In this document: in pieces, positions 1 through 64,000 of the stretch
Layout: each line of letters opens with the position of its first letter
Numbering within the stretch: the stretch's first letter is position 1
NCBI GenBank assembly: GCA_902617025.1
Contig: CACMVB010000004.1
Span: 26,537-90,536 of the forward strand
Origin: an uncultured Pelagibacteraceae bacterium
GTDB lineage: Bacteria; Pseudomonadota; Alphaproteobacteria; Pelagibacterales; Pelagibacteraceae
Direction of reading: 5' to 3'
Length of the DNA: 64,000 nt
Notes under the pieces: model-generated
What the model was told of the DNA's origin: nothing
The model's input: the letters and a program-made list of their open reading frames with translations, nothing else
Databases searched by the model: none
Made by a program: the position numbers and the translations under genes

Positions 1-1
1 A

Positions 2-1587
2 GGGTACGCAAGATCAAGTGGTAAGCCTGGAGTTTTATTAGTTACATCAGGGCCTGGCGCCACAAATGCAGTAACAGCCTTAACAGATGCTTACATGGAC
101 TCAATCCCACTTGTTTGTATTTCTGGACAAGTACCAACACATTTAATTGGAACAGATGCATTTCAGGAATGCGATACAACTGGAATTACGAGACCATGTA
201 CAAAACACAATTGGTTAGTAAAAGATGTGAATGATCTCTCAAAAGTATTACATTTAGCTTTCGAAGTAGCAACTACTGGAAGACCTGGTCCAGTTTTGGT
301 TGATATTCCGAAAGATATTCAGTTTAAAAAAGGCAAATATAAATTTTTTAAGAATACACTTAAAAAAAAATTAAATGGGAAAGCTTCCCATAAAATATCT
401 AATTCGGAACTAGACAAATTTATCGATCTAATTAAAAAATCCTCAAGGCCTATTTTTTATACAGGTGGAGGAGTAATTAACTCAGGACCTAAAGCTAGTG
501 AATATTTAAGAGAAATTGTATCATTAACTGGCTTCCCAATAACTTCAACATTACAGGGTCTTGGAGCTTACCCTGGAGATGACCCACAATTTTTAGGGAT
601 GCTTGGTATGCACGGAACTTACGAAGCTAATAATGCGATGCATGATTGTGACTTAATGATAAATATTGGCGCAAGATTTGATGACAGAATCACGGGAAAG
701 GTAGATGAGTTTTCACCTGGTTCTAAAAAAATTCATGTGGATATCGACCCGTCTTCTATTGGAAAAAATATTAAAGTTGATCTGGCTATAGTAAGTGATG
801 TTACAGAGCTTTTAAGATCCTTGACAAAAAGATTTAAGGAAAAAAATAAAAACTTTGTGAATTCTAATAAACAAAAAACTTCAAAATGGTGGGAACAAAT
901 AGGGAAGTGGAGAGAAAAAAAGTCTTTAAACTATATTAATAGTGACAAAGTTATAAAACCCCAATACGCAGTACAAAGATTATACGAACTAACAAAAAAT
1001 CAAGACACTTTCATTACAACTGAAGTTGGTCAACATCAAATGTGGGCAGCTCAACATTACAAATTTAATAAACCTAATAGATGGATGACATCTGGAGGTC
1101 TGGGAACTATGGGGTATGGGCTTCCAGCTGCAATAGGTGTTCAAATTGCAAATCCAAGTAAATTAGTAGTTGATATTGCTGGCGAAGCATCTGTTTTAAT
1201 GACGATGCAAGAAATGTCTACAGCAGTACAATATAGATTACCAATTAAAATATTTATTTTAAACAATGAATACATGGGAATGGTTAGACAGTGGCAAGAA
1301 CTTTTACACGAGAAAAATTATTCTGAAAGTTATACAGCTGCACTCCCTGACTTTGTAAAACTTGCCGAGTCTTACGGTTGTGTTGGTATTAGAGCAAAAA
1401 CACCAGATGAACTTGACGAAAAAATTAAAGAAATGATAAATATTGATAAACCAGTGATATTTGATTGCGTTGTAGACAAAGCGGAAAATTGTTTTCCTAT
1501 GATACCTTCAGGAAAGCCCCATAATCAAATGATCCTAGGACCTGAAGAGGAAGAAGAAATTTCAGATGAAGGGAAAATTTTAGTTTA

Positions 1588-1588
<1 letters not shown>
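2..1588 (+). CDS. ilvI: Acetolactate synthase large subunit (5' truncated by window edge)
   Basis: TPP enzyme that condenses two pyruvates (or pyruvate and 2-oxobutyrate) in valine/isoleucine synthesis. The frame is open from base 2, reading GYARSSGKPG before the ATG at 95 that the ORF track uses, so the true start lies upstream. Seen in the fragment: TSGPGATNAV, the central FAD-type domain, then the TPP-binding half with TTEVGQHQMWAAQ and GLGTMGYGLPAA. The Mg/TPP motif reads AGEASV, with Glu where the family normally has Asp (GDG or GDA), followed about 26 residues later by the expected NN (ILNNEYMGMVRQW). The stop overlaps ilvH by one base (TAATG), suggesting translational coupling with the regulatory subunit. 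Identity is secure; the missing N-terminus includes the catalytic Glu region. Confidence 0.95.
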
Positions 1589-3158
<1,570 letters not shown>

Positions 3159-3200
3159 CCCATATTGAGTCCAAAAAACAAAGTTAAACTATATAATTAT

Positions 3201-3228
3201 TTGCAAATTCTAGCTTTGATTGTAATAT
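3201..3228 (+). promoter_or_regulatory. Possible sigma70-type promoter for leuA-mre
   Basis: TTGCAA (3201-3206) and TAATAT (3223-3228) are separated by 16 bases in the 96-base ilvC-leuA spacer, 26 bases before the leuA ATG. No leucine-rich leader peptide or attenuator hairpin is visible here. The rest of the spacer is AT-rich without obvious structure. Inference from consensus only. Confidence 0.4.
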
Positions 3229-3254
3229 GAGATTTTAATTTAAAAAAATTAAAC

Positions 3255-5862
<2,608 letters not shown>

Positions 5863-5879
5863 TTAATTGTAATGGACAG

Positions 5880-6722
5880 ATGTCAGTCAGTAGAGATGAT
5901 TTTAGTATAGCTTTTCGTTCAGCTCTTCTTCAAAGAGGAGGAGCTCAAAAATTTTCAGTTTTATCTCTTATTTTTTTAGCATTAATTATCTTCTTTTTAG
6001 ATGTCTATGGAGTTAAATTTACAAAACCAATTAGAAGTTTTATTAATGATGTGGTTTATCGTGTTACCTTTCTAGCTTCTGCTCCGACTAGATTTTTTCC
6101 TCAGGCAAGTGAGGATATTTCAAGTTTTTTTAATGTTAGAGAAGAAAATAAAAAACTTAGGGCAGAAATCGAAAAATATAAATCTCTTGAATTAAATGTT
6201 GAATTCTTAACAGATGAAAATAAAAACTTACAAAAAATTTTAGAGACAGAGTATTTTAACAAAAATCTTAGCAATATAGTTCTTGCAAAAGTTCTTGTTG
6301 ACAAAAATAGTCCTTTTCTAAAATCGATAATTATAAATAAGGGTACGCGAAATGGTATTCTTAAGGGAATGCCAGTTACAAAGGATAATTATTTAGTCGG
6401 AAGAGTTGTTGAAACAAATTATTTATCTTCGAGAGTATTATTATTAAATGATTTAAATAGCAGAATTCCTGTTACATTAGATGAAAGTGCTCAGGCTATT
6501 TTATCTGGGAGTGGAAAAAATAATCCAATTTTAGAGTATTTACCGGAAGATTATGAAATTATTGAAGATATTAATGTTTTTGCTTCAGGAAAAGATGGGA
6601 TATTTATGCCCGGAACTCCCATTGGAAAAACCAATGAAGTAGGAGAAATAGAACTTTTTGTTGATCCAAATCAATTATCTTTTGTTACCGTTAATTTAAA
6701 TACTAAAAAAGGAAATTTATAG
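5880..6722 (+). CDS. mreC: Rod shape-determining protein MreC
   Basis: Bitopic inner-membrane protein that links MreB filaments to periplasmic PBP2. One transmembrane helix lies near residues 24-44 (VLSLIFLALIIFFLDVYGV), followed by a coiled coil around residues 75-120 rich in Glu, Lys and Asn, and a beta domain with VDKNSPFLKSIIINKG and GMPVTKDNYLVGRV as in MreC. Length 280 is normal. There is no convincing Shine-Dalgarno at 5880. Its stop TAG overlaps the mreD GTG start by one base. Confidence 0.92.
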   Translation: MSVSRDDFSIAFRSALLQRGGAQKFSVLSLIFLALIIFFLDVYGVKFTKPIRSFINDVVYRVTFLASAPTRFFPQASEDISSFFNVREENKKLRAEIEKYKSLELNVEFLTDENKNLQKILETEYFNKNLSNIVLAKVLVDKNSPFLKSIIINKGTRNGILKGMPVTKDNYLVGRVVETNYLSSRVLLLNDLNSRIPVTLDESAQAILSGSGKNNPILEYLPEDYEIIEDINVFASGKDGIFMPGTPIGKTNEVGEIELFVDPNQLSFVTVNLNTKKGNL

Positions 6723-7234
6723 TGGCTAAAAGATCATTCATAAGTAAACTTTATAACGCTGGCCCACTGTTATTATTATATTATTTATGTATAAGCGAAG
6801 TTGACTCTAATTTAGAAAAAATTTTTGACATTTTTACATTAAATTTTCAGATTATAATAATTTATTTTTGGGTAATCAAAAGACCTGAAATTATGGCTAA
6901 TGGACATGTATTTCTTGCTGGATTGGTAAATGATGTTGTGATGGGTTTTCCGTTAGGAATTAGTTCACTATCTTACTTAATAATTATTTTTTTTGGGACT
7001 TATGTAAGAAACAAAAGTGTTAATACAACAATTGCATCAGACTGGTTTACATTTTTTATGGCGATGATTTTTTCAAATTTATTATTTTTCAGTTTATTAA
7101 ATAATTTTTCAGATCTATCTTTTTCATATTCAAAAATTGGGTACAACATATTTTTTACTTTGTTCATGTTTCCAATTTTTTGGGTTATTTTTAATTTTTA
7201 CCAAATGACATTTGTAGGAAATCGAGATGCTTAG
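6722..7234 (+). CDS. mreD: Rod shape-determining membrane protein MreD
   Basis: Small polytopic inner-membrane partner of MreC. The start is GTG at 6722, sharing a base with the mreC stop and preceded by AAAGGA at a good distance. The 170 residues are mostly hydrophobic with about five predicted membrane segments; the family-like stretch FLAGLVNDVVMGFPLGISSL is visible around residues 63-82. Sequence conservation in this family is weak, so position between mreC and mrdA carries much of the assignment. It overlaps mrdA by 8 bases. Confidence 0.88.
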   Translation: MAKRSFISKLYNAGPLLLLYYLCISEVDSNLEKIFDIFTLNFQIIIIYFWVIKRPEIMANGHVFLAGLVNDVVMGFPLGISSLSYLIIIFFGTYVRNKSVNTTIASDWFTFFMAMIFSNLLFFSLLNNFSDLSFSYSKIGYNIFFTLFMFPIFWVIFNFYQMTFVGNRDA

Positions 7235-9161
7235 CCCAAGCTCTGGAAATACTGTTATCAAGTCAAAACTAATCGGCAGAAGAATGTTTTTACTAACTGC
7301 CGCAAAAGCAATAGTAACTTTTGGAATTATAGGTAGATTAGTATCTTTACAAATTAATGAGAGATCAAAATATAAAACTCTTTCTGACAAAAATAGATTC
7401 AGAGAATGGAAATTAGCACCTGAAAGAGGTGTTATTAGAGATTTTTTTGATAAAGAAATAGCATCCAATAAACAGGTTTACCAAGTTCATTTGATTCCAG
7501 AGAACTCAAAAGATATTGAAAAACTATTTGTAAGACTTAAAACAATTTTAAATATTACAGAAAAAAAATTATTTTACCTTAAAAGAGTTATTGCTAAGCA
7601 AAAACCATGGGAGCCAATTATAGTCTCAGATAATATAACATGGTCAGAATTTTCCAGATTAAATTTATTTTTACATGAACTTGAGGGAGTAAAACCTATT
7701 GTATCAGTAGCAAGAATGTACCCTGATAATTCATCCGCTCATATTTTGGGATATGTTTCTCAGGTAAGTGCTAAAGATCTTCAAACAAAGAAATATTTAA
7801 AAGATTTACACGTACCAGGAATGAGTATTGGTAAAACTGGTCTTGAGAGAAAACTAGATGAAGAAATTATAGGTAAAATTGGATTTCAAAGATATGAGGT
7901 CAATGCCTATGGAAAAAGAATCAAGCAAATTTTAATAAATGAGGGCCAGGCAGGAAAAAGTTTCAAAACAACTTTAGATTTTGAAGTTCAAAAATTCACA
8001 AGTGAACTTGTTAAAGACAAAGCTGCTGCTGTTTGTGTCATGGATGTATATAATGGAGATATAGTATCTCTTGTTTCTTCCCCAACTTTTAAACCAAACG
8101 AGTTCGTACATGGATTAGATAAAACTTATTGGAACAGTTTAATAAAAAATGAAATGAGACCACTCACGAATAAAGCTATTGCCGGTCTATATCCACCAGG
8201 ATCAACAATAAAGACTCTTGTTGCTTTAAGCGCTTTAGAAAACGGAGTTATAAAACCACTAGACACTTTTAAATGTGAGGGAAAAATTGAACTTTATGGA
8301 GAAAAATTTCATTGTTGGGAAAAAGATGGCCATGGAATTGTGAATTTAAGAAAAGGCATACAAAGATCTTGTGACGTATACTTCTATGAAGTTGCTAGAA
8401 AATTGGGAGTAGATAGAATTTCTGAAACAGCTAAAAAATTTGGTCTTGGAAAAAAAGTTCTTAATGGCTTTATTGAGGAGAGAGCAGGTGTTGTACCTAA
8501 CACCAAATGGAAAAAAAAATTCATAGGTCAAAATTGGTATTTAGGTGAAACTTTACACTCAGGAATCGGTCAAGGATATTTTCAAAGCACACCTTTACAA
8601 CTTTGCTTAATGACAGCACAAATTGCTAATGGTGGATTTGAAATAAAACCAAGGATAATCTTTGATAAAAAAAATAATAATTTAAGAGAGTACATAAAAT
8701 ATAAAAATGAAAATCCAAATGATCCTCTTCCAACAGATTTATTAGTATCGAATTTTGAACTTAAACCTCTTTTTAAAAATCAAGAGCATATTAATTTAAT
8801 TAAAGATGCAATGTTTTCCTCCTCAAATGAACCAGGTGGAACTTCTTACAGGCATAGATGGGAAAATAAAAAATTTACTTTTGCTGGAAAAACAGGATCA
8901 TCACAAATAAAAAGATTTACCCAAGCTCAACGTGAGGCTGAAGTTAAGCAAGAAAGTTTACCCTACAAAGATAGAGATCATGCATTATTTGTTGCTTATG
9001 CGCCTTACAATGATCCTAAATACGCAATAAGTGTTTTAGTAGAGCATGGAGGCTCAGGAGGAAAAACAGCTGCTCCCATTGCTAAAAAAGTAATTAAAAA
9101 AGTTCTAGAGCGACATGAGCTAAGAAAGAGAATTGATAGTTTGCTAGGGGAGCAAGTATAA
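7227..9161 (+). CDS. mrdA: Penicillin-binding protein 2 (elongasome transpeptidase)
   Basis: Monofunctional class B transpeptidase that cross-links lateral-wall peptidoglycan with RodA. An N-terminal membrane anchor (about residues 18-38) and the PBP dimerisation domain with APERGVIRDFFD come first. Transpeptidase motifs follow: SxxK as PGSTIKTL, SxN-type as RSCDVYFYEVA (the SCD form typical of PBP2), and KTG as FAGKTGSSQ. Length 644 matches the family. The start overlaps mreD and the stop overlaps rodA (TAATG), so expression is tightly coupled. Confidence 0.95.
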   Translation: MLSPSSGNTVIKSKLIGRRMFLLTAAKAIVTFGIIGRLVSLQINERSKYKTLSDKNRFREWKLAPERGVIRDFFDKEIASNKQVYQVHLIPENSKDIEKLFVRLKTILNITEKKLFYLKRVIAKQKPWEPIIVSDNITWSEFSRLNLFLHELEGVKPIVSVARMYPDNSSAHILGYVSQVSAKDLQTKKYLKDLHVPGMSIGKTGLERKLDEEIIGKIGFQRYEVNAYGKRIKQILINEGQAGKSFKTTLDFEVQKFTSELVKDKAAAVCVMDVYNGDIVSLVSSPTFKPNEFVHGLDKTYWNSLIKNEMRPLTNKAIAGLYPPGSTIKTLVALSALENGVIKPLDTFKCEGKIELYGEKFHCWEKDGHGIVNLRKGIQRSCDVYFYEVARKLGVDRISETAKKFGLGKKVLNGFIEERAGVVPNTKWKKKFIGQNWYLGETLHSGIGQGYFQSTPLQLCLMTAQIANGGFEIKPRIIFDKKNNNLREYIKYKNENPNDPLPTDLLVSNFELKPLFKNQEHINLIKDAMFSSSNEPGGTSYRHRWENKKFTFAGKTGSSQIKRFTQAQREAEVKQESLPYKDRDHALFVAYAPYNDPKYAISVLVEHGGSGGKTAAPIAKKVIKKVLERHELRKRIDSLLGEQV

Positions 9162-10285
9162 TGTTTAGACCTAGATCCATTCAATCGTCATTAAGTATAA
9201 AAGATAAAATTCTTTCGATAGATTATATTTTAGTAATTTCGATATTTATACTTGGACTTACTAGTATATTAGCCATGTACTCTACAGATGGCGGGGAGTT
9301 AAAATACCACACAAAAAGTCATGTGCTTCGTTTCTTTGTTTTTTTTATTATGTTTTTAATTCTATCATTTATTCAAATAAGATTTTGGCATAGTCAAAGC
9401 TATCTAATTTATATTTTGTTCTTCATATTATTATTAGGGGTTAAATATTTTGGCTTAACATCCTCCGGTTCGAAAAGATGGTTAGACCTTTATTTTATGA
9501 ATTTACAACCTTCTGAATTAATGAAGATAGGTCTTATTTTATTTTTAGCAAAATATTATCACCGTACCTCAATTGAAAATTTAAATCGTGTAAGATATTT
9601 ATTTTTACCCATTGTAGTTTTGGTTGCTCCAATAATATTAGTTGCTACTCAGCCTGATTTAGGAACTGCATTACTAATTGCTGCGGGTGGTCTGACTGTT
9701 GCGTGGCTCGCTGGGGTTAGAGTAAAATTTTTTACTATTTCAGGTCTAGCATCTTTAGCATTACTACCTATAGCAATTTCTTTTTTAAAACCATATCAAA
9801 AATCGAGAATTTTAACTTTTTTAAATCCTGAAAGAGATCCTTTAGGCGCTGGATATCAAATCATTCAGTCCAAAATAGCAATTGGTTCAGGTGGATTGTT
9901 TGGAAAGGGTTTTTTACAAGGCTCCCAAAGTTATTTAGATTATTTACCAGAGAAACATACAGATTTCATATTTACTTTGTTTTCTGAGGAATTCGGTTTT
10001 TTTGGCTCACTATTTATTCTTTTTTTATATGCAATAATTGTTTGGAGAATCATAAAAATTGGAAATGTTACAAGAAGTAATTTTGGCAAACTTTTCTGCT
10101 ATGGTTTTGGAACTGCTTTTTTTATATATGTAGTAGTAAATATGATGATGGTGCTTGGGCTTTTGCCGATAGTTGGATCTCCTTTACCGATTATGTCTTA
10201 CGGAGGCTCATCTATGATGGCAATAATGCTGGGATTGGGCATTGTCATGTCATGTAAAGTCTATAAAGACACACCTGTTAACTAG
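9161..10285 (+). CDS. rodA: SEDS glycosyltransferase RodA
   Basis: Polytopic SEDS-family peptidoglycan polymerase that pairs with PBP2. About ten membrane helices over 374 residues; recognisable stretches are TSSGSKRWLDLYFMNLQPSE, ATQPDLGTALL and the signature LPEKHTDFIFTLFSEEFGF, with PIMSYGGSSMMAIMLGLG near the end. The start overlaps the mrdA stop by one base. Last gene of the elongasome operon; a 74-base spacer with a possible promoter separates it from the bactofilin gene. Confidence 0.95.
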   Translation: MFRPRSIQSSLSIKDKILSIDYILVISIFILGLTSILAMYSTDGGELKYHTKSHVLRFFVFFIMFLILSFIQIRFWHSQSYLIYILFFILLLGVKYFGLTSSGSKRWLDLYFMNLQPSELMKIGLILFLAKYYHRTSIENLNRVRYLFLPIVVLVAPIILVATQPDLGTALLIAAGGLTVAWLAGVRVKFFTISGLASLALLPIAISFLKPYQKSRILTFLNPERDPLGAGYQIIQSKIAIGSGGLFGKGFLQGSQSYLDYLPEKHTDFIFTLFSEEFGFFGSLFILFLYAIIVWRIIKIGNVTRSNFGKLFCYGFGTAFFIYVVVNMMMVLGLLPIVGSPLPIMSYGGSSMMAIMLGLGIVMSCKVYKDTPVN

Positions 10286-10312
10286 GGAATTTTAAACCTA
10301 AATTGGTCAAAT

Positions 10313-10340
10313 TTGATTTTATTAAGCACTTGTATATTAT
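10313..10340 (+). promoter_or_regulatory. Possible promoter for the bactofilin gene
   Basis: TTGATT (10313-10318) and TATTAT (10335-10340) with a 16-base spacer, 20 bases before the bactofilin ATG. A clear ribosome site AGGTGG follows. Suggests the bactofilin can be expressed apart from the mre operon, since no terminator is seen after rodA. Consensus matching only. Confidence 0.4.
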
Positions 10341-10359
10341 ATTAATAGGTGGTTAATTT

Positions 10360-10824
10360 ATGAAAAATATTATGTTTGGCGATAAGAAAAAAAAACTTAC
10401 AGACTCAGAAAGATCGTTAATAAGCGAAACCGTAAGTATAGAAGGAACAATCAATAGCTCAGGCGCAATAGATGTTGCAGGACTTGTCAAAGGTCCAGTT
10501 TATTCTAAAGAGATTATTATTAGAGAAACAGGTTCTATTACTGGAACTTTAGAGGCAGACCATGTTGAAATTCACGGACACCTTGACGGAAAGGTATCAG
10601 GTCAGGATATAGTTATCGGTTCAACAGGCACTGTGAAAGGTGATATTGAATTTGGAAACAATTTAAAAACTGAAAATGGTGCTGATATTGACGGTTACAT
10701 TAAAAAAACAAATAAATCTAAGTCAACATTAACTGGTGATTTCTTGTTCAAGAAAAAAGATAAAAAAGAGAGTTTAGAAACAGAAGAAAAACCAGAAGTT
10801 GTTAATAAAGAAGCCCTAGTCTAA
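10360..10824 (+). CDS. Bactofilin (polymer-forming cytoskeletal protein)
   Basis: Bactofilins are beta-helical proteins that self-assemble into filaments on the membrane and often scaffold wall enzymes. Seen: a short N-terminal tail, then a repeating hydrophobic/Gly pattern over about residues 20-120 (ISETVSIEGTINSSGAIDVA, GSITGTLEADHVEIHGHLDG, GSTGTVKGDIEF) typical of the DUF583/bactofilin right-handed beta-helix, and a charged Lys/Glu-rich C-terminal tail. The 154-residue length is normal. Location right behind rodA suggests a role in cell shape, which is inference. Confidence 0.88.
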   Translation: MKNIMFGDKKKKLTDSERSLISETVSIEGTINSSGAIDVAGLVKGPVYSKEIIIRETGSITGTLEADHVEIHGHLDGKVSGQDIVIGSTGTVKGDIEFGNNLKTENGADIDGYIKKTNKSKSTLTGDFLFKKKDKKESLETEEKPEVVNKEALV

Positions 10825-10856
10825 TCTAACGCACTTTAATTTCTACTAGATTAAAT

Positions 10857-10862
10857 TATAAT
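10857..10862 (+). promoter_or_regulatory. -10 box positioned for a leaderless transcript
   Basis: A perfect TATAAT ends 6 bases before the ATG at 10869, so a start 7 bases after the box would begin on the A of the ATG. No Shine-Dalgarno is present upstream of this gene. The -35 region (CTTTAA around 10834) is weak. Inference of a leaderless mRNA. Confidence 0.4.
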
Positions 10863-10868
10863 TTTAAA

Positions 10869-12128
10869 ATGGAAAATTATAAATGTAAATCTGTTGGGAT
10901 AGTTGGATCAGGTATCCAAGGAGTTTGCACAGGTCTTCAACTTATAAAAAAAGGCATACCAGTTACGATCTTTGACCGACAAGATCCTTTATCATCAGAA
11001 TACAAACCAGCATCTTATGGTAACGCTGGTCATTTTTCACCATACGCGGTATTACAATTCAACCGTCCAGATATTTTATATGATGTTCCAAAAATGCTAT
11101 TTAGTTCTTATGGACCTCTAGCCTTAAAATGGAGTTATGTTCCAAAAATGTTGAATTGGTTTTTATATTATTTAAAAAACTGTAATAAAAAATCTATGTT
11201 ACATACAGCTAAGTACATGCATCAAATTTTAAGTTTATCGAATGACGCTTATGAAGAAATATTTCAAGAAATTAATGTGGATGGACTAGTTGAAAAAAAA
11301 GGGATTATTTATGTATGGACGAATAAAAACCTAAAGAGCAGAAAACTAGAAATAAAAGTTCGAGATGACTTAGGTGTGAAACAAAAATTATTAACTCGTG
11401 AAGAGATATTAGAATTAGAGCCAAACTTAAACCCAGTATTTGATGCTGGTGTAATATATGAAAACGCTATGCATGCCAGAGACCCTCACGGAATACTTAA
11501 AGAAATATTTAAATTATATCTAAAGAGGGGCGGTAAATTTATTCAATCAGATATTACAAGCATAGAACAGAAAACAGCAAACGAAACAATAATAAAATCA
11601 GCCAATGATGTATATACGTTTGAAAAGTCAGTGATTGCATCAGGAGCATTTTCAAAAAAATTGACTGACCAACTTGGTGAAAATATTCCCTTAGATACTG
11701 AGAGAGGATATCATGTGCATTTTAAAGACAAGGATAAATTAATCTCTAGACCTGTAATTTTCTTAGATCGAGGATTTGGCATGACACCAATGAACCAAGG
11801 TTTACGAGCTGTAGGAACAGTTGAATTAGGAGGATTAAAAAACCCTCCTTCGAAAAAAAGAATTGAATATGTTATTAATTGCGCAAAAGAATTATTACCA
11901 CAACTCGGCAGGCATGATGATGAATGGCTTGGGTTTAGACCTACTTTACCAGATTTTTTACCCATTCTTGGCCCTTCGCTAAAAAATAAAAATATAATTT
12001 ATGCGTTTGGCCATCAGCATTTAGGCTGGACTTTAGGCGCTGTAACAGGCAAAATTATTTCTGGTGTAGTTGCAGGGGAAAAAACTAATTTAGATTTATC
12101 TCCCTACAGCTCTAAAAGATTTGATTAG
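10869..12128 (+). CDS. FAD-dependent oxidoreductase, D-amino acid dehydrogenase (DadA) type
   Basis: DAO-fold flavoenzyme that likely oxidises a D-amino acid or similar secondary amine at the membrane. The N-terminal dinucleotide site is VGIVGSGIQGVCTGLQLIKK (about residues 8-27); the C-terminal part has DTERGYHVHF, RAVGTVELGG, DEWLGFRPTLPDFLPILGP and FGHQHLGWTLGAVTGK, which match DadA-like proteins. Length 419 fits. It overlaps or abuts an EamA exporter and a D-2-hydroxyacid dehydrogenase, so the three may act on one substrate; that substrate cannot be read from sequence. Confidence 0.85.
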   Translation: MENYKCKSVGIVGSGIQGVCTGLQLIKKGIPVTIFDRQDPLSSEYKPASYGNAGHFSPYAVLQFNRPDILYDVPKMLFSSYGPLALKWSYVPKMLNWFLYYLKNCNKKSMLHTAKYMHQILSLSNDAYEEIFQEINVDGLVEKKGIIYVWTNKNLKSRKLEIKVRDDLGVKQKLLTREEILELEPNLNPVFDAGVIYENAMHARDPHGILKEIFKLYLKRGGKFIQSDITSIEQKTANETIIKSANDVYTFEKSVIASGAFSKKLTDQLGENIPLDTERGYHVHFKDKDKLISRPVIFLDRGFGMTPMNQGLRAVGTVELGGLKNPPSKKRIEYVINCAKELLPQLGRHDDEWLGFRPTLPDFLPILGPSLKNKNIIYAFGHQHLGWTLGAVTGKIISGVVAGEKTNLDLSPYSSKRFD

Positions 12129-12135
12129 GATTTTT

Positions 12136-13026
12136 TTGTCAAAAAATTATATAGCTTATATATTTCTAACGTTCGCGGCTTTATTCTGGTCAGGAAATTT
12201 TATAATTGGAAAATTCGCCACTTTATTTGAAGTTCCACCACTTACTTTAAACTTTTTAAGATGGTTCATGGTATGGTTTATTTTAATTCCTTTCACAATA
12301 AAAGAAATTTTAGCAAAGAAAAACTATATTAAAGAAAACTTTTTTGTCATTGGCATAATGGGAATATTATCAATTAGCACCTTTAATTCTGTAGTTTATT
12401 TTGCTTTAAATTTTACCCAAGTAATTAATGCAGTTTTAATGTTGGCCGCTATTCCACCAATGATAATAATTTTTTCGTCACTTATGAAGATTGAAAAAAC
12501 AAATGTATTTCAATTATCTGGACTGTTCTTATCAATATTTGGAGTTGCAACAATTATTTCGAATGCAGATTTGCAAAAAATAATTTCTTTAAGTTTTAAT
12601 AAAGGAGATATATGGATGCTGGTTTGTGTTTTGAGCTGGTCATTATATTCAACTTTACTTAAAAAAAATAAATTTGAGTTGTCTCAATTTTCTTTAATCC
12701 AAATTATGGTAACAGTAGGATTGATATTTTTAGTTCCACAATTTTTATACGAACAATCAATTGGATTAGATATTAAAATTAATAAAGCTTTTTTCTTAAT
12801 TTTAATTTATGTGGTTATCTTTCCTGCAATCGCAGCTTATTATTGTTGGCAAAAAGCTATAGAATTAATAGGGCCAAACAGATCTTCAATGTTTATTCAG
12901 TTAATGCCACTTTTCAGTGCATTAATGGCAATTATAATTTTTAAAGAAAAATTTCAATTATTCCATTTTATTGGAGCATCCTTTATTATATCTGGTATTT
13001 ATCTATCGAATAGGAAAACCCAATGA
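12136..13026 (+). CDS. EamA/DMT-family inner-membrane transporter
   Basis: Ten-helix drug/metabolite transporter family protein, usually an exporter of amino acids or other metabolites. The two EamA halves are seen: FLTFAALFWSGNFIIGKFAT near the start and GDIWMLVCVLSWSLYSTLLK in the middle, ending with FIQLMPLFSALMAIIIFKE. The ORF track starts at TTG 12121, inside the upstream gene; I prefer TTG 12136 because TTAGGA lies 5 bases before it and the protein then begins MSKNYIAYIF, but the choice is open. It overlaps the next gene by 4 bases. Confidence 0.85.
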   Translation: MSKNYIAYIFLTFAALFWSGNFIIGKFATLFEVPPLTLNFLRWFMVWFILIPFTIKEILAKKNYIKENFFVIGIMGILSISTFNSVVYFALNFTQVINAVLMLAAIPPMIIIFSSLMKIEKTNVFQLSGLFLSIFGVATIISNADLQKIISLSFNKGDIWMLVCVLSWSLYSTLLKKNKFELSQFSLIQIMVTVGLIFLVPQFLYEQSIGLDIKINKAFFLILIYVVIFPAIAAYYCWQKAIELIGPNRSSMFIQLMPLFSALMAIIIFKEKFQLFHFIGASFIISGIYLSNRKTQ

Positions 13027-13973
13027 TTAAAGTTGCAGTCCTGGATGATTATCAAAGTGCTTTTAAAGAAATTGTAGACGTAGAAAAATTAAAGAATAAA
13101 TTTGATTTTAAAATTTTTAATGAAACTTTCAGTGATGAAAATGAAGCTATTGAAGCTTTGGAAGAATTTGAAGCATTATTTATAATGAGAGAAAGAACCC
13201 CTATCACAAAAAATTTATTAGAAAATTTACCAAATCTAAAATATATAATGACCTCCGGCATGCGTAATAATTCTATTAATTTAGAAGTAGCGAAAAAAAA
13301 AGGCATTTTAGTGTGTGGAACTGAGATAAATTCAAATCCTGCAGCTGAGATCACATGGACTTTGATCTTAGGTCTTTTGAGAAACGTTAAACAAGAAATT
13401 GATAATATGTTTCAAGGATATTGGCAAACTACTGTTGGAACAGAATTAAAAGGTAAAATGTTGGGAGTAATAGGCCTTGGAAAAATTGGAACACAAGTTG
13501 CAAAAGTAGGAAAAGCTTTTGGAATGGAAGTTTGCGCTTGGAGTGAAAATTTAAACTTATCTCATGCAAATGAACTTGGAGTATTACCCATGAGCAAAGA
13601 AGATTTACTTAAAAATTCAGATATAATTTCTATTCATTTAGTTTTAGGTGAGAGATATAAAAACTTAATCACAAATAAAGAGATAGGAATGATGAAAAAA
13701 ACAAGTTTTCTCATCAATACTTCGAGAGGTCCAATTATTAATGAAAAAGATTTAGTTACAGCTTTAAAAGATGAAAAAATAGCTGGTGTTGGTTTAGATG
13801 TCTATGATATAGAACCTCTCCCTCAAGACCATAAACTTCGATTTCTTCCAAACGCTTTGTTATTTCCACATATCGGTTACGTAACTGCTGAAAATTACTC
13901 AAAATTTTACTCGCAAATGATTGAAAATTTGGAAAGTTGCTTAGAAAACAAGCCTCAAAGGATAATTTCATAG
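13023..13973 (+). CDS. D-2-hydroxyacid dehydrogenase (NAD-dependent, SerA-like fold)
   Basis: Reduces 2-oxoacids or oxidises D-2-hydroxyacids with NAD(P). The cofactor site is GVIGLGKIGTQVAK (about residues 149-162); catalytic residues sit in NTSRGPIINE (Arg), GVGLDVYDIEPLP (Glu) and LFPHIGYVT (His). Length 316 is that of a minimal enzyme without the ACT domain of phosphoglycerate dehydrogenase. Start ATG overlaps the EamA stop (ATGA). Following the DadA-like oxidase, it may reduce the oxoacid that the oxidase produces; this is inference. Confidence 0.88.
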   Translation: MIKVAVLDDYQSAFKEIVDVEKLKNKFDFKIFNETFSDENEAIEALEEFEALFIMRERTPITKNLLENLPNLKYIMTSGMRNNSINLEVAKKKGILVCGTEINSNPAAEITWTLILGLLRNVKQEIDNMFQGYWQTTVGTELKGKMLGVIGLGKIGTQVAKVGKAFGMEVCAWSENLNLSHANELGVLPMSKEDLLKNSDIISIHLVLGERYKNLITNKEIGMMKKTSFLINTSRGPIINEKDLVTALKDEKIAGVGLDVYDIEPLPQDHKLRFLPNALLFPHIGYVTAENYSKFYSQMIENLESCLENKPQRIIS

Positions 13974-14081
13974 AAAAGAACTTCCATTATAGGTTGTATT
14001 ATATAAACTCATTTTGAGTGATTCGTTTGTTTTATAACGAACAAATCTCTGCTTAAATTATTGGAAATTTGAAAAGGGAGT

Positions 14082-14483
14082 ATGAAAAAAATTTTAGGCG
14101 TTTTGCTTGGACTCACTTTACTAACAGGTTGCGCAGAGTCTCTAGCTCTATTAGGACCTACTTCCACCGCTGTGACCGGTGGAAATATTGCTCAGTCAGC
14201 TCTTTCTTCAGCAGTAAATTATGGAGTAAAAAAACAAACTGGAAAAAGCGCTATGGAGCATGCAATTGCATATGCTGAGGAAATGAACCCGCAGAAAAAG
14301 AAAGAGCCTTGTTTATCATTTTTTGAAAAAACTAACTCAGAAATTTGCGCTATTGTGAAAAATCAAATAAAAATAACAAAATCGAAGATCTTAAAAATAT
14401 CAAAGGAAAAATATATAAAAGACCTTACTTCATCACTGCAGCCTAATATAGATAAAAAATCTAAAATTAAGTATTTAGATTAA
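14082..14483 (+). CDS. Small predicted lipoprotein, paralogue A
   Basis: Not recognised as a named family. A lipoprotein signal is clear: MKKILGVLLGLTLLTGC with a lipobox LTGC, so the mature protein should be lipid-anchored at Cys17. The mature part starts AESLALLGP and carries SAVNYGVKKQTGK, EHAIAYAEEMNP, and two cysteines 12 residues apart (CLSFFEKTNSEIC), then a Lys-rich tail. The same features occur in the next gene, so the two are tandem paralogues. Ribosome site AAAGGGAG 2-3 bases before the ATG. The 108-base upstream spacer holds short inverted repeats (ACTCA/TGAGT and TTCGTT/AACGAA) but no certain promoter. Confidence 0.85.
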   Translation: MKKILGVLLGLTLLTGCAESLALLGPTSTAVTGGNIAQSALSSAVNYGVKKQTGKSAMEHAIAYAEEMNPQKKKEPCLSFFEKTNSEICAIVKNQIKITKSKILKISKEKYIKDLTSSLQPNIDKKSKIKYLD

Positions 14484-14563
14484 TCAATTTTAAAAAAAAT
14501 CATTAATTCAAATTTGAAATCTTAACCACCATGGGTTGTGTTAATAAAATCTAATACATTTAT

Positions 14564-14617
14564 AATTAACTTTTATTTAAAGATGAAGCAGATATATGAA
14601 ACCAATTAAAGTTAATT
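14564..14617 (+). repeat. 10-bp inverted repeat upstream of lipoprotein paralogue B
   Basis: AATTAACTTT (14564-14573) is matched perfectly by AAAGTTAATT (14608-14617), with a 34-base loop, ending 6 bases before the ATG at 14624. No Shine-Dalgarno is visible for that gene. In such AT-rich DNA a repeat of this size could be chance. Confidence 0.4.
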
Positions 14618-14623
14618 TTAATC

Positions 14624-15031
14624 ATGAAAAAGATATTGCTTTTGTTATCATCCATTTTTTTGCTTAACGGCTGCGCTGAGTCATTAGCATTACTCGGCCC
14701 AGGTGCCTCAAATGGAAAATTTGTTCAGTCCAGTTTAAATTCAGCGGTAAGTTATGGAGTAAAAAAACAAACAGGAAAAACTCCTTTGGAGCATGCTATT
14801 GCCTATGTACAAGAAAAAAATCCTGACAGAAAAAAAGAGACTTGCATTTCTTCTTTTGAAATAACAAGGTCTGAATTTTGTACTATTGTTAAAAAACAAA
14901 TTAAGCTTAAAACCACAGCGATGGCAGAAAAGACTACAGACATTGTGAAAGAATTTCCAATAAAGAAAATTAAAGAAATATCTAAGATCGAAAAGATAGC
15001 AAAAAAATCAGTTATTTATAATAGAAGGTAG
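14624..15031 (+). CDS. Small predicted lipoprotein, paralogue B
   Basis: Tandem paralogue of the gene at 14082. Signal MKKILLLLSSIFLLNGC with lipobox LNGC, then AESLALLGP as in paralogue A. Shared blocks: SAVSYGVKKQTGK, EHAIAYVQEKNP, and CISSFEITRSEFC with the same 12-residue cysteine spacing and a following IVKKQIK. The C-terminal tails diverge (here basic, ending VIYNRR). No good ribosome site is visible. Function unknown; the conserved cysteine pair could form a disulfide in the periplasm. A strong hairpin terminator lies downstream. Confidence 0.83.
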   Translation: MKKILLLLSSIFLLNGCAESLALLGPGASNGKFVQSSLNSAVSYGVKKQTGKTPLEHAIAYVQEKNPDRKKETCISSFEITRSEFCTIVKKQIKLKTTAMAEKTTDIVKEFPIKKIKEISKIEKIAKKSVIYNRR

Positions 15032-15048
15032 TTGAAATTTCTCTAGAG

Positions 15049-15081
15049 AGATGGTCCCAATATAAATAATTGAGACCATCT
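15049..15081 (+). terminator. Rho-independent terminator after the lipoprotein genes
   Basis: Stem AGATGGTC (15049-15056) with GACCATCT (15074-15081), extended inside by CAAT/ATTG with one mismatch, then the T-rich tail ATTTATTTTTAT on the + strand. On the minus strand the tail is not T-rich, so it suits the lipoprotein transcript better than metY, which converges here. Confidence 0.75.
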
Positions 15082-15089
15082 ATTTATTT

Positions 15090-16382
15090 TTATGCAGCCA
15101 ATGCTTGCTTGATATCTGCAACAATATCGTCTGGATGTTCTATGCCAATTGATAATCTGACATAACCTGGAGTGACACCAGCAGCTAACATTTCCTTTTC
15201 TGTAAGCTGACTATGCGTTGTTGTTGCCGGGTGAATTGCCAAACTTCTAGCATCACCAATATTCGCTACGTGGTAAAGCATTTTTAAGCTATCAATAAAT
15301 TTAGCTCCTGCTTCTTTCGTTCCTAGATCCATACCTATTAAAGATCCATAACCACCTTGCATATATTTTTTTGCTCTATCTCTAATTTCACCTTGATAAT
15401 TAGTTGGATAGATAACCTTTTTAACTTTTTTGTGACCATCTAAGAAATTCACAACTTTCTCTGCATTACTGCAATGTTGTTTCATTCTTAAAGCTACAGT
15501 TTCCAAACCTTGAATGATTTGGAAAGCATTGAATGGACTTAAAGGAGCACCTAAGTCTCTCAATAAAACCACTCTCGCTCGGATGACAAATGGAATATTA
15601 GCACCAGTTAATTGTGGAACTGCGTCTGCCCAAACTGCACCATGATAACTTTGATCTGGTTCATTTAATAGAGGTTGTCTTTTTCTATCTTTAATCCAAT
15701 CAAAATTTCCTCCATCTACAATTATTCCTCCAATTGAAGTACCGTGACCACCAATATATTTTGTCAAAGAGTGCATTACAATTGCAGCTCCATGAGCTAA
15801 AGGTTTACATATTACCGGTGAAGCTGTGTTATCGATAATTAAAGGAATACCTTTTTTTCTACCGATATCAGAAACTTCTTTAATTGGAAAAACACGAAGA
15901 TATGGATTTGGAAGAGTCTCACCATAATAAGCTCTTGTCTTCTCATCAGTTACTTTTTCAAAGTTTTTTGGATCCGCAGGATCTGCAAATCTAACTTCAA
16001 TACCTTGTTGCCTTAAAGTATTTTTGAATAAGTTAACTGTACCTCCGTATAAATCAGTAGAAGCAACAATGTTATCTCCAGCTTGTGCTAAGTTTTGAAT
16101 ACACATTGCTGACGCTGCTTGGCCTGATCCCACTGCACATGCCGCTACACCGCCTTCAAGCGCTGCAACTCTTTTTTCTAGCACATCTACAGTTGGGTTC
16201 ATGATACGTGTGTAAATATTACCAAATTCTTTTAGACCAAATAAATTTGCAGCATGTTCTGCATTTTTAAATTGGTAAGAAGTTGTTTGATAAATAGGAA
16301 CTGCTACAGCTGTTGTAGTAGGATCAGCTCTGTAATCACTACCATGTAAGCCAATAGTTTCTGGATGTTTAAAATCAGCCAT
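15090..16382 (-). CDS. metY: O-acetylhomoserine aminocarboxypropyltransferase (sulfhydrylase)
   Basis: PLP enzyme of the Cys/Met metabolism family that makes homocysteine (or methionine) from O-acetylhomoserine and reduced sulfur. Motifs: SDYRADPTTTAVAVPIYQTT near the N-terminus, NIYTRIMNPTVDVLEKRVAA, the PLP-phosphate/stacking region STDLYGGT, PLIIDNTASP, and the Schiff-base lysine in MHSLTKYIGGHG. Length 430 is that of MetY rather than the shorter MetB/MetC. Ribosome site AAGGGGG lies 7 bases before the ATG. The roughly 300-base leader carries SAM riboswitches and two tiny ORFs, the second overlapping this start by 8 bases. Confidence 0.95.
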   Translation of the reverse strand: MADFKHPETIGLHGSDYRADPTTTAVAVPIYQTTSYQFKNAEHAANLFGLKEFGNIYTRIMNPTVDVLEKRVAALEGGVAACAVGSGQAASAMCIQNLAQAGDNIVASTDLYGGTVNLFKNTLRQQGIEVRFADPADPKNFEKVTDEKTRAYYGETLPNPYLRVFPIKEVSDIGRKKGIPLIIDNTASPVICKPLAHGAAIVMHSLTKYIGGHGTSIGGIIVDGGNFDWIKDRKRQPLLNEPDQSYHGAVWADAVPQLTGANIPFVIRARVVLLRDLGAPLSPFNAFQIIQGLETVALRMKQHCSNAEKVVNFLDGHKKVKKVIYPTNYQGEIRDRAKKYMQGGYGSLIGMDLGTKEAGAKFIDSLKMLYHVANIGDARSLAIHPATTTHSQLTEKEMLAAGVTPGYVRLSIGIEHPDDIVADIKQALAA

Positions 16383-16422
16383 TGATTTTCCCCCTTACTG
16401 TTTCTCTTATCGTTTCGTTCAT
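16375..16422 (-). CDS. Tiny leader ORF 2 (15 aa), overlaps metY start
   Basis: Encodes MNETIRETVRGKING. It has a well-spaced ribosome site (GGAG, 5 bases before ATG), its ATG shares ATGA with the stop of leader ORF 1, and its stop TGA lies 3 bases into metY (ATGGCTGA). A ribosome finishing here would be placed on the metY start. Too short for homology; real translation is inferred from the ribosome site and the overlap geometry. Confidence 0.6.
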   Translation of the reverse strand: MNETIRETVRGKING

Positions 16423-16479
16423 TTTTTCTCCGTCTTTCTGGAGAAGAATGAACGAAGCATAATTCTGTTCATCTTCTCC
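16417..16479 (-). promoter_or_regulatory. Mutually exclusive hairpin pair over two ribosome sites
   Basis: Three segments read on the minus strand: A GGAGAAGATGAAC (16479-16467), B GTTCATTCTTCTCC (16453-16440), C GGAGAAAAAATGAAC (16431-16417). A pairs with B over 13 bp with one bulged U and a 13-base loop; B pairs with C over 13 bp with a 1x2 internal loop and an 8-base loop. A holds the ribosome site and ATG of leader ORF 1, C those of leader ORF 2. B can bury only one at a time. The pairing is seen directly; its use as a switch is inference. Confidence 0.7.
16419..16472 (-). CDS. Tiny leader ORF 1 (17 aa) behind the SAM-V-like aptamer
   Basis: Encodes MNRIMLRSFFSRKTEKK, a short basic peptide. 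Its ribosome site AAGGAG is the 3' end of the SAM-V-like aptamer, 3 bases before the ATG (rather close). It ends in ATGA overlap with leader ORF 2. Its coding sequence contains segment B of the hairpin switch (codons for RSFFS), so a translating ribosome would open that structure. Translation is inferred. Confidence 0.55.
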   Translation of the reverse strand: MNRIMLRSFFSRKTEKK

Positions 16480-16535
16480 TTTTTAGTACTTCGGCATTTG
16501 CCAGGTGTACAATATGGTTCAAATACCCGGTTTAA
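16475..16535 (-). ncRNA. SAM-V-like riboswitch aptamer
   Basis: Minus-strand sequence with ATTGTAC, CCTGGCAAATGCC and the A-rich tail CTAAAAAGGAG, resembling the SAM-V aptamer known from Pelagibacter leaders of sulfur amino acid genes, whose conserved 3' end contains the Shine-Dalgarno. CCGGGT can pair with ACCTGG (one G-U). In the known class SAM binding hides the ribosome site. The match is by eye, so class assignment needs a covariance-model check. Confidence 0.7.
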
Positions 16536-16549
16536 TTTCAGATTGTTCC

Positions 16550-16579
16550 AAAAAAAAACCACCGGCTAAAGCGGTGGTC
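16550..16579 (-). terminator. Riboswitch-controlled intrinsic terminator
   Basis: On the minus strand ACCACCG pairs with CGGTGGT around a 7-base loop and is followed by nine T residues (A run at 16550-16558 on the + strand). The loop-side bases CGCTTTAGC (16573-16565) are fully complementary to GCTAAAGCG at the 3' end of the upstream SAM-II-like aptamer, giving a 9-bp antiterminator that would disrupt this stem. Confidence 0.85.
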
Positions 16580-16591
16580 TAAGTGACTAAT

Positions 16592-16646
16592 GCGCTTTAG
16601 CAGGATTTATAAAGCGCCCGCAAGTTGCCTTAACTCAGCGCTAAAA
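16592..16646 (-). ncRNA. SAM-II riboswitch aptamer
   Basis: Minus strand shows the SAM-II pattern: AGCGCTGAGTTAA, TTGCGGGCGCTTTATAAAT, then CTGCTAAAGCGC. P1 is AGCGC with GCGCT. This fits the compact pseudoknotted aptamer known from alphaproteobacterial metX/metA-type leaders. It sits just inside the predicted transcription start and just before a terminator, so SAM should favour termination. SAM-II followed by SAM-V is a known Pelagibacter arrangement. Confidence 0.85.
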
Positions 16647-16648
16647 GA

Positions 16649-16678
16649 TTTATAACAAGAATTTCAGGATTTTGTCAA
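16649..16678 (-). promoter_or_regulatory. metY promoter
   Basis: Perfect -35 TTGACA (16678-16673) and -10 TATAAA (16654-16649) on the minus strand with an 18-base spacer. The start would fall around 16642, at the 5' edge of the SAM-II-like aptamer. The -35 lies 8 bases beyond the gshB stop. This is the best consensus promoter in the window. Confidence 0.8.
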
Positions 16679-16685
16679 CTGTCAA

Positions 16686-17603
16686 TTAAATATTATTCCA
16701 GAACAATTTTGCAAGGTTTATTCCAGATAAATCTTTGTATGCAGCGAGACCAGTAGGGCTAGTAACATTAATATCACCAATTAATTTCTCTTGTACGAAG
16801 TCTATTCCTGCAAAATATATATTATTTTGCACTAACAATTTTCCAATCGCTTTGCTTGCATTAATTTCTTTCCTTGTGAGTTTTGTTAATTTCGCTTTAG
16901 CTCCTTTGCTCATATTAGATAAAATACTTCCTTTTTTAGGTATCCTAGAAATAGCACCCACAATCTTTCCTTTTATGATAAAAACCCTTTTATCACCCTT
17001 AGAAACACCAGGTAAAAATTTTTGAAAAAATAAATGATTATTAGTTTTTATTAATTTTCTAATTTTGCTTGAGTTAAATGTTTTAAATAAAATTACGTTA
17101 TTACCACTAAAACCATTAATAGGTTTTGTTACAACAGCTTTGTGTTTTTTAAAAAAATTTTTAATTTCTGAAAGGTTTTCACTGATTAAAGTTGGAGGCA
17201 TATACCTCATGAGATTAATTGAAAATAGCTTTTCAGATATATTTCTTACAGCAAAAGGGTGATTTATTATCTTAACCTTCTTAGAAATATGGTTTAGTAA
17301 GAATGTTGTATATAAATAACGATTATCAAAAGGCGGATCGTTTCTGATTAATATAATTTTAGATCTTTCTAAATCAAAACTAACAGTTTTAAGCAATGAA
17401 TAAAATTTCTTTTTATTTTCATTGATTTTTATATGTTTACAAAAAGCTAAAACTTTTCCATTCAAAAAACTCAAATTTTCTGGTTCAAAATAATATATTT
17501 TGTAACCTCTTTTTTGCGCTTCAGATGCTAAAAGAATAGTTGTATCAGTTTTGATATTTACTTTTTTAAGATCAGAACCCTGAATAGCTAAAATTTTCTT
17601 CAT
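16686..17603 (-). CDS. gshB: Glutathione synthetase (ATP-grasp)
   Basis: Joins glycine to gamma-glutamylcysteine. The N-terminal domain MKKILAIQGSDLKKVNIKTD and IILIRNDPPFDNRYLY correspond to the GshB N domain; the ATP-grasp part has VVTKPINGFSGNNVILF, QKFLPGVSKGDKRVFIIKG and the Mg-binding end VQEKLIGDINVTSPTGL. Length 305 is close to the usual 315. It overlaps gshA by 32 bases, so the two are one transcript. The identity relies on these motifs and on the gshA neighbour. Confidence 0.88.
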   Translation of the reverse strand: MKKILAIQGSDLKKVNIKTDTTILLASEAQKRGYKIYYFEPENLSFLNGKVLAFCKHIKINENKKKFYSLLKTVSFDLERSKIILIRNDPPFDNRYLYTTFLLNHISKKVKIINHPFAVRNISEKLFSINLMRYMPPTLISENLSEIKNFFKKHKAVVTKPINGFSGNNVILFKTFNSSKIRKLIKTNNHLFFQKFLPGVSKGDKRVFIIKGKIVGAISRIPKKGSILSNMSKGAKAKLTKLTRKEINASKAIGKLLVQNNIYFAGIDFVQEKLIGDINVTSPTGLAAYKDLSGINLAKLFWNNI

Positions 17604-18915
17604 GATTTATTAAGAAATCTAATTTTTTTGTTTTATTATATTGCTCAATCAACATTTCGGCTCTAGTTTTTTTATTACTAATTATTTCCTCTATATGTTT
17701 TAAATAAATAGTTTCATTTTTCCCATTTTTATTCATTTCATTTCTTTTTTCTAAGCCTTTTTTTGACAAATCTAAAAATATTTTTGCCCAATCAATTAAT
17801 TTTTTATCGTGAAGCAATGTACTTAATCCATGTTTAGGGGCGTTTATGTATGCTTCCATAATTTCCTCTTTTTTCCAATTTTTTATTATCTCATAAGTTT
17901 CCTCTAAAGACCCATAAATTAAACCAGTAAAAAACGAGGGCCCATTGCAAATACACCCAAAGTTACAAGTATCTAACGATCTAAATTCAATGACTTGTTT
18001 TAATCTTATCTCAGTAAAAATAGTACCTAAATGATTTTCAAAATCTTCTAAGGTTGGTATGTTTCCTTTTAAAAAATTTAAATTACCATTTAAAAAATCT
18101 TTGAAATTTTGACCATTAGGAGAATGGTATTTTCCTTTTTTTTTAAGAAATAAAATTGGGTAATTTATTACATAATCAATATATTTTTCAAAATTAACAT
18201 TTTCAAAAGTGATTGGCATTATCCCACCTCTATAAGTTTCTTGCCAAACTTTCCCCCTATATGACAAAAAACCTGATGGTTTGTTTTCGTAAAAAGGAGA
18301 ATTTGCGAATAAAGCAATTGTTAGAGGTGCTAAGTAATTCCCTATCTTAAACTTTTTTTCAAAATCTTCTTCAGAAGTGTAATCGTAATTTATTTGAATA
18401 CCTGCAGTTTTATACATCATGTCCAAACTTAGCTTACCTTTTTTAGGCATTTCAGTTGTCATAATTTTGTAACGCTCTTTTGGACTTTTAGGGATATCAA
18501 TTAATTTATTAAATGGGTCATACGCAATTGATGAAGTAGTAATATTTGTCGACTTAAAAACTTCATTCAGTTCATTAAAATGAGAACTATTTTCTGAACA
18601 AACTGAATGTATGTTTTTAAACGGTGCACCTGATAATTCATATTGAAATCCAGGTTCAGTCGTAATTTTTTGATTTTCTCTTTTTAACCCGATTAATTTA
18701 TCTTTCTCTAGTTGTGGAACCCAGCCTTTTTCTTTTAAAATTTCAAATATTTTCTTAATTTGATCATAATTAACTCTTTTTAAATCTGTTCTATTAAAAA
18801 GAAATTTTTCATGCTCAACGCCAATTTTAAGATTTGTATCTTCTTTAATACCGTCGTTAAAATATTGAATTAACTGGCTTTTATTTTCAATGAATGAAGT
18901 TGATTTATTAGTCAA
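17572..18915 (-). CDS. gshA: Glutamate-cysteine ligase (plant/alphaproteobacterial type)
   Basis: First step of glutathione synthesis. GCS2-type motifs: KIGVEHEKFLFN near residue 31, TTEPGFQYELSGAPF around residue 90, KTAGIQINYDYTSEEDFEKK, and RLKQVIEFRSLDTCNFGC, as in the monomeric plant-like enzymes found in alphaproteobacteria. Length 447 matches. It overlaps the VOC gene upstream by 8 bases and gshB downstream by 32 bases, forming VOC-gshA-gshB. Confidence 0.9.
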   Translation of the reverse strand: MTNKSTSFIENKSQLIQYFNDGIKEDTNLKIGVEHEKFLFNRTDLKRVNYDQIKKIFEILKEKGWVPQLEKDKLIGLKRENQKITTEPGFQYELSGAPFKNIHSVCSENSSHFNELNEVFKSTNITTSSIAYDPFNKLIDIPKSPKERYKIMTTEMPKKGKLSLDMMYKTAGIQINYDYTSEEDFEKKFKIGNYLAPLTIALFANSPFYENKPSGFLSYRGKVWQETYRGGIMPITFENVNFEKYIDYVINYPILFLKKKGKYHSPNGQNFKDFLNGNLNFLKGNIPTLEDFENHLGTIFTEIRLKQVIEFRSLDTCNFGCICNGPSFFTGLIYGSLEETYEIIKNWKKEEIMEAYINAPKHGLSTLLHDKKLIDWAKIFLDLSKKGLEKRNEMNKNGKNETIYLKHIEEIISNKKTRAEMLIEQYNKTKKLDFLINHEENFSYSGF

Positions 18916-19306
18916 ACGTTTTTAACTCTAATACATTTCCATTTGGATCTTCGATAAAAAATGTATTTTGCTCAAATTCAGTGCCTTCAAATCTAGTGTA
19001 AGGTTTGTCGATGTAGTTAATTTTATTAGCTTCAATATTAGCTTTGATTTTATTAAAAATATCTTTTTTTAGATGCACACCAAAGTGTGGAACTGGAACT
19101 TGACCCATATCCACGTCATGTCTTTCTCTTGGAAGTTTCATGGATGTTTGATGTAAAGTAAGTTCATTACCCCAAAAATCTATGTCGACCCATTTACCGT
19201 CTTCACGATTACCAGTTTTACATCCTAAAATATCTGTATAAAAAGCTTCTGCTTTTTTTAAATCTCCAGCTGGGATTGCCAAATGAAATGAGTTACTCAT
19301 GGGCAT
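18908..19306 (-). CDS. VOC/glyoxalase-fold protein
   Basis: Vicinal oxygen chelate fold protein of 132 residues: [20 protein letters not shown] at the start, [14 protein letters not shown] in the middle and [17 protein letters not shown] at the end, with His and Glu residues in the positions used for metal binding. Substrate unknown. Being first in a VOC-gshA-gshB unit suggests glutathione-linked detoxification, but this is context only. Start could be ATG 19306 or ATG 19300 (MSNSFHLA). Confidence 0.8.
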
Positions 19307-19355
19307 TTTTATATATTCTTCTTTAAATTTATCAAGTAGTCATTATATACATCTT

Positions 19356-19931
19356 ATGAACGATTATTTAGAATCTATAAAAAAAAGAGATCCTGCGGCA
19401 AAATCTATACTGAGTATCATTCTCACGTACCCCGGCGTAAAAGCAGTTTTCTTTCATCAAATATCAAACTTTTTTTATAAAGCTGGGTTTGACCTAATAG
19501 CAAGAATTATTTCACAAACAATAAGATTTTTTACAGGAATTGAAATTCATCCTGGGGCCAAGATTGGTAAAAATTTATTTATTGATCATGGTATGGGTGT
19601 AGTGATCGGTGAAACTTCTGAAGTTGGAGACAACGTTACTATATATCACAATGTCACTTTAGGCGGAAGTTCTCCAAGCATAGATAGCGAAAGACAACGA
19701 CATGAAAAAAGACATCCTACGATTGGCAATGATGTTGTGATCGGGTCAGGTGCACAAATAATTGGACCAATTAAAGTTGGTAACAATTCTAGAATAGCAG
19801 CTAACGCAGTTGTGGTAAGAGATGTTCCAGAAAACGCAACGATGGTTGGCATTCCTGCTAGAGCAGTCAAGTTGGAAAATAAAGGTAGTTTCAGACCTTA
19901 TGGTGTAGATGATAAAGTAAAAGATGAGTAA
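19356..19931 (+). CDS. cysE: Serine O-acetyltransferase
   Basis: Makes O-acetylserine for cysteine synthesis. The N-terminal helical part ([20 protein letters not shown]) is followed by the left-handed beta-helix with hexapeptide repeats: [60 protein letters not shown]. The ORF track begins at 19299, which overlaps the divergent VOC start; ATG 19356 (MNDYLES) gives a normal N-terminus and is preferred, although its ribosome site is poor. It overlaps msrB by 8 bases. Confidence 0.92.
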
Positions 19932-20301
19932 AGACTGGGATCCAAACTTAACTCCAGAACAAAATTATGTTTTAAAACAAGAGGGAACAGAGTCCCCAGG
20001 TAGTAGTCCTTTAAATCAAGAAAAAAGAGAGGGTTCTTATCACTGTGTAGGGTGTGGAACAAAATTATTTGAGTCTACAACTAAATATGAGAGTGGTTCA
20101 GGCTGGCCTTCTTTTTTCGAGTCTATTCAAGGGGTATTCGAAGAAAAAAAAGATATGCACATTGGTTATCCAAGAACTGAGTATCATTGTAAAAAATGTG
20201 GAGGTCATCATGGTCATGTTTTTGATGACGGTCCAAAACCTACTGGAAAACGATATTGTAACAACGGTATCTGTTTAGTCTTTAAACCAAAAGGCGAGTA
20301 G
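19924..20301 (+). CDS. msrB: Peptide-methionine (R)-S-oxide reductase
   Basis: Repairs oxidised methionine. Two zinc CxxC pairs are visible (CVGCG at about residue 40 and CKKCG near 88), with [21 protein letters not shown] and [18 protein letters not shown]; the RYC cysteine is the catalytic position. The C-terminus is short, [13 protein letters not shown], with a further Cys that could act in resolution. Length 125 is minimal for the family. Overlap with cysE suggests joint expression. Confidence 0.93.
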
Positions 20302-20347
20302 TTATACACAAACCAATTAAGTGTTTTAATACAACTTATCAAAAAAT

Positions 20348-20353
20348 TATAAT
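20348..20353 (+). promoter_or_regulatory. -10 box upstream of the tiny ORF and phosphatase gene
   Basis: Perfect TATAAT in the 115-base msrB-phosphatase spacer. A transcript starting about 7 bases later would begin near 20360, only a few bases before the ATG at 20364. No convincing -35. Nothing else is seen in the spacer apart from the tiny ORF. Confidence 0.4.
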
Positions 20354-20363
20354 CTATTTTGTC

Positions 20364-20420
20364 ATGTCCTCTAGACCAAGGCGACACAAGTTTGTAAGAT
20401 TATCATTTCATCCACCATGA
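20364..20420 (+). CDS. Candidate tiny ORF (18 aa) overlapping phosphatase start
   Basis: Encodes MSSRPRRHKFVRLSFHPP, basic with four arginines. Its TGA overlaps the downstream ATG as ATGA. The downstream gene has no Shine-Dalgarno of its own, so coupling through this ORF is possible. There is also no ribosome site for the tiny ORF; it would be nearly leaderless from the TATAAT at 20348. Could be chance. Confidence 0.35.
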   Translation: MSSRPRRHKFVRLSFHPP

Positions 20421-20974
20421 AGAAGCAAATTATTTCCCTACTGATAATTATATTCTCATTAATTTCATTTCATACTCACGCATCAGAACAAAATTGGAAA
20501 CCAGTTCAGGATGGAGATAAGATTATCTTAATTAGACATGCTAAAGCCCCGGGTGGCGGCGATCCAGAAGGATTTAAAATAGATGATTGTAAAACTCAAA
20601 GAAATCTCGACATGATGGGCATTAATCAAGCAAAAAAAATTGGCGAACTCTTTAGAGAAAAAAAAGTTAAAATTAATCAAGTTTTATCAAGTCAGTGGTG
20701 TAGGTGCAAAGATACCGCTAAATATGCTTTTGGCAATTTCAAAGAATTTTCTGCATTAAATTCTACTTATACTCCTCCATACGATCAAAATGAAAAACAG
20801 CAGATTAAGGACTTAAAAAAATATGTAAATAATTGGAATGGTAAAGGGGGAAACCTAGTTTTAGTTACGCATTATGTAATTATCTTGGCGATAACCGGAG
20901 AAACAGCACGATCTGGTGAACTAGTCATTACTGATAAAAATTTTAAAGTTTTATCTACAATTAATACTTTTTAA
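20417..20974 (+). CDS. Secreted histidine phosphatase family protein
   Basis: Phosphoglycerate-mutase fold phosphatase. A signal peptide MKKQIISLLIIIFSLISFHTHA is followed by the active-site motif ILIRHAKAPGGGDPEGF (RHA instead of the usual RHG), SSQWCRCKDTAKYAFG with the second basic residues, and VLVTHYVIILAITGE with the second catalytic His. Exported to the periplasm by prediction. Substrate unknown. No ribosome site precedes its ATG. Its end overlaps the convergent small membrane gene by 4 bases. Confidence 0.82.
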   Translation: MKKQIISLLIIIFSLISFHTHASEQNWKPVQDGDKIILIRHAKAPGGGDPEGFKIDDCKTQRNLDMMGINQAKKIGELFREKKVKINQVLSSQWCRCKDTAKYAFGNFKEFSALNSTYTPPYDQNEKQQIKDLKKYVNNWNGKGGNLVLVTHYVIILAITGETARSGELVITDKNFKVLSTINTF

Positions 20975-21315
20975 AAAAATATAAAATATCCAACTGTTAT
21001 TAAAATTAAATACTCGATAAATGTTTTAATTTTTAAAAGAGTATTCTTATCCTGAAATTTGTTATTAATGAATAAAGTTAATCGAGAAAAAGCCAAGTGA
21101 ACCAAAACAATACTCAAAGCTATACCAAGTAAAGCATGGTAAAAGCTAAAATTTTTAAGGCCATAAAAGCAAGCTGCGATAAACGTGAACCAGGATATAT
21201 TGGTCACAAATAAAGTAATTAAAAAACCTGATCCTTTTTTAAAAATACTTTGAGACTTAATGAAAGTATATGACCACAAAAGAGTGAATAAAAAACCTGC
21301 GTATTTAATTATCAT
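20971..21315 (-). CDS. Small multi-span membrane protein, unknown
   Basis: Not recognised. The 114 residues contain about four hydrophobic segments (IIKYAGFLFTLLWSYTF, FLITLFVTNISWFTFIAACF, LLGIALSIVLVHLAF, IEYLILITVGYFIFF) separated by short basic loops, so it should be an inner-membrane protein. It converges with the phosphatase gene (4-base overlap) and diverges from ccdA 50 bases away. No function is proposed. Confidence 0.7.
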   Translation of the reverse strand: MIIKYAGFLFTLLWSYTFIKSQSIFKKGSGFLITLFVTNISWFTFIAACFYGLKNFSFYHALLGIALSIVLVHLAFSRLTLFINNKFQDKNTLLKIKTFIEYLILITVGYFIFF

Positions 21316-21365
21316 GAGCCAATATTGTAATTGCGGTAAAGTTTAAAGGCAAATATAAACATAAT

Positions 21366-22082
21366 ATGATTATTAAACTTATGTTCGCTTTTGGGGCTGG
21401 ATTTATAAGTTTTCTCACCCCTTGTGTACTTCCAATTATCCCAGGTTATATTTCATATATTACTGGAAAAGATTTAGGGGAAATAGATAAAGACAAATCT
21501 ATAGTTTTGACTAAAACTATTCTTTTTTCACTAGGTTTCTCATTTGTTTTTATAACCCTTGGAGCTGCCGCCTCTGCAATAGGAAACGTGCTTCTTTTCT
21601 TTTCTAATGAATTACGGATTGTTGCAGGATTAATAATTATTATTTTTTCATTACAAATGTTAGGTTTTTTAAATTTTTCTTTTTTAAACACTGAAAAAAG
21701 AATTCAAACTAATTCTAATTATAAAGATCATTATGCATTTCCTTTTATAGTTGGTGCGGCTTTTGCTTTTGGTTGGACACCTTGCATTGGTCCAGTTCTA
21801 GGTTCAATAATTGCTCTGTCTGCTACTGAAGCTACTATTAGCAAAGGGGTTTTATTACTATCATTTTATTCTTTAGGATTAGCTATCCCATTTATATTAT
21901 CCGGATATTACATGAGTAGATTTTTAAATTCTAAAAAAGGTTTTGGAAAATATTATGGAACTATTACAAAATCTGGCGGAGTTATTCTTTTAATTACTGG
22001 CATCTTGATTACTACAAATTATATTCAAGTTATTAGCTATTATATTTTGACGACCTTTCCAATTCTCGCTAAGGTTGGATAA
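21366..22082 (+). CDS. ccdA: CcdA/DsbD-type thiol-disulfide transmembrane protein
   Basis: Six-helix membrane protein that passes electrons from cytoplasmic thioredoxin to periplasmic thiols for cytochrome c maturation or similar. The two signature cysteines lie in SFLTPCVLPIIPGYISYITG (about residues 15-34) and FGWTPCIGPVLGSIIALSA, as in CcdA. Length 238 fits the short form without the soluble DsbD domains. The stop overlaps the rbsK-type start by one base (TAATG). Confidence 0.92.
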   Translation: MIIKLMFAFGAGFISFLTPCVLPIIPGYISYITGKDLGEIDKDKSIVLTKTILFSLGFSFVFITLGAAASAIGNVLLFFSNELRIVAGLIIIIFSLQMLGFLNFSFLNTEKRIQTNSNYKDHYAFPFIVGAAFAFGWTPCIGPVLGSIIALSATEATISKGVLLLSFYSLGLAIPFILSGYYMSRFLNSKKGFGKYYGTITKSGGVILLITGILITTNYIQVISYYILTTFPILAKVG

Positions 22083-22984
22083 TGAGCGAAATAACAGTCT
22101 TAGGAATTTTTGTCGCTGACATAAGTTTTTCTGGATCTAAAATCCCATCAATAGGTGAAACTATTTTGGGAAAAAAATATAATGTCGGTCCAGGAGGAAA
22201 AGGTTGCAATCAAGCCATAGCAATTGCAAGACTTGGCGGAAATACAAACTTTATAAGTAAAATTGGTAAAGACGCATACGGAGAGTTAGCTCTTAAAACT
22301 CTTGAAAAAAATAAAATTTCTAAAGAAAATATAATTCAAGATGGCAATCAACAAACTGGTGTAGCTGGAATTTTAGTTGATCAAAATACTGGAAAAAATG
22401 CAATAAATGTAATTGTAGGTGCCCCAAGTTCTTTAAAGATAAGTGAAATTGAAGAACAAATTAATTTAATAAAAAGATCAAAAATTTTTTTAACTCAACT
22501 AGAGGTTCCAAAAGATGTTACATTACATTGTTTGAAAATTGCTAAAGAGAATGGATGCATTACTATTTTAAATCCTGCACCAGCATCTGAAATTTCAAAA
22601 GAATTTTATAATAATATTGATTTTTTTACGCCTAATGAAACTGAGGCCGAATTTTATACTGGAATAAAGATTACTAGCGAGAATGAGGCAAAGCAGGCAG
22701 CAGATAAACTTTTAAATTTAGGAATTAAAAAAGTAATAATAACTCTTGGAGAAAAAGGGCTCTTTTATTCTGATGGAAAAGAAGAAACTTATTTAAAAGC
22801 CAGTGCAGTAAAAGCTATTGATACTACTGGCGCAGGAGATGCTTTTAATGGGGGTTTAGCTTTTGGGTTGTCTAAAGAAAAACCAATAAAAGAGTGTTTA
22901 GATTTAGCAAATAAAGTTGCTGGAATTTCTACTACAAAACTTGGTGCTGGTGATGCTATGCCTTTTTTAAAAGAAATAAATTAG
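22082..22984 (+). CDS. rbsK: Ribokinase-like PfkB-family sugar kinase
   Basis: Phosphorylates ribose or a related sugar/nucleoside. PfkB motifs: VGPGGKGCNQAIAIARLGG at about residues 37-55, and IDTTGAGDAFNGGLAFGLS near the C-terminus with the catalytic Asp. Also NPAPA and NETEAEFYTGI as in ribokinases. Length 300 is normal. There is no ribose transporter next to it, so the substrate is uncertain and the symbol is by best family fit. It overlaps convergent grxC by 4 bases. Confidence 0.82.
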   Translation: MSEITVLGIFVADISFSGSKIPSIGETILGKKYNVGPGGKGCNQAIAIARLGGNTNFISKIGKDAYGELALKTLEKNKISKENIIQDGNQQTGVAGILVDQNTGKNAINVIVGAPSSLKISEIEEQINLIKRSKIFLTQLEVPKDVTLHCLKIAKENGCITILNPAPASEISKEFYNNIDFFTPNETEAEFYTGIKITSENEAKQAADKLLNLGIKKVIITLGEKGLFYSDGKEETYLKASAVKAIDTTGAGDAFNGGLAFGLSKEKPIKECLDLANKVAGISTTKLGAGDAMPFLKEIN

Positions 22985-23235
22985 GTTAAAAGCTTATCTA
23001 ATTCTCCACTTCGATTAGCTTCTTGAAGTTTATCATTCCCACCAATGTAATGATCGCCTATAAAAATTTGAGGAATAGTTCTTACACCATTCGTTCTTTG
23101 TAGCATTTCTTTAGCATTAGCTGGATCTGCCCAAATATCAATTTCCTCTATTTCAACATTTTTTGCTTTTAATAAAGCTTTTGCTGCCGCGCAAAATGAG
23201 CAGGGATTGCCAGTATACATTGTAACTTTTTTCAT
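22981..23235 (-). CDS. grxC: Glutaredoxin 3
   Basis: Small dithiol glutaredoxin that uses glutathione to reduce disulfides. Active site is NPCSFCAAAKALL (CSFC in place of the usual CPYC) at residues 11-17; the glutathione-binding TIPQIFIGDHYIGGNDKL is intact. Length 84 matches GrxC. It lies 2 bases after a TIGR03643-like gene on the same strand. Its presence with gshA, gshB, cysE and msrB marks this stretch as thiol-related. Confidence 0.93.
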   Translation of the reverse strand: MKKVTMYTGNPCSFCAAAKALLKAKNVEIEEIDIWADPANAKEMLQRTNGVRTIPQIFIGDHYIGGNDKLQEANRSGELDKLLT

Positions 23236-23237
23236 AA

Positions 23238-23534
23238 TTAATATATATCAGTTATTTTTATTTTTTCTCTAAGTTTTTTTCTACCTAATTTAAACTTTTT
23301 TCTATGCTTGATGCTAGTATTATGTACTCTTTTTCTCCATAGCCTAAAAGAACCTGGTTTTAAATTTTTTCTCATTATCTTAATAACTTGAGACTCATTT
23401 TTTCCAGTTTTTTCTTTTATTTCTTCAAATGTAATCCTATCAGCCCATGCAGCCCAAATAATCCAATTATCATCCTTTTCTTTTGGCTCAGGGTTTTTAA
23501 TTCTTGTTTGAGGGATAAAACTTTTTTTCTTCAT
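23238..23534 (-). CDS. TIGR03643/DUF2805-like small basic protein
   Basis: A 98-residue protein with DNWIIWAAWADRITFEEIKE and SQVIKIMRKNLKPGSFRLWR, the pattern of the TIGR03643 family, which looks like a helix-turn-helix fold; function unknown. Very Lys/Arg rich toward the C-terminus (KHRKKFKLGRKKLREK), which suggests nucleic-acid binding. Located directly upstream of grxC on the same strand, so the two are probably co-transcribed. Confidence 0.75.
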   Translation of the reverse strand: MKKKSFIPQTRIKNPEPKEKDDNWIIWAAWADRITFEEIKEKTGKNESQVIKIMRKNLKPGSFRLWRKRVHNTSIKHRKKFKLGRKKLREKIKITDIY

Positions 23535-23559
23535 AAATTTATATATAGTAACAAGTTAA

Positions 23560-24174
23560 ATGTTTCCAACAGACTATATAATATTTTTACAAATCATTTT
23601 ATTTTTATTTATTTCTCCAGGTCCGCCCAGAGTTGTAATTGTTTCACACACATTAAACTATGGATTAAATAGATCTGTTTGGACTGCATTGGGAGATATA
23701 TCTGCAAATACTATCCAAGCTATTTTAGTAGTGTTTTTAATTGGCTCTTTTTTAAGTGATAACCCTCAAGTCCTTTACTATTTAAAATGGGCAGGGATAT
23801 TTTATATAGTTTATTTAGCCTATGACACTTTTAATTCTAAAATAAAAAGTTTTAATTCTAAAGATCAAAATTTAAAATCACCACTATCGTTTTATAAAGA
23901 TGGATTATTAGTTGCAGGTTTAAGCCCAAAAGCACTTTTATTTTTCGGAACAATTTTTCCTACTTTTATTAATTTCGGATCAAATATCATTTCACAGTTT
24001 GTAATCTTATTGATTACTTATGTAGTTTTAGATTTTTTAACGTTAATGATTTATGGATTAGCAGCTGAAAAAATTTCAGTATGGTTAAGAAGTAAACCAA
24101 AGCTATTAAATACAATTTCTGCGTGTGTTCTTCTAATTTTAGCAGTTTACATTGCTGCGACACAGAATTTTTAA
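23560..24174 (+). CDS. LysE/RhtB-family amino acid exporter
   Basis: Inner-membrane exporter of about six helices. The N-terminal family signature appears as FLFISPGPPRVVIVSHTLNY, where the usual SPGPN has become SPGPP, followed by YGLNRSVWTALGDISANT. LSPKALLFFGTIFPTFI is the second conserved block. Length 204 is normal. Diverges from the TIGR03643-like gene by 25 bases. Substrate cannot be told from sequence. Confidence 0.88.
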   Translation: MFPTDYIIFLQIILFLFISPGPPRVVIVSHTLNYGLNRSVWTALGDISANTIQAILVVFLIGSFLSDNPQVLYYLKWAGIFYIVYLAYDTFNSKIKSFNSKDQNLKSPLSFYKDGLLVAGLSPKALLFFGTIFPTFINFGSNIISQFVILLITYVVLDFLTLMIYGLAAEKISVWLRSKPKLLNTISACVLLILAVYIAATQNF

Positions 24175-24187
24175 TCAATTCTAACTG

Positions 24188-24216
24188 TTGTCAAAATCTC
24201 TATTTCTTGTTTTAAT
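24188..24216 (+). promoter_or_regulatory. Possible promoter of the first HAAT operon
   Basis: TTGTCA (24188-24193) and TTTAAT (24211-24216), spacer 17 bases, about 40 bases before the ATG at 24259. It is followed by the AATTAATT-type leader element that recurs before the other HAAT binding-protein gene. Consensus match only. Confidence 0.4.
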
Positions 24217-24227
24217 TATTTAATTTT

Positions 24228-24247
24228 AATTAATTAATTAATAACAA
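24228..24247 (+). repeat. Shared 20-base leader element, copy 1
   Basis: AATTAATTAATTAATAACAA lies just before the ribosome site AGAAGGGAAATA of the binding-protein gene. The identical 20 bases occur at 40949-40968 in the same position before the second HAAT binding-protein gene, also followed by AGGGAAATAAT. Function unknown; possibly an mRNA 5' element for high expression. Confidence 0.6.
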
Positions 24248-24258
24248 GAAGGGAAATA

Positions 24259-25500
24259 ATGAATAAAATAGCAAAACTATTTGTTACATTTATTTCAGCA
24301 ATAACTTTAGCACTTGTATCTTTCACTTCTTCTTTTGCAAAAGTAGAAGGTGAGTACATTGTGTTAGGTTCTGCAATATCTCTTACAGGTAAATACTCTT
24401 CAAATGGAGTTCATACTCAAAATGGTTATAACATGGCCGTTGAAAGAATTAACAAAATGGGTGGAGTAGAAGTACAAGGTAAGAAATATAAGTTTGAGAT
24501 CATTTACTATGATGATGAGTCAAACCCAAAAAGAGCCGCTCAGTTAGCTGAAAGACTAATTAAACAAGATGGCGTTCATTACATGCTTGGACCATACAGT
24601 TCAGGTTTAACGAAAGCCATTGCACCAGTAACCGAGAAATATAAAATTCCTATGGTTGAAGCGAATGGTGCATCTAGATCTTTATTTACTAAAGGATATA
24701 AATATTTGTTCGCGGTGTTATCACCAGCTAACCAATACCTTGAAGTAGCTATCGATTTAGCGGTAGAAAAAAACGGTGGTAAAGGAGTAAAAATTGCTCA
24801 AGCATTTGAACAAGATGCTTTCTCACAAGACGTGAGACTTGGTATTTTAGATGCAGCAAAAAGAACTGGATCTGAGATCATCATCGATGACAAACTACCA
24901 AAAGAACTTAACGATATGGCAGCTACATTGGCTAAAGTAAAAGCTGTTAAGCCAGATGTACTTGTTGTATCAGGTCACACAAAAGGTGCATTAACTGCAA
25001 TCAGACAAATTTCTGAAATGAAAGTTGATGTTCCTATGTTAGCGATGACACACTGTGATGCTGCAAAACTTTCTAAACAACATGGAAAGAAATCAGAATT
25101 CGCATTGTGTGCTTCTCAGTGGCACAAAAATTTATCTTACAAAGATAAATTCTTTGGCTCTGGTAAGAAATACGCTAAGGACTTCCAAAAAGAATTTGGA
25201 TATGACCCGCCATATCAATCAGCAGAGTCTTCTGCAGCATTGTTAGTATTTAAAGATGCATTCGAAAGAGCTAATTCTTTTGATAGAGATGCAGTTAGAG
25301 ATGCGCTAGTTGATACAGAAATGCAAACTTTCTATGGAAACATTAAATTTGGACCTGGTGGCCAAAACGTTGCTAAGCCAATGATCTTGTTCCAAGTAAG
25401 ATGTAAAGGCGATGATTGTGAGAATAGAGTAGTAGCTCCTACAAAATGGGCTTCTGATAAGTTCTATCATCCAATCCCGAAATGGTCTGAAAGAAGCTAA
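24259..25500 (+). CDS. HAAT-type ABC transporter substrate-binding protein
   Basis: Periplasmic receptor of a branched-chain amino acid/amide type ABC importer. A signal peptide ends in SFTSSFAKVEG (about residue 27). Then GSAISLTGKYSSNGVHTQNG and YDDESNPKRAAQLAERLI are typical of type I periplasmic-binding (LivK/AmiC-like) proteins; four cysteines are present in the mature part, including KGDDCENR. At 413 residues it is longer than LivK (about 370), so the ligand may not be a branched-chain amino acid. A strong ribosome site and a terminator right after the gene fit high, partly separate expression. Confidence 0.9.
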   Translation: MNKIAKLFVTFISAITLALVSFTSSFAKVEGEYIVLGSAISLTGKYSSNGVHTQNGYNMAVERINKMGGVEVQGKKYKFEIIYYDDESNPKRAAQLAERLIKQDGVHYMLGPYSSGLTKAIAPVTEKYKIPMVEANGASRSLFTKGYKYLFAVLSPANQYLEVAIDLAVEKNGGKGVKIAQAFEQDAFSQDVRLGILDAAKRTGSEIIIDDKLPKELNDMAATLAKVKAVKPDVLVVSGHTKGALTAIRQISEMKVDVPMLAMTHCDAAKLSKQHGKKSEFALCASQWHKNLSYKDKFFGSGKKYAKDFQKEFGYDPPYQSAESSAALLVFKDAFERANSFDRDAVRDALVDTEMQTFYGNIKFGPGGQNVAKPMILFQVRCKGDDCENRVVAPTKWASDKFYHPIPKWSERS

Positions 25501-25518
25501 TAACTTCTGAATAATTTG

Positions 25519-25551
25519 AAAAGCCCCTAGTTTTCTAGGGGCTTTTCTTTT
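25519..25551 (+). terminator. Intrinsic terminator between binding protein and permease genes
   Basis: Perfect 12-bp stem AAAAGCCCCTAG / CTAGGGGCTTTT with a TTTT loop, followed by CTTTTAT. It lies 18 bases after the binding-protein stop and 18 bases before livH. It should let most transcripts end after the receptor gene, with readthrough feeding the membrane and ATPase genes. Confidence 0.9.
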
Positions 25552-25568
25552 ATAAGTTTTGAAATTTT

Positions 25569-26462
25569 ATGGACTTTCTTATTTTTAAAGCTCCAATGTT
25601 AATGGTCCAGGCTTCACTGGACGGGATTCTTTTAGGCATATTATTTGCGTTGATTGCATACGGCATGGCACTTCAATGGGGTGTAATGAACATAATTAAT
25701 ATCGCACAAGGTGATTTAGTAATTCTCGGAGGTTACATCGCATACACTATTTACCTTTGGGGGATCCATCCTGCTTGGGGAGTTATTATATCTCCAATTA
25801 TAATGTTTTTTGTCGGGTGGGCACTCTATAAGTTAGTAATCAATAAAGTAGTGGATAGAGACTTATTTATTTCAATTTTAGCAACTTTTGGTATCGCTAT
25901 TGTATTCCAACAATTAATGAATTTTATTTTCGGTGCAGACGTGGTCGTGGCACAGTCTGAATATGGAACAACAATGTTATTTGATAATTCAGTAACCCTA
26001 CCAAATTCAAAAATATTCTCTGCTTTTATAAGTGTTTTATATGCAATAGCTCTAGTTATTTACATGAGGAAATCTAAACTTGGACGGGCTATTAGAGCAA
26101 CAGCACAAAATGCTAGGGCTGCAAAAATTTTAGGCGTAGATACAGAAAAAGTTTATGCTGCAACTTTTGGAATTAATGCAGCGTTATGTGGAATCGCAGG
26201 AGCTTTGATTTCAATAACTCTTACACTTCATCCTTATGTAGGGCTTCCGTATACAGTTAGATCTTTCATGATAGTAATTGTTGCAGGTCTTGGAAACTTA
26301 CCTGCAGTAGCAGTTTCAGGGATGGGGCTAGGTCTTTTTGAGGAATTTGCTGATTATATTTTAGGAACAGAATTTAGAATTGGAGCAGTATTTTTACTGC
26401 TAGTCTTAATATTAGTTTACAGAAGATTTAAACTTTCAAAAAAAAGGGAGTATTTGAAATAA
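25569..26462 (+). CDS. livH: HAAT ABC transporter permease, LivH type (system 1)
   Basis: Inner-membrane permease of the importer. DGILLGILFALIAYGMALQW and MNIINIAQGDLVILGGYIAY are the LivH N-terminal signatures; RAIRATAQNARAAKILGVDT is the EAA-type loop that contacts the ATPase. Length 297 with about eight helices. No ribosome site precedes the ATG, which follows the terminator closely, so translation may be weak compared with the receptor. Abuts livM with no gap. Confidence 0.92.
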   Translation: MDFLIFKAPMLMVQASLDGILLGILFALIAYGMALQWGVMNIINIAQGDLVILGGYIAYTIYLWGIHPAWGVIISPIIMFFVGWALYKLVINKVVDRDLFISILATFGIAIVFQQLMNFIFGADVVVAQSEYGTTMLFDNSVTLPNSKIFSAFISVLYAIALVIYMRKSKLGRAIRATAQNARAAKILGVDTEKVYAATFGINAALCGIAGALISITLTLHPYVGLPYTVRSFMIVIVAGLGNLPAVAVSGMGLGLFEEFADYILGTEFRIGAVFLLLVLILVYRRFKLSKKREYLK

Positions 26463-27527
26463 ATGGAAAAAGTAAAACAGAAAGATTTAATATTATACTC
26501 TGGCTTAATTATTTTAGGTTTGGCGGCACCTTATTTGTTTTCTGCTTTTAAAGTTCAGCTTACATATCTTTGTGTCTTGATAGTTCTAGCAATGACATGG
26601 AATTTACAAGGTGGAGAAATGGGCTACAATACTTTTGGAAACATTCTTTTCTATGGTCTTGGAATGTATTTAACTGCCTCGGTTCAGGTGGGTATGTTTT
26701 TCCCATTAGCTGAATGGACAGAAAGCGGTGGAGAAAAAACGTTTGTACATACTACAGCGCAATATTTTCAAGGAATAGGTGTCGGATTATTAGTTTCAGC
26801 CATTGTACCCGCTATTATCGCCGGTGCTATAGGTTACGCTATTTTAGGTTTAAGAGGCCACTACTTTGCTATTTGTACTTTGGGTTTAGGGATCGCTGCA
26901 GGTGAGATAGCAGGAGGGATAGAAATTATTGGAGCTGGCCAAGGTTTCACTACACCACCTTTTCCTGCGGAAATAGTTGATACTGAAGCTAGAGGAAAGT
27001 TTTTCTACTTTTTAAGTTTCGCATTATTAGTGGGAACATTTATTTTTGTTAAATACATTTACGGTTCCAGATTTAGATTAATTTTAAATGCAATAAGAGA
27101 CAATGAAGATAAAGCGGAAGCTATGGGTATTCAAACTATGAAATATAAAATCGTAGGTTGGATGTGTTCAGCGTTTTTCTGTGGTCTTGCAGGCGGAATA
27201 ATGGGTGGATTAATTGGGTACATAGACTCTACTGATGTTGCTTTTGATGGAAGAGAGATGGGAGTATTCATGGTTCTTATGGCAATTCTTGGTGGAAAAG
27301 GAACTTTATGGGGCCCGGTAATTGGAGCAACGTTATTTCATTTCTTCAAAGAAGGTCTTTGGACATTAATATTAGGCTGGCAGTATGTTGCGTTAGGAGT
27401 TTTAATCGTTGTTATCGTAGTGTATTTCCCAGAAGGATTAATGGGTTGGTTGCGTGAAAAATACCCTGAAAGATTTGGTGAAGTGATAGATGAAAAAGAT
27501 CGGAAAGCACAGGTAGAATTAAAATGA
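26463..27527 (+). CDS. livM: HAAT ABC transporter permease, LivM type (system 1)
   Basis: Second permease subunit. Family features: YLCVLIVLAMTWNLQGGEMG near the start, GLRGHYFAICTLGLGIAAGE, the ATPase-contact loop LILNAIRDNEDKAEAMGIQT and the end VVIVVYFPEGLMGWLREKYP. Length 354. The start abuts the livH stop and the end overlaps livG by 4 bases (ATGA). Confidence 0.92.
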   Translation: MEKVKQKDLILYSGLIILGLAAPYLFSAFKVQLTYLCVLIVLAMTWNLQGGEMGYNTFGNILFYGLGMYLTASVQVGMFFPLAEWTESGGEKTFVHTTAQYFQGIGVGLLVSAIVPAIIAGAIGYAILGLRGHYFAICTLGLGIAAGEIAGGIEIIGAGQGFTTPPFPAEIVDTEARGKFFYFLSFALLVGTFIFVKYIYGSRFRLILNAIRDNEDKAEAMGIQTMKYKIVGWMCSAFFCGLAGGIMGGLIGYIDSTDVAFDGREMGVFMVLMAILGGKGTLWGPVIGATLFHFFKEGLWTLILGWQYVALGVLIVVIVVYFPEGLMGWLREKYPERFGEVIDEKDRKAQVELK

Positions 27528-28258
27528 GTATTTTACAAGTTAAAAATGTGAGTAAATCTTTTGGCGGTGTTCAAGCAAACGTAGATATTTCTGTTTCGGT
27601 AGAACAGGGATCTATAGTTGGTTTAATTGGCCCCAATGGTTCAGGTAAAACTACTTTATTTAATTCTATTGTTGGAACTCATCCGATTGATAAAGGATCA
27701 ATTGTTTTTGATAATACAGAAGTTTCCGAAATGCCTGTGCCAGCAGTCGCTAAACTTGGATTGTTAAGAACCTTTCAACAAACAAGAATTTATTCAAAAC
27801 TTAATTGTGTAGAGAATATGCTAATAAGTCATAAAGCTAGTGATTCTGGATTTATTTTTGCAAAAGTACCTACTGAACTTACTGAGAAAGCTGAAAATAT
27901 TTTAAACTTTGTGGGTCTTTATCAAAAAAGAAATTTGAGAGCAGGTGATTTATCATTTGGGCAACAAAAATTACTTGAATTAGCAATGGCTCTGATGAAT
28001 GAGCCTAAAATGCTTTTATTAGACGAGCCTACAGCTGGAATTAATCCAACTTTAATAAATGGAATTATAGATAGATTAATTAAAATAAATAAAGATTATG
28101 GAATTACTTTATTAGTAATAGAGCATAATATGAAAGTAATTATGAGTTTAGCACAAAAAATTTTCTGTTTAGCGCACGGTAAAATGCTAGCAGAAGGTTC
28201 ACCAGATCAAATTAAGAATGATAAGCGAGTAGTGGACGCTTATTTAGGAGCGCAATAA
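27524..28258 (+). CDS. livG: HAAT ABC transporter ATPase, LivG type (system 1)
   Basis: Cytoplasmic ATPase subunit. Walker A GLIGPNGSGKTTLFNSI (about residues 32-48), LivG-specific RTFQQTRIYSKLNCVENML, signature LSFGQQKLLELAMALM, Walker B MLLLDEPTAGINP and switch His in LLVIEHNMKVI. Length 244. Overlaps livM by 4 bases and the LivF gene by one base (TAATG). Confidence 0.94.
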   Translation: MSILQVKNVSKSFGGVQANVDISVSVEQGSIVGLIGPNGSGKTTLFNSIVGTHPIDKGSIVFDNTEVSEMPVPAVAKLGLLRTFQQTRIYSKLNCVENMLISHKASDSGFIFAKVPTELTEKAENILNFVGLYQKRNLRAGDLSFGQQKLLELAMALMNEPKMLLLDEPTAGINPTLINGIIDRLIKINKDYGITLLVIEHNMKVIMSLAQKIFCLAHGKMLAEGSPDQIKNDKRVVDAYLGAQ

Positions 28259-29043
28259 TGGTAAATCAATACGATGTTTTAGGTAAAGCACCTGGTTTAG
28301 AAGATTTGAATAGATTGTCTCCTAACGATGTTCATCTAACCATAAGAGGTTTAAATGCTGGCTATGGAAAAATGGAGATACTTCATAATTTTGATTTAAC
28401 AGTCAGTAAAGCTCAATCTTTATGTTTAATAGGTCCTAACGGAGCAGGAAAATCTACAATACTTCACTCCATATATGGATTTACAAATATATTTGATGGG
28501 AAAATTGAATTAGAAGGAAATGAAATTACGACTTTAACTCCTGCTCAGAAACTTAGTAAAGTGGGCATAGCTTATATCTTACAAGATAACTCAGTATTTC
28601 CTGACATGACAGTTGAGGAAAATCTTTTAATGGGTGGATATATTAAAGATAAACAGGACGAAGCTTATGAGGAAGCTGAGAGAATTTTTCAGAAATATGA
28701 AAGATTAAGAAATAGAAGAAATCAACCTGCAAAAGTTTTATCAGGTGGTGAGAGAAGATTATTAGAAATTTCAAGAGCATTAGTTATGAAGCCATCAGTT
28801 TTATTAGTAGATGAACCATCAATTGGTTTGGAACCAAAATATATAAATATGGTTTTTGAAATTTTAGAAGATCTTCAAAAAGCAGAGAAGAAAACAATAA
28901 TACTTGTAGAACAAAACGCAAAAAAAGGATTAGAGTTTGCAGATATAGGTTACGTTTTAGTTTCTGGTCAAACAGCTATTGCAGGCAAAGGGGATGATCT
29001 TTTAAAAAATCCGGACGTAGGAAGATTATTCCTTGGTGGATGA
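28258..29043 (+). CDS. livF: HAAT ABC transporter ATPase, LivF type (system 1)
   Basis: Second ATPase subunit. Walker A LIGPNGAGKSTILHSIYG, signature LSGGERRLLEISRALVM, Walker B VLLVDEPSIGLEPK and ILVEQNAKKGLEFA as in LivF. It has about 25 extra residues at the N-terminus (MVNQYDVLGKAPGLEDLNRL) before the ABC core. Its stop overlaps the azlC ATG (ATGA), tying amino acid export genes to the importer operon. Confidence 0.93.
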   Translation: MVNQYDVLGKAPGLEDLNRLSPNDVHLTIRGLNAGYGKMEILHNFDLTVSKAQSLCLIGPNGAGKSTILHSIYGFTNIFDGKIELEGNEITTLTPAQKLSKVGIAYILQDNSVFPDMTVEENLLMGGYIKDKQDEAYEEAERIFQKYERLRNRRNQPAKVLSGGERRLLEISRALVMKPSVLLVDEPSIGLEPKYINMVFEILEDLQKAEKKTIILVEQNAKKGLEFADIGYVLVSGQTAIAGKGDDLLKNPDVGRLFLGG

Positions 29044-29744
29044 TTAATTCACAAGCTTTCTTCACAGGTTTAAAATCTTTAAAAGGTGCAAGAAGTCCAG
29101 CGTTACCTTTGGCGGCATGTTTTGTTGCTTTAGGAGCTTTACTTAAAGATGCTGGATTTAACATTCAACAAAGTGCAGCCTCAAGTTTTTTTACATACGC
29201 ATTGCCCGGACAATTAGTAATGGCAGAGTCATTATTATTAGGCACATCTATTGTAAATATTTTTTTAGCAGTTTGGTTAGTTAATTTTAGACTTTATCCA
29301 ATGACAGTTTCCTTATTCCCTTTACTTGAGCATAAATCACAACCTAAGTGGAAATATTATTTATCTTGTCATTTTCTTGCAGTTTCATCCTGGTTAATTG
29401 CTAAAGACTCTTATAAAAAAATTAATGCAAAATATCGAATAGATTTTTGGATAGGCATTGGTACTGGAACTTGGTTAACCGCTGTACTAATGACAGTTAT
29501 TGGGTATCTAGCAGCAGATCTTTTAAATAAAGAAATGTTAATTGGATTAGCAATTGTAAATCCAATTTATTTTTTTTGTATGATGATAGGTGCTATGAAA
29601 AATATAGCTATATCAATTTCGGTAATTTTAGGAACAACTTTAGGACCAGTAATTTATTTATTTTCTACTGAGTGGTCATTATTATTTGCAGGATTAATAG
29701 CTGGGACTGTTGCTTATTTATTTGGAGAAAAAGATGGCAAGTAG
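29040..29744 (+). CDS. azlC: AzlC-family amino acid exporter, large subunit
   Basis: Large membrane subunit of a two-component exporter (AzlCD/YgaZH), known for branched-chain amino acids. Starts FFTGLKSLKGARSPALPLAA, with GALLKDAGFNIQQSAASSFF and PGQLVMAESLLLGTS as in the family, and six or so membrane helices in 234 residues. Overlaps livF by 4 bases. The small subunit follows with an 11-base overlap. Confidence 0.9.
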   Translation: MINSQAFFTGLKSLKGARSPALPLAACFVALGALLKDAGFNIQQSAASSFFTYALPGQLVMAESLLLGTSIVNIFLAVWLVNFRLYPMTVSLFPLLEHKSQPKWKYYLSCHFLAVSSWLIAKDSYKKINAKYRIDFWIGIGTGTWLTAVLMTVIGYLAADLLNKEMLIGLAIVNPIYFFCMMIGAMKNIAISISVILGTTLGPVIYLFSTEWSLLFAGLIAGTVAYLFGEKDGK

Positions 29745-30060
29745 TCAACTTATAATTTTTGCAATTATAGCAACTTCAATTGCTACATATATATCTAGAT
29801 TGATGGGAGCACTTACCTCAGAAAAAGTTAGTGTGAAATCAAAAATATTTAAATGGTTTAACTGTGTTGCTTTCTCAACTTTAGCAGCATTACTTGGAAG
29901 AATGATAATATTTCCTGCTGGAGTTTTAGCTGAGTCCGAGCTTACAATTAGACTAATAGTATTCTTTACTTGTATTGCTATATTTGTAATATCTAAAAAA
30001 AATTTAGTGATCCCTACTATTGCTTCAGCAATTTTACTAAGTTTTTTGACTAACATTTGA
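29734..30060 (+). CDS. azlD: AzlD-family amino acid exporter, small subunit
   Basis: Small membrane partner of AzlC, three to four helices: LIIFAIIATSIATYISRLMG at the start with the conserved Arg, then FNCVAFSTLAALLGRMIIFP. The ORF track opens at 29710, but ATG 29734 (MASSQLIIF) has GGAG 6 bases upstream and overlaps azlC by only 11 bases, so it is chosen; this gives 108 residues, normal for AzlD. Confidence 0.87.
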   Translation: MASSQLIIFAIIATSIATYISRLMGALTSEKVSVKSKIFKWFNCVAFSTLAALLGRMIIFPAGVLAESELTIRLIVFFTCIAIFVISKKNLVIPTIASAILLSFLTNI

Positions 30061-30078
30061 TTTGTGGTAAAATTAAAA

Positions 30079-30135
30079 ATGGAACCAATATTAGCAATTT
30101 TTATTGTTTTATGGATCATGGGCACTATTAATTAA
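30079..30135 (+). CDS. Candidate 18-aa hydrophobic peptide
   Basis: ATG at 30079 encodes MEPILAIFIVLWIMGTIN, essentially one membrane helix, and its TAA abuts the ATG of the glutarate hydroxylase gene. It lies in the 75-base gap after azlD. No good ribosome site is seen. Could be a genuine small membrane protein coupled to the next gene, or chance. Confidence 0.35.
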   Translation: MEPILAIFIVLWIMGTIN

Positions 30136-31032
30136 ATGAGTTTTTCGATTTCAGATCATAATAATTCTAAAAGAGTTCGTGTAATTAAGTTAAATGAAAG
30201 CGACCTTGATAGATTGATTTTTCCTTTTAAAAAACATTCAATTTTATCTTTAGAATATAAACCATTTTCTAGATTTAGTTTGGCAAAAAGCTTAGATGAG
30301 GTATTTCAAAATAAACTAAGTAAAATTTTAAGTGAAATTCTTAATGATCGAAAAACTGGGACTGCCATCGTTGAGCCTGATATTAAAAATAAAAAATTTG
30401 ATAAAGATTTTTTAGTCAAGCTTTCCACAGGTCTTGCTTATCTAATTGGCAATCCTAACTTTGACTCTATGACAGGTAAATACTATGCAAGATTCCATGT
30501 AAAACACCAAGACAGCAGCGACTCTTATTTAAGGAAGGCCTACACAAATTTAGATCTTCATACGGATGGAACATATGTAAAAGAGAAAACTGATTGGATT
30601 ATAATGACAAAAATGGAAGAACAGAATGTCGGTGGAGGAGAAAGTGTAATTTTACATTTAGATGATTGGGAACACTTGGAAGATTTAAGCAATGATCCTG
30701 TGGGTCAAGAAGATTTTGTATGGGGATCGCCAAAAAGTAAGAATGTTAGTTATAAAGTTGAACATCCTGTATTTTCAAAAGATAAAAATGGCAAGCCAAT
30801 TATTTCCTATATTGATCAATTTCCTGAACCAAAAAATATGAAACAAGGTTTATTTTTACAAAAATTATCAGATTCCCTCGAACAAAGTAAAAATAAAATA
30901 AGCTTCCCTTTGCCTGTTGGATCTACAATTTTCTCTAACAATTATTTTTGGTTGCACGGTAGAAAAGCTTTTAAAGAGCATTCTGGGTTATCTAGAGAAT
31001 TATTGAGAATTCGAGGAACATTTTTCAACTAA
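30136..31032 (+). CDS. glaH: Glutarate 2-hydroxylase (CsiD/GlaH-like Fe(II)/2OG oxygenase)
   Basis: The known enzyme hydroxylates glutarate to L-2-hydroxyglutarate using 2-oxoglutarate and O2. Close resemblance by eye to E. coli CsiD: ALEYKSF-like LSLEYKPFSRFSLAKSLDEV, AYLIGNPNFDSMTGKYYARF, LHLDDWEHLEDL and ISYIDQFPEPK. Iron ligands are His and Asp in LDLHTDGTYV and the distal His in NYFWLHGRKAF; the C-terminal Arg in SRELLRIRG binds 2OG. Length 298. No lhgO or lysine-degradation gene lies next to it; a TTT uptake system follows. Confidence 0.87.
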   Translation: MSFSISDHNNSKRVRVIKLNESDLDRLIFPFKKHSILSLEYKPFSRFSLAKSLDEVFQNKLSKILSEILNDRKTGTAIVEPDIKNKKFDKDFLVKLSTGLAYLIGNPNFDSMTGKYYARFHVKHQDSSDSYLRKAYTNLDLHTDGTYVKEKTDWIIMTKMEEQNVGGGESVILHLDDWEHLEDLSNDPVGQEDFVWGSPKSKNVSYKVEHPVFSKDKNGKPIISYIDQFPEPKNMKQGLFLQKLSDSLEQSKNKISFPLPVGSTIFSNNYFWLHGRKAFKEHSGLSRELLRIRGTFFN

Positions 31033-31039
31033 TACATAG

Positions 31040-31068
31040 TTGACTCTAGATAAGATATTTATTTTAAT
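31040..31068 (+). promoter_or_regulatory. Possible promoter of tctCBA
   Basis: TTGACT (31040-31045) and TTTAAT (31063-31068), spacer 17 bases, in the 66-base glaH-tctC spacer. A strong ribosome site AGGGGGAAAA follows before ATG 31099. Consensus match only. Confidence 0.45.
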
Positions 31069-31098
31069 AAGTATAATTAATAAACACAGGGGGAAAAA

Positions 31099-32091
31099 AT
31101 GTTCAATAAGTTCAAAAAACTTATCAGCCTAGTTTTCGCAACTGTTCTTTTAACTTCAGTTTCAAACACATCTTTCGCTGCTGACAAATTACACTTTGTA
31201 ATTGGTGGTGGTGCTGGTGGTGGTTGGGATGGAACTGCTAGAGGAACTGGTGAAGCTTTAACTAAAGCTGGTTTTTTAAATAGTGCATCATTTGAAAATA
31301 TGTCAGGTGGTGGTGGAGGAAAAGCTTTATCTTACATGATAAATACAAAACCTTCAGATACAATTTTAGTTCAATCTACTCCATTAGTTCTAAGATCAAT
31401 AACTAGACACTCTGGTTATGTTGACAAGAAAAATGCAGCTAAGGTCACATCTTATAAAGATGTAGTGCCAATAGCTGGTGTAATCGGTGATTATGGTGCA
31501 ATCGTTGCTGCAAAAAATTCACCATACAATTCTTGGAAAGATGTAGTTGCTGCTTATAAAGCAAATCCAAAATCAGTAAAAATGGCTGGTGGATCTGTAA
31601 GAGGAAGCATGGACCATTTAATTGGTGCATTAGCATTTAAAGAAGCTGGCGCTAATCCAAATGATGTTGTTTACATTCCTTACGATGCAGGTGGAAAAGC
31701 ATTAGCTGGACTTTTATCAGGTGAAACTCAGATTCTTTCAACTGGTTTGGGAGAAGTAATGGGTGCTAGAGATCAAGTTAAAATTCTTGGTATTACAGCT
31801 CCAAAAAGAGTTGCTGATGCTCCAGATGTTCCTACTTTAAAAGAACAAGGCACTAATGCAATCTTCGTAAATTGGAGAGGTTTTTTTGGCCCTCCAGGTA
31901 TGAGTGATGGTGAGAGAAAGAAAATTGCAAAAATGTTGGGCGATGTTCAAAAAACACCTGAATGGGAAGCAGTCAGAAAAAGAAATGCTTGGGTAAATAT
32001 TTATAACCCAGATAAAAAATTCGTTAAATTTTTAGAAAAACAAACAGTCGAGATGACTGGGTTGTTAAAAAATTTAGGCGTAATTAAATAA
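31099..32091 (+). CDS. tctC: TctC-type periplasmic binding protein (TTT system)
   Basis: Receptor of a tripartite tricarboxylate transporter. Signal peptide with SVSNTSFAADKLHFVIGGGA cleavage near residue 27; glycine-rich ligand loop GGGAGGGWDGTARGTGEAL; AGGSVRGSMDHLIGALAF and PYDAGGKALAGLLSGETQ correspond to the TctC fold; VNWRGFFGPPGMSDGERKK near the end. Length 330 fits. Ligand unknown; the upstream glutarate hydroxylase makes a dicarboxylate plausible. A terminator hairpin follows that overlaps the next gene start. Confidence 0.9.
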   Translation: MFNKFKKLISLVFATVLLTSVSNTSFAADKLHFVIGGGAGGGWDGTARGTGEALTKAGFLNSASFENMSGGGGGKALSYMINTKPSDTILVQSTPLVLRSITRHSGYVDKKNAAKVTSYKDVVPIAGVIGDYGAIVAAKNSPYNSWKDVVAAYKANPKSVKMAGGSVRGSMDHLIGALAFKEAGANPNDVVYIPYDAGGKALAGLLSGETQILSTGLGEVMGARDQVKILGITAPKRVADAPDVPTLKEQGTNAIFVNWRGFFGPPGMSDGERKKIAKMLGDVQKTPEWEAVRKRNAWVNIYNPDKKFVKFLEKQTVEMTGLLKNLGVIK

Positions 32092-32101
32092 ATACTTAAG
32101 G

Positions 32102-32153
32102 AAAGAGCAGTGAAAATAAGTCCTTCAAAGATTATTTCACTGCTCTTTTTTAT
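32102..32153 (+). terminator. Terminator hairpin built over the tctB start
   Basis: AAAGAGCAGTGAAA (32102-32115) pairs perfectly over 14 bp with TTTCACTGCTCTTT (32135-32148), loop 19 bases, followed by TTATTTTTT. The tctB ribosome site and GTG start (32110) are inside the left arm, and the right arm plus T-tract encode ISLLFFIF of the first membrane helix. It should both end many tctC transcripts and hide the tctB start. Confidence 0.85.
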
Positions 32154-32580
32154 TTTTTCTGGTTTTTATCTTTATACAGCGCATCAGATTCAAGTTTTTA
32201 CTTTTGATGAGAATGCTGCATTCAACGCAAAAACGTTTCCAATTTATTTGGGCTATGCAGGCTTAATATTTTCTGCCCTTTATCTTATTTTACCAGAAAC
32301 AAGACATTCAAATGTAGATTTAAAAGTTTTAGATTATAAAAAAACTATCACATTGGTTGTACTTATGGTTTTGTATGGATTAACAATTTTAAGAGTAGGG
32401 TATTTTTTATCAACTTCTATATTTTTAGTTTTATCTTACATTGTTTTAGGTGAGAGAAAATGGTTATGGATATTTCTTCTATCATTTCCTTTTGTAGCAA
32501 TATTTATGTATCTCCTTCATGGACTATTAAATATTTATCTTCGTGATCCATTTTTACAATTCATTGGAGTTATGGGATGA
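32110..32580 (+). CDS. tctB: TctB-type small membrane subunit (TTT system)
   Basis: Small four-helix subunit of the tripartite tricarboxylate transporter. Starts with GTG 32110; there is no other sensible in-frame start before the first helix KIISLLFFIFSGFYLYTA. Later FPIYLGYAGLIFSALYLILP and the paired C-terminal helices FLSTSIFLVLSYIVLG and FLLSFPFVAIFMYLLHG are typical. Length 156. Start is inside a terminator-like hairpin; the stop overlaps tctA (ATGA). Confidence 0.86.
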   Translation: MKISPSKIISLLFFIFSGFYLYTAHQIQVFTFDENAAFNAKTFPIYLGYAGLIFSALYLILPETRHSNVDLKVLDYKKTITLVVLMVLYGLTILRVGYFLSTSIFLVLSYIVLGERKWLWIFLLSFPFVAIFMYLLHGLLNIYLRDPFLQFIGVMG

Positions 32581-34079
32581 TCGAAGGAATACTCATTGGA
32601 TTAGAAACAGCTTTATCGTTAAAAAATTTAATGATGGTTATGATTGGTTGTTTTGCTGGAACCATAATTGGAATGTTACCAGGTTTAGGACCAATGACTG
32701 CAATAGCTTTAATGATACCTATTACTTATGGCTTTGAACCGTCAACAGGTTTAATTTTAATGGCGGGCGTTTATTACGGCGCAGTTTTTGGCGGATCTAC
32801 ATCATCAATTCTAATTAATGCACCAGGAATACCAGGGACAGTAGCAACTTCATTTGATGGCTATCCAATGGCACAACAAGGTAAAGCTGGAAAGGCTTTG
32901 GCAATAGCTGCTTATAGTTCTTTTGCAGGCGGAACGATTGCTGCAATATTTCTTTTAATCGCAGCACCAAGTTTATCCAAAGTAAGTTTAGCTTTTAGAT
33001 CACCAGATTATTTTGGTTTAATGATATTAGGTTTGACAGCTGTATCTGCTTTTTCAGCCAAAGGACATTTTTTAAAAGCTATGATGATGGTAGTCCTTGG
33101 ATTGATGTTAGCAAGCGTCGGTCAAGATACTCTCTCAGATATTCCAAGATTTACGTTTCAAAATATGAATTTATCAGATGGTATAAGTTTTGTTTTAGTG
33201 GTTATGGCGACATTCGCAATGAGCGAAGCTTTAACAATAATATTTAAAGCTAATGACCCAACAAGAGTAGCTAAACAAATTTCTTTGTCTCAATTAGGAT
33301 CAATAAAATTAGATAAAGAGGAAACAAAAAAAATGGTTACATCAATCCCCAGGTCATCTGTTTTGGGATTTATAATTGGTGTTTTGCCAGGCGCTGGGTC
33401 AACAATAGCATCTTTTTTAGCTTACGGAATGGAAAGAAATTTCGTTAACGATGAAGAAAAGCAAAAATTTGGAAAAGGAAGTGTAAATGGATTGGCTGCT
33501 CCAGAAACAGCTAATAACGCAGCATGTTCGGGTTCATTTGTGCCATTACTTACTTTAGGAATACCTGGCAGTGGCACCACAGCGGTAATGCTTGGGGCAT
33601 TACTTGGATTTGGGATTCAACCAGGTCCAAGACTGTACCAAACTAACCCTGAGATTTTTTGGTCAGTTATAATGTCAATGTATATAGGTATGGTTATTCT
33701 TTTAATTTTAAATCTTCCATTGATCCCGTATATTGCAAGAGTTTTAGCTACACCAAGAACATTTTTAATTCCACTAATTTTATTTTTCTCAGTGACAGGT
33801 ATATACCTTATGTCATTTAATAATTTTGATATTTACATGATGATAGGGATAGCAGTAATTGCAACGATACTTCGATTATATGATTTTCCAATGCCACCCT
33901 TAATCCTAGCTTTTGTTTTAGGAGGCCTTATGGAGGAAAATTTAAGAAGATCTTTGTTAATCAGCGATGGATCATGGACATTTCTTTGGGATAGGCCGCT
34001 AACTATCATAATCATGCTGGTAATTATATTGATTGTAATTTGGCAAATTATTAAAAGTTTTAGTCAAAAAACTAGGTAG
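32577..34079 (+). CDS. tctA: TctA-type large membrane subunit (TTT system)
   Basis: Twelve-helix transport subunit, 500 residues. TctA signatures: GTIIGMLPGLGPMTAIALMI at about residues 28-47, GVYYGAVFGGSTSSILINAP, GFIIGVLPGAGSTIASFLAY and VPLLTLGIPGSGTTAVMLGA, which are the inverted-repeat substrate-site motifs. Overlaps tctB by 4 bases. The 147-base region after it holds a probable promoter for the next gene but no clear terminator. Confidence 0.94.
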   Translation: MIEGILIGLETALSLKNLMMVMIGCFAGTIIGMLPGLGPMTAIALMIPITYGFEPSTGLILMAGVYYGAVFGGSTSSILINAPGIPGTVATSFDGYPMAQQGKAGKALAIAAYSSFAGGTIAAIFLLIAAPSLSKVSLAFRSPDYFGLMILGLTAVSAFSAKGHFLKAMMMVVLGLMLASVGQDTLSDIPRFTFQNMNLSDGISFVLVVMATFAMSEALTIIFKANDPTRVAKQISLSQLGSIKLDKEETKKMVTSIPRSSVLGFIIGVLPGAGSTIASFLAYGMERNFVNDEEKQKFGKGSVNGLAAPETANNAACSGSFVPLLTLGIPGSGTTAVMLGALLGFGIQPGPRLYQTNPEIFWSVIMSMYIGMVILLILNLPLIPYIARVLATPRTFLIPLILFFSVTGIYLMSFNNFDIYMMIGIAVIATILRLYDFPMPPLILAFVLGGLMEENLRRSLLISDGSWTFLWDRPLTIIIMLVIILIVIWQIIKSFSQKTR

Positions 34080-34159
34080 TGTGGTAAAATTACAACAAAA
34101 AAAACCCTTAAATTAGCTGTTTTTTTTTCAGTACTACCAATAGTAGATTTTTAATGTAC

Positions 34160-34186
34160 TTGAGGTTTTAAACCTGGTTATATAAA
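34160..34186 (+). promoter_or_regulatory. Possible promoter of the outer-membrane barrel gene
   Basis: TTGAGG (34160-34165) and TATAAA (34181-34186) with a short 15-base spacer, 40 bases before ATG 34227, which has AAGGA ahead of it. The remaining spacer has T- and A-runs and a small AGGTTT/AAACCT repeat, nothing else recognised. Confidence 0.35.
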
Positions 34187-34226
34187 AATCGGATAACGTT
34201 AATTTAATTAAATTAAGGAAACTAAA

Positions 34227-34877
34227 ATGAAAAAAATTGTAACACTTATCTTTAGTGCATTTTTTTTATCAAGTATAGCTAATGCAGAAATGAAATATGG
34301 ACTTACGGGTTCATTAACTTTTATTGATGCAACAGGATCAGAGACTGAGGGTGGAGAAAAAACAAATGGAAGCGCTGACAACATTGTTGTTGTGCCTTCA
34401 CTATTTCTAGAATATGGAATGGGTAATTTGTCTGTAGGTCTTGATTATATTCCATTGAGCGCTGATGTGAGCTCTAAAGCTAAGAAAAGAACTGATGTTG
34501 AGAAATCGGTTACTGGAACAGTAACAGAAACTTCTACAACTAGAAATCAGTCTGCTCAAGCTTCATTAGAGGATCACATAACACTTTATGCGAACTACAT
34601 GTTAAATGATTCGTATTTTGTTAAAGCAGGAATTGGTCAAGTGACTTTATCATCTGATGAGACTTTAAATACTGGAGCAAAATACGGTAACGTCGATATT
34701 GATGCTTATCTTATTGGCTTAGGTTATGCGAGTGGAAATGGACGAATAGAACTAGTTTATACTGATTATGAAGATATATCTTTAACTTCATCAGTAGCAA
34801 GAACTGGAGTTACTACAAATAATAAGATTGAAGCTGACTTAGATACAGTTTCATTAAAATATTCTTACGTATTTTAG
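34227..34877 (+). CDS. Outer-membrane beta-barrel protein (OmpW/porin-like)
   Basis: Signal peptide MKKIVTLIFSAFFLSSIANA, then alternating-hydrophobic strands (KYGLTGSLTFIDATG, LSVGLDYIPLSADVS, DHITLYANYMLNDSYFVKAG, NGRIELVYTDYEDISL) and a C-terminal aromatic end LKYSYVF, as required for barrel insertion. 216 residues would give about eight strands. Thr/Ser-rich insert around residues 90-110. Family not certain. Ends in a strong terminator, so it is a single-gene unit. Confidence 0.8.
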   Translation: MKKIVTLIFSAFFLSSIANAEMKYGLTGSLTFIDATGSETEGGEKTNGSADNIVVVPSLFLEYGMGNLSVGLDYIPLSADVSSKAKKRTDVEKSVTGTVTETSTTRNQSAQASLEDHITLYANYMLNDSYFVKAGIGQVTLSSDETLNTGAKYGNVDIDAYLIGLGYASGNGRIELVYTDYEDISLTSSVARTGVTTNNKIEADLDTVSLKYSYVF

Positions 34878-34892
34878 TAATCTAAAAAATAT

Positions 34893-34929
34893 TAAAAACC
34901 CATCTAATTTCAGATTAGGTGGGTTTTTT
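34893..34929 (+). terminator. Terminator between the barrel gene and doxX
   Basis: Stem AACCCATCTAAT with ATTAGGTGGGTT (one G-U pair) around a 5-base loop, followed by a run of T. On the minus strand the A-run at its other side also gives a T-tail, so it can serve the convergent DoxX gene as well. Confidence 0.85.
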
Positions 34930-35316
34930 TTATAGTCTTACGTATTTTTTCTCTCTATCGACTGAAAAATCTTTTGTTCCATTAGCAACAATAAAAATAA
35001 ATCCTCCAGCTAAACCGATATTTTTAAGAAATGAAATTAATTGAGTTTGATTTGAAAAATCAAAGTGAAAAATAAAAGCAGTGCTTAAACAAAAAATTGC
35101 GAGAATACCTGCTGCTATTCTAGCTTGATAGCCGACTATAACTAGAACAGGTAAAATGACTTCAATTGCAATTGCAGGAAATATTAAAAAACCAGGCACC
35201 CCAAAGCTTTCCATCCAATCTATAGAACTCTCTAGATTAAAAACTTTATTGAAGGCTGAGATTAAGAATAAAGCCGAAATTAAAATTCTTCCAATTAAAT
35301 CTAAAATGTTTGCCAT
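34930..35316 (-). CDS. DoxX-family membrane protein
   Basis: Four-helix inner-membrane protein of the DoxX group, known as part of quinol- or thiol-linked redox complexes in some bacteria. LIGRILISALFLISAFNKVF and SFGVPGFLIFPAIAIEVILP near the start, VIVGYQARIAAGILAIFCLS in the middle, FLKNIGLAGGFIFIVANG near the end. Length 128. Function in this organism unknown. Lies 51 bases downstream of the AbrB-family gene on the same strand. Confidence 0.85.
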   Translation of the reverse strand: MANILDLIGRILISALFLISAFNKVFNLESSIDWMESFGVPGFLIFPAIAIEVILPVLVIVGYQARIAAGILAIFCLSTAFIFHFDFSNQTQLISFLKNIGLAGGFIFIVANGTKDFSVDREKKYVRL

Positions 35317-35367
35317 TACAAAAAATTAGATTGAATGAAGACTAATGTCAAAAAAAGATAGTTTAAT

Positions 35368-36441
35368 TCAGGTTTTTTTCAAAAACCTTAATATTATTGG
35401 TACAACAAATAATATCATTAACAAGCGAATGATATGGTGAAAGGATACAAACTCTGGATCAAGATTGAAGAAAATAGCAATAACTGCTACCTCATAAATT
35501 CCCCCAGGACAGTAAGAAAGTAATAAAGTGAAAAAATTCTTATCTATTATCAGACTTGCAAAAAGTGCTGCTATCACACCTAAAGCAACTAGCAAGAAAG
35601 TAGCAATAAAACTATGGAATGCATTTTTAGCTACTTCATTAAAAGTTTTATTAGCAAACCTACAACCTACCGAAGCACCCAAAATTAAAAGACAGTAGTC
35701 TACAATCTTAGGAGACAGCTGATAAGATGCGATCTCTGTTATTTGAAGTAAACCGCTAGCCACTAAAGTTCCAGAAAGTAGAGCAGCTGGTACTTTGAAT
35801 TTGTCAAAAATCAAAATAAAAATAATTGAAAAAATAATTAAAATAAAAAAATTAGAAATTTTTTGATCATCTAAAGCTTCTTGTACGAATTCTCCTATGT
35901 CGGCGTCGTAATAACTATTAACAAAAAAAGGGAAGACAGTTACAATTATAATTAGTCTAATTAAATGTGATGTAGCTACATGACTTAAATCAGTTTTTTG
36001 ATCTTCAGCTAAAATCATTAAAGGACCTAAAGCCCCTGGTGCAGCTGAAAAAATAGAAGTTTTTTTCTCGTACTTAGAAAATTTTTGTAAGTAAATTGAA
36101 ACTACAAGAATGCTTAAAATTATGTAGGTAAACATTATTAAGGAAGTAAAAGCCCATTCATGTATTTGTGAAAAAAGATCTTTATCGATATAGTTTCCAA
36201 TGTAAAGCCCTAATAAAATTAATATTGAGGAAATAACAATTCTAGGAATTAAGATTTTTAAACCTATCAAAGCTCCAATCGACGTAGCTAACATCGGGCC
36301 TAAAAACCAAGCAAGTGGTAAACTTAAATAATCGGCTACGATAGCACTTGGAACTGAAATAGCTATTACCAAAAGAAATTTTATTGAAAAGATTTGTTTA
36401 AAATTTTCTTTATTAAATGGGATAGCTTGGTTATTCTGCAT
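35368..36441 (-). CDS. AbrB-family (PF05145) membrane protein
   Basis: Polytopic protein of 357 residues, about ten helices, with the duplicated family pattern: LSLPLAWFLGPMLATSIGAL in the first half and KVPAALLSGTLVASGLLQ in the second, and APGALGPLMILAEDQKTDLS plus SYCPGGIYEVAVIAIFFNLD in the loops. Often mis-annotated as ammonia monooxygenase; real function unknown. Its start codon is only 5 bases from the start codon of the divergent P5C-reductase-like gene. Confidence 0.83.
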   Translation of the reverse strand: MQNNQAIPFNKENFKQIFSIKFLLVIAISVPSAIVADYLSLPLAWFLGPMLATSIGALIGLKILIPRIVISSILILLGLYIGNYIDKDLFSQIHEWAFTSLIMFTYIILSILVVSIYLQKFSKYEKKTSIFSAAPGALGPLMILAEDQKTDLSHVATSHLIRLIIIVTVFPFFVNSYYDADIGEFVQEALDDQKISNFFILIIFSIIFILIFDKFKVPAALLSGTLVASGLLQITEIASYQLSPKIVDYCLLILGASVGCRFANKTFNEVAKNAFHSFIATFLLVALGVIAALFASLIIDKNFFTLLLSYCPGGIYEVAVIAIFFNLDPEFVSFHHIIRLLMILFVVPIILRFLKKT

Positions 36442-36446
36442 AATCT

Positions 36447-37211
36447 ATGATTTTAGGATTCATTGGAACTGGAAAAATCTCTTCATCTATAATTTATGGT
36501 ATTTTTAAATCTAAATTAAAAGTTAGGAAGATTTATATATCTTCAAGAAATACAAATATAGCTAAAAAACTAGCTAAAAAATTTGGACAAATTAGAGTTT
36601 TAAAAGACAATCAAGAAATTGTCGACAAATCATCAGTAATTTTTTTAGGGATTACCCCGAATGTAGGAAACAAAATTCTTCCTAAATTAAAGTTCTCAAA
36701 AAATAAAAAGATAATAAGTTTAATTTCTACTATTAATCTAGAGAAATTAAAAAAGTTCACAAAATTAAAAAATATAGTTAGGGCAACACCTTTGCCTCCA
36801 ATAGAAATTAAGAGAGGACCAATAATTATTTGTCCTCCTAATAAGTTTGTAAAAAATATATTTAAGCATTTAGGCAAAGTTTTAGAAATTAGAGATGAAA
36901 AACTAAGTTATAAATTTTGGTCTACAGCATCTTTAATGGCTGCATATTATGAAATTCTTAATACAAGTTCTAAGTGGCTTATAAAAAAAGGAATTAACAA
37001 AAAATTTGCAAATACTTATATTGCTGAATTATTTTTAGCTCTAAGCCAAGATGCTTTAAATAAATCTTCTCAAGGTTATAAAAAGCTTGTAGCAGACTCT
37101 CAAACGCCAAAAGGCCTTAATATGCAGGTTCTTAATGAATTGAAAAAAGGAAAATTCTTTACTAAGTTCACCAAAGCTCTAGATAATGTGAATAAAAGAG
37201 TAAGTAAGTAA
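36447..37211 (+). CDS. Pyrroline-5-carboxylate reductase-like protein
   Basis: NAD(P)-dependent reductase fold like ProC: GFIGTGKISSSIIYGI at residues 4-19, VIFLGITPNVGNKILP and the C-terminal helical dimer region. The usual ProC substrate motif near the C-terminus appears only loosely (LVADSQTPKGLNMQVLNELK), so it may act on another imine. Length 254 is slightly short. No ribosome site; CATAAT sits 2 bases before the ATG. Followed after 3 bases by a LivH gene. Confidence 0.75.
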   Translation: MILGFIGTGKISSSIIYGIFKSKLKVRKIYISSRNTNIAKKLAKKFGQIRVLKDNQEIVDKSSVIFLGITPNVGNKILPKLKFSKNKKIISLISTINLEKLKKFTKLKNIVRATPLPPIEIKRGPIIICPPNKFVKNIFKHLGKVLEIRDEKLSYKFWSTASLMAAYYEILNTSSKWLIKKGINKKFANTYIAELFLALSQDALNKSSQGYKKLVADSQTPKGLNMQVLNELKKGKFFTKFTKALDNVNKRVSK

Positions 37212-37214
37212 ATC

Positions 37215-38126
37215 ATGGAATATTTTATACAACAATTGGTTAACGGGATTACTTTAGGTTCAATATACGGACTCATCGCAATTGGTTACACCATGGTTTA
37301 TGGAATTATAGGCATGATAAACTTTGCACACGGTGATATTTTTATGATCGGTGCTTTTGTTGCATTAATTTCATTTATAATTTTTGGCTTAACAGGTGTA
37401 GCATTACCAATAATTTTATTATTAGTTTTATTAATAGCTATGCTTTTTACAGCTTGCTATGGATGGACAGTTGAAAAATTAGCCTACAAGCCTTTAAGAG
37501 GATCTTTTAGATTAGCTCCGCTTATATCTGCTTTAGGTATGTCGATTGTATTACAAAACTATGTCCAAGTTTCTCAAGGTGCAAGAGTAAAACCAATGCA
37601 GCCATTATTTTCGGGAGGATTAGAGTTTTTTAAGAATTCAGAATTTATTGTAACAGTTAGTTATCTCCAAATTTTTATTGTTGTATTAACAATTATTTTA
37701 ATGGGAATTTTTACTTATTTAATCACAAAAACTGATTTAGGTAGAGCACAAAGAGCCTGCGAACAAGATCGAACAATGACCGCTTTACTTGGAATTAATG
37801 TTGATAGAACTATTTCAATTACATTTATAATTGGATCTTCTTTAGCTTCAGTAGCAGGAATGATGTTTGTTCTTTATTATGGTGTAATTGATTTTTACAT
37901 AGGATTTTTAGCTGGTATAAAAGCTTTTACAGCTGCAGTATTAGGCGGAATAGGATCGTTGCCTGGAGCAATGTTAGGCGGTTTGTTAATCGGACTTATA
38001 GAAACCTTCTGGGCTGGATATGTTTCACTTGAATATAAAGATGTTGCGGCTTTCAGTGTTTTAATTGTAGTTTTAATTTTCTTTCCAACTGGATTTCTTG
38101 GAAAGCCTGATATCGAGAAAGTTTAA
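37215..38126 (+). CDS. livH: HAAT ABC transporter permease, LivH type (system 2)
   Basis: Inner-membrane permease. NGITLGSIYGLIAIGYTMVY and GMINFAHGDIFMIGAFVAL are classic LivH signatures; RACEQDRTMTALLGINVDRT is the ATPase-contact loop; AAVLGGIGSLPGAMLGGLLI follows. Length 303. Very close to E. coli LivH by eye, closer than the system 1 copy. The stop overlaps livM by one base (TAATG). Confidence 0.95.
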   Translation: MEYFIQQLVNGITLGSIYGLIAIGYTMVYGIIGMINFAHGDIFMIGAFVALISFIIFGLTGVALPIILLLVLLIAMLFTACYGWTVEKLAYKPLRGSFRLAPLISALGMSIVLQNYVQVSQGARVKPMQPLFSGGLEFFKNSEFIVTVSYLQIFIVVLTIILMGIFTYLITKTDLGRAQRACEQDRTMTALLGINVDRTISITFIIGSSLASVAGMMFVLYYGVIDFYIGFLAGIKAFTAAVLGGIGSLPGAMLGGLLIGLIETFWAGYVSLEYKDVAAFSVLIVVLIFFPTGFLGKPDIEKV

Positions 38127-39394
38127 TGGGAAAACAAGATATAATTAAATCATTAAAAGATAGTTTGTTTACTGGCTTGATAGCTTTAGCTTTGTTTGGT
38201 CCAATAGTAGGTTTAAGAACTGTATCAAAAGGTGAAGGGCTATTCATAACTCCACAATGGGGAGTAGTTTTTTTACTTGTTGGATTATGTATTCTAGGAA
38301 GATTTTTAATTAATATTAATTCTGCAAGAAGAACAGAATTTAAAATTTTTTCAACACTATCATCAAAGTTTTCCAGTATTACCGAGGATAAAGCTAAACA
38401 TTTTGCAATTACAGGAATTTTGTTTGCAGTAGTATTTCCATTTCTACCGTTTACTGACAGGTACTTTATGGATGTAGCAATAATGATTTTAACTTACATC
38501 ATGTTAGGATGGGGCTTAAATATTGTAGTCGGTTTAGCAGGTCTTCTTGATTTAGGTTATGTAGCTTTTTATGCGGTCGGCGCTTATTCTTACGCACTGA
38601 TTGCTACTACGTTCGGTTGGTCTTTTTGGATTTGTTTACCTTTGGCTGGAGTATTTGCAGCTTTTTTTGGAATTTTACTTGGTTTTCCAGTGCTAAGATT
38701 AAGAGGAGATTATCTTGCGATTGTTACTTTAGGATTTGGAGAAATTATAAGAATTATTTTGATTAATTGGTATGAGGTAACTAATGGACCTGACGGAATT
38801 ACAGGAATACCGCGACCATCTTTTTTTGGATTACCTTTTAAAAGATCTCCAGATGAGGGGGAAACAAGTTTTCATTTGTTTTTCAATCTTGAATATTCAA
38901 CAATGCATCGAATAATATTTTTATACTACTTAATATTAGTATTAGCCTTAATAACGAATTACTTCACGCTAAAGATAAGAAAACTTCCTGTCGGTAGAGC
39001 ATGGGAAGCTTTAAGAGAAGATGAGATCGCTTGTAAATCTTTAGGAGTAAATCCTACGAATACAAAACTAACTGCTTTTGCAATTGGAGCTATGTTTGGT
39101 GGTTTCGCTGGTTCATTTTTTGCAACGCGACAAGCATTTATAAGTCCAGAAAGTTTCACATTTATTGAGTCCGCAATTATTGTTGCAATTGTTGTACTTG
39201 GCGGCATGGGTTCACAAACTGGAGTTGTTCTTGCATCAATTTTCTTAATTGGAATAACAGAAATGTTTAGAGATTTAGAGCAATTTAGAATGATCGCTTT
39301 TGGTGGAGCCATGGTTTTAATAATGGTGTTTAAACCAAAGGGAATATTAGCAAACAGGAAGCCAACTATTCTTATGCACGGAGATAAGAAATGA
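38126..39394 (+). CDS. livM: HAAT ABC transporter permease, LivM type (system 2)
   Basis: Second permease subunit with the long N-terminal extension of LivM (about 100 residues, one or two extra helices). Core motifs: MLGWGLNIVVGLAGLLDLGY, RLRGDYLAIVTLGFGEIIRI, NWYEVTNGPDGITGIPRP, LREDEIACKSLGVNPTNTKL and the ending MVLIMVFKPKGILANR. Length 422 matches E. coli LivM. Overlaps livG by 4 bases. Confidence 0.95.
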   Translation: MGKQDIIKSLKDSLFTGLIALALFGPIVGLRTVSKGEGLFITPQWGVVFLLVGLCILGRFLININSARRTEFKIFSTLSSKFSSITEDKAKHFAITGILFAVVFPFLPFTDRYFMDVAIMILTYIMLGWGLNIVVGLAGLLDLGYVAFYAVGAYSYALIATTFGWSFWICLPLAGVFAAFFGILLGFPVLRLRGDYLAIVTLGFGEIIRIILINWYEVTNGPDGITGIPRPSFFGLPFKRSPDEGETSFHLFFNLEYSTMHRIIFLYYLILVLALITNYFTLKIRKLPVGRAWEALREDEIACKSLGVNPTNTKLTAFAIGAMFGGFAGSFFATRQAFISPESFTFIESAIIVAIVVLGGMGSQTGVVLASIFLIGITEMFRDLEQFRMIAFGGAMVLIMVFKPKGILANRKPTILMHGDKK

Positions 39395-40182
39395 GTAATT
39401 TATTATCAGTAGAAAATTTAACAATGAAGTTCGGTGGCTTGACCGCAATTGATGATTTAAGTTTTGATGCAAAAAATAATCAAATTACCTCTATCATTGG
39501 ACCTAACGGTGCAGGAAAAACTACTGTATTCAATTGTCTAACAGGATTTTATAAGCCTACTAATGGTCAAATGTTTTTACACAAAGAGGATAGCAAAATT
39601 TCATTAAGAAAATATACAGATTTTAAAATTGCTTATGTAGCTAAGGTGGCTAGAACTTTTCAAAATATTAGATTATTCCCAGCAATGTCAGTTCTTGAAA
39701 ATTTGTTAGTCGCTCAACATAATGAATTAATGGTAGCTTCTGGTTACTCTTTATTTGGTTTACTTAATCTTAAAAGCTATAGAGATAAGGAACAGCTAGC
39801 AGTTGATAAAGCGAAATACTGGTTAGATATTATTGGTTTAACCCATAGAGCGGATGACAATGCAGGTGATCTACCTTACGGAGATCAAAGAAAATTAGAA
39901 ATTGTTCGTGCAATGTGTATTGAACCAAGGTTATTGTGTCTAGATGAACCAGCTGCAGGATTAAATCCTAAAGAGTCAGCTGAACTAAATAAACTTTTAA
40001 AATTTATTAAAACAGAAAAACAAACAGGAATTTTATTAATTGAACATGATATGAGTGTGGTAATGGGAATTTCCGACCATGTTGTTGTTTTAAATTATGG
40101 TAAAAAAATCTTTGCAGGAACAGCCGAACAAACTAAAAATAGCAAAGAGGTTATCGAAGCTTACCTTGGAGTAGATGAATAA
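39391..40182 (+). CDS. livG: HAAT ABC transporter ATPase, LivG type (system 2)
   Basis: ATPase subunit. Walker A IIGPNGAGKTTVFNCLTGFY at about residues 34-53, LivG block ARTFQNIRLFPAMSVLENLL, signature LPYGDQRKLEIVRAMC, Walker B LLCLDEPAAGLNPKES and switch His LLIEHDMSVVMGI. Length 263. One-base overlap with livF. Confidence 0.95.
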   Translation: MSNLLSVENLTMKFGGLTAIDDLSFDAKNNQITSIIGPNGAGKTTVFNCLTGFYKPTNGQMFLHKEDSKISLRKYTDFKIAYVAKVARTFQNIRLFPAMSVLENLLVAQHNELMVASGYSLFGLLNLKSYRDKEQLAVDKAKYWLDIIGLTHRADDNAGDLPYGDQRKLEIVRAMCIEPRLLCLDEPAAGLNPKESAELNKLLKFIKTEKQTGILLIEHDMSVVMGISDHVVVLNYGKKIFAGTAEQTKNSKEVIEAYLGVDE

Positions 40183-40901
40183 TGCTTAAGATTTCTAATG
40201 TTGAAACTTTTTATGGAAAAATTCAAGCTCTTAGAGGTGTTGACCTTGATGTAAATGACGGTGAAATTGTCTCTTTAATTGGCTCTAATGGAGCAGGTAA
40301 ATCAACTTTACTTATGACTATAAGTGGAGTGAATAAAGCTAGAAGAGGAAATATAGTTTTAAATGGTGAAAATATTGAGAACAAAGACCCTCACAAAATA
40401 GTTGATATGGGTATTTGCCAAGTTCCAGAAGGAAGAAGAATATTTTCAAGATTGACTGTAGAAGAAAATTTAAGATTAGGAGCTCATGCTAACGAAAAAG
40501 GAAAGCACTTTGAAAATGATATTAAGGAAGTTTACGATTTATTTCCTGTATTAAGTGATAGAAAAACGCAAAGAGGCGGAACACTTTCTGGAGGAGAACA
40601 GCAAATGCTGGCGATAGGAAGAGCATTAATGAGTAAACCCAAAGTACTTTTATTAGATGAACCTTCACTTGGAATAGCACCTAAACTAGTAAATCAAATT
40701 TTTGTTTCAATAAAAAATATAAATAAAGAAAAAAATGTTACTATTTTTTTAGTTGAGCAAAATGCAAAAAAGGCTCTGGAGCTTGCTGATAGAGCATATG
40801 TTTTAGTAAATGGGAAGGTGACCATAAAGGGTCCCGGTCAAGAGTTACTCAAAAATAAAGATATACAAGCTGCTTACCTCGAAGGTGGGGTAAAAAATTA
40901 A
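40182..40901 (+). CDS. livF: HAAT ABC transporter ATPase, LivF type (system 2)
   Basis: Second ATPase subunit. Walker A LIGSNGAGKSTLLMTISGV, LivF block CQVPEGRRIFSRLTVEENLR, signature LSGGEQQMLAIGRALMSKPK, Walker B VLLLDEPSLGIAPK and FLVEQNAKKALELADRAYVL. Length 239, without the N-terminal extension of the system 1 copy. A 78-base spacer leads to the receptor gene. Confidence 0.95.
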   Translation: MLKISNVETFYGKIQALRGVDLDVNDGEIVSLIGSNGAGKSTLLMTISGVNKARRGNIVLNGENIENKDPHKIVDMGICQVPEGRRIFSRLTVEENLRLGAHANEKGKHFENDIKEVYDLFPVLSDRKTQRGGTLSGGEQQMLAIGRALMSKPKVLLLDEPSLGIAPKLVNQIFVSIKNINKEKNVTIFLVEQNAKKALELADRAYVLVNGKVTIKGPGQELLKNKDIQAAYLEGGVKN

Positions 40902-40948
40902 CTTTTTTTCATATTTACAATATTAGAATTAAGGTGTTCAATATCGAT

Positions 40949-40968
40949 AATTAATTAATTAATAACAA
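40949..40968 (+). repeat. Shared 20-base leader element, copy 2
   Basis: AATTAATTAATTAATAACAA, identical to 24228-24247, directly before the ribosome site AAAGGGAAATAAT of the system 2 receptor gene. The 78-base spacer also holds weak promoter-like boxes (TTACAA at 40915, CAATAT at 40939), so the receptor is probably transcribed on its own as well. Confidence 0.6.
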
Positions 40969-40979
40969 AGGGAAATAAT

Positions 40980-42083
40980 ATGTTAAGAACGTTCAATAAA
41001 CTTCTTTCATTAATTGCCGGAACATTAATGCTTGCAACAGTTTCAGCTAAAGCTGACGTTGTTGTTGCTTCTGCTGGACCTATGTCTGGTCAGTACGCTT
41101 CATTTGGTGCTCAGTTAAAAGCTGGTGCTGAAATGTGGTTAAAGCACGTTAACAAAAAAGGCGGAATTAATGGCGAGAAAGTTAAATTAGAAATCGGAGA
41201 TGATGCTTGCGATCCTAAACAAGCTGTTGCTGTAGCCAACAAATTTGCTGGTCAAGGTGTAGCTTATGTTGCAGGTCACTTCTGCTCTGGTTCTTCAATT
41301 CCAGCTTCTGCAGTTTACAATGAAGAAGGAATTATACAAGTTTCACCAGCTTCAACAAATCCAGCGTTAACGGATAAAGGTGGTAAATATACTTTTAGAG
41401 TTTGTGGTCGAGATGATCAGCAAGGTGAAGTTGCTGGTAAATTCTTAGCTGAAAACTACAAAGGTAAAAAAGTAGCTATCCTTCATGATAAAACTGCTTA
41501 CGGAAAAGGTTTAGCAGATGCGACTAGAAAAAACATGAAGAAAGCTGGCCTTAAAGATGCTATGTACGAAGCTTATACAGCAGGTGAAAAAGACTACTCT
41601 GCTTTAGTTTCAAAACTAAAATCAAATAACATTGATGCAGTTTATCTTGGTGGATACCACACAGAAGGTGGTTTGATCGTAAGACAAATGAGAGATCAAG
41701 GTATGAAAACTAAATTAATCAGTGGTGACGCATTAGTTACAGCTGAGTATTGGGATATCACAGGAAATGCAGGCGAAGGTACTTTAATGACTTTCTCTCC
41801 AGATCCTAGAAATAACCCTGCTGCTGCAGATGTTGTAAAAGAATTTAAAGCTGCTGGTATTGAGCCAGAAGGTTATGTTCTTTATTCATACGCTGCGTTA
41901 CAGGTATTCGAACAAGCTGCTAATCAAGCTGGAACAAACGATCCTGCTAAAGTTCTTAAAGTTATGAGAAAAGGTAAGTTTGATACTGTAATCGGTTCAC
42001 TAAGCTTTGACAAAAAAGGTGATGTGAGCTTACCAGGTTATGTATTTTATGAGTGGAGCAAAGGTAAATACAAAGAACTGTAA
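40980..42083 (+). CDS. livK: Branched-chain amino acid ABC transporter binding protein (LivK/J-like)
   Basis: Periplasmic receptor. Signal peptide with cleavage near VSAKADVVVA (residue 25). LivJ/K features: GPMSGQYASFGAQLKAGAEM, GDDACDPKQAVAVANKFA, VAGHFCSGSSIPASAVYNEE, SPASTNPALTDKG and FRVCGRDDQQGEVAGKFL; the two cysteines that form the LivJ disulfide are present. Length 367 equals E. coli LivJ. Placed last in its operon with its own leader, and ended by a strong terminator. Confidence 0.94.
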   Translation: MLRTFNKLLSLIAGTLMLATVSAKADVVVASAGPMSGQYASFGAQLKAGAEMWLKHVNKKGGINGEKVKLEIGDDACDPKQAVAVANKFAGQGVAYVAGHFCSGSSIPASAVYNEEGIIQVSPASTNPALTDKGGKYTFRVCGRDDQQGEVAGKFLAENYKGKKVAILHDKTAYGKGLADATRKNMKKAGLKDAMYEAYTAGEKDYSALVSKLKSNNIDAVYLGGYHTEGGLIVRQMRDQGMKTKLISGDALVTAEYWDITGNAGEGTLMTFSPDPRNNPAAADVVKEFKAAGIEPEGYVLYSYAALQVFEQAANQAGTNDPAKVLKVMRKGKFDTVIGSLSFDKKGDVSLPGYVFYEWSKGKYKEL

Positions 42084-42103
42084 ACCAATTGCTTAACTAA
42101 TTT

Positions 42104-42130
42104 AAAAGGGGGCTTAGGCCCCCTTTTTTA
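42104..42130 (+). terminator. Terminator after the system 2 receptor gene
   Basis: GGGGGC / GCCCCC stem with TTAG loop, flanked by AAAA and TTTT that extend it, then T-rich sequence. It ends 17 bases before the CsaA-like start, which has its own AAAGGA ribosome site. Confidence 0.9.
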
Positions 42131-42147
42131 TTTATAGAAAGGAATTT

Positions 42148-42483
42148 ATGGAAATAACTTATGACGATTTTAAGAAAGTGCAGATTAAAGTCGGCACTAT
42201 TTTAGAAGCAAAAGTAAATGAGAAAGCAAGAAAACCTTCATTAGTAGTTAAGGTAGATTTTGGAAAAGAGATAGGCATAAAACAATCCTCAGCGCAGATT
42301 ACTCACTATTACACTCCTGAAAATTTAGTAGGAAAACAAGTTATTGGGGTTTGTAATTTTCCGACAAAAAATATTGCTGGCGTTACATCAGAAGTTTTAG
42401 TGCTTGGTGCAATTGAAAAGGACGGAAAAGTTGTCCTAGTGCACCCATCTCAGAAAACTGATAATGGTCTAGATATTGCTTAA
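42148..42483 (+). CDS. csaA: CsaA-like tRNA-binding-domain protein
   Basis: A single OB-fold tRNA-binding domain of 111 residues: FKKVQIKVGTILEAKVNEKA, then ARKPSLVVKVDFGKEIG, IKQSSAQITHYYTPENLVGK and VLVHPSQKTDNGLDIA at the end, matching CsaA and the C-terminal domain of MetRS. CsaA has been described as an export chaperone; the RNA- or protein-binding role here is not known. Directly abuts the DUF4396 gene. Confidence 0.87.
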   Translation: MEITYDDFKKVQIKVGTILEAKVNEKARKPSLVVKVDFGKEIGIKQSSAQITHYYTPENLVGKQVIGVCNFPTKNIAGVTSEVLVLGAIEKDGKVVLVHPSQKTDNGLDIA

Positions 42484-42921
42484 ATGAGTTCTGAAATATT
42501 TAATTGGAGTTGTAGACATACATGGTCAAGAAGTGCCAAAAATACATTTTGGTGTTTACTTGGTTGCTCTATTGGTGATTTTGGAACTATATTATTTTTT
42601 CAATTAACAAAAATTCCTTTTCCCGTTTTAGCAATCATGGTTTTAGCGATAATCAATGGAATTATTACAAGTATAATTTTAGAAACAATTATTTTATTAA
42701 GACAAAACTTTTCTTTAAAGTTAGCTTTTAAAACAGCTGTTGGGATGAGTTTAATCTCAATGGTAAGTATGGAAGTTGCTATGAATGCCACTGATTATTT
42801 TCTTACAGGTGGAGCTATTTTAACTTGGTGGGTTGTGCCGATAATGTTAGCTGTTGGTTTTGTTACGCCCTGGCCATATAATTATTGGAGATTAAAAAAG
42901 TTCAACGAAGCTTGCCACTAA
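42484..42921 (+). CDS. DUF4396-type membrane protein
   Basis: 145 residues with about four helices: KNTFWCLLGCSIGDFGTILF near the start, AIMVLAIINGIITSIILETI, then MSLISMVSMEVAMNATDYFL and the end WVVPIMLAVGFVTPWPYNYW. This pattern fits DUF4396, whose function is unknown. His and Cys near the N-terminus (WSCRHTWSRSA) and Met/Glu residues in helices could bind metal; that is speculation. It abuts the CsaA-like gene and converges on the cytochrome b561 gene with 4 bases of overlap. Confidence 0.75.
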   Translation: MSSEIFNWSCRHTWSRSAKNTFWCLLGCSIGDFGTILFFQLTKIPFPVLAIMVLAIINGIITSIILETIILLRQNFSLKLAFKTAVGMSLISMVSMEVAMNATDYFLTGGAILTWWVVPIMLAVGFVTPWPYNYWRLKKFNEACH

Positions 42922-43448
42922 GTAATTTTGTTTAAGATTTTATCCTTAAAAATAAAATGATGAACAATCACTGCTAGTATATGTAGGCTTACAAGTGCTA
43001 ATAATAAGTAATTAGCGTAAATGTGAACTTGGTAATAAACATCAGCTAAAACAAAATTATCTTTTTCAAATCCATATTTAAAAAAAATAAAATTAAGTGT
43101 TTCTCCCATATAAAGTTTCTTAAGAATGCCAGAAATAGTTATGGAAAAAATAGTTACATAAAGCAAAAAATGGTTAGCCTTCCCAATGAAGACTTGGCCT
43201 TTAAAAAAACTCTTAGTTTCAGATGGACTTGGGTTAAAAAATTTCCAAATTAGTCTAAACAAAGTAAGATAGAAAACGGTTATTCCAACTAGGATATGTA
43301 TATTTTCAAGTTCAATTCTTTCATCAGAGAATTCAAGTCCTACTAAATAAAATCCAAAAGGAACTTGAGCTACTAAGACAATAAATGTAACCCAGTGGAA
43401 CAATTTGGCCAATAGCCCATATTCATTTTGACTGTTAAAAATTTTCAC
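42918..43448 (-). CDS. Cytochrome b561-family membrane protein
   Basis: Four-helix di-haem cytochrome that oxidises quinol or moves electrons across the inner membrane. Haem-ligand histidines are visible in LLAKLFHWVTFIVLVAQVPF, LENIHILVGITVFYLTLFRL, FIGKANHFLLYVTIFSITIS and VHIYANYLLLALVSLHILAV. Length 176 is typical. It diverges by 19 bases from the DUF411 gene and lies next to a cytochrome c'-like gene, consistent with a small redox group. Confidence 0.9.
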   Translation of the reverse strand: MKIFNSQNEYGLLAKLFHWVTFIVLVAQVPFGFYLVGLEFSDERIELENIHILVGITVFYLTLFRLIWKFFNPSPSETKSFFKGQVFIGKANHFLLYVTIFSITISGILKKLYMGETLNFIFFKYGFEKDNFVLADVYYQVHIYANYLLLALVSLHILAVIVHHFIFKDKILNKIT

Positions 43449-43467
43449 TATTAATTATAATCAAAGT

Positions 43468-43950
43468 ATGTCATTTAAAAACACCGTTTCTAAATTCATT
43501 ATTTTAACAGTAGTATTATTCTCTGTATTTTATATCTTTAATTTTGTCACAGATAAAAAAGAAGCTTTAGCCAATATTAACAATAAACAAATTGTTGAAG
43601 TTTTTAAGACACCCTCATGCGGATGTTGTTATGGGTATGTTTTATTTTTAGAAGAAGAAAAATTCAAAGTAAAACAAACAGATATGAGAAGCCTTCATAC
43701 AATAAAACAAAAATATAATATCCCAGTAGAAATGCAGTCTTGTCATACTACTATTATGGGAAAATACTTTATTGAAGGACATGTCCCGTTTGAGGCAGTT
43801 AACAAATTATTAAAAGAGCAACCTGATATTGATGGTATAGCTTTACCTGGAATGCCGATTGGCACACCAGGAATGCCAGGTGATAAAGATGAGCCTTATG
43901 TTATTTATCAACTTAAAGATGGGAAATCATCTATTTTCATGACAATATAA
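43468..43950 (+). CDS. DUF411 exported metal-binding protein
   Basis: An N-terminal membrane/signal segment (FIILTVVLFSVFYIFNFV) is followed by the DUF411 core: VEVFKTPSCGCCYGYVLFLE with the CGCC motif, VEMQSCHTTIMGKYFIEGHV, and IDGIALPGMPIGTPGMPGD, which is Met-rich. DUF411 proteins are often found with copper-handling genes and are thought to bind metal. Length 160. Followed after 5 bases by the cytochrome c'-like gene. Confidence 0.88.
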   Translation: MSFKNTVSKFIILTVVLFSVFYIFNFVTDKKEALANINNKQIVEVFKTPSCGCCYGYVLFLEEEKFKVKQTDMRSLHTIKQKYNIPVEMQSCHTTIMGKYFIEGHVPFEAVNKLLKEQPDIDGIALPGMPIGTPGMPGDKDEPYVIYQLKDGKSSIFMTI

Positions 43951-43955
43951 ATTTT

Positions 43956-44405
43956 ATGATACGAAAGATAAAAATAATAAAAACACTTATTATTATTTTT
44001 TCTTTAAGTCTTTCCTTTTCTGCTAATGCTCAGACTGTGGAAGAAATTATTAAAGGTAGAAAAGCAATGTTTAGCGAAAACTATCAAAACGCTAAAAAAA
44101 TATCCATATTACTGAAATCTAAAAGAATCGAGGAGGCTAAACCTTTAATGAAAAAAATTTCAGATAATTATATAAAATTACAAGATTATTTTCCTGAAAA
44201 TACAAAAGAGGGGTTTAAAACAGGGGCACTACCAAGCATTTGGGAAAACAAAGATGAATTCAATGCTTTAATGAAAAAAGCATCAGATGATATGATTAAA
44301 CTAGCCAAAGCTATTGAGACTGCTGAAGATCTAAGAGCAGTGCAGAAAGAACTAATGTGGAGCAATTGTTCGGCTTGTCATAGTAAGTTTAGAGCGCCTC
44401 ATTAA
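43956..44405 (+). CDS. Cytochrome c'-like (class II) protein
   Basis: Signal peptide MIRKIKIIKTLIIIFSLSLS ending SANAQT. Four-helix body (VEEIIKGRKAMFSENYQNAK, IWENKDEFNALMKKASDDMI) and a C-terminal haem attachment site NCSACHSKFRAPH, as in class II cytochromes c. Periplasmic. Known members bind NO or act in electron transfer. Length 149. In the DUF411 operon. Confidence 0.88.
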   Translation: MIRKIKIIKTLIIIFSLSLSFSANAQTVEEIIKGRKAMFSENYQNAKKISILLKSKRIEEAKPLMKKISDNYIKLQDYFPENTKEGFKTGALPSIWENKDEFNALMKKASDDMIKLAKAIETAEDLRAVQKELMWSNCSACHSKFRAPH

Positions 44406-44411
44406 ATTTTA

Positions 44412-44999
44412 ATGCAACTTTTCCCATTAATTTTATTCGGTATTGCAACTGCTTTTTCTCCTGGCCCAAATAATATTATGACATCTTATACAGCTTTTAA
44501 TTTTGGTTTTAGAAAAGCTATCCCCACTATGCTTGGAGTGATTATCGGATGGACGCTTTTAATTATTCTTTTGCAACTTACATCTGGAGCTATTTTTCAA
44601 AAGTATGCATTTGTTCAAACTACAATAAAAATACTAGGATCAATCTACTTATTATATATGGCGTACAAATTATCTTTTGCAGGACAAACAAAAGATAAAA
44701 AAATTGATCCAAAGCCAGTAACTTTTTTGAATACTTTTTGGTTTCAATTCGTTAATCCTAAAAGCATTATAGTTGGATTAACCTCAATTTCTTTATTTAT
44801 TGATACACAAAATAATTACTTAAGAGACTCAATTGTTTTAACATTTGTTTGGTTTTTGATGGCTGTTGGAAGTCAAACAGCCTGGTGTTTAATGGGTAAA
44901 TACATGAGAAAATTCGCCACAAGTGATAAATTTATTAAGAATTTTAATTACACAATGTCTTTTTTACTTATCGTTTGTGTGATTTTGTTCTATGTATAG
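44412..44999 (+). CDS. LysE/RhtB-family amino acid exporter
   Basis: Six-helix exporter with the intact family signature FGIATAFSPGPNNIMTSYTA at about residues 8-27 and FGFRKAIPTMLGVIIGWTLL; TFWFQFVNPKSIIVGLTSIS is the second conserved block. Length 195. Substrate unknown. It follows the cytochrome c' gene by 6 bases and precedes acnA by 3, so it may share transcripts with either. Confidence 0.9.
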   Translation: MQLFPLILFGIATAFSPGPNNIMTSYTAFNFGFRKAIPTMLGVIIGWTLLIILLQLTSGAIFQKYAFVQTTIKILGSIYLLYMAYKLSFAGQTKDKKIDPKPVTFLNTFWFQFVNPKSIIVGLTSISLFIDTQNNYLRDSIVLTFVWFLMAVGSQTAWCLMGKYMRKFATSDKFIKNFNYTMSFLLIVCVILFYV

Positions 45000-45002
45000 C
45001 GC

Positions 45003-47678
45003 ATGAAATTTAATAGTAAAAATTCTTTTAAGTCATTAGATAATATTTCATCATTAGGTAAAGATTATAAGATCTTCAATTTAAAAATAGCCGAAAAGAA
45101 TGGCTTAGACGGAATTTCAAAGCTACCAAAATCTCTTAAAGTTTTATTAGAAAATCTTCTTAGATATGAGGATGATTTAACAGTAGATAAAAAACAGATT
45201 ATAGCAATAAAAGAATGGTTAAAAAATAAAAAGTCTAACACTGAAATAGCTTACAGACCTGCACGTACTTTACTACAAGATTATACTGGAATTCCTGCAA
45301 TTGCTGACCTTGCAGCTATGAGAGATGCGGTAAAAGATAAAAATAAAAACCCAGACAAAATTAATCCATTATCTGCAGTTGATTTAGTTATAGATCATTC
45401 TGTAATGGTCGACGAGTATGCATCAGGAAAATCATTTAATCAAAATGTCGAGAGAGAATTTTCAAGAAATGGTGAAAGATATTCTTTTTTAAAATGGGGG
45501 CAAAAAGCATTTGATAATTTTAGAGTTGTTCCGCCTGGAACAGGAATTTGTCATCAAGTAAATTTAGAATATTTGTCTAAAGTTGTTTGGTCATCAAAAA
45601 GTGACAACGATCTATATGCTTATCCAGATACTTTAGTTGGAACTGACAGTCACACAACAATGGTGAATGGTTTATCAGTCTTAGGCTGGGGTGTTGGAGG
45701 AATAGAGGCTGAGGCCGCAATGTTAGGCCAACCAATTTCAATGTTAATTCCAGAAGTTGTTGGCGTAGAGCTAAAAGGAAAATTAAAAGAAGGTACGACT
45801 GCAACAGACTTAGTTTTAATTATTGTTGAAATGCTAAGAAAAAAAGGTGTGGTTGGAAAATTTGTGGAGTTTTATGGTGAAGGTTTAAAAAATTTAACTT
45901 TAGCTGATAGAGCAACAATTGCAAACATGGCTCCTGAATATGGAGCTACATGTGGTTTCTTCCCAGTTGATGATGAAACTCTTAAATATTTAAAATTATC
46001 TGGAAGAGATCAAGAAACAATAGTTTTAGTCGAGAAATATTCTAAAGAACAAGGACTTTGGGCAAGTAATGATGTTGTTTTTACTGATACTCTTTCATTA
46101 GATGTTAGCAGTGTAGTAACAAGCATTTCTGGACCTAAACGACCCCAGGATAAAGTTTTGCTAACAGAAGCCTCGACTGCATTTGCGAAAGTTTATAAAG
46201 AAAATGCAAAAAGAGATAAGCCTATTGAAGCTAAAGTTGAAGGAACTGACTTTAATATAAAAGACGGCGATATTGTAATTGCCGCGATAACATCTTGCAC
46301 AAATACTTCGAATCCAAGCGTGATGATTGGCGCAGGTCTTTTAGCGAAGAAAGCAGATGAAAAGGGTTTAAAAGTTAAACCTTGGGTAAAAACTTCACTA
46401 GCACCAGGATCACAAGTTGTTACTGACTATTTAGAAAAAGCAGGTTTGAACAAATATTTAGATGAACTTGGTTTTAACTTAGTTGGTTATGGCTGCACAA
46501 CTTGTATAGGTAATTCTGGACCTTTAAATCAAAATATATCAGATGCAATAAATAAAAATGATCTTTACGCTGTTTCAGTTTTATCTGGAAATAGGAACTT
46601 TGAAGGAAGAATTAATCCGGATGTAAAAGCGAATTACTTAGCTTCACCTCCTCTTGTAGTTGCTTATGCTCTAGCAGGTAATATGAATTTCGATATGTAC
46701 AAATCACCTCTTGGTAAAGACAAAAATGGCAAAGATGTTTTCTTAAAAGATATTTGGCCAAGTAATAAAGAAATTGAAGATTTAATGTTAAGTTCTTTAA
46801 ACGCGGATATGTTTAAAAAAAGATATTCAAATGTCTCAAAGGGACCTAAAGAATGGCAAGCTATCAGTACAACAGATAGTGATATTTATGACTGGGAAGT
46901 TAATTCTACATATGTAAAAAGACCACCATTTTTTGATGATTTACCCGACCAACCAGAGGGATTTAAACCAATTAATGACGCAAGAATTCTTTTATTATTA
47001 GCTGACACAGTAACTACAGATCATATTTCACCAGCAGGAAGTATTAAAAAAGAAAGTCCAACTGGCGATTATTTTATGAAGCATCAAATACAACAAAAAG
47101 ATTTTAACTCTTATGGTGCAAGAAGAGGAAATCATGAAGTGATGATGAGAGGAACTTTTGGAAATATAAAAATTAGAAATGAAATGGCTCCTGGTACCGA
47201 GGGTGGATTTACAACGTTGCAGCCAGATGGAAAAGTAATGAGTGTTTATGAAGCTGCAATGGAATATAAAAAAAGAAAAAATGATTTAGTTGTAATTGCT
47301 GGTAAAGAATATGGAACAGGTTCGTCTAGGGACTGGGCAGCAAAAGGAACTAAACTTTTGGGAATTAAAGCTGTTTTAGCAGAAAGTTTTGAAAGAATTC
47401 ATAGATCTAATTTAATTGGAATGGGTGTTTTACCCTTACAGTTTAAAGAAGGTTTTGATAGAAAAAAATTGAAAATTACAGGAGCAGAGCTAGTTTCAAT
47501 TGTAGATATTGACAAAGGTGTGAAGCCAAGACAAGAGGTGAATTGTGAAATTAAATATCAAGACGGAACTAGCAAAAAAATTCCGATGCTTTGTAGAATT
47601 GATACCGCTAATGAAGTGGAGTATTACAAAAATGGAGGAATTTTACAGTATGTTTTAAGAAATATGCTTGCTAACTAA
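45003..47678 (+). CDS. acnA: Aconitate hydratase A
   Basis: Iron-sulfur enzyme of the TCA cycle (citrate to isocitrate). 891 residues, AcnA type. Motifs: LDYTG-like RPARTLLQDYTGIPAIADLA, VDLVIDHSVMVDEYA, YPDTLVGTDSHTTMVNGLSV, the cluster cysteines in AITSCTNTSNPSVMIGAG and GYGCTTCIGNSGPL, and the C-terminal swivel domain with TDHISPAGSIK and GKEYGTGSSRDWAAKGTKLL. It abuts prpD without a gap, so it may also serve the 2-methylisocitrate step; that is inference. Confidence 0.96.
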   Translation: MKFNSKNSFKSLDNISSLGKDYKIFNLKIAEKNGLDGISKLPKSLKVLLENLLRYEDDLTVDKKQIIAIKEWLKNKKSNTEIAYRPARTLLQDYTGIPAIADLAAMRDAVKDKNKNPDKINPLSAVDLVIDHSVMVDEYASGKSFNQNVEREFSRNGERYSFLKWGQKAFDNFRVVPPGTGICHQVNLEYLSKVVWSSKSDNDLYAYPDTLVGTDSHTTMVNGLSVLGWGVGGIEAEAAMLGQPISMLIPEVVGVELKGKLKEGTTATDLVLIIVEMLRKKGVVGKFVEFYGEGLKNLTLADRATIANMAPEYGATCGFFPVDDETLKYLKLSGRDQETIVLVEKYSKEQGLWASNDVVFTDTLSLDVSSVVTSISGPKRPQDKVLLTEASTAFAKVYKENAKRDKPIEAKVEGTDFNIKDGDIVIAAITSCTNTSNPSVMIGAGLLAKKADEKGLKVKPWVKTSLAPGSQVVTDYLEKAGLNKYLDELGFNLVGYGCTTCIGNSGPLNQNISDAINKNDLYAVSVLSGNRNFEGRINPDVKANYLASPPLVVAYALAGNMNFDMYKSPLGKDKNGKDVFLKDIWPSNKEIEDLMLSSLNADMFKKRYSNVSKGPKEWQAISTTDSDIYDWEVNSTYVKRPPFFDDLPDQPEGFKPINDARILLLLADTVTTDHISPAGSIKKESPTGDYFMKHQIQQKDFNSYGARRGNHEVMMRGTFGNIKIRNEMAPGTEGGFTTLQPDGKVMSVYEAAMEYKKRKNDLVVIAGKEYGTGSSRDWAAKGTKLLGIKAVLAESFERIHRSNLIGMGVLPLQFKEGFDRKKLKITGAELVSIVDIDKGVKPRQEVNCEIKYQDGTSKKIPMLCRIDTANEVEYYKNGGILQYVLRNMLAN

Positions 47679-49184
47679 ATGAGAGACATAAAAGTAAAAG
47701 TTCATCCGTCAAAATCAAATCTAAAAAAAGAAGATCAATTAGCTTGGAAAATCGCTGAGATTGCATCAGATAAAGCGAAATTAGACAAAGATGCAGTTGA
47801 TATGGTCATTAATAGAATTATTGATAATGCATCAGTAGCAATTGCCTCTTTTAATAGAGCACCAGTTATATCAGCAAGAGCAATGGCTCTAGCTCATTCT
47901 AGAAAAAAAGGTGCTACAGTTTTTGGTTTAAATCCAAAAATTAAAGTAGATTGCGAGTGGGCTGCATGGGCAAATGGAACAGCTGTGAGAGAATTAGATT
48001 ATCACGATACTTTTTTAGCAGCGGATTACAGTCATCCAGGTGATAATATTCCTGCTATCTTAGCAGTAGCACAACAAAAGGGATGTAATGGTAAAGATTT
48101 AATAAGAGGAATACTTACCGGTTATGAGGTGCAAGTAAATTTAGTAAAAGGTATTTGTCTACATGAACATAAAATTGATCATATAGCTCACCTAGGTCCA
48201 AGTGTTGCAGCTGGTTTAGGGAGTTTATTGAATTTGAATACAGATGTGGTTTATCAATCTGTCCAGCAAGCATTACACACTACCGTCTCGACAAGACAAT
48301 CTCGAAAAGGAGAAATATCTAGTTGGAAAGCTTTTGCACCAGCACATGCTGGTAAACTTGCGGTGGAGGCAGTTGATAGATGTATGAGAGGTGAGGGCGC
48401 TCCCTCACCAATTTATGAAGGAGAAGATAGCGTCATTGCTTATGTTTTATCTGGACCAGATAAAGAATACAGAGTTCCATTACCAAATGTAAATGAGCCT
48501 AAGCGAGCAATACTTGAAACATACACCAAAGAGCATTCAGCAGAATACCAATCCCAAGCTTTGATTGATTTAGCTAGAAGCTTAAATAAAAAAATTTCTA
48601 ATATTGGTGATATTGAAAACATTGTAATTGAAACAAGTCATCATACTCACTACGTAATCGGTACTGGAGCAAATGATCCTCAAAAAATGGATCCAAAAGC
48701 AAGTAGGGAAACTTTAGATCATTCAATAATGTATATATTTGCAGTGGCACTTGAAGACGGCGCTTGGCATCATGTTAAATCCTACACTCCTAAAAGAGCT
48801 CAAAGAAAAAGTACTGTTGAACTTTGGCAAAAAATTTCAACTAAAGAGGATCCAAAATGGACTGAAAAATATCATGACCCCAACCCTAAAAATAAATGCT
48901 TTGGTGGAAAAGTAGTTATAACAATGAAAGATGGGTCTACGATGTCAGAGGAAATTAACGTTGCAGACGCACACCCAGCTGGCAAAAAACCTTTTTTGCG
49001 TAAAGAATATATAAATAAATTCAAAAGTTTAACTCAAGGTATTATTTCAAAAAAAGAGTCGGATAGATTTTTAGAATGTGTGCAAAATCTTCCAAAATTA
49101 AAAGAAAAAGATTTAACGGGTTTAAATGTAGAGGTCAAATCGTCGGTAAAAGATAAATCTAAAAGTAGTAAAGGGATATTTTAA
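47679..49184 (+). CDS. prpD: 2-methylcitrate dehydratase (MmgE/PrpD family)
   Basis: Cofactor-free dehydratase of the methylcitrate cycle for propionyl-CoA. Family features: [100 protein letters not shown] and [20 protein letters not shown]. Length 501 is close to E. coli PrpD (483). No prpB or prpC is beside it, so a related role cannot be excluded. Directly adjoins the convergent renalase-like gene (0 bases between stops). Confidence 0.9.
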
Positions 49185-50147
49185 TTATTTGATTTTCTTT
49201 GCTAAATCATTAGCACTTAACCAAGCATTTTCAACTTTAGGACCGATAAACCAATCAGCGCACAAACCTAACCTTAATTTTTTGTTCCAATAACTTTTTA
49301 AAGGTGAACCATTTAAATTATATGAATATTTCCATCCGTGTGTTTTTTTGAAAATAATCTTATTTTTTTTATACCCTGTAAAATTTAAAAATTTTGATAT
49401 TAAAGTGTTCTCTACGTTCTTATTCTTTTTATAATTATTTATATTTTTTCTTGCCCACCCAATCGATGACTGTAGTGTCCAAAGAGAATTTGAAGATTTA
49501 AATCTATTTTTACTATTTTCGAAAGCTGCCCAAGTTAAAATATCATCATTAAATTTAATACTACTTACTGGTACAGTCTTTTGATTTTTAAAAGCTAGCA
49601 TTACTGTTATATTAGGCTCCATGTTAATCCTTAAATTTGATATTTTTTTTTCTAAATATTTACCTGCTATTTTTTTTGATTGAGGGAATGGACAAGTTAA
49701 TATTATCGACTTAGCTTGAATATATTCACCATTATCTAGTTTTATTTCCCAGAAGAATTTATTATTAAAAATTGATTTGACTGAAGATTGAAAATTTTTT
49801 TTTATTTTTTTAGTATAATATTTAGATATAAAATTATTGCCTTTTACTCCAATAAACTTTTCTGTATCTTCTTTTTTTTCAAAGGTAAAATCTAAATGAT
49901 TTCCATTCCAAACTTTTGCTTCTTTTTTTTTATAAAGAGTTTTTATAAACTTCAAAAATTCTTTTGATTTTGGAGAAATATATTGAACTCCATGGTCAAA
50001 GCTTAAATTTTGTTTAAATCTTTTATTCGACGCACGTCCTCCCGGGCCTCTTGCTTTGTCAAGAATATGCACAGAGTAGTTTTTTGAAAGAAGGTAAGCT
50101 ATTGTAGAGCCAGATACACCTGACCCTATAATACAAAAGTCTAACAT
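49185..50147 (-). CDS. Renalase-like NAD(P)/FAD-dependent oxidoreductase
   Basis: FAD site at the N-terminus, FCIIGSGVSGSTIAYLLSKN (residues 4-23), then HILDKARGPGGRASNKRF and LSFDHGVQYISPKS as in the renalase/COG3380 group; C-terminal GLCADWFIGPKVENAWLSAN closes the FAD site. Length 320. Bacterial members repair or oxidise nicotinamide-type substrates in some species; role here unknown. Overlaps the TerC gene by one base. Confidence 0.85.
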   Translation of the reverse strand: MLDFCIIGSGVSGSTIAYLLSKNYSVHILDKARGPGGRASNKRFKQNLSFDHGVQYISPKSKEFLKFIKTLYKKKEAKVWNGNHLDFTFEKKEDTEKFIGVKGNNFISKYYTKKIKKNFQSSVKSIFNNKFFWEIKLDNGEYIQAKSIILTCPFPQSKKIAGKYLEKKISNLRINMEPNITVMLAFKNQKTVPVSSIKFNDDILTWAAFENSKNRFKSSNSLWTLQSSIGWARKNINNYKKNKNVENTLISKFLNFTGYKKNKIIFKKTHGWKYSYNLNGSPLKSYWNKKLRLGLCADWFIGPKVENAWLSANDLAKKIK

Positions 50148-50764
50148 TATAAGAACAAAAATTTATATTTTTCGTTAATTGAGAGAACTTCATAACTTAC
50201 AAGTCCGCCAATAATTAATTGAATTGAAATTACTAAAATTACAAATAAACCTAAATATCCAAGCCACATATGTTTTTTAATATATTCAGCAAAAAAACTT
50301 GCAAGGGTAGCAATTAAAAACACTGATAATAGCAAACCTATCACCATTAAATGAAAATTACCCTTCGAAGCTGCAACAACAGCAATAGTATTATCAAAAC
50401 TTAATGTAAGATCTGCAATTAAGACTTGATAGACTCCCACGCTAAAACTCTTAGTTTCAGAGGACTTAAGTTGTGGTGTTTTAATCTTATTTTTTCCAAA
50501 AAAGTCTTGTCTTAAATTATTAATAACCCATAAAAGCAAAACGCCGCCAAGGATTTTAATCCAAGCAAATTCAAACAGATAATTAGCTCCTGATGCAAAT
50601 ACAATTCTAAATAAGAATGCTGCAGCAACACCCCATGCTATAATCTTTCTTCTATTTTCTGTTGCAAATCCTGCAGCGATTAAACCTATTATGATCGCGT
50701 TATCCGCAGCCATAACTATATCTATAAGGATTATTTGTACTGAGATAATTACTTGCTCTAACAT
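50147..50764 (-). CDS. TerC-family integral membrane protein
   Basis: Seven-helix membrane protein of the TerC/YjbE group, known for metal (Mn) export or calcium/tellurite-linked functions. Conserved acidic motifs in helices are present: LIDIVMAADNAIIIGLIAAG near the start and IADLTLSFDNTIAVVAASKG in the second half. Length 205. Substrate not determinable. Diverges from the MATE gene across 47 bases. Confidence 0.88.
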   Translation of the reverse strand: MLEQVIISVQIILIDIVMAADNAIIIGLIAAGFATENRRKIIAWGVAAAFLFRIVFASGANYLFEFAWIKILGGVLLLWVINNLRQDFFGKNKIKTPQLKSSETKSFSVGVYQVLIADLTLSFDNTIAVVAASKGNFHLMVIGLLLSVFLIATLASFFAEYIKKHMWLGYLGLFVILVISIQLIIGGLVSYEVLSINEKYKFLFL

Positions 50765-50811
50765 TCGAGAATCAATGTATATAAGGTTATTAAGATATAT
50801 TAAAGAATAAA

Positions 50812-52137
50812 ATGGAACTGTTCAAAAGCTCATCAAAATTTTCAAAAAAACAAATAATTTTGTTGTCCATACCGGTTTTTTTTTCAAACATGGCCATTCC
50901 ATTAGTAGGAATGGTTGATACAGGCTTGATGGGAAATTTAAGCGAGACCAAGTATTTAGCAGCAACCAGTATAGCTACATCAGTTATGACAATGATTGTT
51001 TGGAGTTTTGGTTTTTTAAGAATGGGGACTGTTGGACTAGTTGCACAGGCTTATGGTAGAAGTGATTATAGAGAGATAGTAAAAACGATTTTAAGAAATA
51101 TAGCCCTTGCTCTAATTGCAGCATTTATAATAATTATTTTCTTCCCGGCTTTAAAAATTACAATAAGTTATTTTTTCTCACCCTCTGATGAAACAGAGGT
51201 ATTAATAAAAACTTATCTAAATGTAAGAATTTTTTCAATTCCTGCAGAATTAATTATTTATGTTTTAGTGGGTTTTTATTTAGGTATACAAAAAACTAAA
51301 ATTTCAAGTTTTTTAATAATTGTTCTATCAAGTTTGAATATCATTTTTAGTTCTCTACTAGTTTTAACATATGATTTAAAAGTTTTTGGTGTAGCTCTAG
51401 GAACATTAATTTCGAGTTATATAACCTTAATTATTTTCACGATATTTACCTATAATTTTATTATTCAAAAATTCAAAGTAATTCCTAAATTTGAAAATTT
51501 GGTAGTAAGGTCTAAATTAATTAAACTTTTAAATATAAATTTAGATATTTTTATAAGAACTTTATTTCTCACATTTGCTTTTCTATGGGTAACTTATCTT
51601 GGTTCAAAAATCGGAGAAGATTATTTAGCAGTTAATACAATATTGATGCAATTTATAATTTTATCATCATTCTTCTTAGATGCTTATGCATTTTCGACTG
51701 AAGGAATTATAGGTTTCGCTGTAGGGAGAAGAAACCGAAAATCTTTTTTAGAGGTTGTAAAAAATTCTATTCAGGTAAGTTTTGTCACCGCCATAATTAT
51801 TTCTTTTTTCTATTTAATATTTTTTAAAGATATAATTTACGTAATAACTGATATTGAGATTTTAAGATTTATTTCATTTCAGCATATCTTATGGGTAATT
51901 ATAATTCCACCAATTGCGTGTTTTTGTTATCAGTTAGATGGAATATTTATCGGAGCATCACAAACAAAAGAAATTAGAAATGCAATGATAGTATCTGTTT
52001 TGAGTTATATTGGAGTATCGATCTTCTTTACAAAATATCTAGACAATCATGGTATTTGGTTATCTCTTTTATTATTTATGATATTTAGGTCTTTGACTTT
52101 ACAATATTATTTTAAAAATATTTTGAAAAAATTCTAA
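50812..52137 (+). CDS. MATE-family efflux transporter
   Basis: Twelve-helix multidrug and toxin extrusion protein, closest by eye to the DinF branch: SIPVFFSNMAIPLVGMVDTG and LMGNLSETKYLAATSIATSV at the start, FLRMGTVGLVAQAYGRSDYR, and STEGIIGFAVGRRNRKSFLE in the second half. Length 441. Exports cationic or other small molecules with Na+ or H+. Abuts the following EamA gene with no gap. Confidence 0.92.
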   Translation: MELFKSSSKFSKKQIILLSIPVFFSNMAIPLVGMVDTGLMGNLSETKYLAATSIATSVMTMIVWSFGFLRMGTVGLVAQAYGRSDYREIVKTILRNIALALIAAFIIIIFFPALKITISYFFSPSDETEVLIKTYLNVRIFSIPAELIIYVLVGFYLGIQKTKISSFLIIVLSSLNIIFSSLLVLTYDLKVFGVALGTLISSYITLIIFTIFTYNFIIQKFKVIPKFENLVVRSKLIKLLNINLDIFIRTLFLTFAFLWVTYLGSKIGEDYLAVNTILMQFIILSSFFLDAYAFSTEGIIGFAVGRRNRKSFLEVVKNSIQVSFVTAIIISFFYLIFFKDIIYVITDIEILRFISFQHILWVIIIPPIACFCYQLDGIFIGASQTKEIRNAMIVSVLSYIGVSIFFTKYLDNHGIWLSLLLFMIFRSLTLQYYFKNILKKF

Positions 52138-53001
52138 ATGCAATTTTTATATAAAATACCGGGTTATATTCTACTCTTATTTGGAGGTTTTTGTTTAAGC
52201 TGGGGAGGATTTATTATTAGATCTTTTGAAGAGGCAAGTATCTGGCAAATATTATTTTTAAGATCTTTTTTTTTCCTTTTAGCTCTAATAGCTTTTCTTT
52301 TTATAACTTATAAAAAAAATACCTTTAATATTATTAAAGAGTCTGGTCTTCCAGGTTTATTAGGAGGTTTTGTTTTATCATTTAGCTTTGTTGCTTTTGT
52401 AGTTGCGATGAGCAATACAACAGTAGCAAATGTAGTTTTTATTATAAGTACACAAACTATGTTTCTGGCAATATTTGGATATTTTTATCTTAAAGAAAAA
52501 GTTTCTTCAATTGGCTTAATATCAATCCTTCTTGCTATGAGTGGTATTATTATAATGATTGGAGACTCTATTTCAGGCGGATCATTATTTGGAAACATAG
52601 TGGCGTTAGCAATCCCAATAAATTTTGCGATTTTAGTAATGATAATTAGAAAAAATACCAAAGTTGATATGGTTCCGGCAATTTTTTATTCTGGAATATT
52701 TAGTTTGATTTACGGTTTTTTCTTAGCAGAGTCATTTGAATTCACTAAACATGATCTATGGATGGGTTTTCTTCTTGGAGTTCCGCAATTAGCAATTAGT
52801 TTTATTTGTATAACAATCGGATCAAGAACAGTTGAATCAGCAACAGTTGGAATTTTGATGTTGATGGAAACTTTATGTGCGCCTCTTTGGGTATGGTTAT
52901 TTTTAAATGAAATTCCTCCAATTAGTGTATTTATAGGTGGCGCAGTCATTATTTCGGCAATAATATTGAAGAGTTTTGATAAAAAACATAGCAAGACTTG
53001 A
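52138..53001 (+). CDS. EamA/DMT-family transporter
   Basis: Ten-helix DMT protein of 287 residues. First EamA half: PGYILLLFGGFCLSWGGFII, WQILFLRSFFFLLALIAFLF and MSNTTVANVVFIISTQTMFL; second half ends VESATVGILMLMETLCAPLW and VFIGGAVIISAIILKSFDKK. Substrate unknown. It runs into the promoter region of the gcv operon: the proposed -35 at 52998 overlaps its stop codon. Confidence 0.87.
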   Translation: MQFLYKIPGYILLLFGGFCLSWGGFIIRSFEEASIWQILFLRSFFFLLALIAFLFITYKKNTFNIIKESGLPGLLGGFVLSFSFVAFVVAMSNTTVANVVFIISTQTMFLAIFGYFYLKEKVSSIGLISILLAMSGIIIMIGDSISGGSLFGNIVALAIPINFAILVMIIRKNTKVDMVPAIFYSGIFSLIYGFFLAESFEFTKHDLWMGFLLGVPQLAISFICITIGSRTVESATVGILMLMETLCAPLWVWLFLNEIPPISVFIGGAVIISAIILKSFDKKHSKT

Positions 53002-53027
53002 ATAATTTGCATTTGACTTTTTAATGT
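52998..53027 (+). promoter_or_regulatory. Possible promoter of the gcv operon
   Basis: TTGAAT (52998-53003) and TAATGT (53022-53027), spacer 18 bases, just before the glycine riboswitch. The start would lie about 53034, at the 5' hairpin of the leader. Consensus match only. Confidence 0.45.
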
Positions 53028-53031
53028 ATTT

Positions 53032-53046
53032 AGAGGAAAGTCCTCT
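53032..53046 (+). ncRNA. 5' hairpin preceding the glycine riboswitch
   Basis: AGAGGA (53032-53037) pairs with TCCTCT (53041-53046) around AAG. It sits at the very 5' end of the predicted transcript, a few bases before aptamer 1. It may stabilise the mRNA end or take the place of the P0 leader pairing known in other glycine riboswitches. Confidence 0.55.
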
Positions 53047-53047
53047 G

Positions 53048-53196
53048 CGTAACGGGAGAGACCATTTAGGCGCCGAAGGAGCAACCACCCCGGAAACTCT
53101 CAGGCAAAAGGACCGTTGCCGTAATAACTCTGGAAAGCAGGCGAAAGCCTCACCGAAGGATTAAATCTCTCAGGTACATAGACAGATGGGGTTAGA
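53048..53196 (+). ncRNA. Tandem glycine riboswitch upstream of gcvT
   Basis: Two glycine aptamers in series. Aptamer 1 (about 53050-53118) shows CGGGAGAGACC, GCCGAAGGAGCAA and GGAAACTCTCAGGCAAAAGG then ACCG. Aptamer 2 (about 53122-53195) shows TAACTCTGGAAAGC, CACCGAAGGA and CTCTCAGGTACATAGAC. These match the conserved glycine aptamer core. P1 of aptamer 2 can form from TAACTC with GGGTTA. Glycine riboswitches on gcvT are ON switches in known cases, including SAR11. Confidence 0.93.
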
Positions 53197-53211
53197 TAAG
53201 AGTTATTATGG
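53119..53211 (+). promoter_or_regulatory. Expression platform: helix that can bury the gcvT start
   Basis: CCGTAATAACTCT (53119-53131) pairs with AGAGTTATTATGG (53199-53211) over 13 bp with one G-U, covering the AAGAG ribosome site and the ATG of gcvT. The left strand is the 5' P1 strand of aptamer 2, so aptamer folding and start-site burial exclude each other, as expected for translational ON control by glycine. Confidence 0.75.
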
Positions 53212-54302
53212 AAGTACAAAAAACAGCTTTATACAATTATCATAAAAATCTAGGAGCAAAGTTTGTTCCGTTTGCTGGTTATGAAATGCCTATTCAATAT
53301 AAAGATGGCATTGTTAAAGAACATATTTCTACAAGAACACACGCTGGATTTTTTGATGTCTCACATATGGGGCAATTTTTTTTAGAAGGGGATGAAACTT
53401 TGATAGAGTCATTAGAGAAAATTATACCAGCAGATTTAAAAAATTTGAAAATTAATCATTCAAAATATTCTTTTTTACTTAATAATGAAGGTGGAATAAT
53501 CGATGATTTAATTATTACGAGAAAAGAAAAAGGTTTTTGTATAATCTTAAACGCAGCTTGTAAGGAAAATGATATAAAACAAATTTCTCAATTTTTGAAA
53601 AAAAATCATAAACATCTTTTAAACAACGATTTATCTTTAATAGCGTTACAAGGACCTAAATCTGTAGAAATTTTAGAAAAATTAATTCCAGGCGTTGCTA
53701 ATTTAAAATTTATGACTGGAAGTAATTTTGAGTATGAAAGTGAAAATCTATATGTAACAAGATCTGGATATACAGGTGAAGATGGTTTTGAAATCTCAAT
53801 TTCAAACACAAAAGTTGAAAAGCTTATCGATTACTTAATTTCAAATGAAGTTAAACCGATAGGTTTAGGAGCTAGAGATACATTAAGATTAGAGGCAGGT
53901 CTGTGTTTATATGGCCATGATTTAAATGAAAAAATAAATCCAGTTGAGGCTAATTTAAAATGGGCTATAGCAAAAAAAAGGAAAGAAGTTGGTGGCTTTA
54001 ATGGATGGGAAAAAATAAAAAATTTATTAGCAAACGGAAGTGAAAAAATTAGAGTTGGTATAAAACCAGATGGAAAAGTTATAGCTAGAGAAAATACGAA
54101 AATCTTTTCGTCAGATAATAATGAAATAGGATTCGTTACTAGCGGTACTTTTGGCCCGAGTGTGAACGCTCCAGTTGCAATGGGGTACGTTAAATCAGAA
54201 TTTTCTGAGGTAGGTACATCTGTTCAGCTTGAAGTAAGAGGAAAAAAATATGGGGGTAAGATTTCTGAACTCCCATTTTATAAAAAAAGTTATGTTAAAT
54301 AA
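53208..54302 (+). CDS. gcvT: Glycine cleavage T-protein (aminomethyltransferase)
   Basis: Moves the methylene group from lipoyl-H protein to tetrahydrofolate and releases ammonia. Family motifs: FAGYEMPIQYKDGIVKEHIS, GFFDVSHMGQFFLEG, LIALQGPKSVEILE, TRSGYTGEDGFEISI and GLGARDTLRLEAGLCLYGHD with the folate-site Asp. Length 364 is normal. The ATG 53208 follows the riboswitch directly. gcvH begins 12 bases later. Confidence 0.96.
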   Translation: MEVQKTALYNYHKNLGAKFVPFAGYEMPIQYKDGIVKEHISTRTHAGFFDVSHMGQFFLEGDETLIESLEKIIPADLKNLKINHSKYSFLLNNEGGIIDDLIITRKEKGFCIILNAACKENDIKQISQFLKKNHKHLLNNDLSLIALQGPKSVEILEKLIPGVANLKFMTGSNFEYESENLYVTRSGYTGEDGFEISISNTKVEKLIDYLISNEVKPIGLGARDTLRLEAGLCLYGHDLNEKINPVEANLKWAIAKKRKEVGGFNGWEKIKNLLANGSEKIRVGIKPDGKVIARENTKIFSSDNNEIGFVTSGTFGPSVNAPVAMGYVKSEFSEVGTSVQLEVRGKKYGGKISELPFYKKSYVK

Positions 54303-54314
54303 AGGGGAAAAAAT

Positions 54315-54695
54315 ATGAGTGAAAAAAAATTTTCTAAAAAACATGAATGGGTTTCACTAGATGGAGACGTTGCTACAGTAGGAATAACTAAGCATGCAAC
54401 AGAAATGCTCGGTGACATTGTTTTTGTGGAGGTTCCTGATGCAGGTAAAGCTGTAGAAAAAGAAGGTCAAGCAGCTGTTGTAGAGTCTACTAAAGCTGCG
54501 AGTGATGTTTATTCTCCTATTTCTGGAGAAATTACTGAAGGAAATAAAGCCATTGCAGATGATCCCGGGAGCGTAAATACTGATCCTGAAGGTGCCAGCT
54601 GGTTTTTTAAGTTAAAGATAAAAGATAAAGGTGAGTATGACTCCCTAATGTCAAAAGACGAATATGATAAATTTTGTAAGGAGAACCCTAGCTAA
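54315..54695 (+). CDS. gcvH: Glycine cleavage H-protein
   Basis: Lipoyl carrier protein of the glycine cleavage complex. [20 protein letters not shown] is the N-terminal signature; the lipoylated Lys is in [20 protein letters not shown] (about residue 65); [17 protein letters not shown] near the end is typical. Length 126. Strong AAAGGGG ribosome site; the next gene follows without a gap. Confidence 0.96.
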
Positions 54696-57563
54696 ATGAT
54701 TGACGATAATTCAAAAGAATTCATTAAAAGACACATTGGTCCTTCTGAAGAAGATCAATCCAAGATGTTGCAATATGTTGGGTATGAATCATTAGAGGAT
54801 CTAATGAGCAATACTGTACCAGAAAAAATCTTATTAAAAGGTGATCTTAAAATCGATCAGCCAATGTCAGAGAACGATGCTTTAAAAAAATTAAAATCTT
54901 TATCTAAAAAAAATAAAATCTTTAAAAATTTTATTGGAATGGGATACTATAATTCTATTACACCTAATGTCATTCTTAGAAATATTTTAGAAAATCCAGG
55001 ATGGTATACATCTTATACACCTTACCAACCTGAAGTGGCGCAAGGTCGTCTTGAAATGCTTTTAAATTTTCAACAATCAATAATTGACTTAACGGGCATG
55101 GATATAGCTAATGCTTCTTTGTTAGATGAAGCAACAGCAACAGCAGAGGCAGTTGGATTAAGCCAAAGATTAGATAAGACTAATTCAAAAAAAATATTTA
55201 TTTCAAGTAATTGTAATCCTCAAACAATTGATCTTATAAAGACGAGAACAAATCCTTTTGGTTTAGAATTGATCATTGGTGATGAAAAAAAAGAACTTTC
55301 AAAAATTAATGAAGATATAATTTGCGGTGTTTTATCTTATCCGGGAACTTTAGGTGAGATAAACGATCCTAGTGAAAGCATCAGTCAAATTCACAAAAAA
55401 AACGGAAAAGCTATTTTGGTTTGTGACTTATTGGCCTTAGCAAGATTAAAAACTCCAGCTGAACTTGGAGCTGACATTGCTGTCGGTAGTGCCCAAAGAT
55501 TTGGTATCCCAATGGGTTACGGCGGGCCTCATGCTGCATTTTTTGCTACAAAAGAGGAATTTAAAAGATCAATGCCAGGAAGAATAATAGGTGTTTCAAA
55601 AGATAGACACGGAAAAAAAGCATACAGGCTTTCTTTACAAACAAGGGAGCAACACATTCGAAGAGATAAAGCAACAAGCAATATTTGTACTGCTCAAGCT
55701 TTATTGGCTATTATTTCTGCTGCTTTTGCAATTTATCATGGACCTGAAGGAATACTTAAAATTGCGAATAGAACTTCTAAACTAGCAAAAATCTTTGCTG
55801 ATAATATTAAAGCAAGCGGTTATAAAATTCTATCAGATCATTTCTTCGATACCGTTACGATTAAAACTAATGAAAAAACAAATCCTATTTTTGAAGCTGC
55901 ACTAAAAGAGAATATAAACCTTAGAAAAGTTGATAAAGATCATTTGTCTGTTGCGTTTGATGAAGCAAAAAAACTTGATGATGTAAACTTATTGTTGAAA
56001 ATATTTGGAGTAACTAAAGTAATTAAACAAGACGTTAAGGTTGAACTAGATAATCTTCCAAAAAATCTTTTAAGAAATTCAAAATACTTAACTCATCCAG
56101 TTTTTAACAAATACCATTCTGAAACTGAGATGTTAAGATATCTAAAGAAACTAGAAGATTGTGATATTGCACTTAATAGATCAATGATTGCTTTAGGATC
56201 TTGTACAATGAAGCTCAATGCAACAGCAGAATTAATTCCTATTACTTGGAAAGAGTTTTCGCTTCCACATCCTTTTGTTCCTACAAATCAAATGGAGGGT
56301 TATAAGATTCTTTTTAACGATCTAATAAACGATCTGAAAGAAATTACTGGATATGACGCAGTTTCTTTACAGCCTAACTCTGGGGCTCAAGGAGAGTATG
56401 CAGGTCTAATGACTATAAGAAAATTCCATAAAAATAATAAACAAGAAAATCGTAACGTTTGTCTAATTCCGGATTCAGCTCATGGAACTAATCCAGCAAG
56501 TGCCCAAATGTGTGGGATGAAAGTGGTTGTAGTCAATTGTGACGAAGATGGAAACGTGGATATAGACGACCTTAAAAATAAAGCTGAAAAACACTCAAAA
56601 GACTTAGCTGCTTTAATGGTTACTTACCCCTCTACTCATGGAGTATTTGAAGAAAAAATTATGGATATTTGTGAAGTAATTCATAAGCATGGCGGACAAG
56701 TTTATATGGATGGAGCAAATCTAAACGCGCTTGTAGGTGTTGCAAAGCCAGGGAAATTTGGACCAGATGTTTGTCATATTAATTTACATAAAACATTTTG
56801 CATACCGCACGGTGGAGGTGGACCAGGAATGGGCCCAATCGCTTGCGCTAAGCATCTAACTGATTTTTTACCAACACATGAAATTATTAAAGAGGCAGGC
56901 CCTAAGAATGGAATGGGAGCTGTATCAGCTGCACCTTGGGGTAGCTCAAGCATACTTCCAATATCCTGGATGTATATAAAGATGATGGGTGCTGAAGGAT
57001 TGAAAAAAGCCTCACAAGTTTCAATTTTAAATGCAAATTACATTTCAAAAAAATTATCCAAAGATTACAAAGTTCTTTATACTGGTAAAAATGGAAATGT
57101 TGCACATGAATGCATAATTGATATCCGACCAATAAAATCAAGTTCAGGAATCTCTGAGGAGGATTTAGCAAAAAGACTTATTGACTTTGGCTACCATGCT
57201 CCAACAATGTCATGGCCAGTTGCTGGTACAATTATGATTGAGCCAACTGAAAGTGAAAACTTGGAGGAGATTGATAAATTTTGTAATGCACTTATAAAAA
57301 TTAAAAAAGAAATTAATTTAGTGGAGTCATCAAAATTTGACAAAATAGATAACCCGCTGAAAAATGCACCTCATACTTATGTCGAATTAGCCTCCAGTGA
57401 GTGGAAACACTCCTACTCAAGAGAAGAAGCAGCTTTTCCAACTGAGTATGTTAAAAATAATAAATATTGGGCACCAGTCGCTCGGGTAGATAACGTTTTT
57501 GGAGATAGAAATTTAGTATGTTCATGTCCTTCAATAGATGAATATAAAGATGAAGCTGCTTAA
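54696..57563 (+). CDS. gcvP: Glycine decarboxylase P-protein (single-chain form)
   Basis: PLP enzyme that decarboxylates glycine onto the H-protein lipoyl arm. 955 residues, the fused homodimer-type form, not split GcvPA/GcvPB. N-terminal KRHIGPSEEDQSKMLQYVGY, GYYNSITPNVILRNILENPG and SYTPYQPEVAQGRLEMLLNF; second half MIALGSCTMKLNATAELIPI, PNSGAQGEYAGLMTI and the PLP lysine in INLHKTFCIPHGGGGPGMGP. Last gene of the gcv operon; the next gene starts 9 bases later and may be read through. Confidence 0.97.
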   Translation: MIDDNSKEFIKRHIGPSEEDQSKMLQYVGYESLEDLMSNTVPEKILLKGDLKIDQPMSENDALKKLKSLSKKNKIFKNFIGMGYYNSITPNVILRNILENPGWYTSYTPYQPEVAQGRLEMLLNFQQSIIDLTGMDIANASLLDEATATAEAVGLSQRLDKTNSKKIFISSNCNPQTIDLIKTRTNPFGLELIIGDEKKELSKINEDIICGVLSYPGTLGEINDPSESISQIHKKNGKAILVCDLLALARLKTPAELGADIAVGSAQRFGIPMGYGGPHAAFFATKEEFKRSMPGRIIGVSKDRHGKKAYRLSLQTREQHIRRDKATSNICTAQALLAIISAAFAIYHGPEGILKIANRTSKLAKIFADNIKASGYKILSDHFFDTVTIKTNEKTNPIFEAALKENINLRKVDKDHLSVAFDEAKKLDDVNLLLKIFGVTKVIKQDVKVELDNLPKNLLRNSKYLTHPVFNKYHSETEMLRYLKKLEDCDIALNRSMIALGSCTMKLNATAELIPITWKEFSLPHPFVPTNQMEGYKILFNDLINDLKEITGYDAVSLQPNSGAQGEYAGLMTIRKFHKNNKQENRNVCLIPDSAHGTNPASAQMCGMKVVVVNCDEDGNVDIDDLKNKAEKHSKDLAALMVTYPSTHGVFEEKIMDICEVIHKHGGQVYMDGANLNALVGVAKPGKFGPDVCHINLHKTFCIPHGGGGPGMGPIACAKHLTDFLPTHEIIKEAGPKNGMGAVSAAPWGSSSILPISWMYIKMMGAEGLKKASQVSILNANYISKKLSKDYKVLYTGKNGNVAHECIIDIRPIKSSSGISEEDLAKRLIDFGYHAPTMSWPVAGTIMIEPTESENLEEIDKFCNALIKIKKEINLVESSKFDKIDNPLKNAPHTYVELASSEWKHSYSREEAAFPTEYVKNNKYWAPVARVDNVFGDRNLVCSCPSIDEYKDEAA

Positions 57564-57572
57564 TCTCTTTTA

Positions 57573-58799
57573 ATGAAAATCGCTGTTATCGGCTCAGGCA
57601 TCTCAGGACTATCTTGCGCATATTTTCTCTCAAAAAAATATAAAGTTGATTTATACGAAAAAGATGATCATTTTGGAGGTCATTCTTTTACCTACGAGAT
57701 AAAAGAAGATGATAAGATTGTTCCAGTAGATCTAGGCTTTATTGTTTTTAATGAGGTTACTTATCCAAATTTAGTAAATTTTTTTAATGAATTAAAAGTT
57801 CCTTATGAAAAAAGCGACATGTCATTTTCTGTATCAATTAAGAATAGTAATGTTGAATATAGTGGAAGTGGTTTAGGAGGTATTTTTGCTAATAAATTAA
57901 ATCTTCTTAATTTAAAATTTTTATATATGATTAGAGAGATAATTTCATTTTATAAAACTGCTCCAAAATTACTTGAAAGTGAAATTAAAGAAGAGACTCT
58001 TGGAAATTATCTTAATAAAAAAAAGTTATCAAAATATTTTATCGAGTATCACTTAATTCCCATGGTTGCTGCTATTTGGTCAATGCCATTTAATAAAGCA
58101 AAGGAAATGCCATTAAAATTTTTTTTAAATTTTTTTACTAATCATGGTTTATTTAAATTTAAAAATAGACCACAATGGTACACAGTTTCAAATAGAAGTA
58201 GAGCTTATGTAAAAAAAGTAACAGATAAAATTAGTGGAGAAATTTTCAAAAATTATAAAGTGGATAAGTTAATTAGAAGCGATGACAATATCAGGGTAAT
58301 TATTGGCAATGAATATGTTGACTATGATCAAGTAGTTTTAGCTTCCCATGCAGACCAAAGTTTAAGAATGATAGAAAAACCAACGGAACAAGAAAAAAAT
58401 ATTTTGGAAAAATTCAATTACGTGAAGAATGAGGCTTATTTACACACTGATAAGAGATTAATGCCTCACAAAAAAAGGGCCTGGTCTAGTTGGAATTCTG
58501 TTTCAGATGGAGAAAAGACATGCATTACCTATTGGTTAAATAAACTTCAAAATTTAGATACATCTAAAGACTATTTTTTAACTTTAAACCCTATTTGTAA
58601 AATTAACGAAAATTCTATTATAAAAAAAGTTGATTTTACCCATCCATATTTGAATTCAAAGAATACCGCACTTCAAAAAGATCTAAGATTAATACAAGGG
58701 AAAAAAAGAACTTGGTTTTGTGGAAGTTATTTTGGTTACGGATTTCATGAAGATGGATTAAAATCATCTATAGATTTGATAAACAACTTTAAAATTTGA
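57573..58799 (+). CDS. FAD-dependent amine-oxidase-fold protein of the cfa cluster
   Basis: Flavoprotein with N-terminal FAD site KIAVIGSGISGLSCAYFLSK (residues 2-21) and DLYEKDDHFGGHSFTYEI. Also VDLGFIVFNEVTYPNLVNFF and, at the end, FCGSYFGYGFHEDGLKSSID, typical of the flavoproteins that precede DUF1365 and a cyclopropane synthase in many proteobacteria. Length 408. Probably acts on membrane lipid acyl chains or a related intermediate; reaction not known to me. Overlaps DUF1365 by 4 bases. Confidence 0.87.
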   Translation: MKIAVIGSGISGLSCAYFLSKKYKVDLYEKDDHFGGHSFTYEIKEDDKIVPVDLGFIVFNEVTYPNLVNFFNELKVPYEKSDMSFSVSIKNSNVEYSGSGLGGIFANKLNLLNLKFLYMIREIISFYKTAPKLLESEIKEETLGNYLNKKKLSKYFIEYHLIPMVAAIWSMPFNKAKEMPLKFFLNFFTNHGLFKFKNRPQWYTVSNRSRAYVKKVTDKISGEIFKNYKVDKLIRSDDNIRVIIGNEYVDYDQVVLASHADQSLRMIEKPTEQEKNILEKFNYVKNEAYLHTDKRLMPHKKRAWSSWNSVSDGEKTCITYWLNKLQNLDTSKDYFLTLNPICKINENSIIKKVDFTHPYLNSKNTALQKDLRLIQGKKRTWFCGSYFGYGFHEDGLKSSIDLINNFKI

Positions 58800-59557
58800 T
58801 GAATTCCTGCATTTACAACGGTGAAGTAACTCATACAAGATTTAAACCTGTAAGACATTTTTTAAAATATAAAACTTTTTCATTTTTAATTGATTTAGAT
58901 GAAATCAATCAATTAGACAGTTCAATAAATATTTTCTCTCATAATAAATTTAATATTTTTAGCTTTTACGATAAAGATCATGGAGAACGTGACGGAAGTG
59001 ATTTAAAAGAGTGGGTTCTTAAAAACATAAGTAAGTTCAATATAAAATGTGAAATAAATAAAGTTAAAATACTTTGTTATCCAAGAATTTTTGGCTATGT
59101 GTTCAACCCTTTAAGTATTTTTTACTGCTACGAGGATAATCAATTGAAGGCAATTTTTTATGAAGTAAAGAATACTTTTAATGAGCAGCACACATATATT
59201 TTTAAAATTAAAGATAATGAAGAAATAGCTCAAAAATGCAGAAAAAAGTTTTACGTTTCACCATTTATGGATATGGAAACTTACTATAATTTTAAATTAC
59301 TTAACCCCAGTGATAAACTCTCAGTCTTTATAAAACAAACAGACACGAAAGGAACAGTTTTAACAGCTACCCAAACAGGAGAAAGAAAAGAATTCAGCCC
59401 AAAACAACTCATGCTTAACTTTTTTAAGTATCCCTTAATGACAATTAAAATCATTAGTTCGATACATTTTGAAGCATTACTTTTATGGAAAAAAGGGGCA
59501 ATATACAGAAAAAGAAATACTAAATTAAAAAATAATTTAAGTTACGAGGAATATTAA
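58796..59557 (+). CDS. DUF1365 protein of the cfa cluster
   Basis: 253 residues: YNGEVTHTRFKPVRHFLKYK at the start, FSFYDKDHGERDGSDLKEWV, VKILCYPRIFGYVFNPLSIF and FYEVKNTFNEQHTYIFKIKD are the DUF1365 signature blocks. Function unknown; the family regularly sits beside cyclopropane-fatty-acyl synthase. Overlaps its upstream neighbour by 4 bases and cfa by one base (TAATG). Confidence 0.9.
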   Translation: MMNSCIYNGEVTHTRFKPVRHFLKYKTFSFLIDLDEINQLDSSINIFSHNKFNIFSFYDKDHGERDGSDLKEWVLKNISKFNIKCEINKVKILCYPRIFGYVFNPLSIFYCYEDNQLKAIFYEVKNTFNEQHTYIFKIKDNEEIAQKCRKKFYVSPFMDMETYYNFKLLNPSDKLSVFIKQTDTKGTVLTATQTGERKEFSPKQLMLNFFKYPLMTIKIISSIHFEALLLWKKGAIYRKRNTKLKNNLSYEEY

Positions 59558-60747
59558 TGAGTTTGATAAAAATTTCAGAAAGATTCGTCCTAAATAAATT
59601 GAAAAAAATCTCACACGGAAATCTTAAGCTCATAAATTATGATGGAAAAGTTTTTCATTTTGGTGACTTAGAGAGTAAATTATCTTCAGATATCAAAATT
59701 AATAAACCTAATTTTTACCTAAATGTTATTATGGGTGGAAGCTCAGCTTTAGGTGAAGCTCACATGAAAAAAGATTTTTATTCCTCAAATTTAACAAATT
59801 TAATCGAACTTACTGCAAGAAATATTAATATAATATATTCTTTTTCAGGAAGTTTAAAATTACAAAAGATCAAAAATTTTCTAAAAAAAATATTTGCGTC
59901 TAATACAAAATCTAAAAGTAAAATATATATTTCAAAACACTATGATTTAGGGAATGAATTTTTTTCGTCGTGGCTTGATAGATCTCTTACTTATTCAAGC
60001 GCAGTCTATAAAAACGAGAAAGATGATTTAGAAATCGCTCAAAGAAATAAATATCAAGAGCTTATAAATTTAATGAATATTAAAGATGGAAACAAGGTTT
60101 TAGAGATTGGGTGTGGTTGGGGCGGATTTGCTGAATTTTTAGCTAAAAATTATGATGTGCGTGTAGACTGCATCACAATTTCTAAAAATCAATATGAGTT
60201 TACTAGAAAGAGGATTTTCAACTCAGGACTAAACAATAAAGTAAATGTTAAATTTTTAGATTACAGAGATCTCAAGGAAAAATATGATCATGTAGCTTCG
60301 ATAGAAATGATAGAAGCTGTTGGTGAAAAATATATGGACCAATATTTTGGTACAATTAAAAATGTTCTTAATTATGGGGGAACTGCTGCTATTCAAGGCA
60401 TCGTGATAAAAGATGACTTATTTGAAAGATATAGAGCAAATGAGGATTTTATTCAAAAATATATATTTCCAGGTGGTTTTTTACCCTCAATTCAATTTAT
60501 GGAAAATCTAATTAAAAAAAATGATCTAAAACTGGAAAAAATTAATACATACTCCGACGATTATGCCAGAACTTTAGCAACTTGGAGAAAAAATTTTTTA
60601 GGTGCTTGGGAAAAAATTAGCCCACTTGGTTTTGATGAATATTTCAAGCGTATGTGGGAATTTTACTTATCTTATTGTGAAGGCGGTTTTAAGTCTAGAA
60701 ACATTAACTTGATTCAATTCTCTATGTCTAATAGATATTCGTCATGA
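59557..60747 (+). CDS. cfa: Cyclopropane-fatty-acyl-phospholipid synthase-like methyltransferase
   Basis: SAM-dependent enzyme that adds a methylene bridge (or methyl group) to unsaturated acyl chains of phospholipids. N-terminal lipid-binding part, then ISKHYDLGNEFFSSWLDRSL, the SAM site VLEIGCGWGGFAEFLAKNYD, CITISKNQYEFTRKRIFNSG and the active-site region ASIEMIEAVGEKYMDQYFGT, IFPGGFLPS. Length 396. Could also be a furan-fatty-acid type methyltransferase. Uses SAM, whose supply is controlled at metY. Confidence 0.9.
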   Translation: MSLIKISERFVLNKLKKISHGNLKLINYDGKVFHFGDLESKLSSDIKINKPNFYLNVIMGGSSALGEAHMKKDFYSSNLTNLIELTARNINIIYSFSGSLKLQKIKNFLKKIFASNTKSKSKIYISKHYDLGNEFFSSWLDRSLTYSSAVYKNEKDDLEIAQRNKYQELINLMNIKDGNKVLEIGCGWGGFAEFLAKNYDVRVDCITISKNQYEFTRKRIFNSGLNNKVNVKFLDYRDLKEKYDHVASIEMIEAVGEKYMDQYFGTIKNVLNYGGTAAIQGIVIKDDLFERYRANEDFIQKYIFPGGFLPSIQFMENLIKKNDLKLEKINTYSDDYARTLATWRKNFLGAWEKISPLGFDEYFKRMWEFYLSYCEGGFKSRNINLIQFSMSNRYSS

Positions 60748-61268
60748 AAAAATTTATATTACTATTTTTACTAATTTTAACAACAGGATGTGCAAATAAA
60801 ATGAAACCGACAGATTTTAAAGATCAAAAACCAAGACTAATCATCGAAAATTATTTATCGGGTAATGTCAAAGCTTGGGGAGTTTTACAAAATAGATCTG
60901 GAAAAGTTACAAGACAATTTAAAGCTGATTTAAACGGAAAATGGAATGGTTCTCAATTAATTTTAGACGAAGTTTTTGATTGGAATGATGGGGAAAGACA
61001 AACTCGTCAATGGACAATTAAAAAAATTGATGAACATAACTACGAGGGAACAGCCTCTGATGTAGTTGGAACAGCTAAAGGATATTCATATGGTCCAGCT
61101 TTTAAATTTGAATATGTATTGCTGGTGCCGGTCAAAGGCAAAAATATTAAAATTACTTTTGATGATTGGATTTTCATGCAGGATGATCGTGTGGCAATAA
61201 ACAGAGCGACAATGACTAAATTTGGAATTAAAGTAGCAGAATTAACCGTAATGTTTGTAAAAGATTGA
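60744..61268 (+). CDS. DUF3833 lipoprotein of the cfa cluster
   Basis: Lipoprotein signal MKKFILLFLLILTTGC (lipobox TTGC) followed by a lipocalin-like beta domain: LIIENYLSGNVKAWGVLQNR, GKVTRQFKADLNGKWNGSQL, GERQTRQWTIKKIDEHNYEG, and AINRATMTKFGIKVAELTVM, as in DUF3833. Length 174. May carry lipid between membranes in the pathway of the cfa cluster; that is inference. Overlaps cfa by 4 bases. Confidence 0.88.
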   Translation: MKKFILLFLLILTTGCANKMKPTDFKDQKPRLIIENYLSGNVKAWGVLQNRSGKVTRQFKADLNGKWNGSQLILDEVFDWNDGERQTRQWTIKKIDEHNYEGTASDVVGTAKGYSYGPAFKFEYVLLVPVKGKNIKITFDDWIFMQDDRVAINRATMTKFGIKVAELTVMFVKD

Positions 61269-61269
61269 T

Positions 61270-61854
61270 ATGTTTGAGCTTCCTAAACTAGATTACAGTA
61301 ATTCAGCTCTTTCTCCAATAATGTCAGAGCAAACTTTGGATTTACATCATGGCAAACATCATCAAACTTATATTACAAATTTAAATAACTTTATAAAAGG
61401 TTCTGATTATGAAAAATTATCTTTGGAAGATATAATTAAAAAATCATCAAATGAAAAAAAAGCAGGAATTTTCAACAATGCAAGCCAACATTGGAATCAT
61501 AATCTTTTTTGGAAGTGCATGAAACCTAATGGCGGAGGAAATGTTCCATCCAAGCTTGAAAGTAAGATTAAAGAAGATTTTGGAGGCTTTGAAAAATTTA
61601 GGGAGGAATTTATCAATGCTGGAGTTACCCAGTTTGGATCTGGATGGTGTTGGTTGTCTTTAAAAGAAGATAAGCTTGTAGTAACTAAATCACCTAATGC
61701 TGAAAATCCAATAATTCATAATATGAAACCTATATTAGGTTGTGATGTGTGGGAGCACTCGTATTACTTAGATTACAGAAATAAAAGACCAGCTTATTTA
61801 GAAAATTTTTTTGATAAATTAATCAATTGGGAATACGTTAACTCTCTTCTTTAA
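61270..61854 (+). CDS. sodB: Superoxide dismutase (Fe/Mn family, probably Fe)
   Basis: Removes superoxide in the cytoplasm. Metal ligands are seen in LDLHHGKHHQTYITNLNN (His), NASQHWNHNLFWKCMKPNGG (His), and GCDVWEHSYYLDYRNKRPAY (Asp and His). QFGSGWCWL is the typical core. Length 194 and the AGIFNNASQHWNH region fit FeSOD; metal preference cannot be settled from sequence. It ends directly at the stop of the convergent SDR gene. Confidence 0.94.
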   Translation: MFELPKLDYSNSALSPIMSEQTLDLHHGKHHQTYITNLNNFIKGSDYEKLSLEDIIKKSSNEKKAGIFNNASQHWNHNLFWKCMKPNGGGNVPSKLESKIKEDFGGFEKFREEFINAGVTQFGSGWCWLSLKEDKLVVTKSPNAENPIIHNMKPILGCDVWEHSYYLDYRNKRPAYLENFFDKLINWEYVNSLL

Positions 61855-62607
61855 TTATCGTTTAACAAGTTTATCAACTAAAAATAAATAAAGTCTATAA
61901 GGTAATATTCTTAAAAATTTTAAAGTTAAAGTTAATCCTTTTGGGAAGTGAATTTCAAAAGCATTTCCTTTCACCAAGCCATTATAAATTTTTTCTGCGG
62001 CATATTCAGGAGTTTTTAAAAATGGCATAGGAAACTCATTTTTATCAGTCAAAGGAGTTTTGATGAAACCTGGTGATACAACCGACACCCTCACTCCAAA
62101 TTTTTTAAAATCAAAGTAAATACTTTCACTAAAATTAGTTAGAGCAGCTTTTGAAGGACCATAACCGCTTGAATTTGGCAGACCTCTGTAACCTGCAATC
62201 GAAGAAACTATCGAAATGTGTCCAGATTTCTTATTTTTAAAATAATCTTCGACAACTTTTACACAATCAATAACTCCTAAAAAATTAACATTAATTACAT
62301 TTTTAATTTTGTCTGGATCTATATTTTGCTCATCTTTTGGCTCGTAAGTTCCACTGGAGAACAAACAAATGTCAATATCACCAAAAGTATTTAAAACATC
62401 TTTAAAAACATTATTTATTTGAGATTGGTTCGTTACATCCAAAGGAAATGAACTTATGTTGTTATGTTCAGCTAACTCATCCAAAAGTTCTTTTCTTCTT
62501 GCAGATACTGCCACTTTCCATCCCTCGTTAGCAAATTTTTCAGCTACTGCCTTTCCAATTCCGCTACTTGCACCTGTAATCCATATTTTTTTCTGATTTT
62601 CAGACAT
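61855..62607 (-). CDS. Short-chain dehydrogenase/reductase
   Basis: Classical SDR: cofactor site WITGASSGIGKAVAEKFANE at about residues 9-28, Arg-rich VSARRKE after it indicating NADP preference, catalytic Ser in SIVSSIAGYRG and YxxxK in SGYGPSKAALTNFS. Length 250. Hydrophobic C-terminal stretch (LRILPYRLYLFLVDKLV) may attach it to the membrane. Substrate unknown. Diverges from tspO by 21 bases. Confidence 0.9.
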   Translation of the reverse strand: MSENQKKIWITGASSGIGKAVAEKFANEGWKVAVSARRKELLDELAEHNNISSFPLDVTNQSQINNVFKDVLNTFGDIDICLFSSGTYEPKDEQNIDPDKIKNVINVNFLGVIDCVKVVEDYFKNKKSGHISIVSSIAGYRGLPNSSGYGPSKAALTNFSESIYFDFKKFGVRVSVVSPGFIKTPLTDKNEFPMPFLKTPEYAAEKIYNGLVKGNAFEIHFPKGLTLTLKFLRILPYRLYLFLVDKLVKR

Positions 62608-62628
62608 AAATTAGTTATACCTTAATTT

Positions 62629-63093
62629 ATGACTAAGAATAAATATTTATCTCTTACATTTATTCTTTTAATAACATTTTTGGCATCTGGAATTGGTGGA
62701 TTTACTACTGCTACTTTTAAAGAGCCTTGGTATTCTCAGATAATTCTTCCAAGTTTTAATCCTCCGAGCTGGGTGTTTGGACCTGTATGGACAGTTTTGT
62801 ATATCTTAATGTCAGTAGCAATTTGGCGTATTTGGATAAACTACTATGATAATAAAATTTTAAATTTATATTTTTTACACCTCTTTTTTAATATGATTTG
62901 GAGTATTATTTTTTTTGGTTTTCATCAAATAGGACTAGCATTACTAGATTTAGTTTTAATTCTCATATTTATAGTTCTCTTAATGAAAATTTATTATTTG
63001 AAGGATAAGATTAGTTTTTCTTTGATGGTCCCTTACTTTTTATGGAGCGGTTACGCTTTAGTATTAAATTTTAATATTTTTATTTTAAACTAA
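62629..63093 (+). CDS. tspO: TspO/MBR-family membrane protein
   Basis: Five-helix tryptophan-rich sensory protein: IGGFTTATFKEPWYSQIILP, then SFNPPSWVFGPVWTVLYILM and SVAIWRIW near the start, and NMIWSIIFFGFHQIGLALLD and YFLWSGYALVLNFNIFILN near the end. The family binds tetrapyrroles and is linked to light/oxygen responses in Rhodobacter. Length 154 is normal. Confidence 0.92.
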   Translation: MTKNKYLSLTFILLITFLASGIGGFTTATFKEPWYSQIILPSFNPPSWVFGPVWTVLYILMSVAIWRIWINYYDNKILNLYFLHLFFNMIWSIIFFGFHQIGLALLDLVLILIFIVLLMKIYYLKDKISFSLMVPYFLWSGYALVLNFNIFILN

Positions 63094-63111
63094 ATTAAGC
63101 TATACACACGC

Positions 63112-63906
63112 ATGAACTACAAAAAAACTTTTAATTTTTTAAAATCTTTACCTACAAAATTAAATTCATTTTACAAAAAAAAATCAAAATCTGGAATTAA
63201 AGTAAATAATAAATCAAAAAATAAGAAAGATTTTGATCCGGTAACTAATTTTGATAAATCTTTTGAAAAATACATAAGATCATTAATTCTAAAAAAATTT
63301 CCTAACGATTCTATTATTGGAGAAGAATTTGACGATAAAAAGTCTGATAATCATTTTCAATGGTCAATCGACCCGATAGATGGAACAAGAGCTTTTGTTA
63401 TTGGAGCACCGACTTGGTCCAACTTAATAGGCCTTTCTCTTAACGAAAAATCAAAAGTTGGTTTAGCAAATTTTCCAGAATTAAATAAATTTTATATAAA
63501 CGATAAAAAAAAATCCTATATTTTCAAAAATAATAAAAAAAAAATTCTTAAATCTTCTAATAATAGCAATTTAAAAACAGTTAAAATTATCGGAAACTTT
63601 CATGGAACCTTAAGCTATGAAAGACAAAGAAAAGTTATAAAGAAATTTGGTTGGTCATTTAGGTTAGCTGGATTTGATGCTTTAAATTATTGTTTATTAG
63701 CTGAAGGAACAGTAGATGCTGTGATAGAAGCTAACTTAAAGCCTTATGATATTTTACCTTTAATACCCATCATCAAAAACTCAGGCGCAATTGTAACTAA
63801 TTGGAAAAATGAACCTGCAGAAATAGGAGGTAATATTATTGCTTCATCTAATAAAGCTTTACATAACAAGATTCTAAGATTACTAAAACCTTTTACAAAA
63901 AAATGA
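63112..63906 (+). CDS. Inositol-monophosphatase-family phosphatase (HisN-like)
   Basis: Mg-dependent phosphatase fold. Metal-site motifs: VTNFDKSFEKYIRSLIL, SIIGEEFDDKK (Glu), and WSIDPIDGTRAFVIGAPTWS (Asp-Pro-Ile-Asp-Gly); RLAGFDALNYCLLAEGTVDA and EANLKPYDILPLIPIIKNSG complete the site. Length 264. Resembles the HisN-type histidinol-phosphate phosphatases of alphaproteobacteria, but substrate is not certain. Overlaps the next start by 4 bases (ATGA). Confidence 0.85.
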   Translation: MNYKKTFNFLKSLPTKLNSFYKKKSKSGIKVNNKSKNKKDFDPVTNFDKSFEKYIRSLILKKFPNDSIIGEEFDDKKSDNHFQWSIDPIDGTRAFVIGAPTWSNLIGLSLNEKSKVGLANFPELNKFYINDKKKSYIFKNNKKKILKSSNNSNLKTVKIIGNFHGTLSYERQRKVIKKFGWSFRLAGFDALNYCLLAEGTVDAVIEANLKPYDILPLIPIIKNSGAIVTNWKNEPAEIGGNIIASSNKALHNKILRLLKPFTKK

Positions 63907-64000
63907 TTAATTTATTTATAAATAGAGTTTTTAGAGCTATCAAAATAGATATAGATCTTTACGAAGAAGTTGAAAAAGATAAAAAAGCGACTTTTCAAGC
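63903..64000 (+). CDS. N-terminus of a Yip1-like membrane protein (truncated by window edge)
   Basis: ATG 63903 overlaps the phosphatase stop. The 32 visible residues, MINLFINRVFRAIKIDIDLY then EEVEKDKKATFQA, match the short cytoplasmic lead-in (FYEEVE..ATxQA) typical of bacterial Yip1-domain proteins, whose membrane helices would follow beyond the window. Tentative. Confidence 0.5.
   Translation, partial: MINLFINRVFRAIKIDIDLYEEVEKDKKATFQ

Follow-up and report, generated by a model that had tools for sequence, protein, structure and literature searches.

A candidate sequestor relay behind a SAM-II/SAM-V tandem riboswitch at metY of an uncultured SAR11 bacterium

SAR11 bacteria rank among the most numerous cells of the ocean and possess few regulators. 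SAM riboswitches are a major component of the response to sulfur limitation measured in them (PMC5069961), and the closest described system to the one reported here is the bhmT leader of HTCC1062, in which a SAM-II aptamer (quoted KD of 1.2 uM, PMC5069961), an intrinsic terminator and a SAM-V aptamer follow one another (PMC11508383; PMC5069961). The bi-mechanism tandem riboswitches of Sherlock 2022 include 120 original and 149 later SAM-II/SAM-V tandems, and share with the leader described below the order of a transcriptional control followed by a translational one, both for one ligand (available text of PMC9481103). At metY of HTCC1062, SAM-V only is listed in the available text of PMC2704228, and that of PMC5069961 names SAM-II only at bhmT and metX. 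Such a direct SAM-V holds an SD-like GGAG in helix P2a, where SAM binding brings two nucleotides of the linker into pairing with part of the SD (PMC6061858). The available text of PMC11508383, PMC5069961, PMC2704228, PMC6061858 and PMC9481103 describes SAM-V as occluding the adjacent ribosome binding site and does not mention the elements that we call arms B and C. A further parallel is the B12 riboswitch of ppe2 in Mycobacterium tuberculosis, where a translated short ORF overlapping the gene start is needed for expression (available text of PMC11260477).

Here we analyse the metY leader in a 64,000-nt stretch of DNA (the window) from an uncultured member of the group. We propose that this leader is a three-step, SAM-responsive OFF device for metY, a reading that we hold to be reasonably likely. 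The tandem type as such was known, as the original prediction had said; what comparison of sequences adds is a relay that appears to be a new variant of the SAM-V platform.

The SAM-II/SAM-V tandem and its antiterminator

Read directly from the sequence, the device extends from 16678 to 16375 on the minus strand, and begins with a promoter, a SAM-II type aptamer, an antiterminator, an intrinsic terminator and SAM-V, in that order. Its parts are as follows.

16649-16678, minus strand: promoter, TTGACA (16678-16673), 18-nt spacer, TATAAA (16654-16649); 11 of 12 consensus letters
16593-16642, minus strand: SAM-II type aptamer, sub-threshold with RF00521, its pairs nearly invariant in 34 sequences
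16638-16642 with 16613-16617, minus strand: SAM-II P1, AGCGC with GCGCT
16620-16623 with 16597-16601, minus strand: SAM-II P2 pseudoknot, UUGC with GCUAA
16565-16601, minus strand: antiterminator, GCUAAAGCG (16601-16593) with CGCUUUAGC (16573-16565), covarying
16550-16578, minus strand: intrinsic terminator, ACCACCG (16578-16572) with CGGUGGU (16564-16558), T run to 16550
16473-16537, minus strand: SAM-V aptamer, RF01826
16467-16479, minus strand: arm A, GGAGAAGAUGAAC, the SD-like 3' end of SAM-V and putative antisequestor strand
16419-16472, minus strand: uORF1, MNRIMLRSFFSRKTEKK and stop, AUG 3 nt behind GGAG, frame not conserved
16440-16456, minus strand: arm B, UUCGUUCAUUCUUCUCC, anti-SD, complementary to A and to C
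16414-16431, minus strand: arm C, GGAGAAAAAAUGAACGAA, second SD and uORF2 start
16375-16422, minus strand: uORF2, MNETIRETVRGKING and stop, 15 codons, its UGA overlapping the metY AUG (AUGGCUGA)
16390-16396, minus strand: metY SD, AAGGGGG, inside uORF2, assigned from sequence
15090-16382, minus strand: metY, O-acetylhomoserine sulfhydrylase, 430 aa (TIGR01326, 575 bits, cut-off 495)

The consensus promoter of the original prediction was confirmed. A simple promoter scan gave no match at the leader, as it demands T at the last −10 position, which here reads TATAAA; however, 84 of 102 distinct leaders from the genus and its relatives scored 11 or 12 of 12, and shuffled sequences never exceeded 10. 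The −10 element ends 6 nt upstream of SAM-II P1, and the SAM-II element sits directly at the predicted transcript start. The upstream neighbour (16686-17603, minus strand) is a glutathione synthase gene (NF003573, 284.6 bits), and the tandem promoter starts about 10 nt or less from its stop codon.

Searches with the Rfam models gave a divided answer on the two predicted aptamers. SAM-V was found where it had been placed, behind the terminator at 16537-16473, with 68.6 bits against a cut-off of 41 (RF01826, E 4.2e-9 over the whole window); its identity is certain by this score, and it would be expected to bind SAM. For SAM-II, RF00521 gave 21.4 bits at 16651-16577, below the cut-off of 36 (E 0.01 in 381 nt). 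This cut-off was passed by none of the 15 loci scanned, the known HTCC1062 bhmT tandem included, so that for SAR11 members the model lacks sensitivity and its cut-off does not define the class. The anatomy of the aptamer is conserved: across 34 aligned sequences, 99.7% of the cells of P1 (AGCGC/GCGCU) and of the P2 pseudoknot (UUGC/GCUAA) are paired, with almost no variation. The SAM-II-like element is thus identified by its conserved anatomy and its place in the tandem, and we infer that it binds SAM.

The predicted 9-nt complementarity is exact, in that GCTAAAGCG (16601-16593) is the full complement of CGCTTTAGC (16573-16565). With G-U allowed and the best register taken for each leader, which flatters L228, all nine pairs are kept in 112 of 128 distinct tandem leaders, eight in 11, seven in 3 and six or fewer in 2; the complement is missing in two metY leaders of the genus-level groups g3 and g6 (L230, L232). 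In the 34 aligned SAR11 sequences, which represent ten such groups, 94.4% of the nine-pair cells hold standard pairs, against 22 to 50% in slid registers. The antiterminator also covaries across this set, with 8 double-change cells compared to 0.7 in shuffles (0 of 500 as high). These fall in two columns, one changing from GC to UA or AU and the other from CG to AU, and are clearest in three leaders of g4 (Pelagibacter) that carry GCUAAAUAG and CUAUUU.

The antiterminator overlaps the P2 strand of the aptamer, as the predicted competition requires: the first letters of GCUAAAGCG are shared between the two, so SAM binding and antitermination should be mutually exclusive. In the first step of the device, without SAM, the GCUAAAGCG strand at the 3' end of SAM-II would pair with CGCUUUAGC and block the terminator; with SAM, the same strand would be locked in the P2 pseudoknot and the terminator would form. 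Equilibrium folding of the window favours the antiterminated form, so that any response to SAM would have to be settled while the RNA is being transcribed.

A second SAM-II-like core (GCCGAUUUGNUCC..UUGC..GCUAAAAAGGA), with no terminator, was seen up to about 90 nt upstream of SAM-V on Pelagibacter metY (L002, L016, L051 and other g4 metY loci). Pairing is possible between the 5' strand of this core and AAAUCGG just before SAM-V. The strict pattern occurs in 18 of 36 loci, and U(C/U)GG(U/C)AGGC in 30 of 36. The available text of PMC2704228 lists these metY loci with SAM-V alone.

Candidate competing arms beyond the SAM-V aptamer

SAM-V had been predicted to end in the ribosome site. It does end in an SD-like purine stretch, AAAAAGGAG, with GGAG at 16479-16476; as the ribosome site of metY, however, this stretch is misplaced, since the metY AUG lies 93 nt away, where a direct SAM-V has its gene start within a few nt. 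The canonical platform, with a gene start no more than about 10 nt from the SD-like stretch, is therefore absent, and the sole AUG beside GGAG is that of uORF1. We see three main layouts in the genus of the window. In the direct layout, the SAM-V GGAG stands 5 to 8 nt from metY; in class H, to which the window belongs, 91 to 95 nt separate the SD from metY; in class B, the distance is about 1180 nt and accommodates bhmT (352 aa, Pfam S-methyl_trans).

We consider that a competing pair of hairpins beyond SAM-V probably passes the signal on to the real metY start site. In this second step, the GGAG of arm A would act chiefly as an antisequestor strand and not as a working ribosome site. Without SAM, A would pair with B once B is transcribed, leaving C, with the real SD and AUG, open. 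With SAM, A would be held by the SAM-V pseudoknot (P2a, CC with GG), and B, being free, would pair with C and close it. The scheme presumes SAM binding at this aptamer, this order of folding, and a closed B:C state in vivo. Compared to the bi-mechanism tandems in the available text of PMC9481103, the translational half would differ in using a sequestor/antisequestor relay together with a coupled short ORF.

Both helices are strong in the window. As duplexes, A:B (13 pairs, one bulge) reaches −19.6 kcal/mol and B:C (16 pairs, slightly interrupted) −20.8 kcal/mol, and in each case 0 of 400 dinucleotide shuffles were as good. In all 11 representatives, A:B was better than dinucleotide shuffles (0 to 7 of 400 as good). 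Within the 66-nt stretch from A to C, A:B is the minimum-energy structure (z = −3.7, 1 of 200 shuffles as good). When the window is folded, A:B reaches −18.8 kcal/mol before C is transcribed, and once C is included the two states have energies of −22.0 and −22.6 kcal/mol. Across 45 distinct class H leaders the two states average −18.6 and −18.7 kcal/mol (mean difference 0.0, range −3.0 to 3.3), the equality in energy that a bistable switch requires. In the window fold, the GGAG of C is unpaired with a probability of 0.10-0.14, which fell to 0.0 once the GGAG of A was blocked. In the minimum-energy fold C is mostly paired even with A free, so the ON state would need A:B to form first. In g4 relay leaders, that is, those with arms B and C behind SAM-V, A:B exceeds B:C in strength by a wide margin (mean difference −11.9, n=3).

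Evidence for compensation in A:B comes from exchanging B arms between leaders. For 27 distinct A arms, the own B gave −18.5 kcal/mol and foreign B −12.75 kcal/mol; without the SD letters the values were −8.98 and −4.96 kcal/mol, and with one arm per group (n=11) −17.68 and −11.80 kcal/mol, with 0 of 20000 permutations as good in each case. The own B was the single best partner of A in just 10 of the 27. For B:C, the full set likewise separated own from foreign (−12.65 vs −10.49, 0 of 20000), but 1740 of 20000 permutations were as good with one leader per group, and within g4 alone 1460 of 20000 were as good, or 16150 of 20000 beyond the SD. The fit of B to any SD is in part automatic, because the CUCC in B is required for pairing with A. 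Within class H alone, neither the A:B nor the B:C helix shows a double change. The g4 relays entered through these energy swaps and were excluded from pair counts, as the MAFFT alignment misplaced their arms. We conclude from these comparisons that the predicted A:B hairpin is well supported, and that its compensation extends over metY, bhmT and metE-like leaders, the HTCC1062 bhmT leader included; the predicted B:C pairing beyond the SD is solid in the genus of the window only, and weak elsewhere.

As A:B is the strongest and best conserved element, it might instead set the SAM threshold of SAM-V, in the manner of an anti-aptamer, or stabilise the mRNA, with the masking of C by B being secondary. 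Four places in our set (L294, L296, L297, and L025, which is the same place as L299) carry the full tandem and the A:B hairpin, with neither an SD-AUG (C) nor bhmT behind, and the persistence of A:B at these five loci would fit such a role; they could represent an orphan leader or a small RNA. However, the anti-SD at the end of B matches the downstream SD, and C lies close behind B in relay loci that have a downstream gene and are not of the long g3/g6 type. We regard this alternative as quite improbable.

A second hint that SAM-V holds arm A comes from the first letter after GAAC, taken to lie in the linker whose expected partner in P2a is GGAG. This letter is C in 45/45 relay aptamers of the genus of the window and U in 13/13 direct ones, a correlation that within the genus may represent a single evolutionary event. 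In g4 it is C in four relay loci and U in 46 of 49 direct loci; the g4 relay L287 has U, contrary to the trend.

Two short reading frames and the metY start

The original prediction had joined the tandem to a short-ORF device. That link stands, but the device is better read as the competition of A:B with B:C and a second ORF coupled to metY. It could alternatively be that uORF1 has a genuine ribosome site in the SAM-V GGAG, and that at low SAM ribosomes on uORF1 melt B:C and pass to uORF2 and then to metY. Such a riboswitch-uORF-gene chain of termination and reinitiation is known from ppe2 of M. tuberculosis (available text of PMC11260477). Of 60 distinct class H-type leaders, 40 have a uORF1 that terminates at the start of uORF2, as this alternative would have it; in the others uORF1 is just 2 or 4 codons long (5 leaders), forms one fused frame with uORF2 (6) or terminates at some other place (9). 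AUGA and AUGAGUAA would supply stops in the other frames regardless. The spacing of the AUG behind GGAG also varies: 3 nt in class H, 0 nt in g9 and g12, and 11 nt in four HTCC1062-like leaders (L284-L287). None of 25 g4 relays has an AUG within 9 nt of GGAG, the AUG being at least 10 nt away or absent. Class B is the sole layout with a usual distance, mostly 6 nt, and in 17/17 of its loci uORF1 runs uninterrupted to the bhmT start and ends on it; a conserved leader peptide of about 45 aa in g3/g6 likewise speaks for translation. Taken together, translation of uORF1 as the general mechanism seems to us rather unlikely, though it may contribute in class B and in g3/g6. Because the uORF1 frame is not conserved and those g4 relays have no AUG at 9 nt or less, we favour RNA pairing, and not uORF1, as the feature that relay leaders appear to share.

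The long version in g3 and g6 (L234, L238, L241, L243) has a GGAG that opens a conserved leader ORF of about 45 codons; this ORF runs into the bhmT start region, and arm B is distant.

In the third step of the pairing device, ribosomes starting at C would read the 15 codons of uORF2 and stop on the metY start codon, with hand-over to metY by translational coupling. The overlap of the uORF2 stop with the metY start (AUGNNUGA) was found at 67/67 class H, 17/17 class B and 1/1 variant loci, hence at 85/85 relay loci on metY, and at 0/49 direct loci. From the uORF2 AUG to metY there are 37, 40 or 43 nt, always in frame. Constraint on the peptide is only mild: of the possible single-letter alleles, 24 of 86 nonsynonymous, 12 of 27 synonymous and 0 of 4 stop alleles are seen. 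A conserved uORF2 peptide was therefore rejected. As the overlap is invariant and the peptide variable, translational coupling is suggested rather than a working peptide. Coupling is experimental in ppe2 and would be an extrapolation here; ligand and aptamer also differ, and the available text of PMC11260477 describes no A/B/C competition. We also dropped the idea that uORF2 is a remnant of a deleted bhmT C-terminus, as class B has a separate uORF2 behind bhmT with its own AAGGAGG.

It is also conceivable that SAM-V occludes only its own GGAG, that the hairpins beyond are chance or a scar, and that metY uses AAGGGGG independently of SAM-V. The metY SD is indeed good and partly open in the predicted fold, and the weakness of B:C compensation outside the genus would agree. 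However, with A:B compensated over 27 distinct arms, the two states balanced in class H and the uORF2 overlap invariant, the arrangement is too conserved for a scar, and we consider this plainer account very improbable.

Distribution of the layouts and the HTCC1062 construct

SAM-V is present in 253 of 397 genomes of the family draw. Among the loci fetched by then, 141 have a SAM-II-terminator region (128 distinct); the 59 that lack one are mostly metY and mmuM loci of g4. The tandem on metY is no oddity of the genome of the window: all 14 g1 and 8 g2 fetched loci with SAM-V directly on metY share it. The window's MetY has HIMB058 and SCGC AAA795-E07 among its closest named relatives; we take both to belong to SAR11 subclade II.

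The insert of the window was matched in 90 of 169 genomes of its genus: at full length in 68, as the uORF2 part behind bhmT in 18, and in pieces in 4. Of the full-length genomes 65 were fetched; tallies are by fetched locus, so that the 67 class H loci represent 65 genomes, two of them counted twice. A bhmT protein occurs in 20/169 genus genomes and is absent from the window's own genome (98.8% complete). On the metY tree, direct loci lie on one side of a branch, and classes H and B are interleaved. A single deletion leading from class B to class H is unsupported, as the tree holds 12 changes, and requires no fewer than 6 for H and 5 for B. Comparison of class B (L082-L098) with class H at the same metY locus suggests repeated loss, gain or exchange of the bhmT cassette.

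In other letters, the relay layout recurs upstream of bhmT in class B, in g9 (L229) and in g4 including HTCC1062, and upstream of a metE-like gene in g1 (L099, L100) and g12 (L228); the gene at L228 has weak NCBIfam matches to methionine synthases and no Pfam match. A further search of g4 gave 30 loci, comprising 19 relay leaders with a bhmT start, 5 direct bhmT, 4 relay-like loci with no downstream gene and 2 that were not parsed.

Compared to the window, the HTCC1062 tandem has the same antiterminator, with 8 of 9 pairs, and arms A, B and C downstream; it stands on bhmT, whereas the window's tandem stands on metY with uORF2 coupled to it. The available text of PMC11508383 puts the T run at 82-90 and probe sites at 128-147 and 98-117, in exact agreement with the HTCC1062 leader, and the 177-nt RNA so numbered ends ...GGAGAAAAGAGGCCUAUG, at a putative decoy AUG. 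In that leader, arm B lies at about 204, and BhmT starts at 233, 58 nt further on and in another frame. The 177-nt RNA thus lacks arms B and C; our guess is that it was made to stop there in the belief that the AUG was the start codon. We lean, if only slightly, towards the view that in many SAR11 tandems, HTCC1062 bhmT included, the SAM-V GGAG is an antisequestor, and that separate arms B and C, about 35 to 70 nt further on, form the true platform.

If so, the 177-nt in vitro construct (PMC11508383) would be missing the working part of the translational switch. The same source reports SAM-II to be inactive in full-length HTCC1062 RNA, silenced by the linker. The conserved antiterminator could explain this inactivity at equilibrium, which would give the puzzle a testable explanation. 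The relay would also mean that one small aptamer class serves two translational platforms, direct occlusion and a sequestor relay, and that both have been exchanged at the same gene within one genus.

Elsewhere in the window, at 53043-53125 on the plus strand, we see a glycine riboswitch aptamer (RF00504, 62 bits, cut-off 32).
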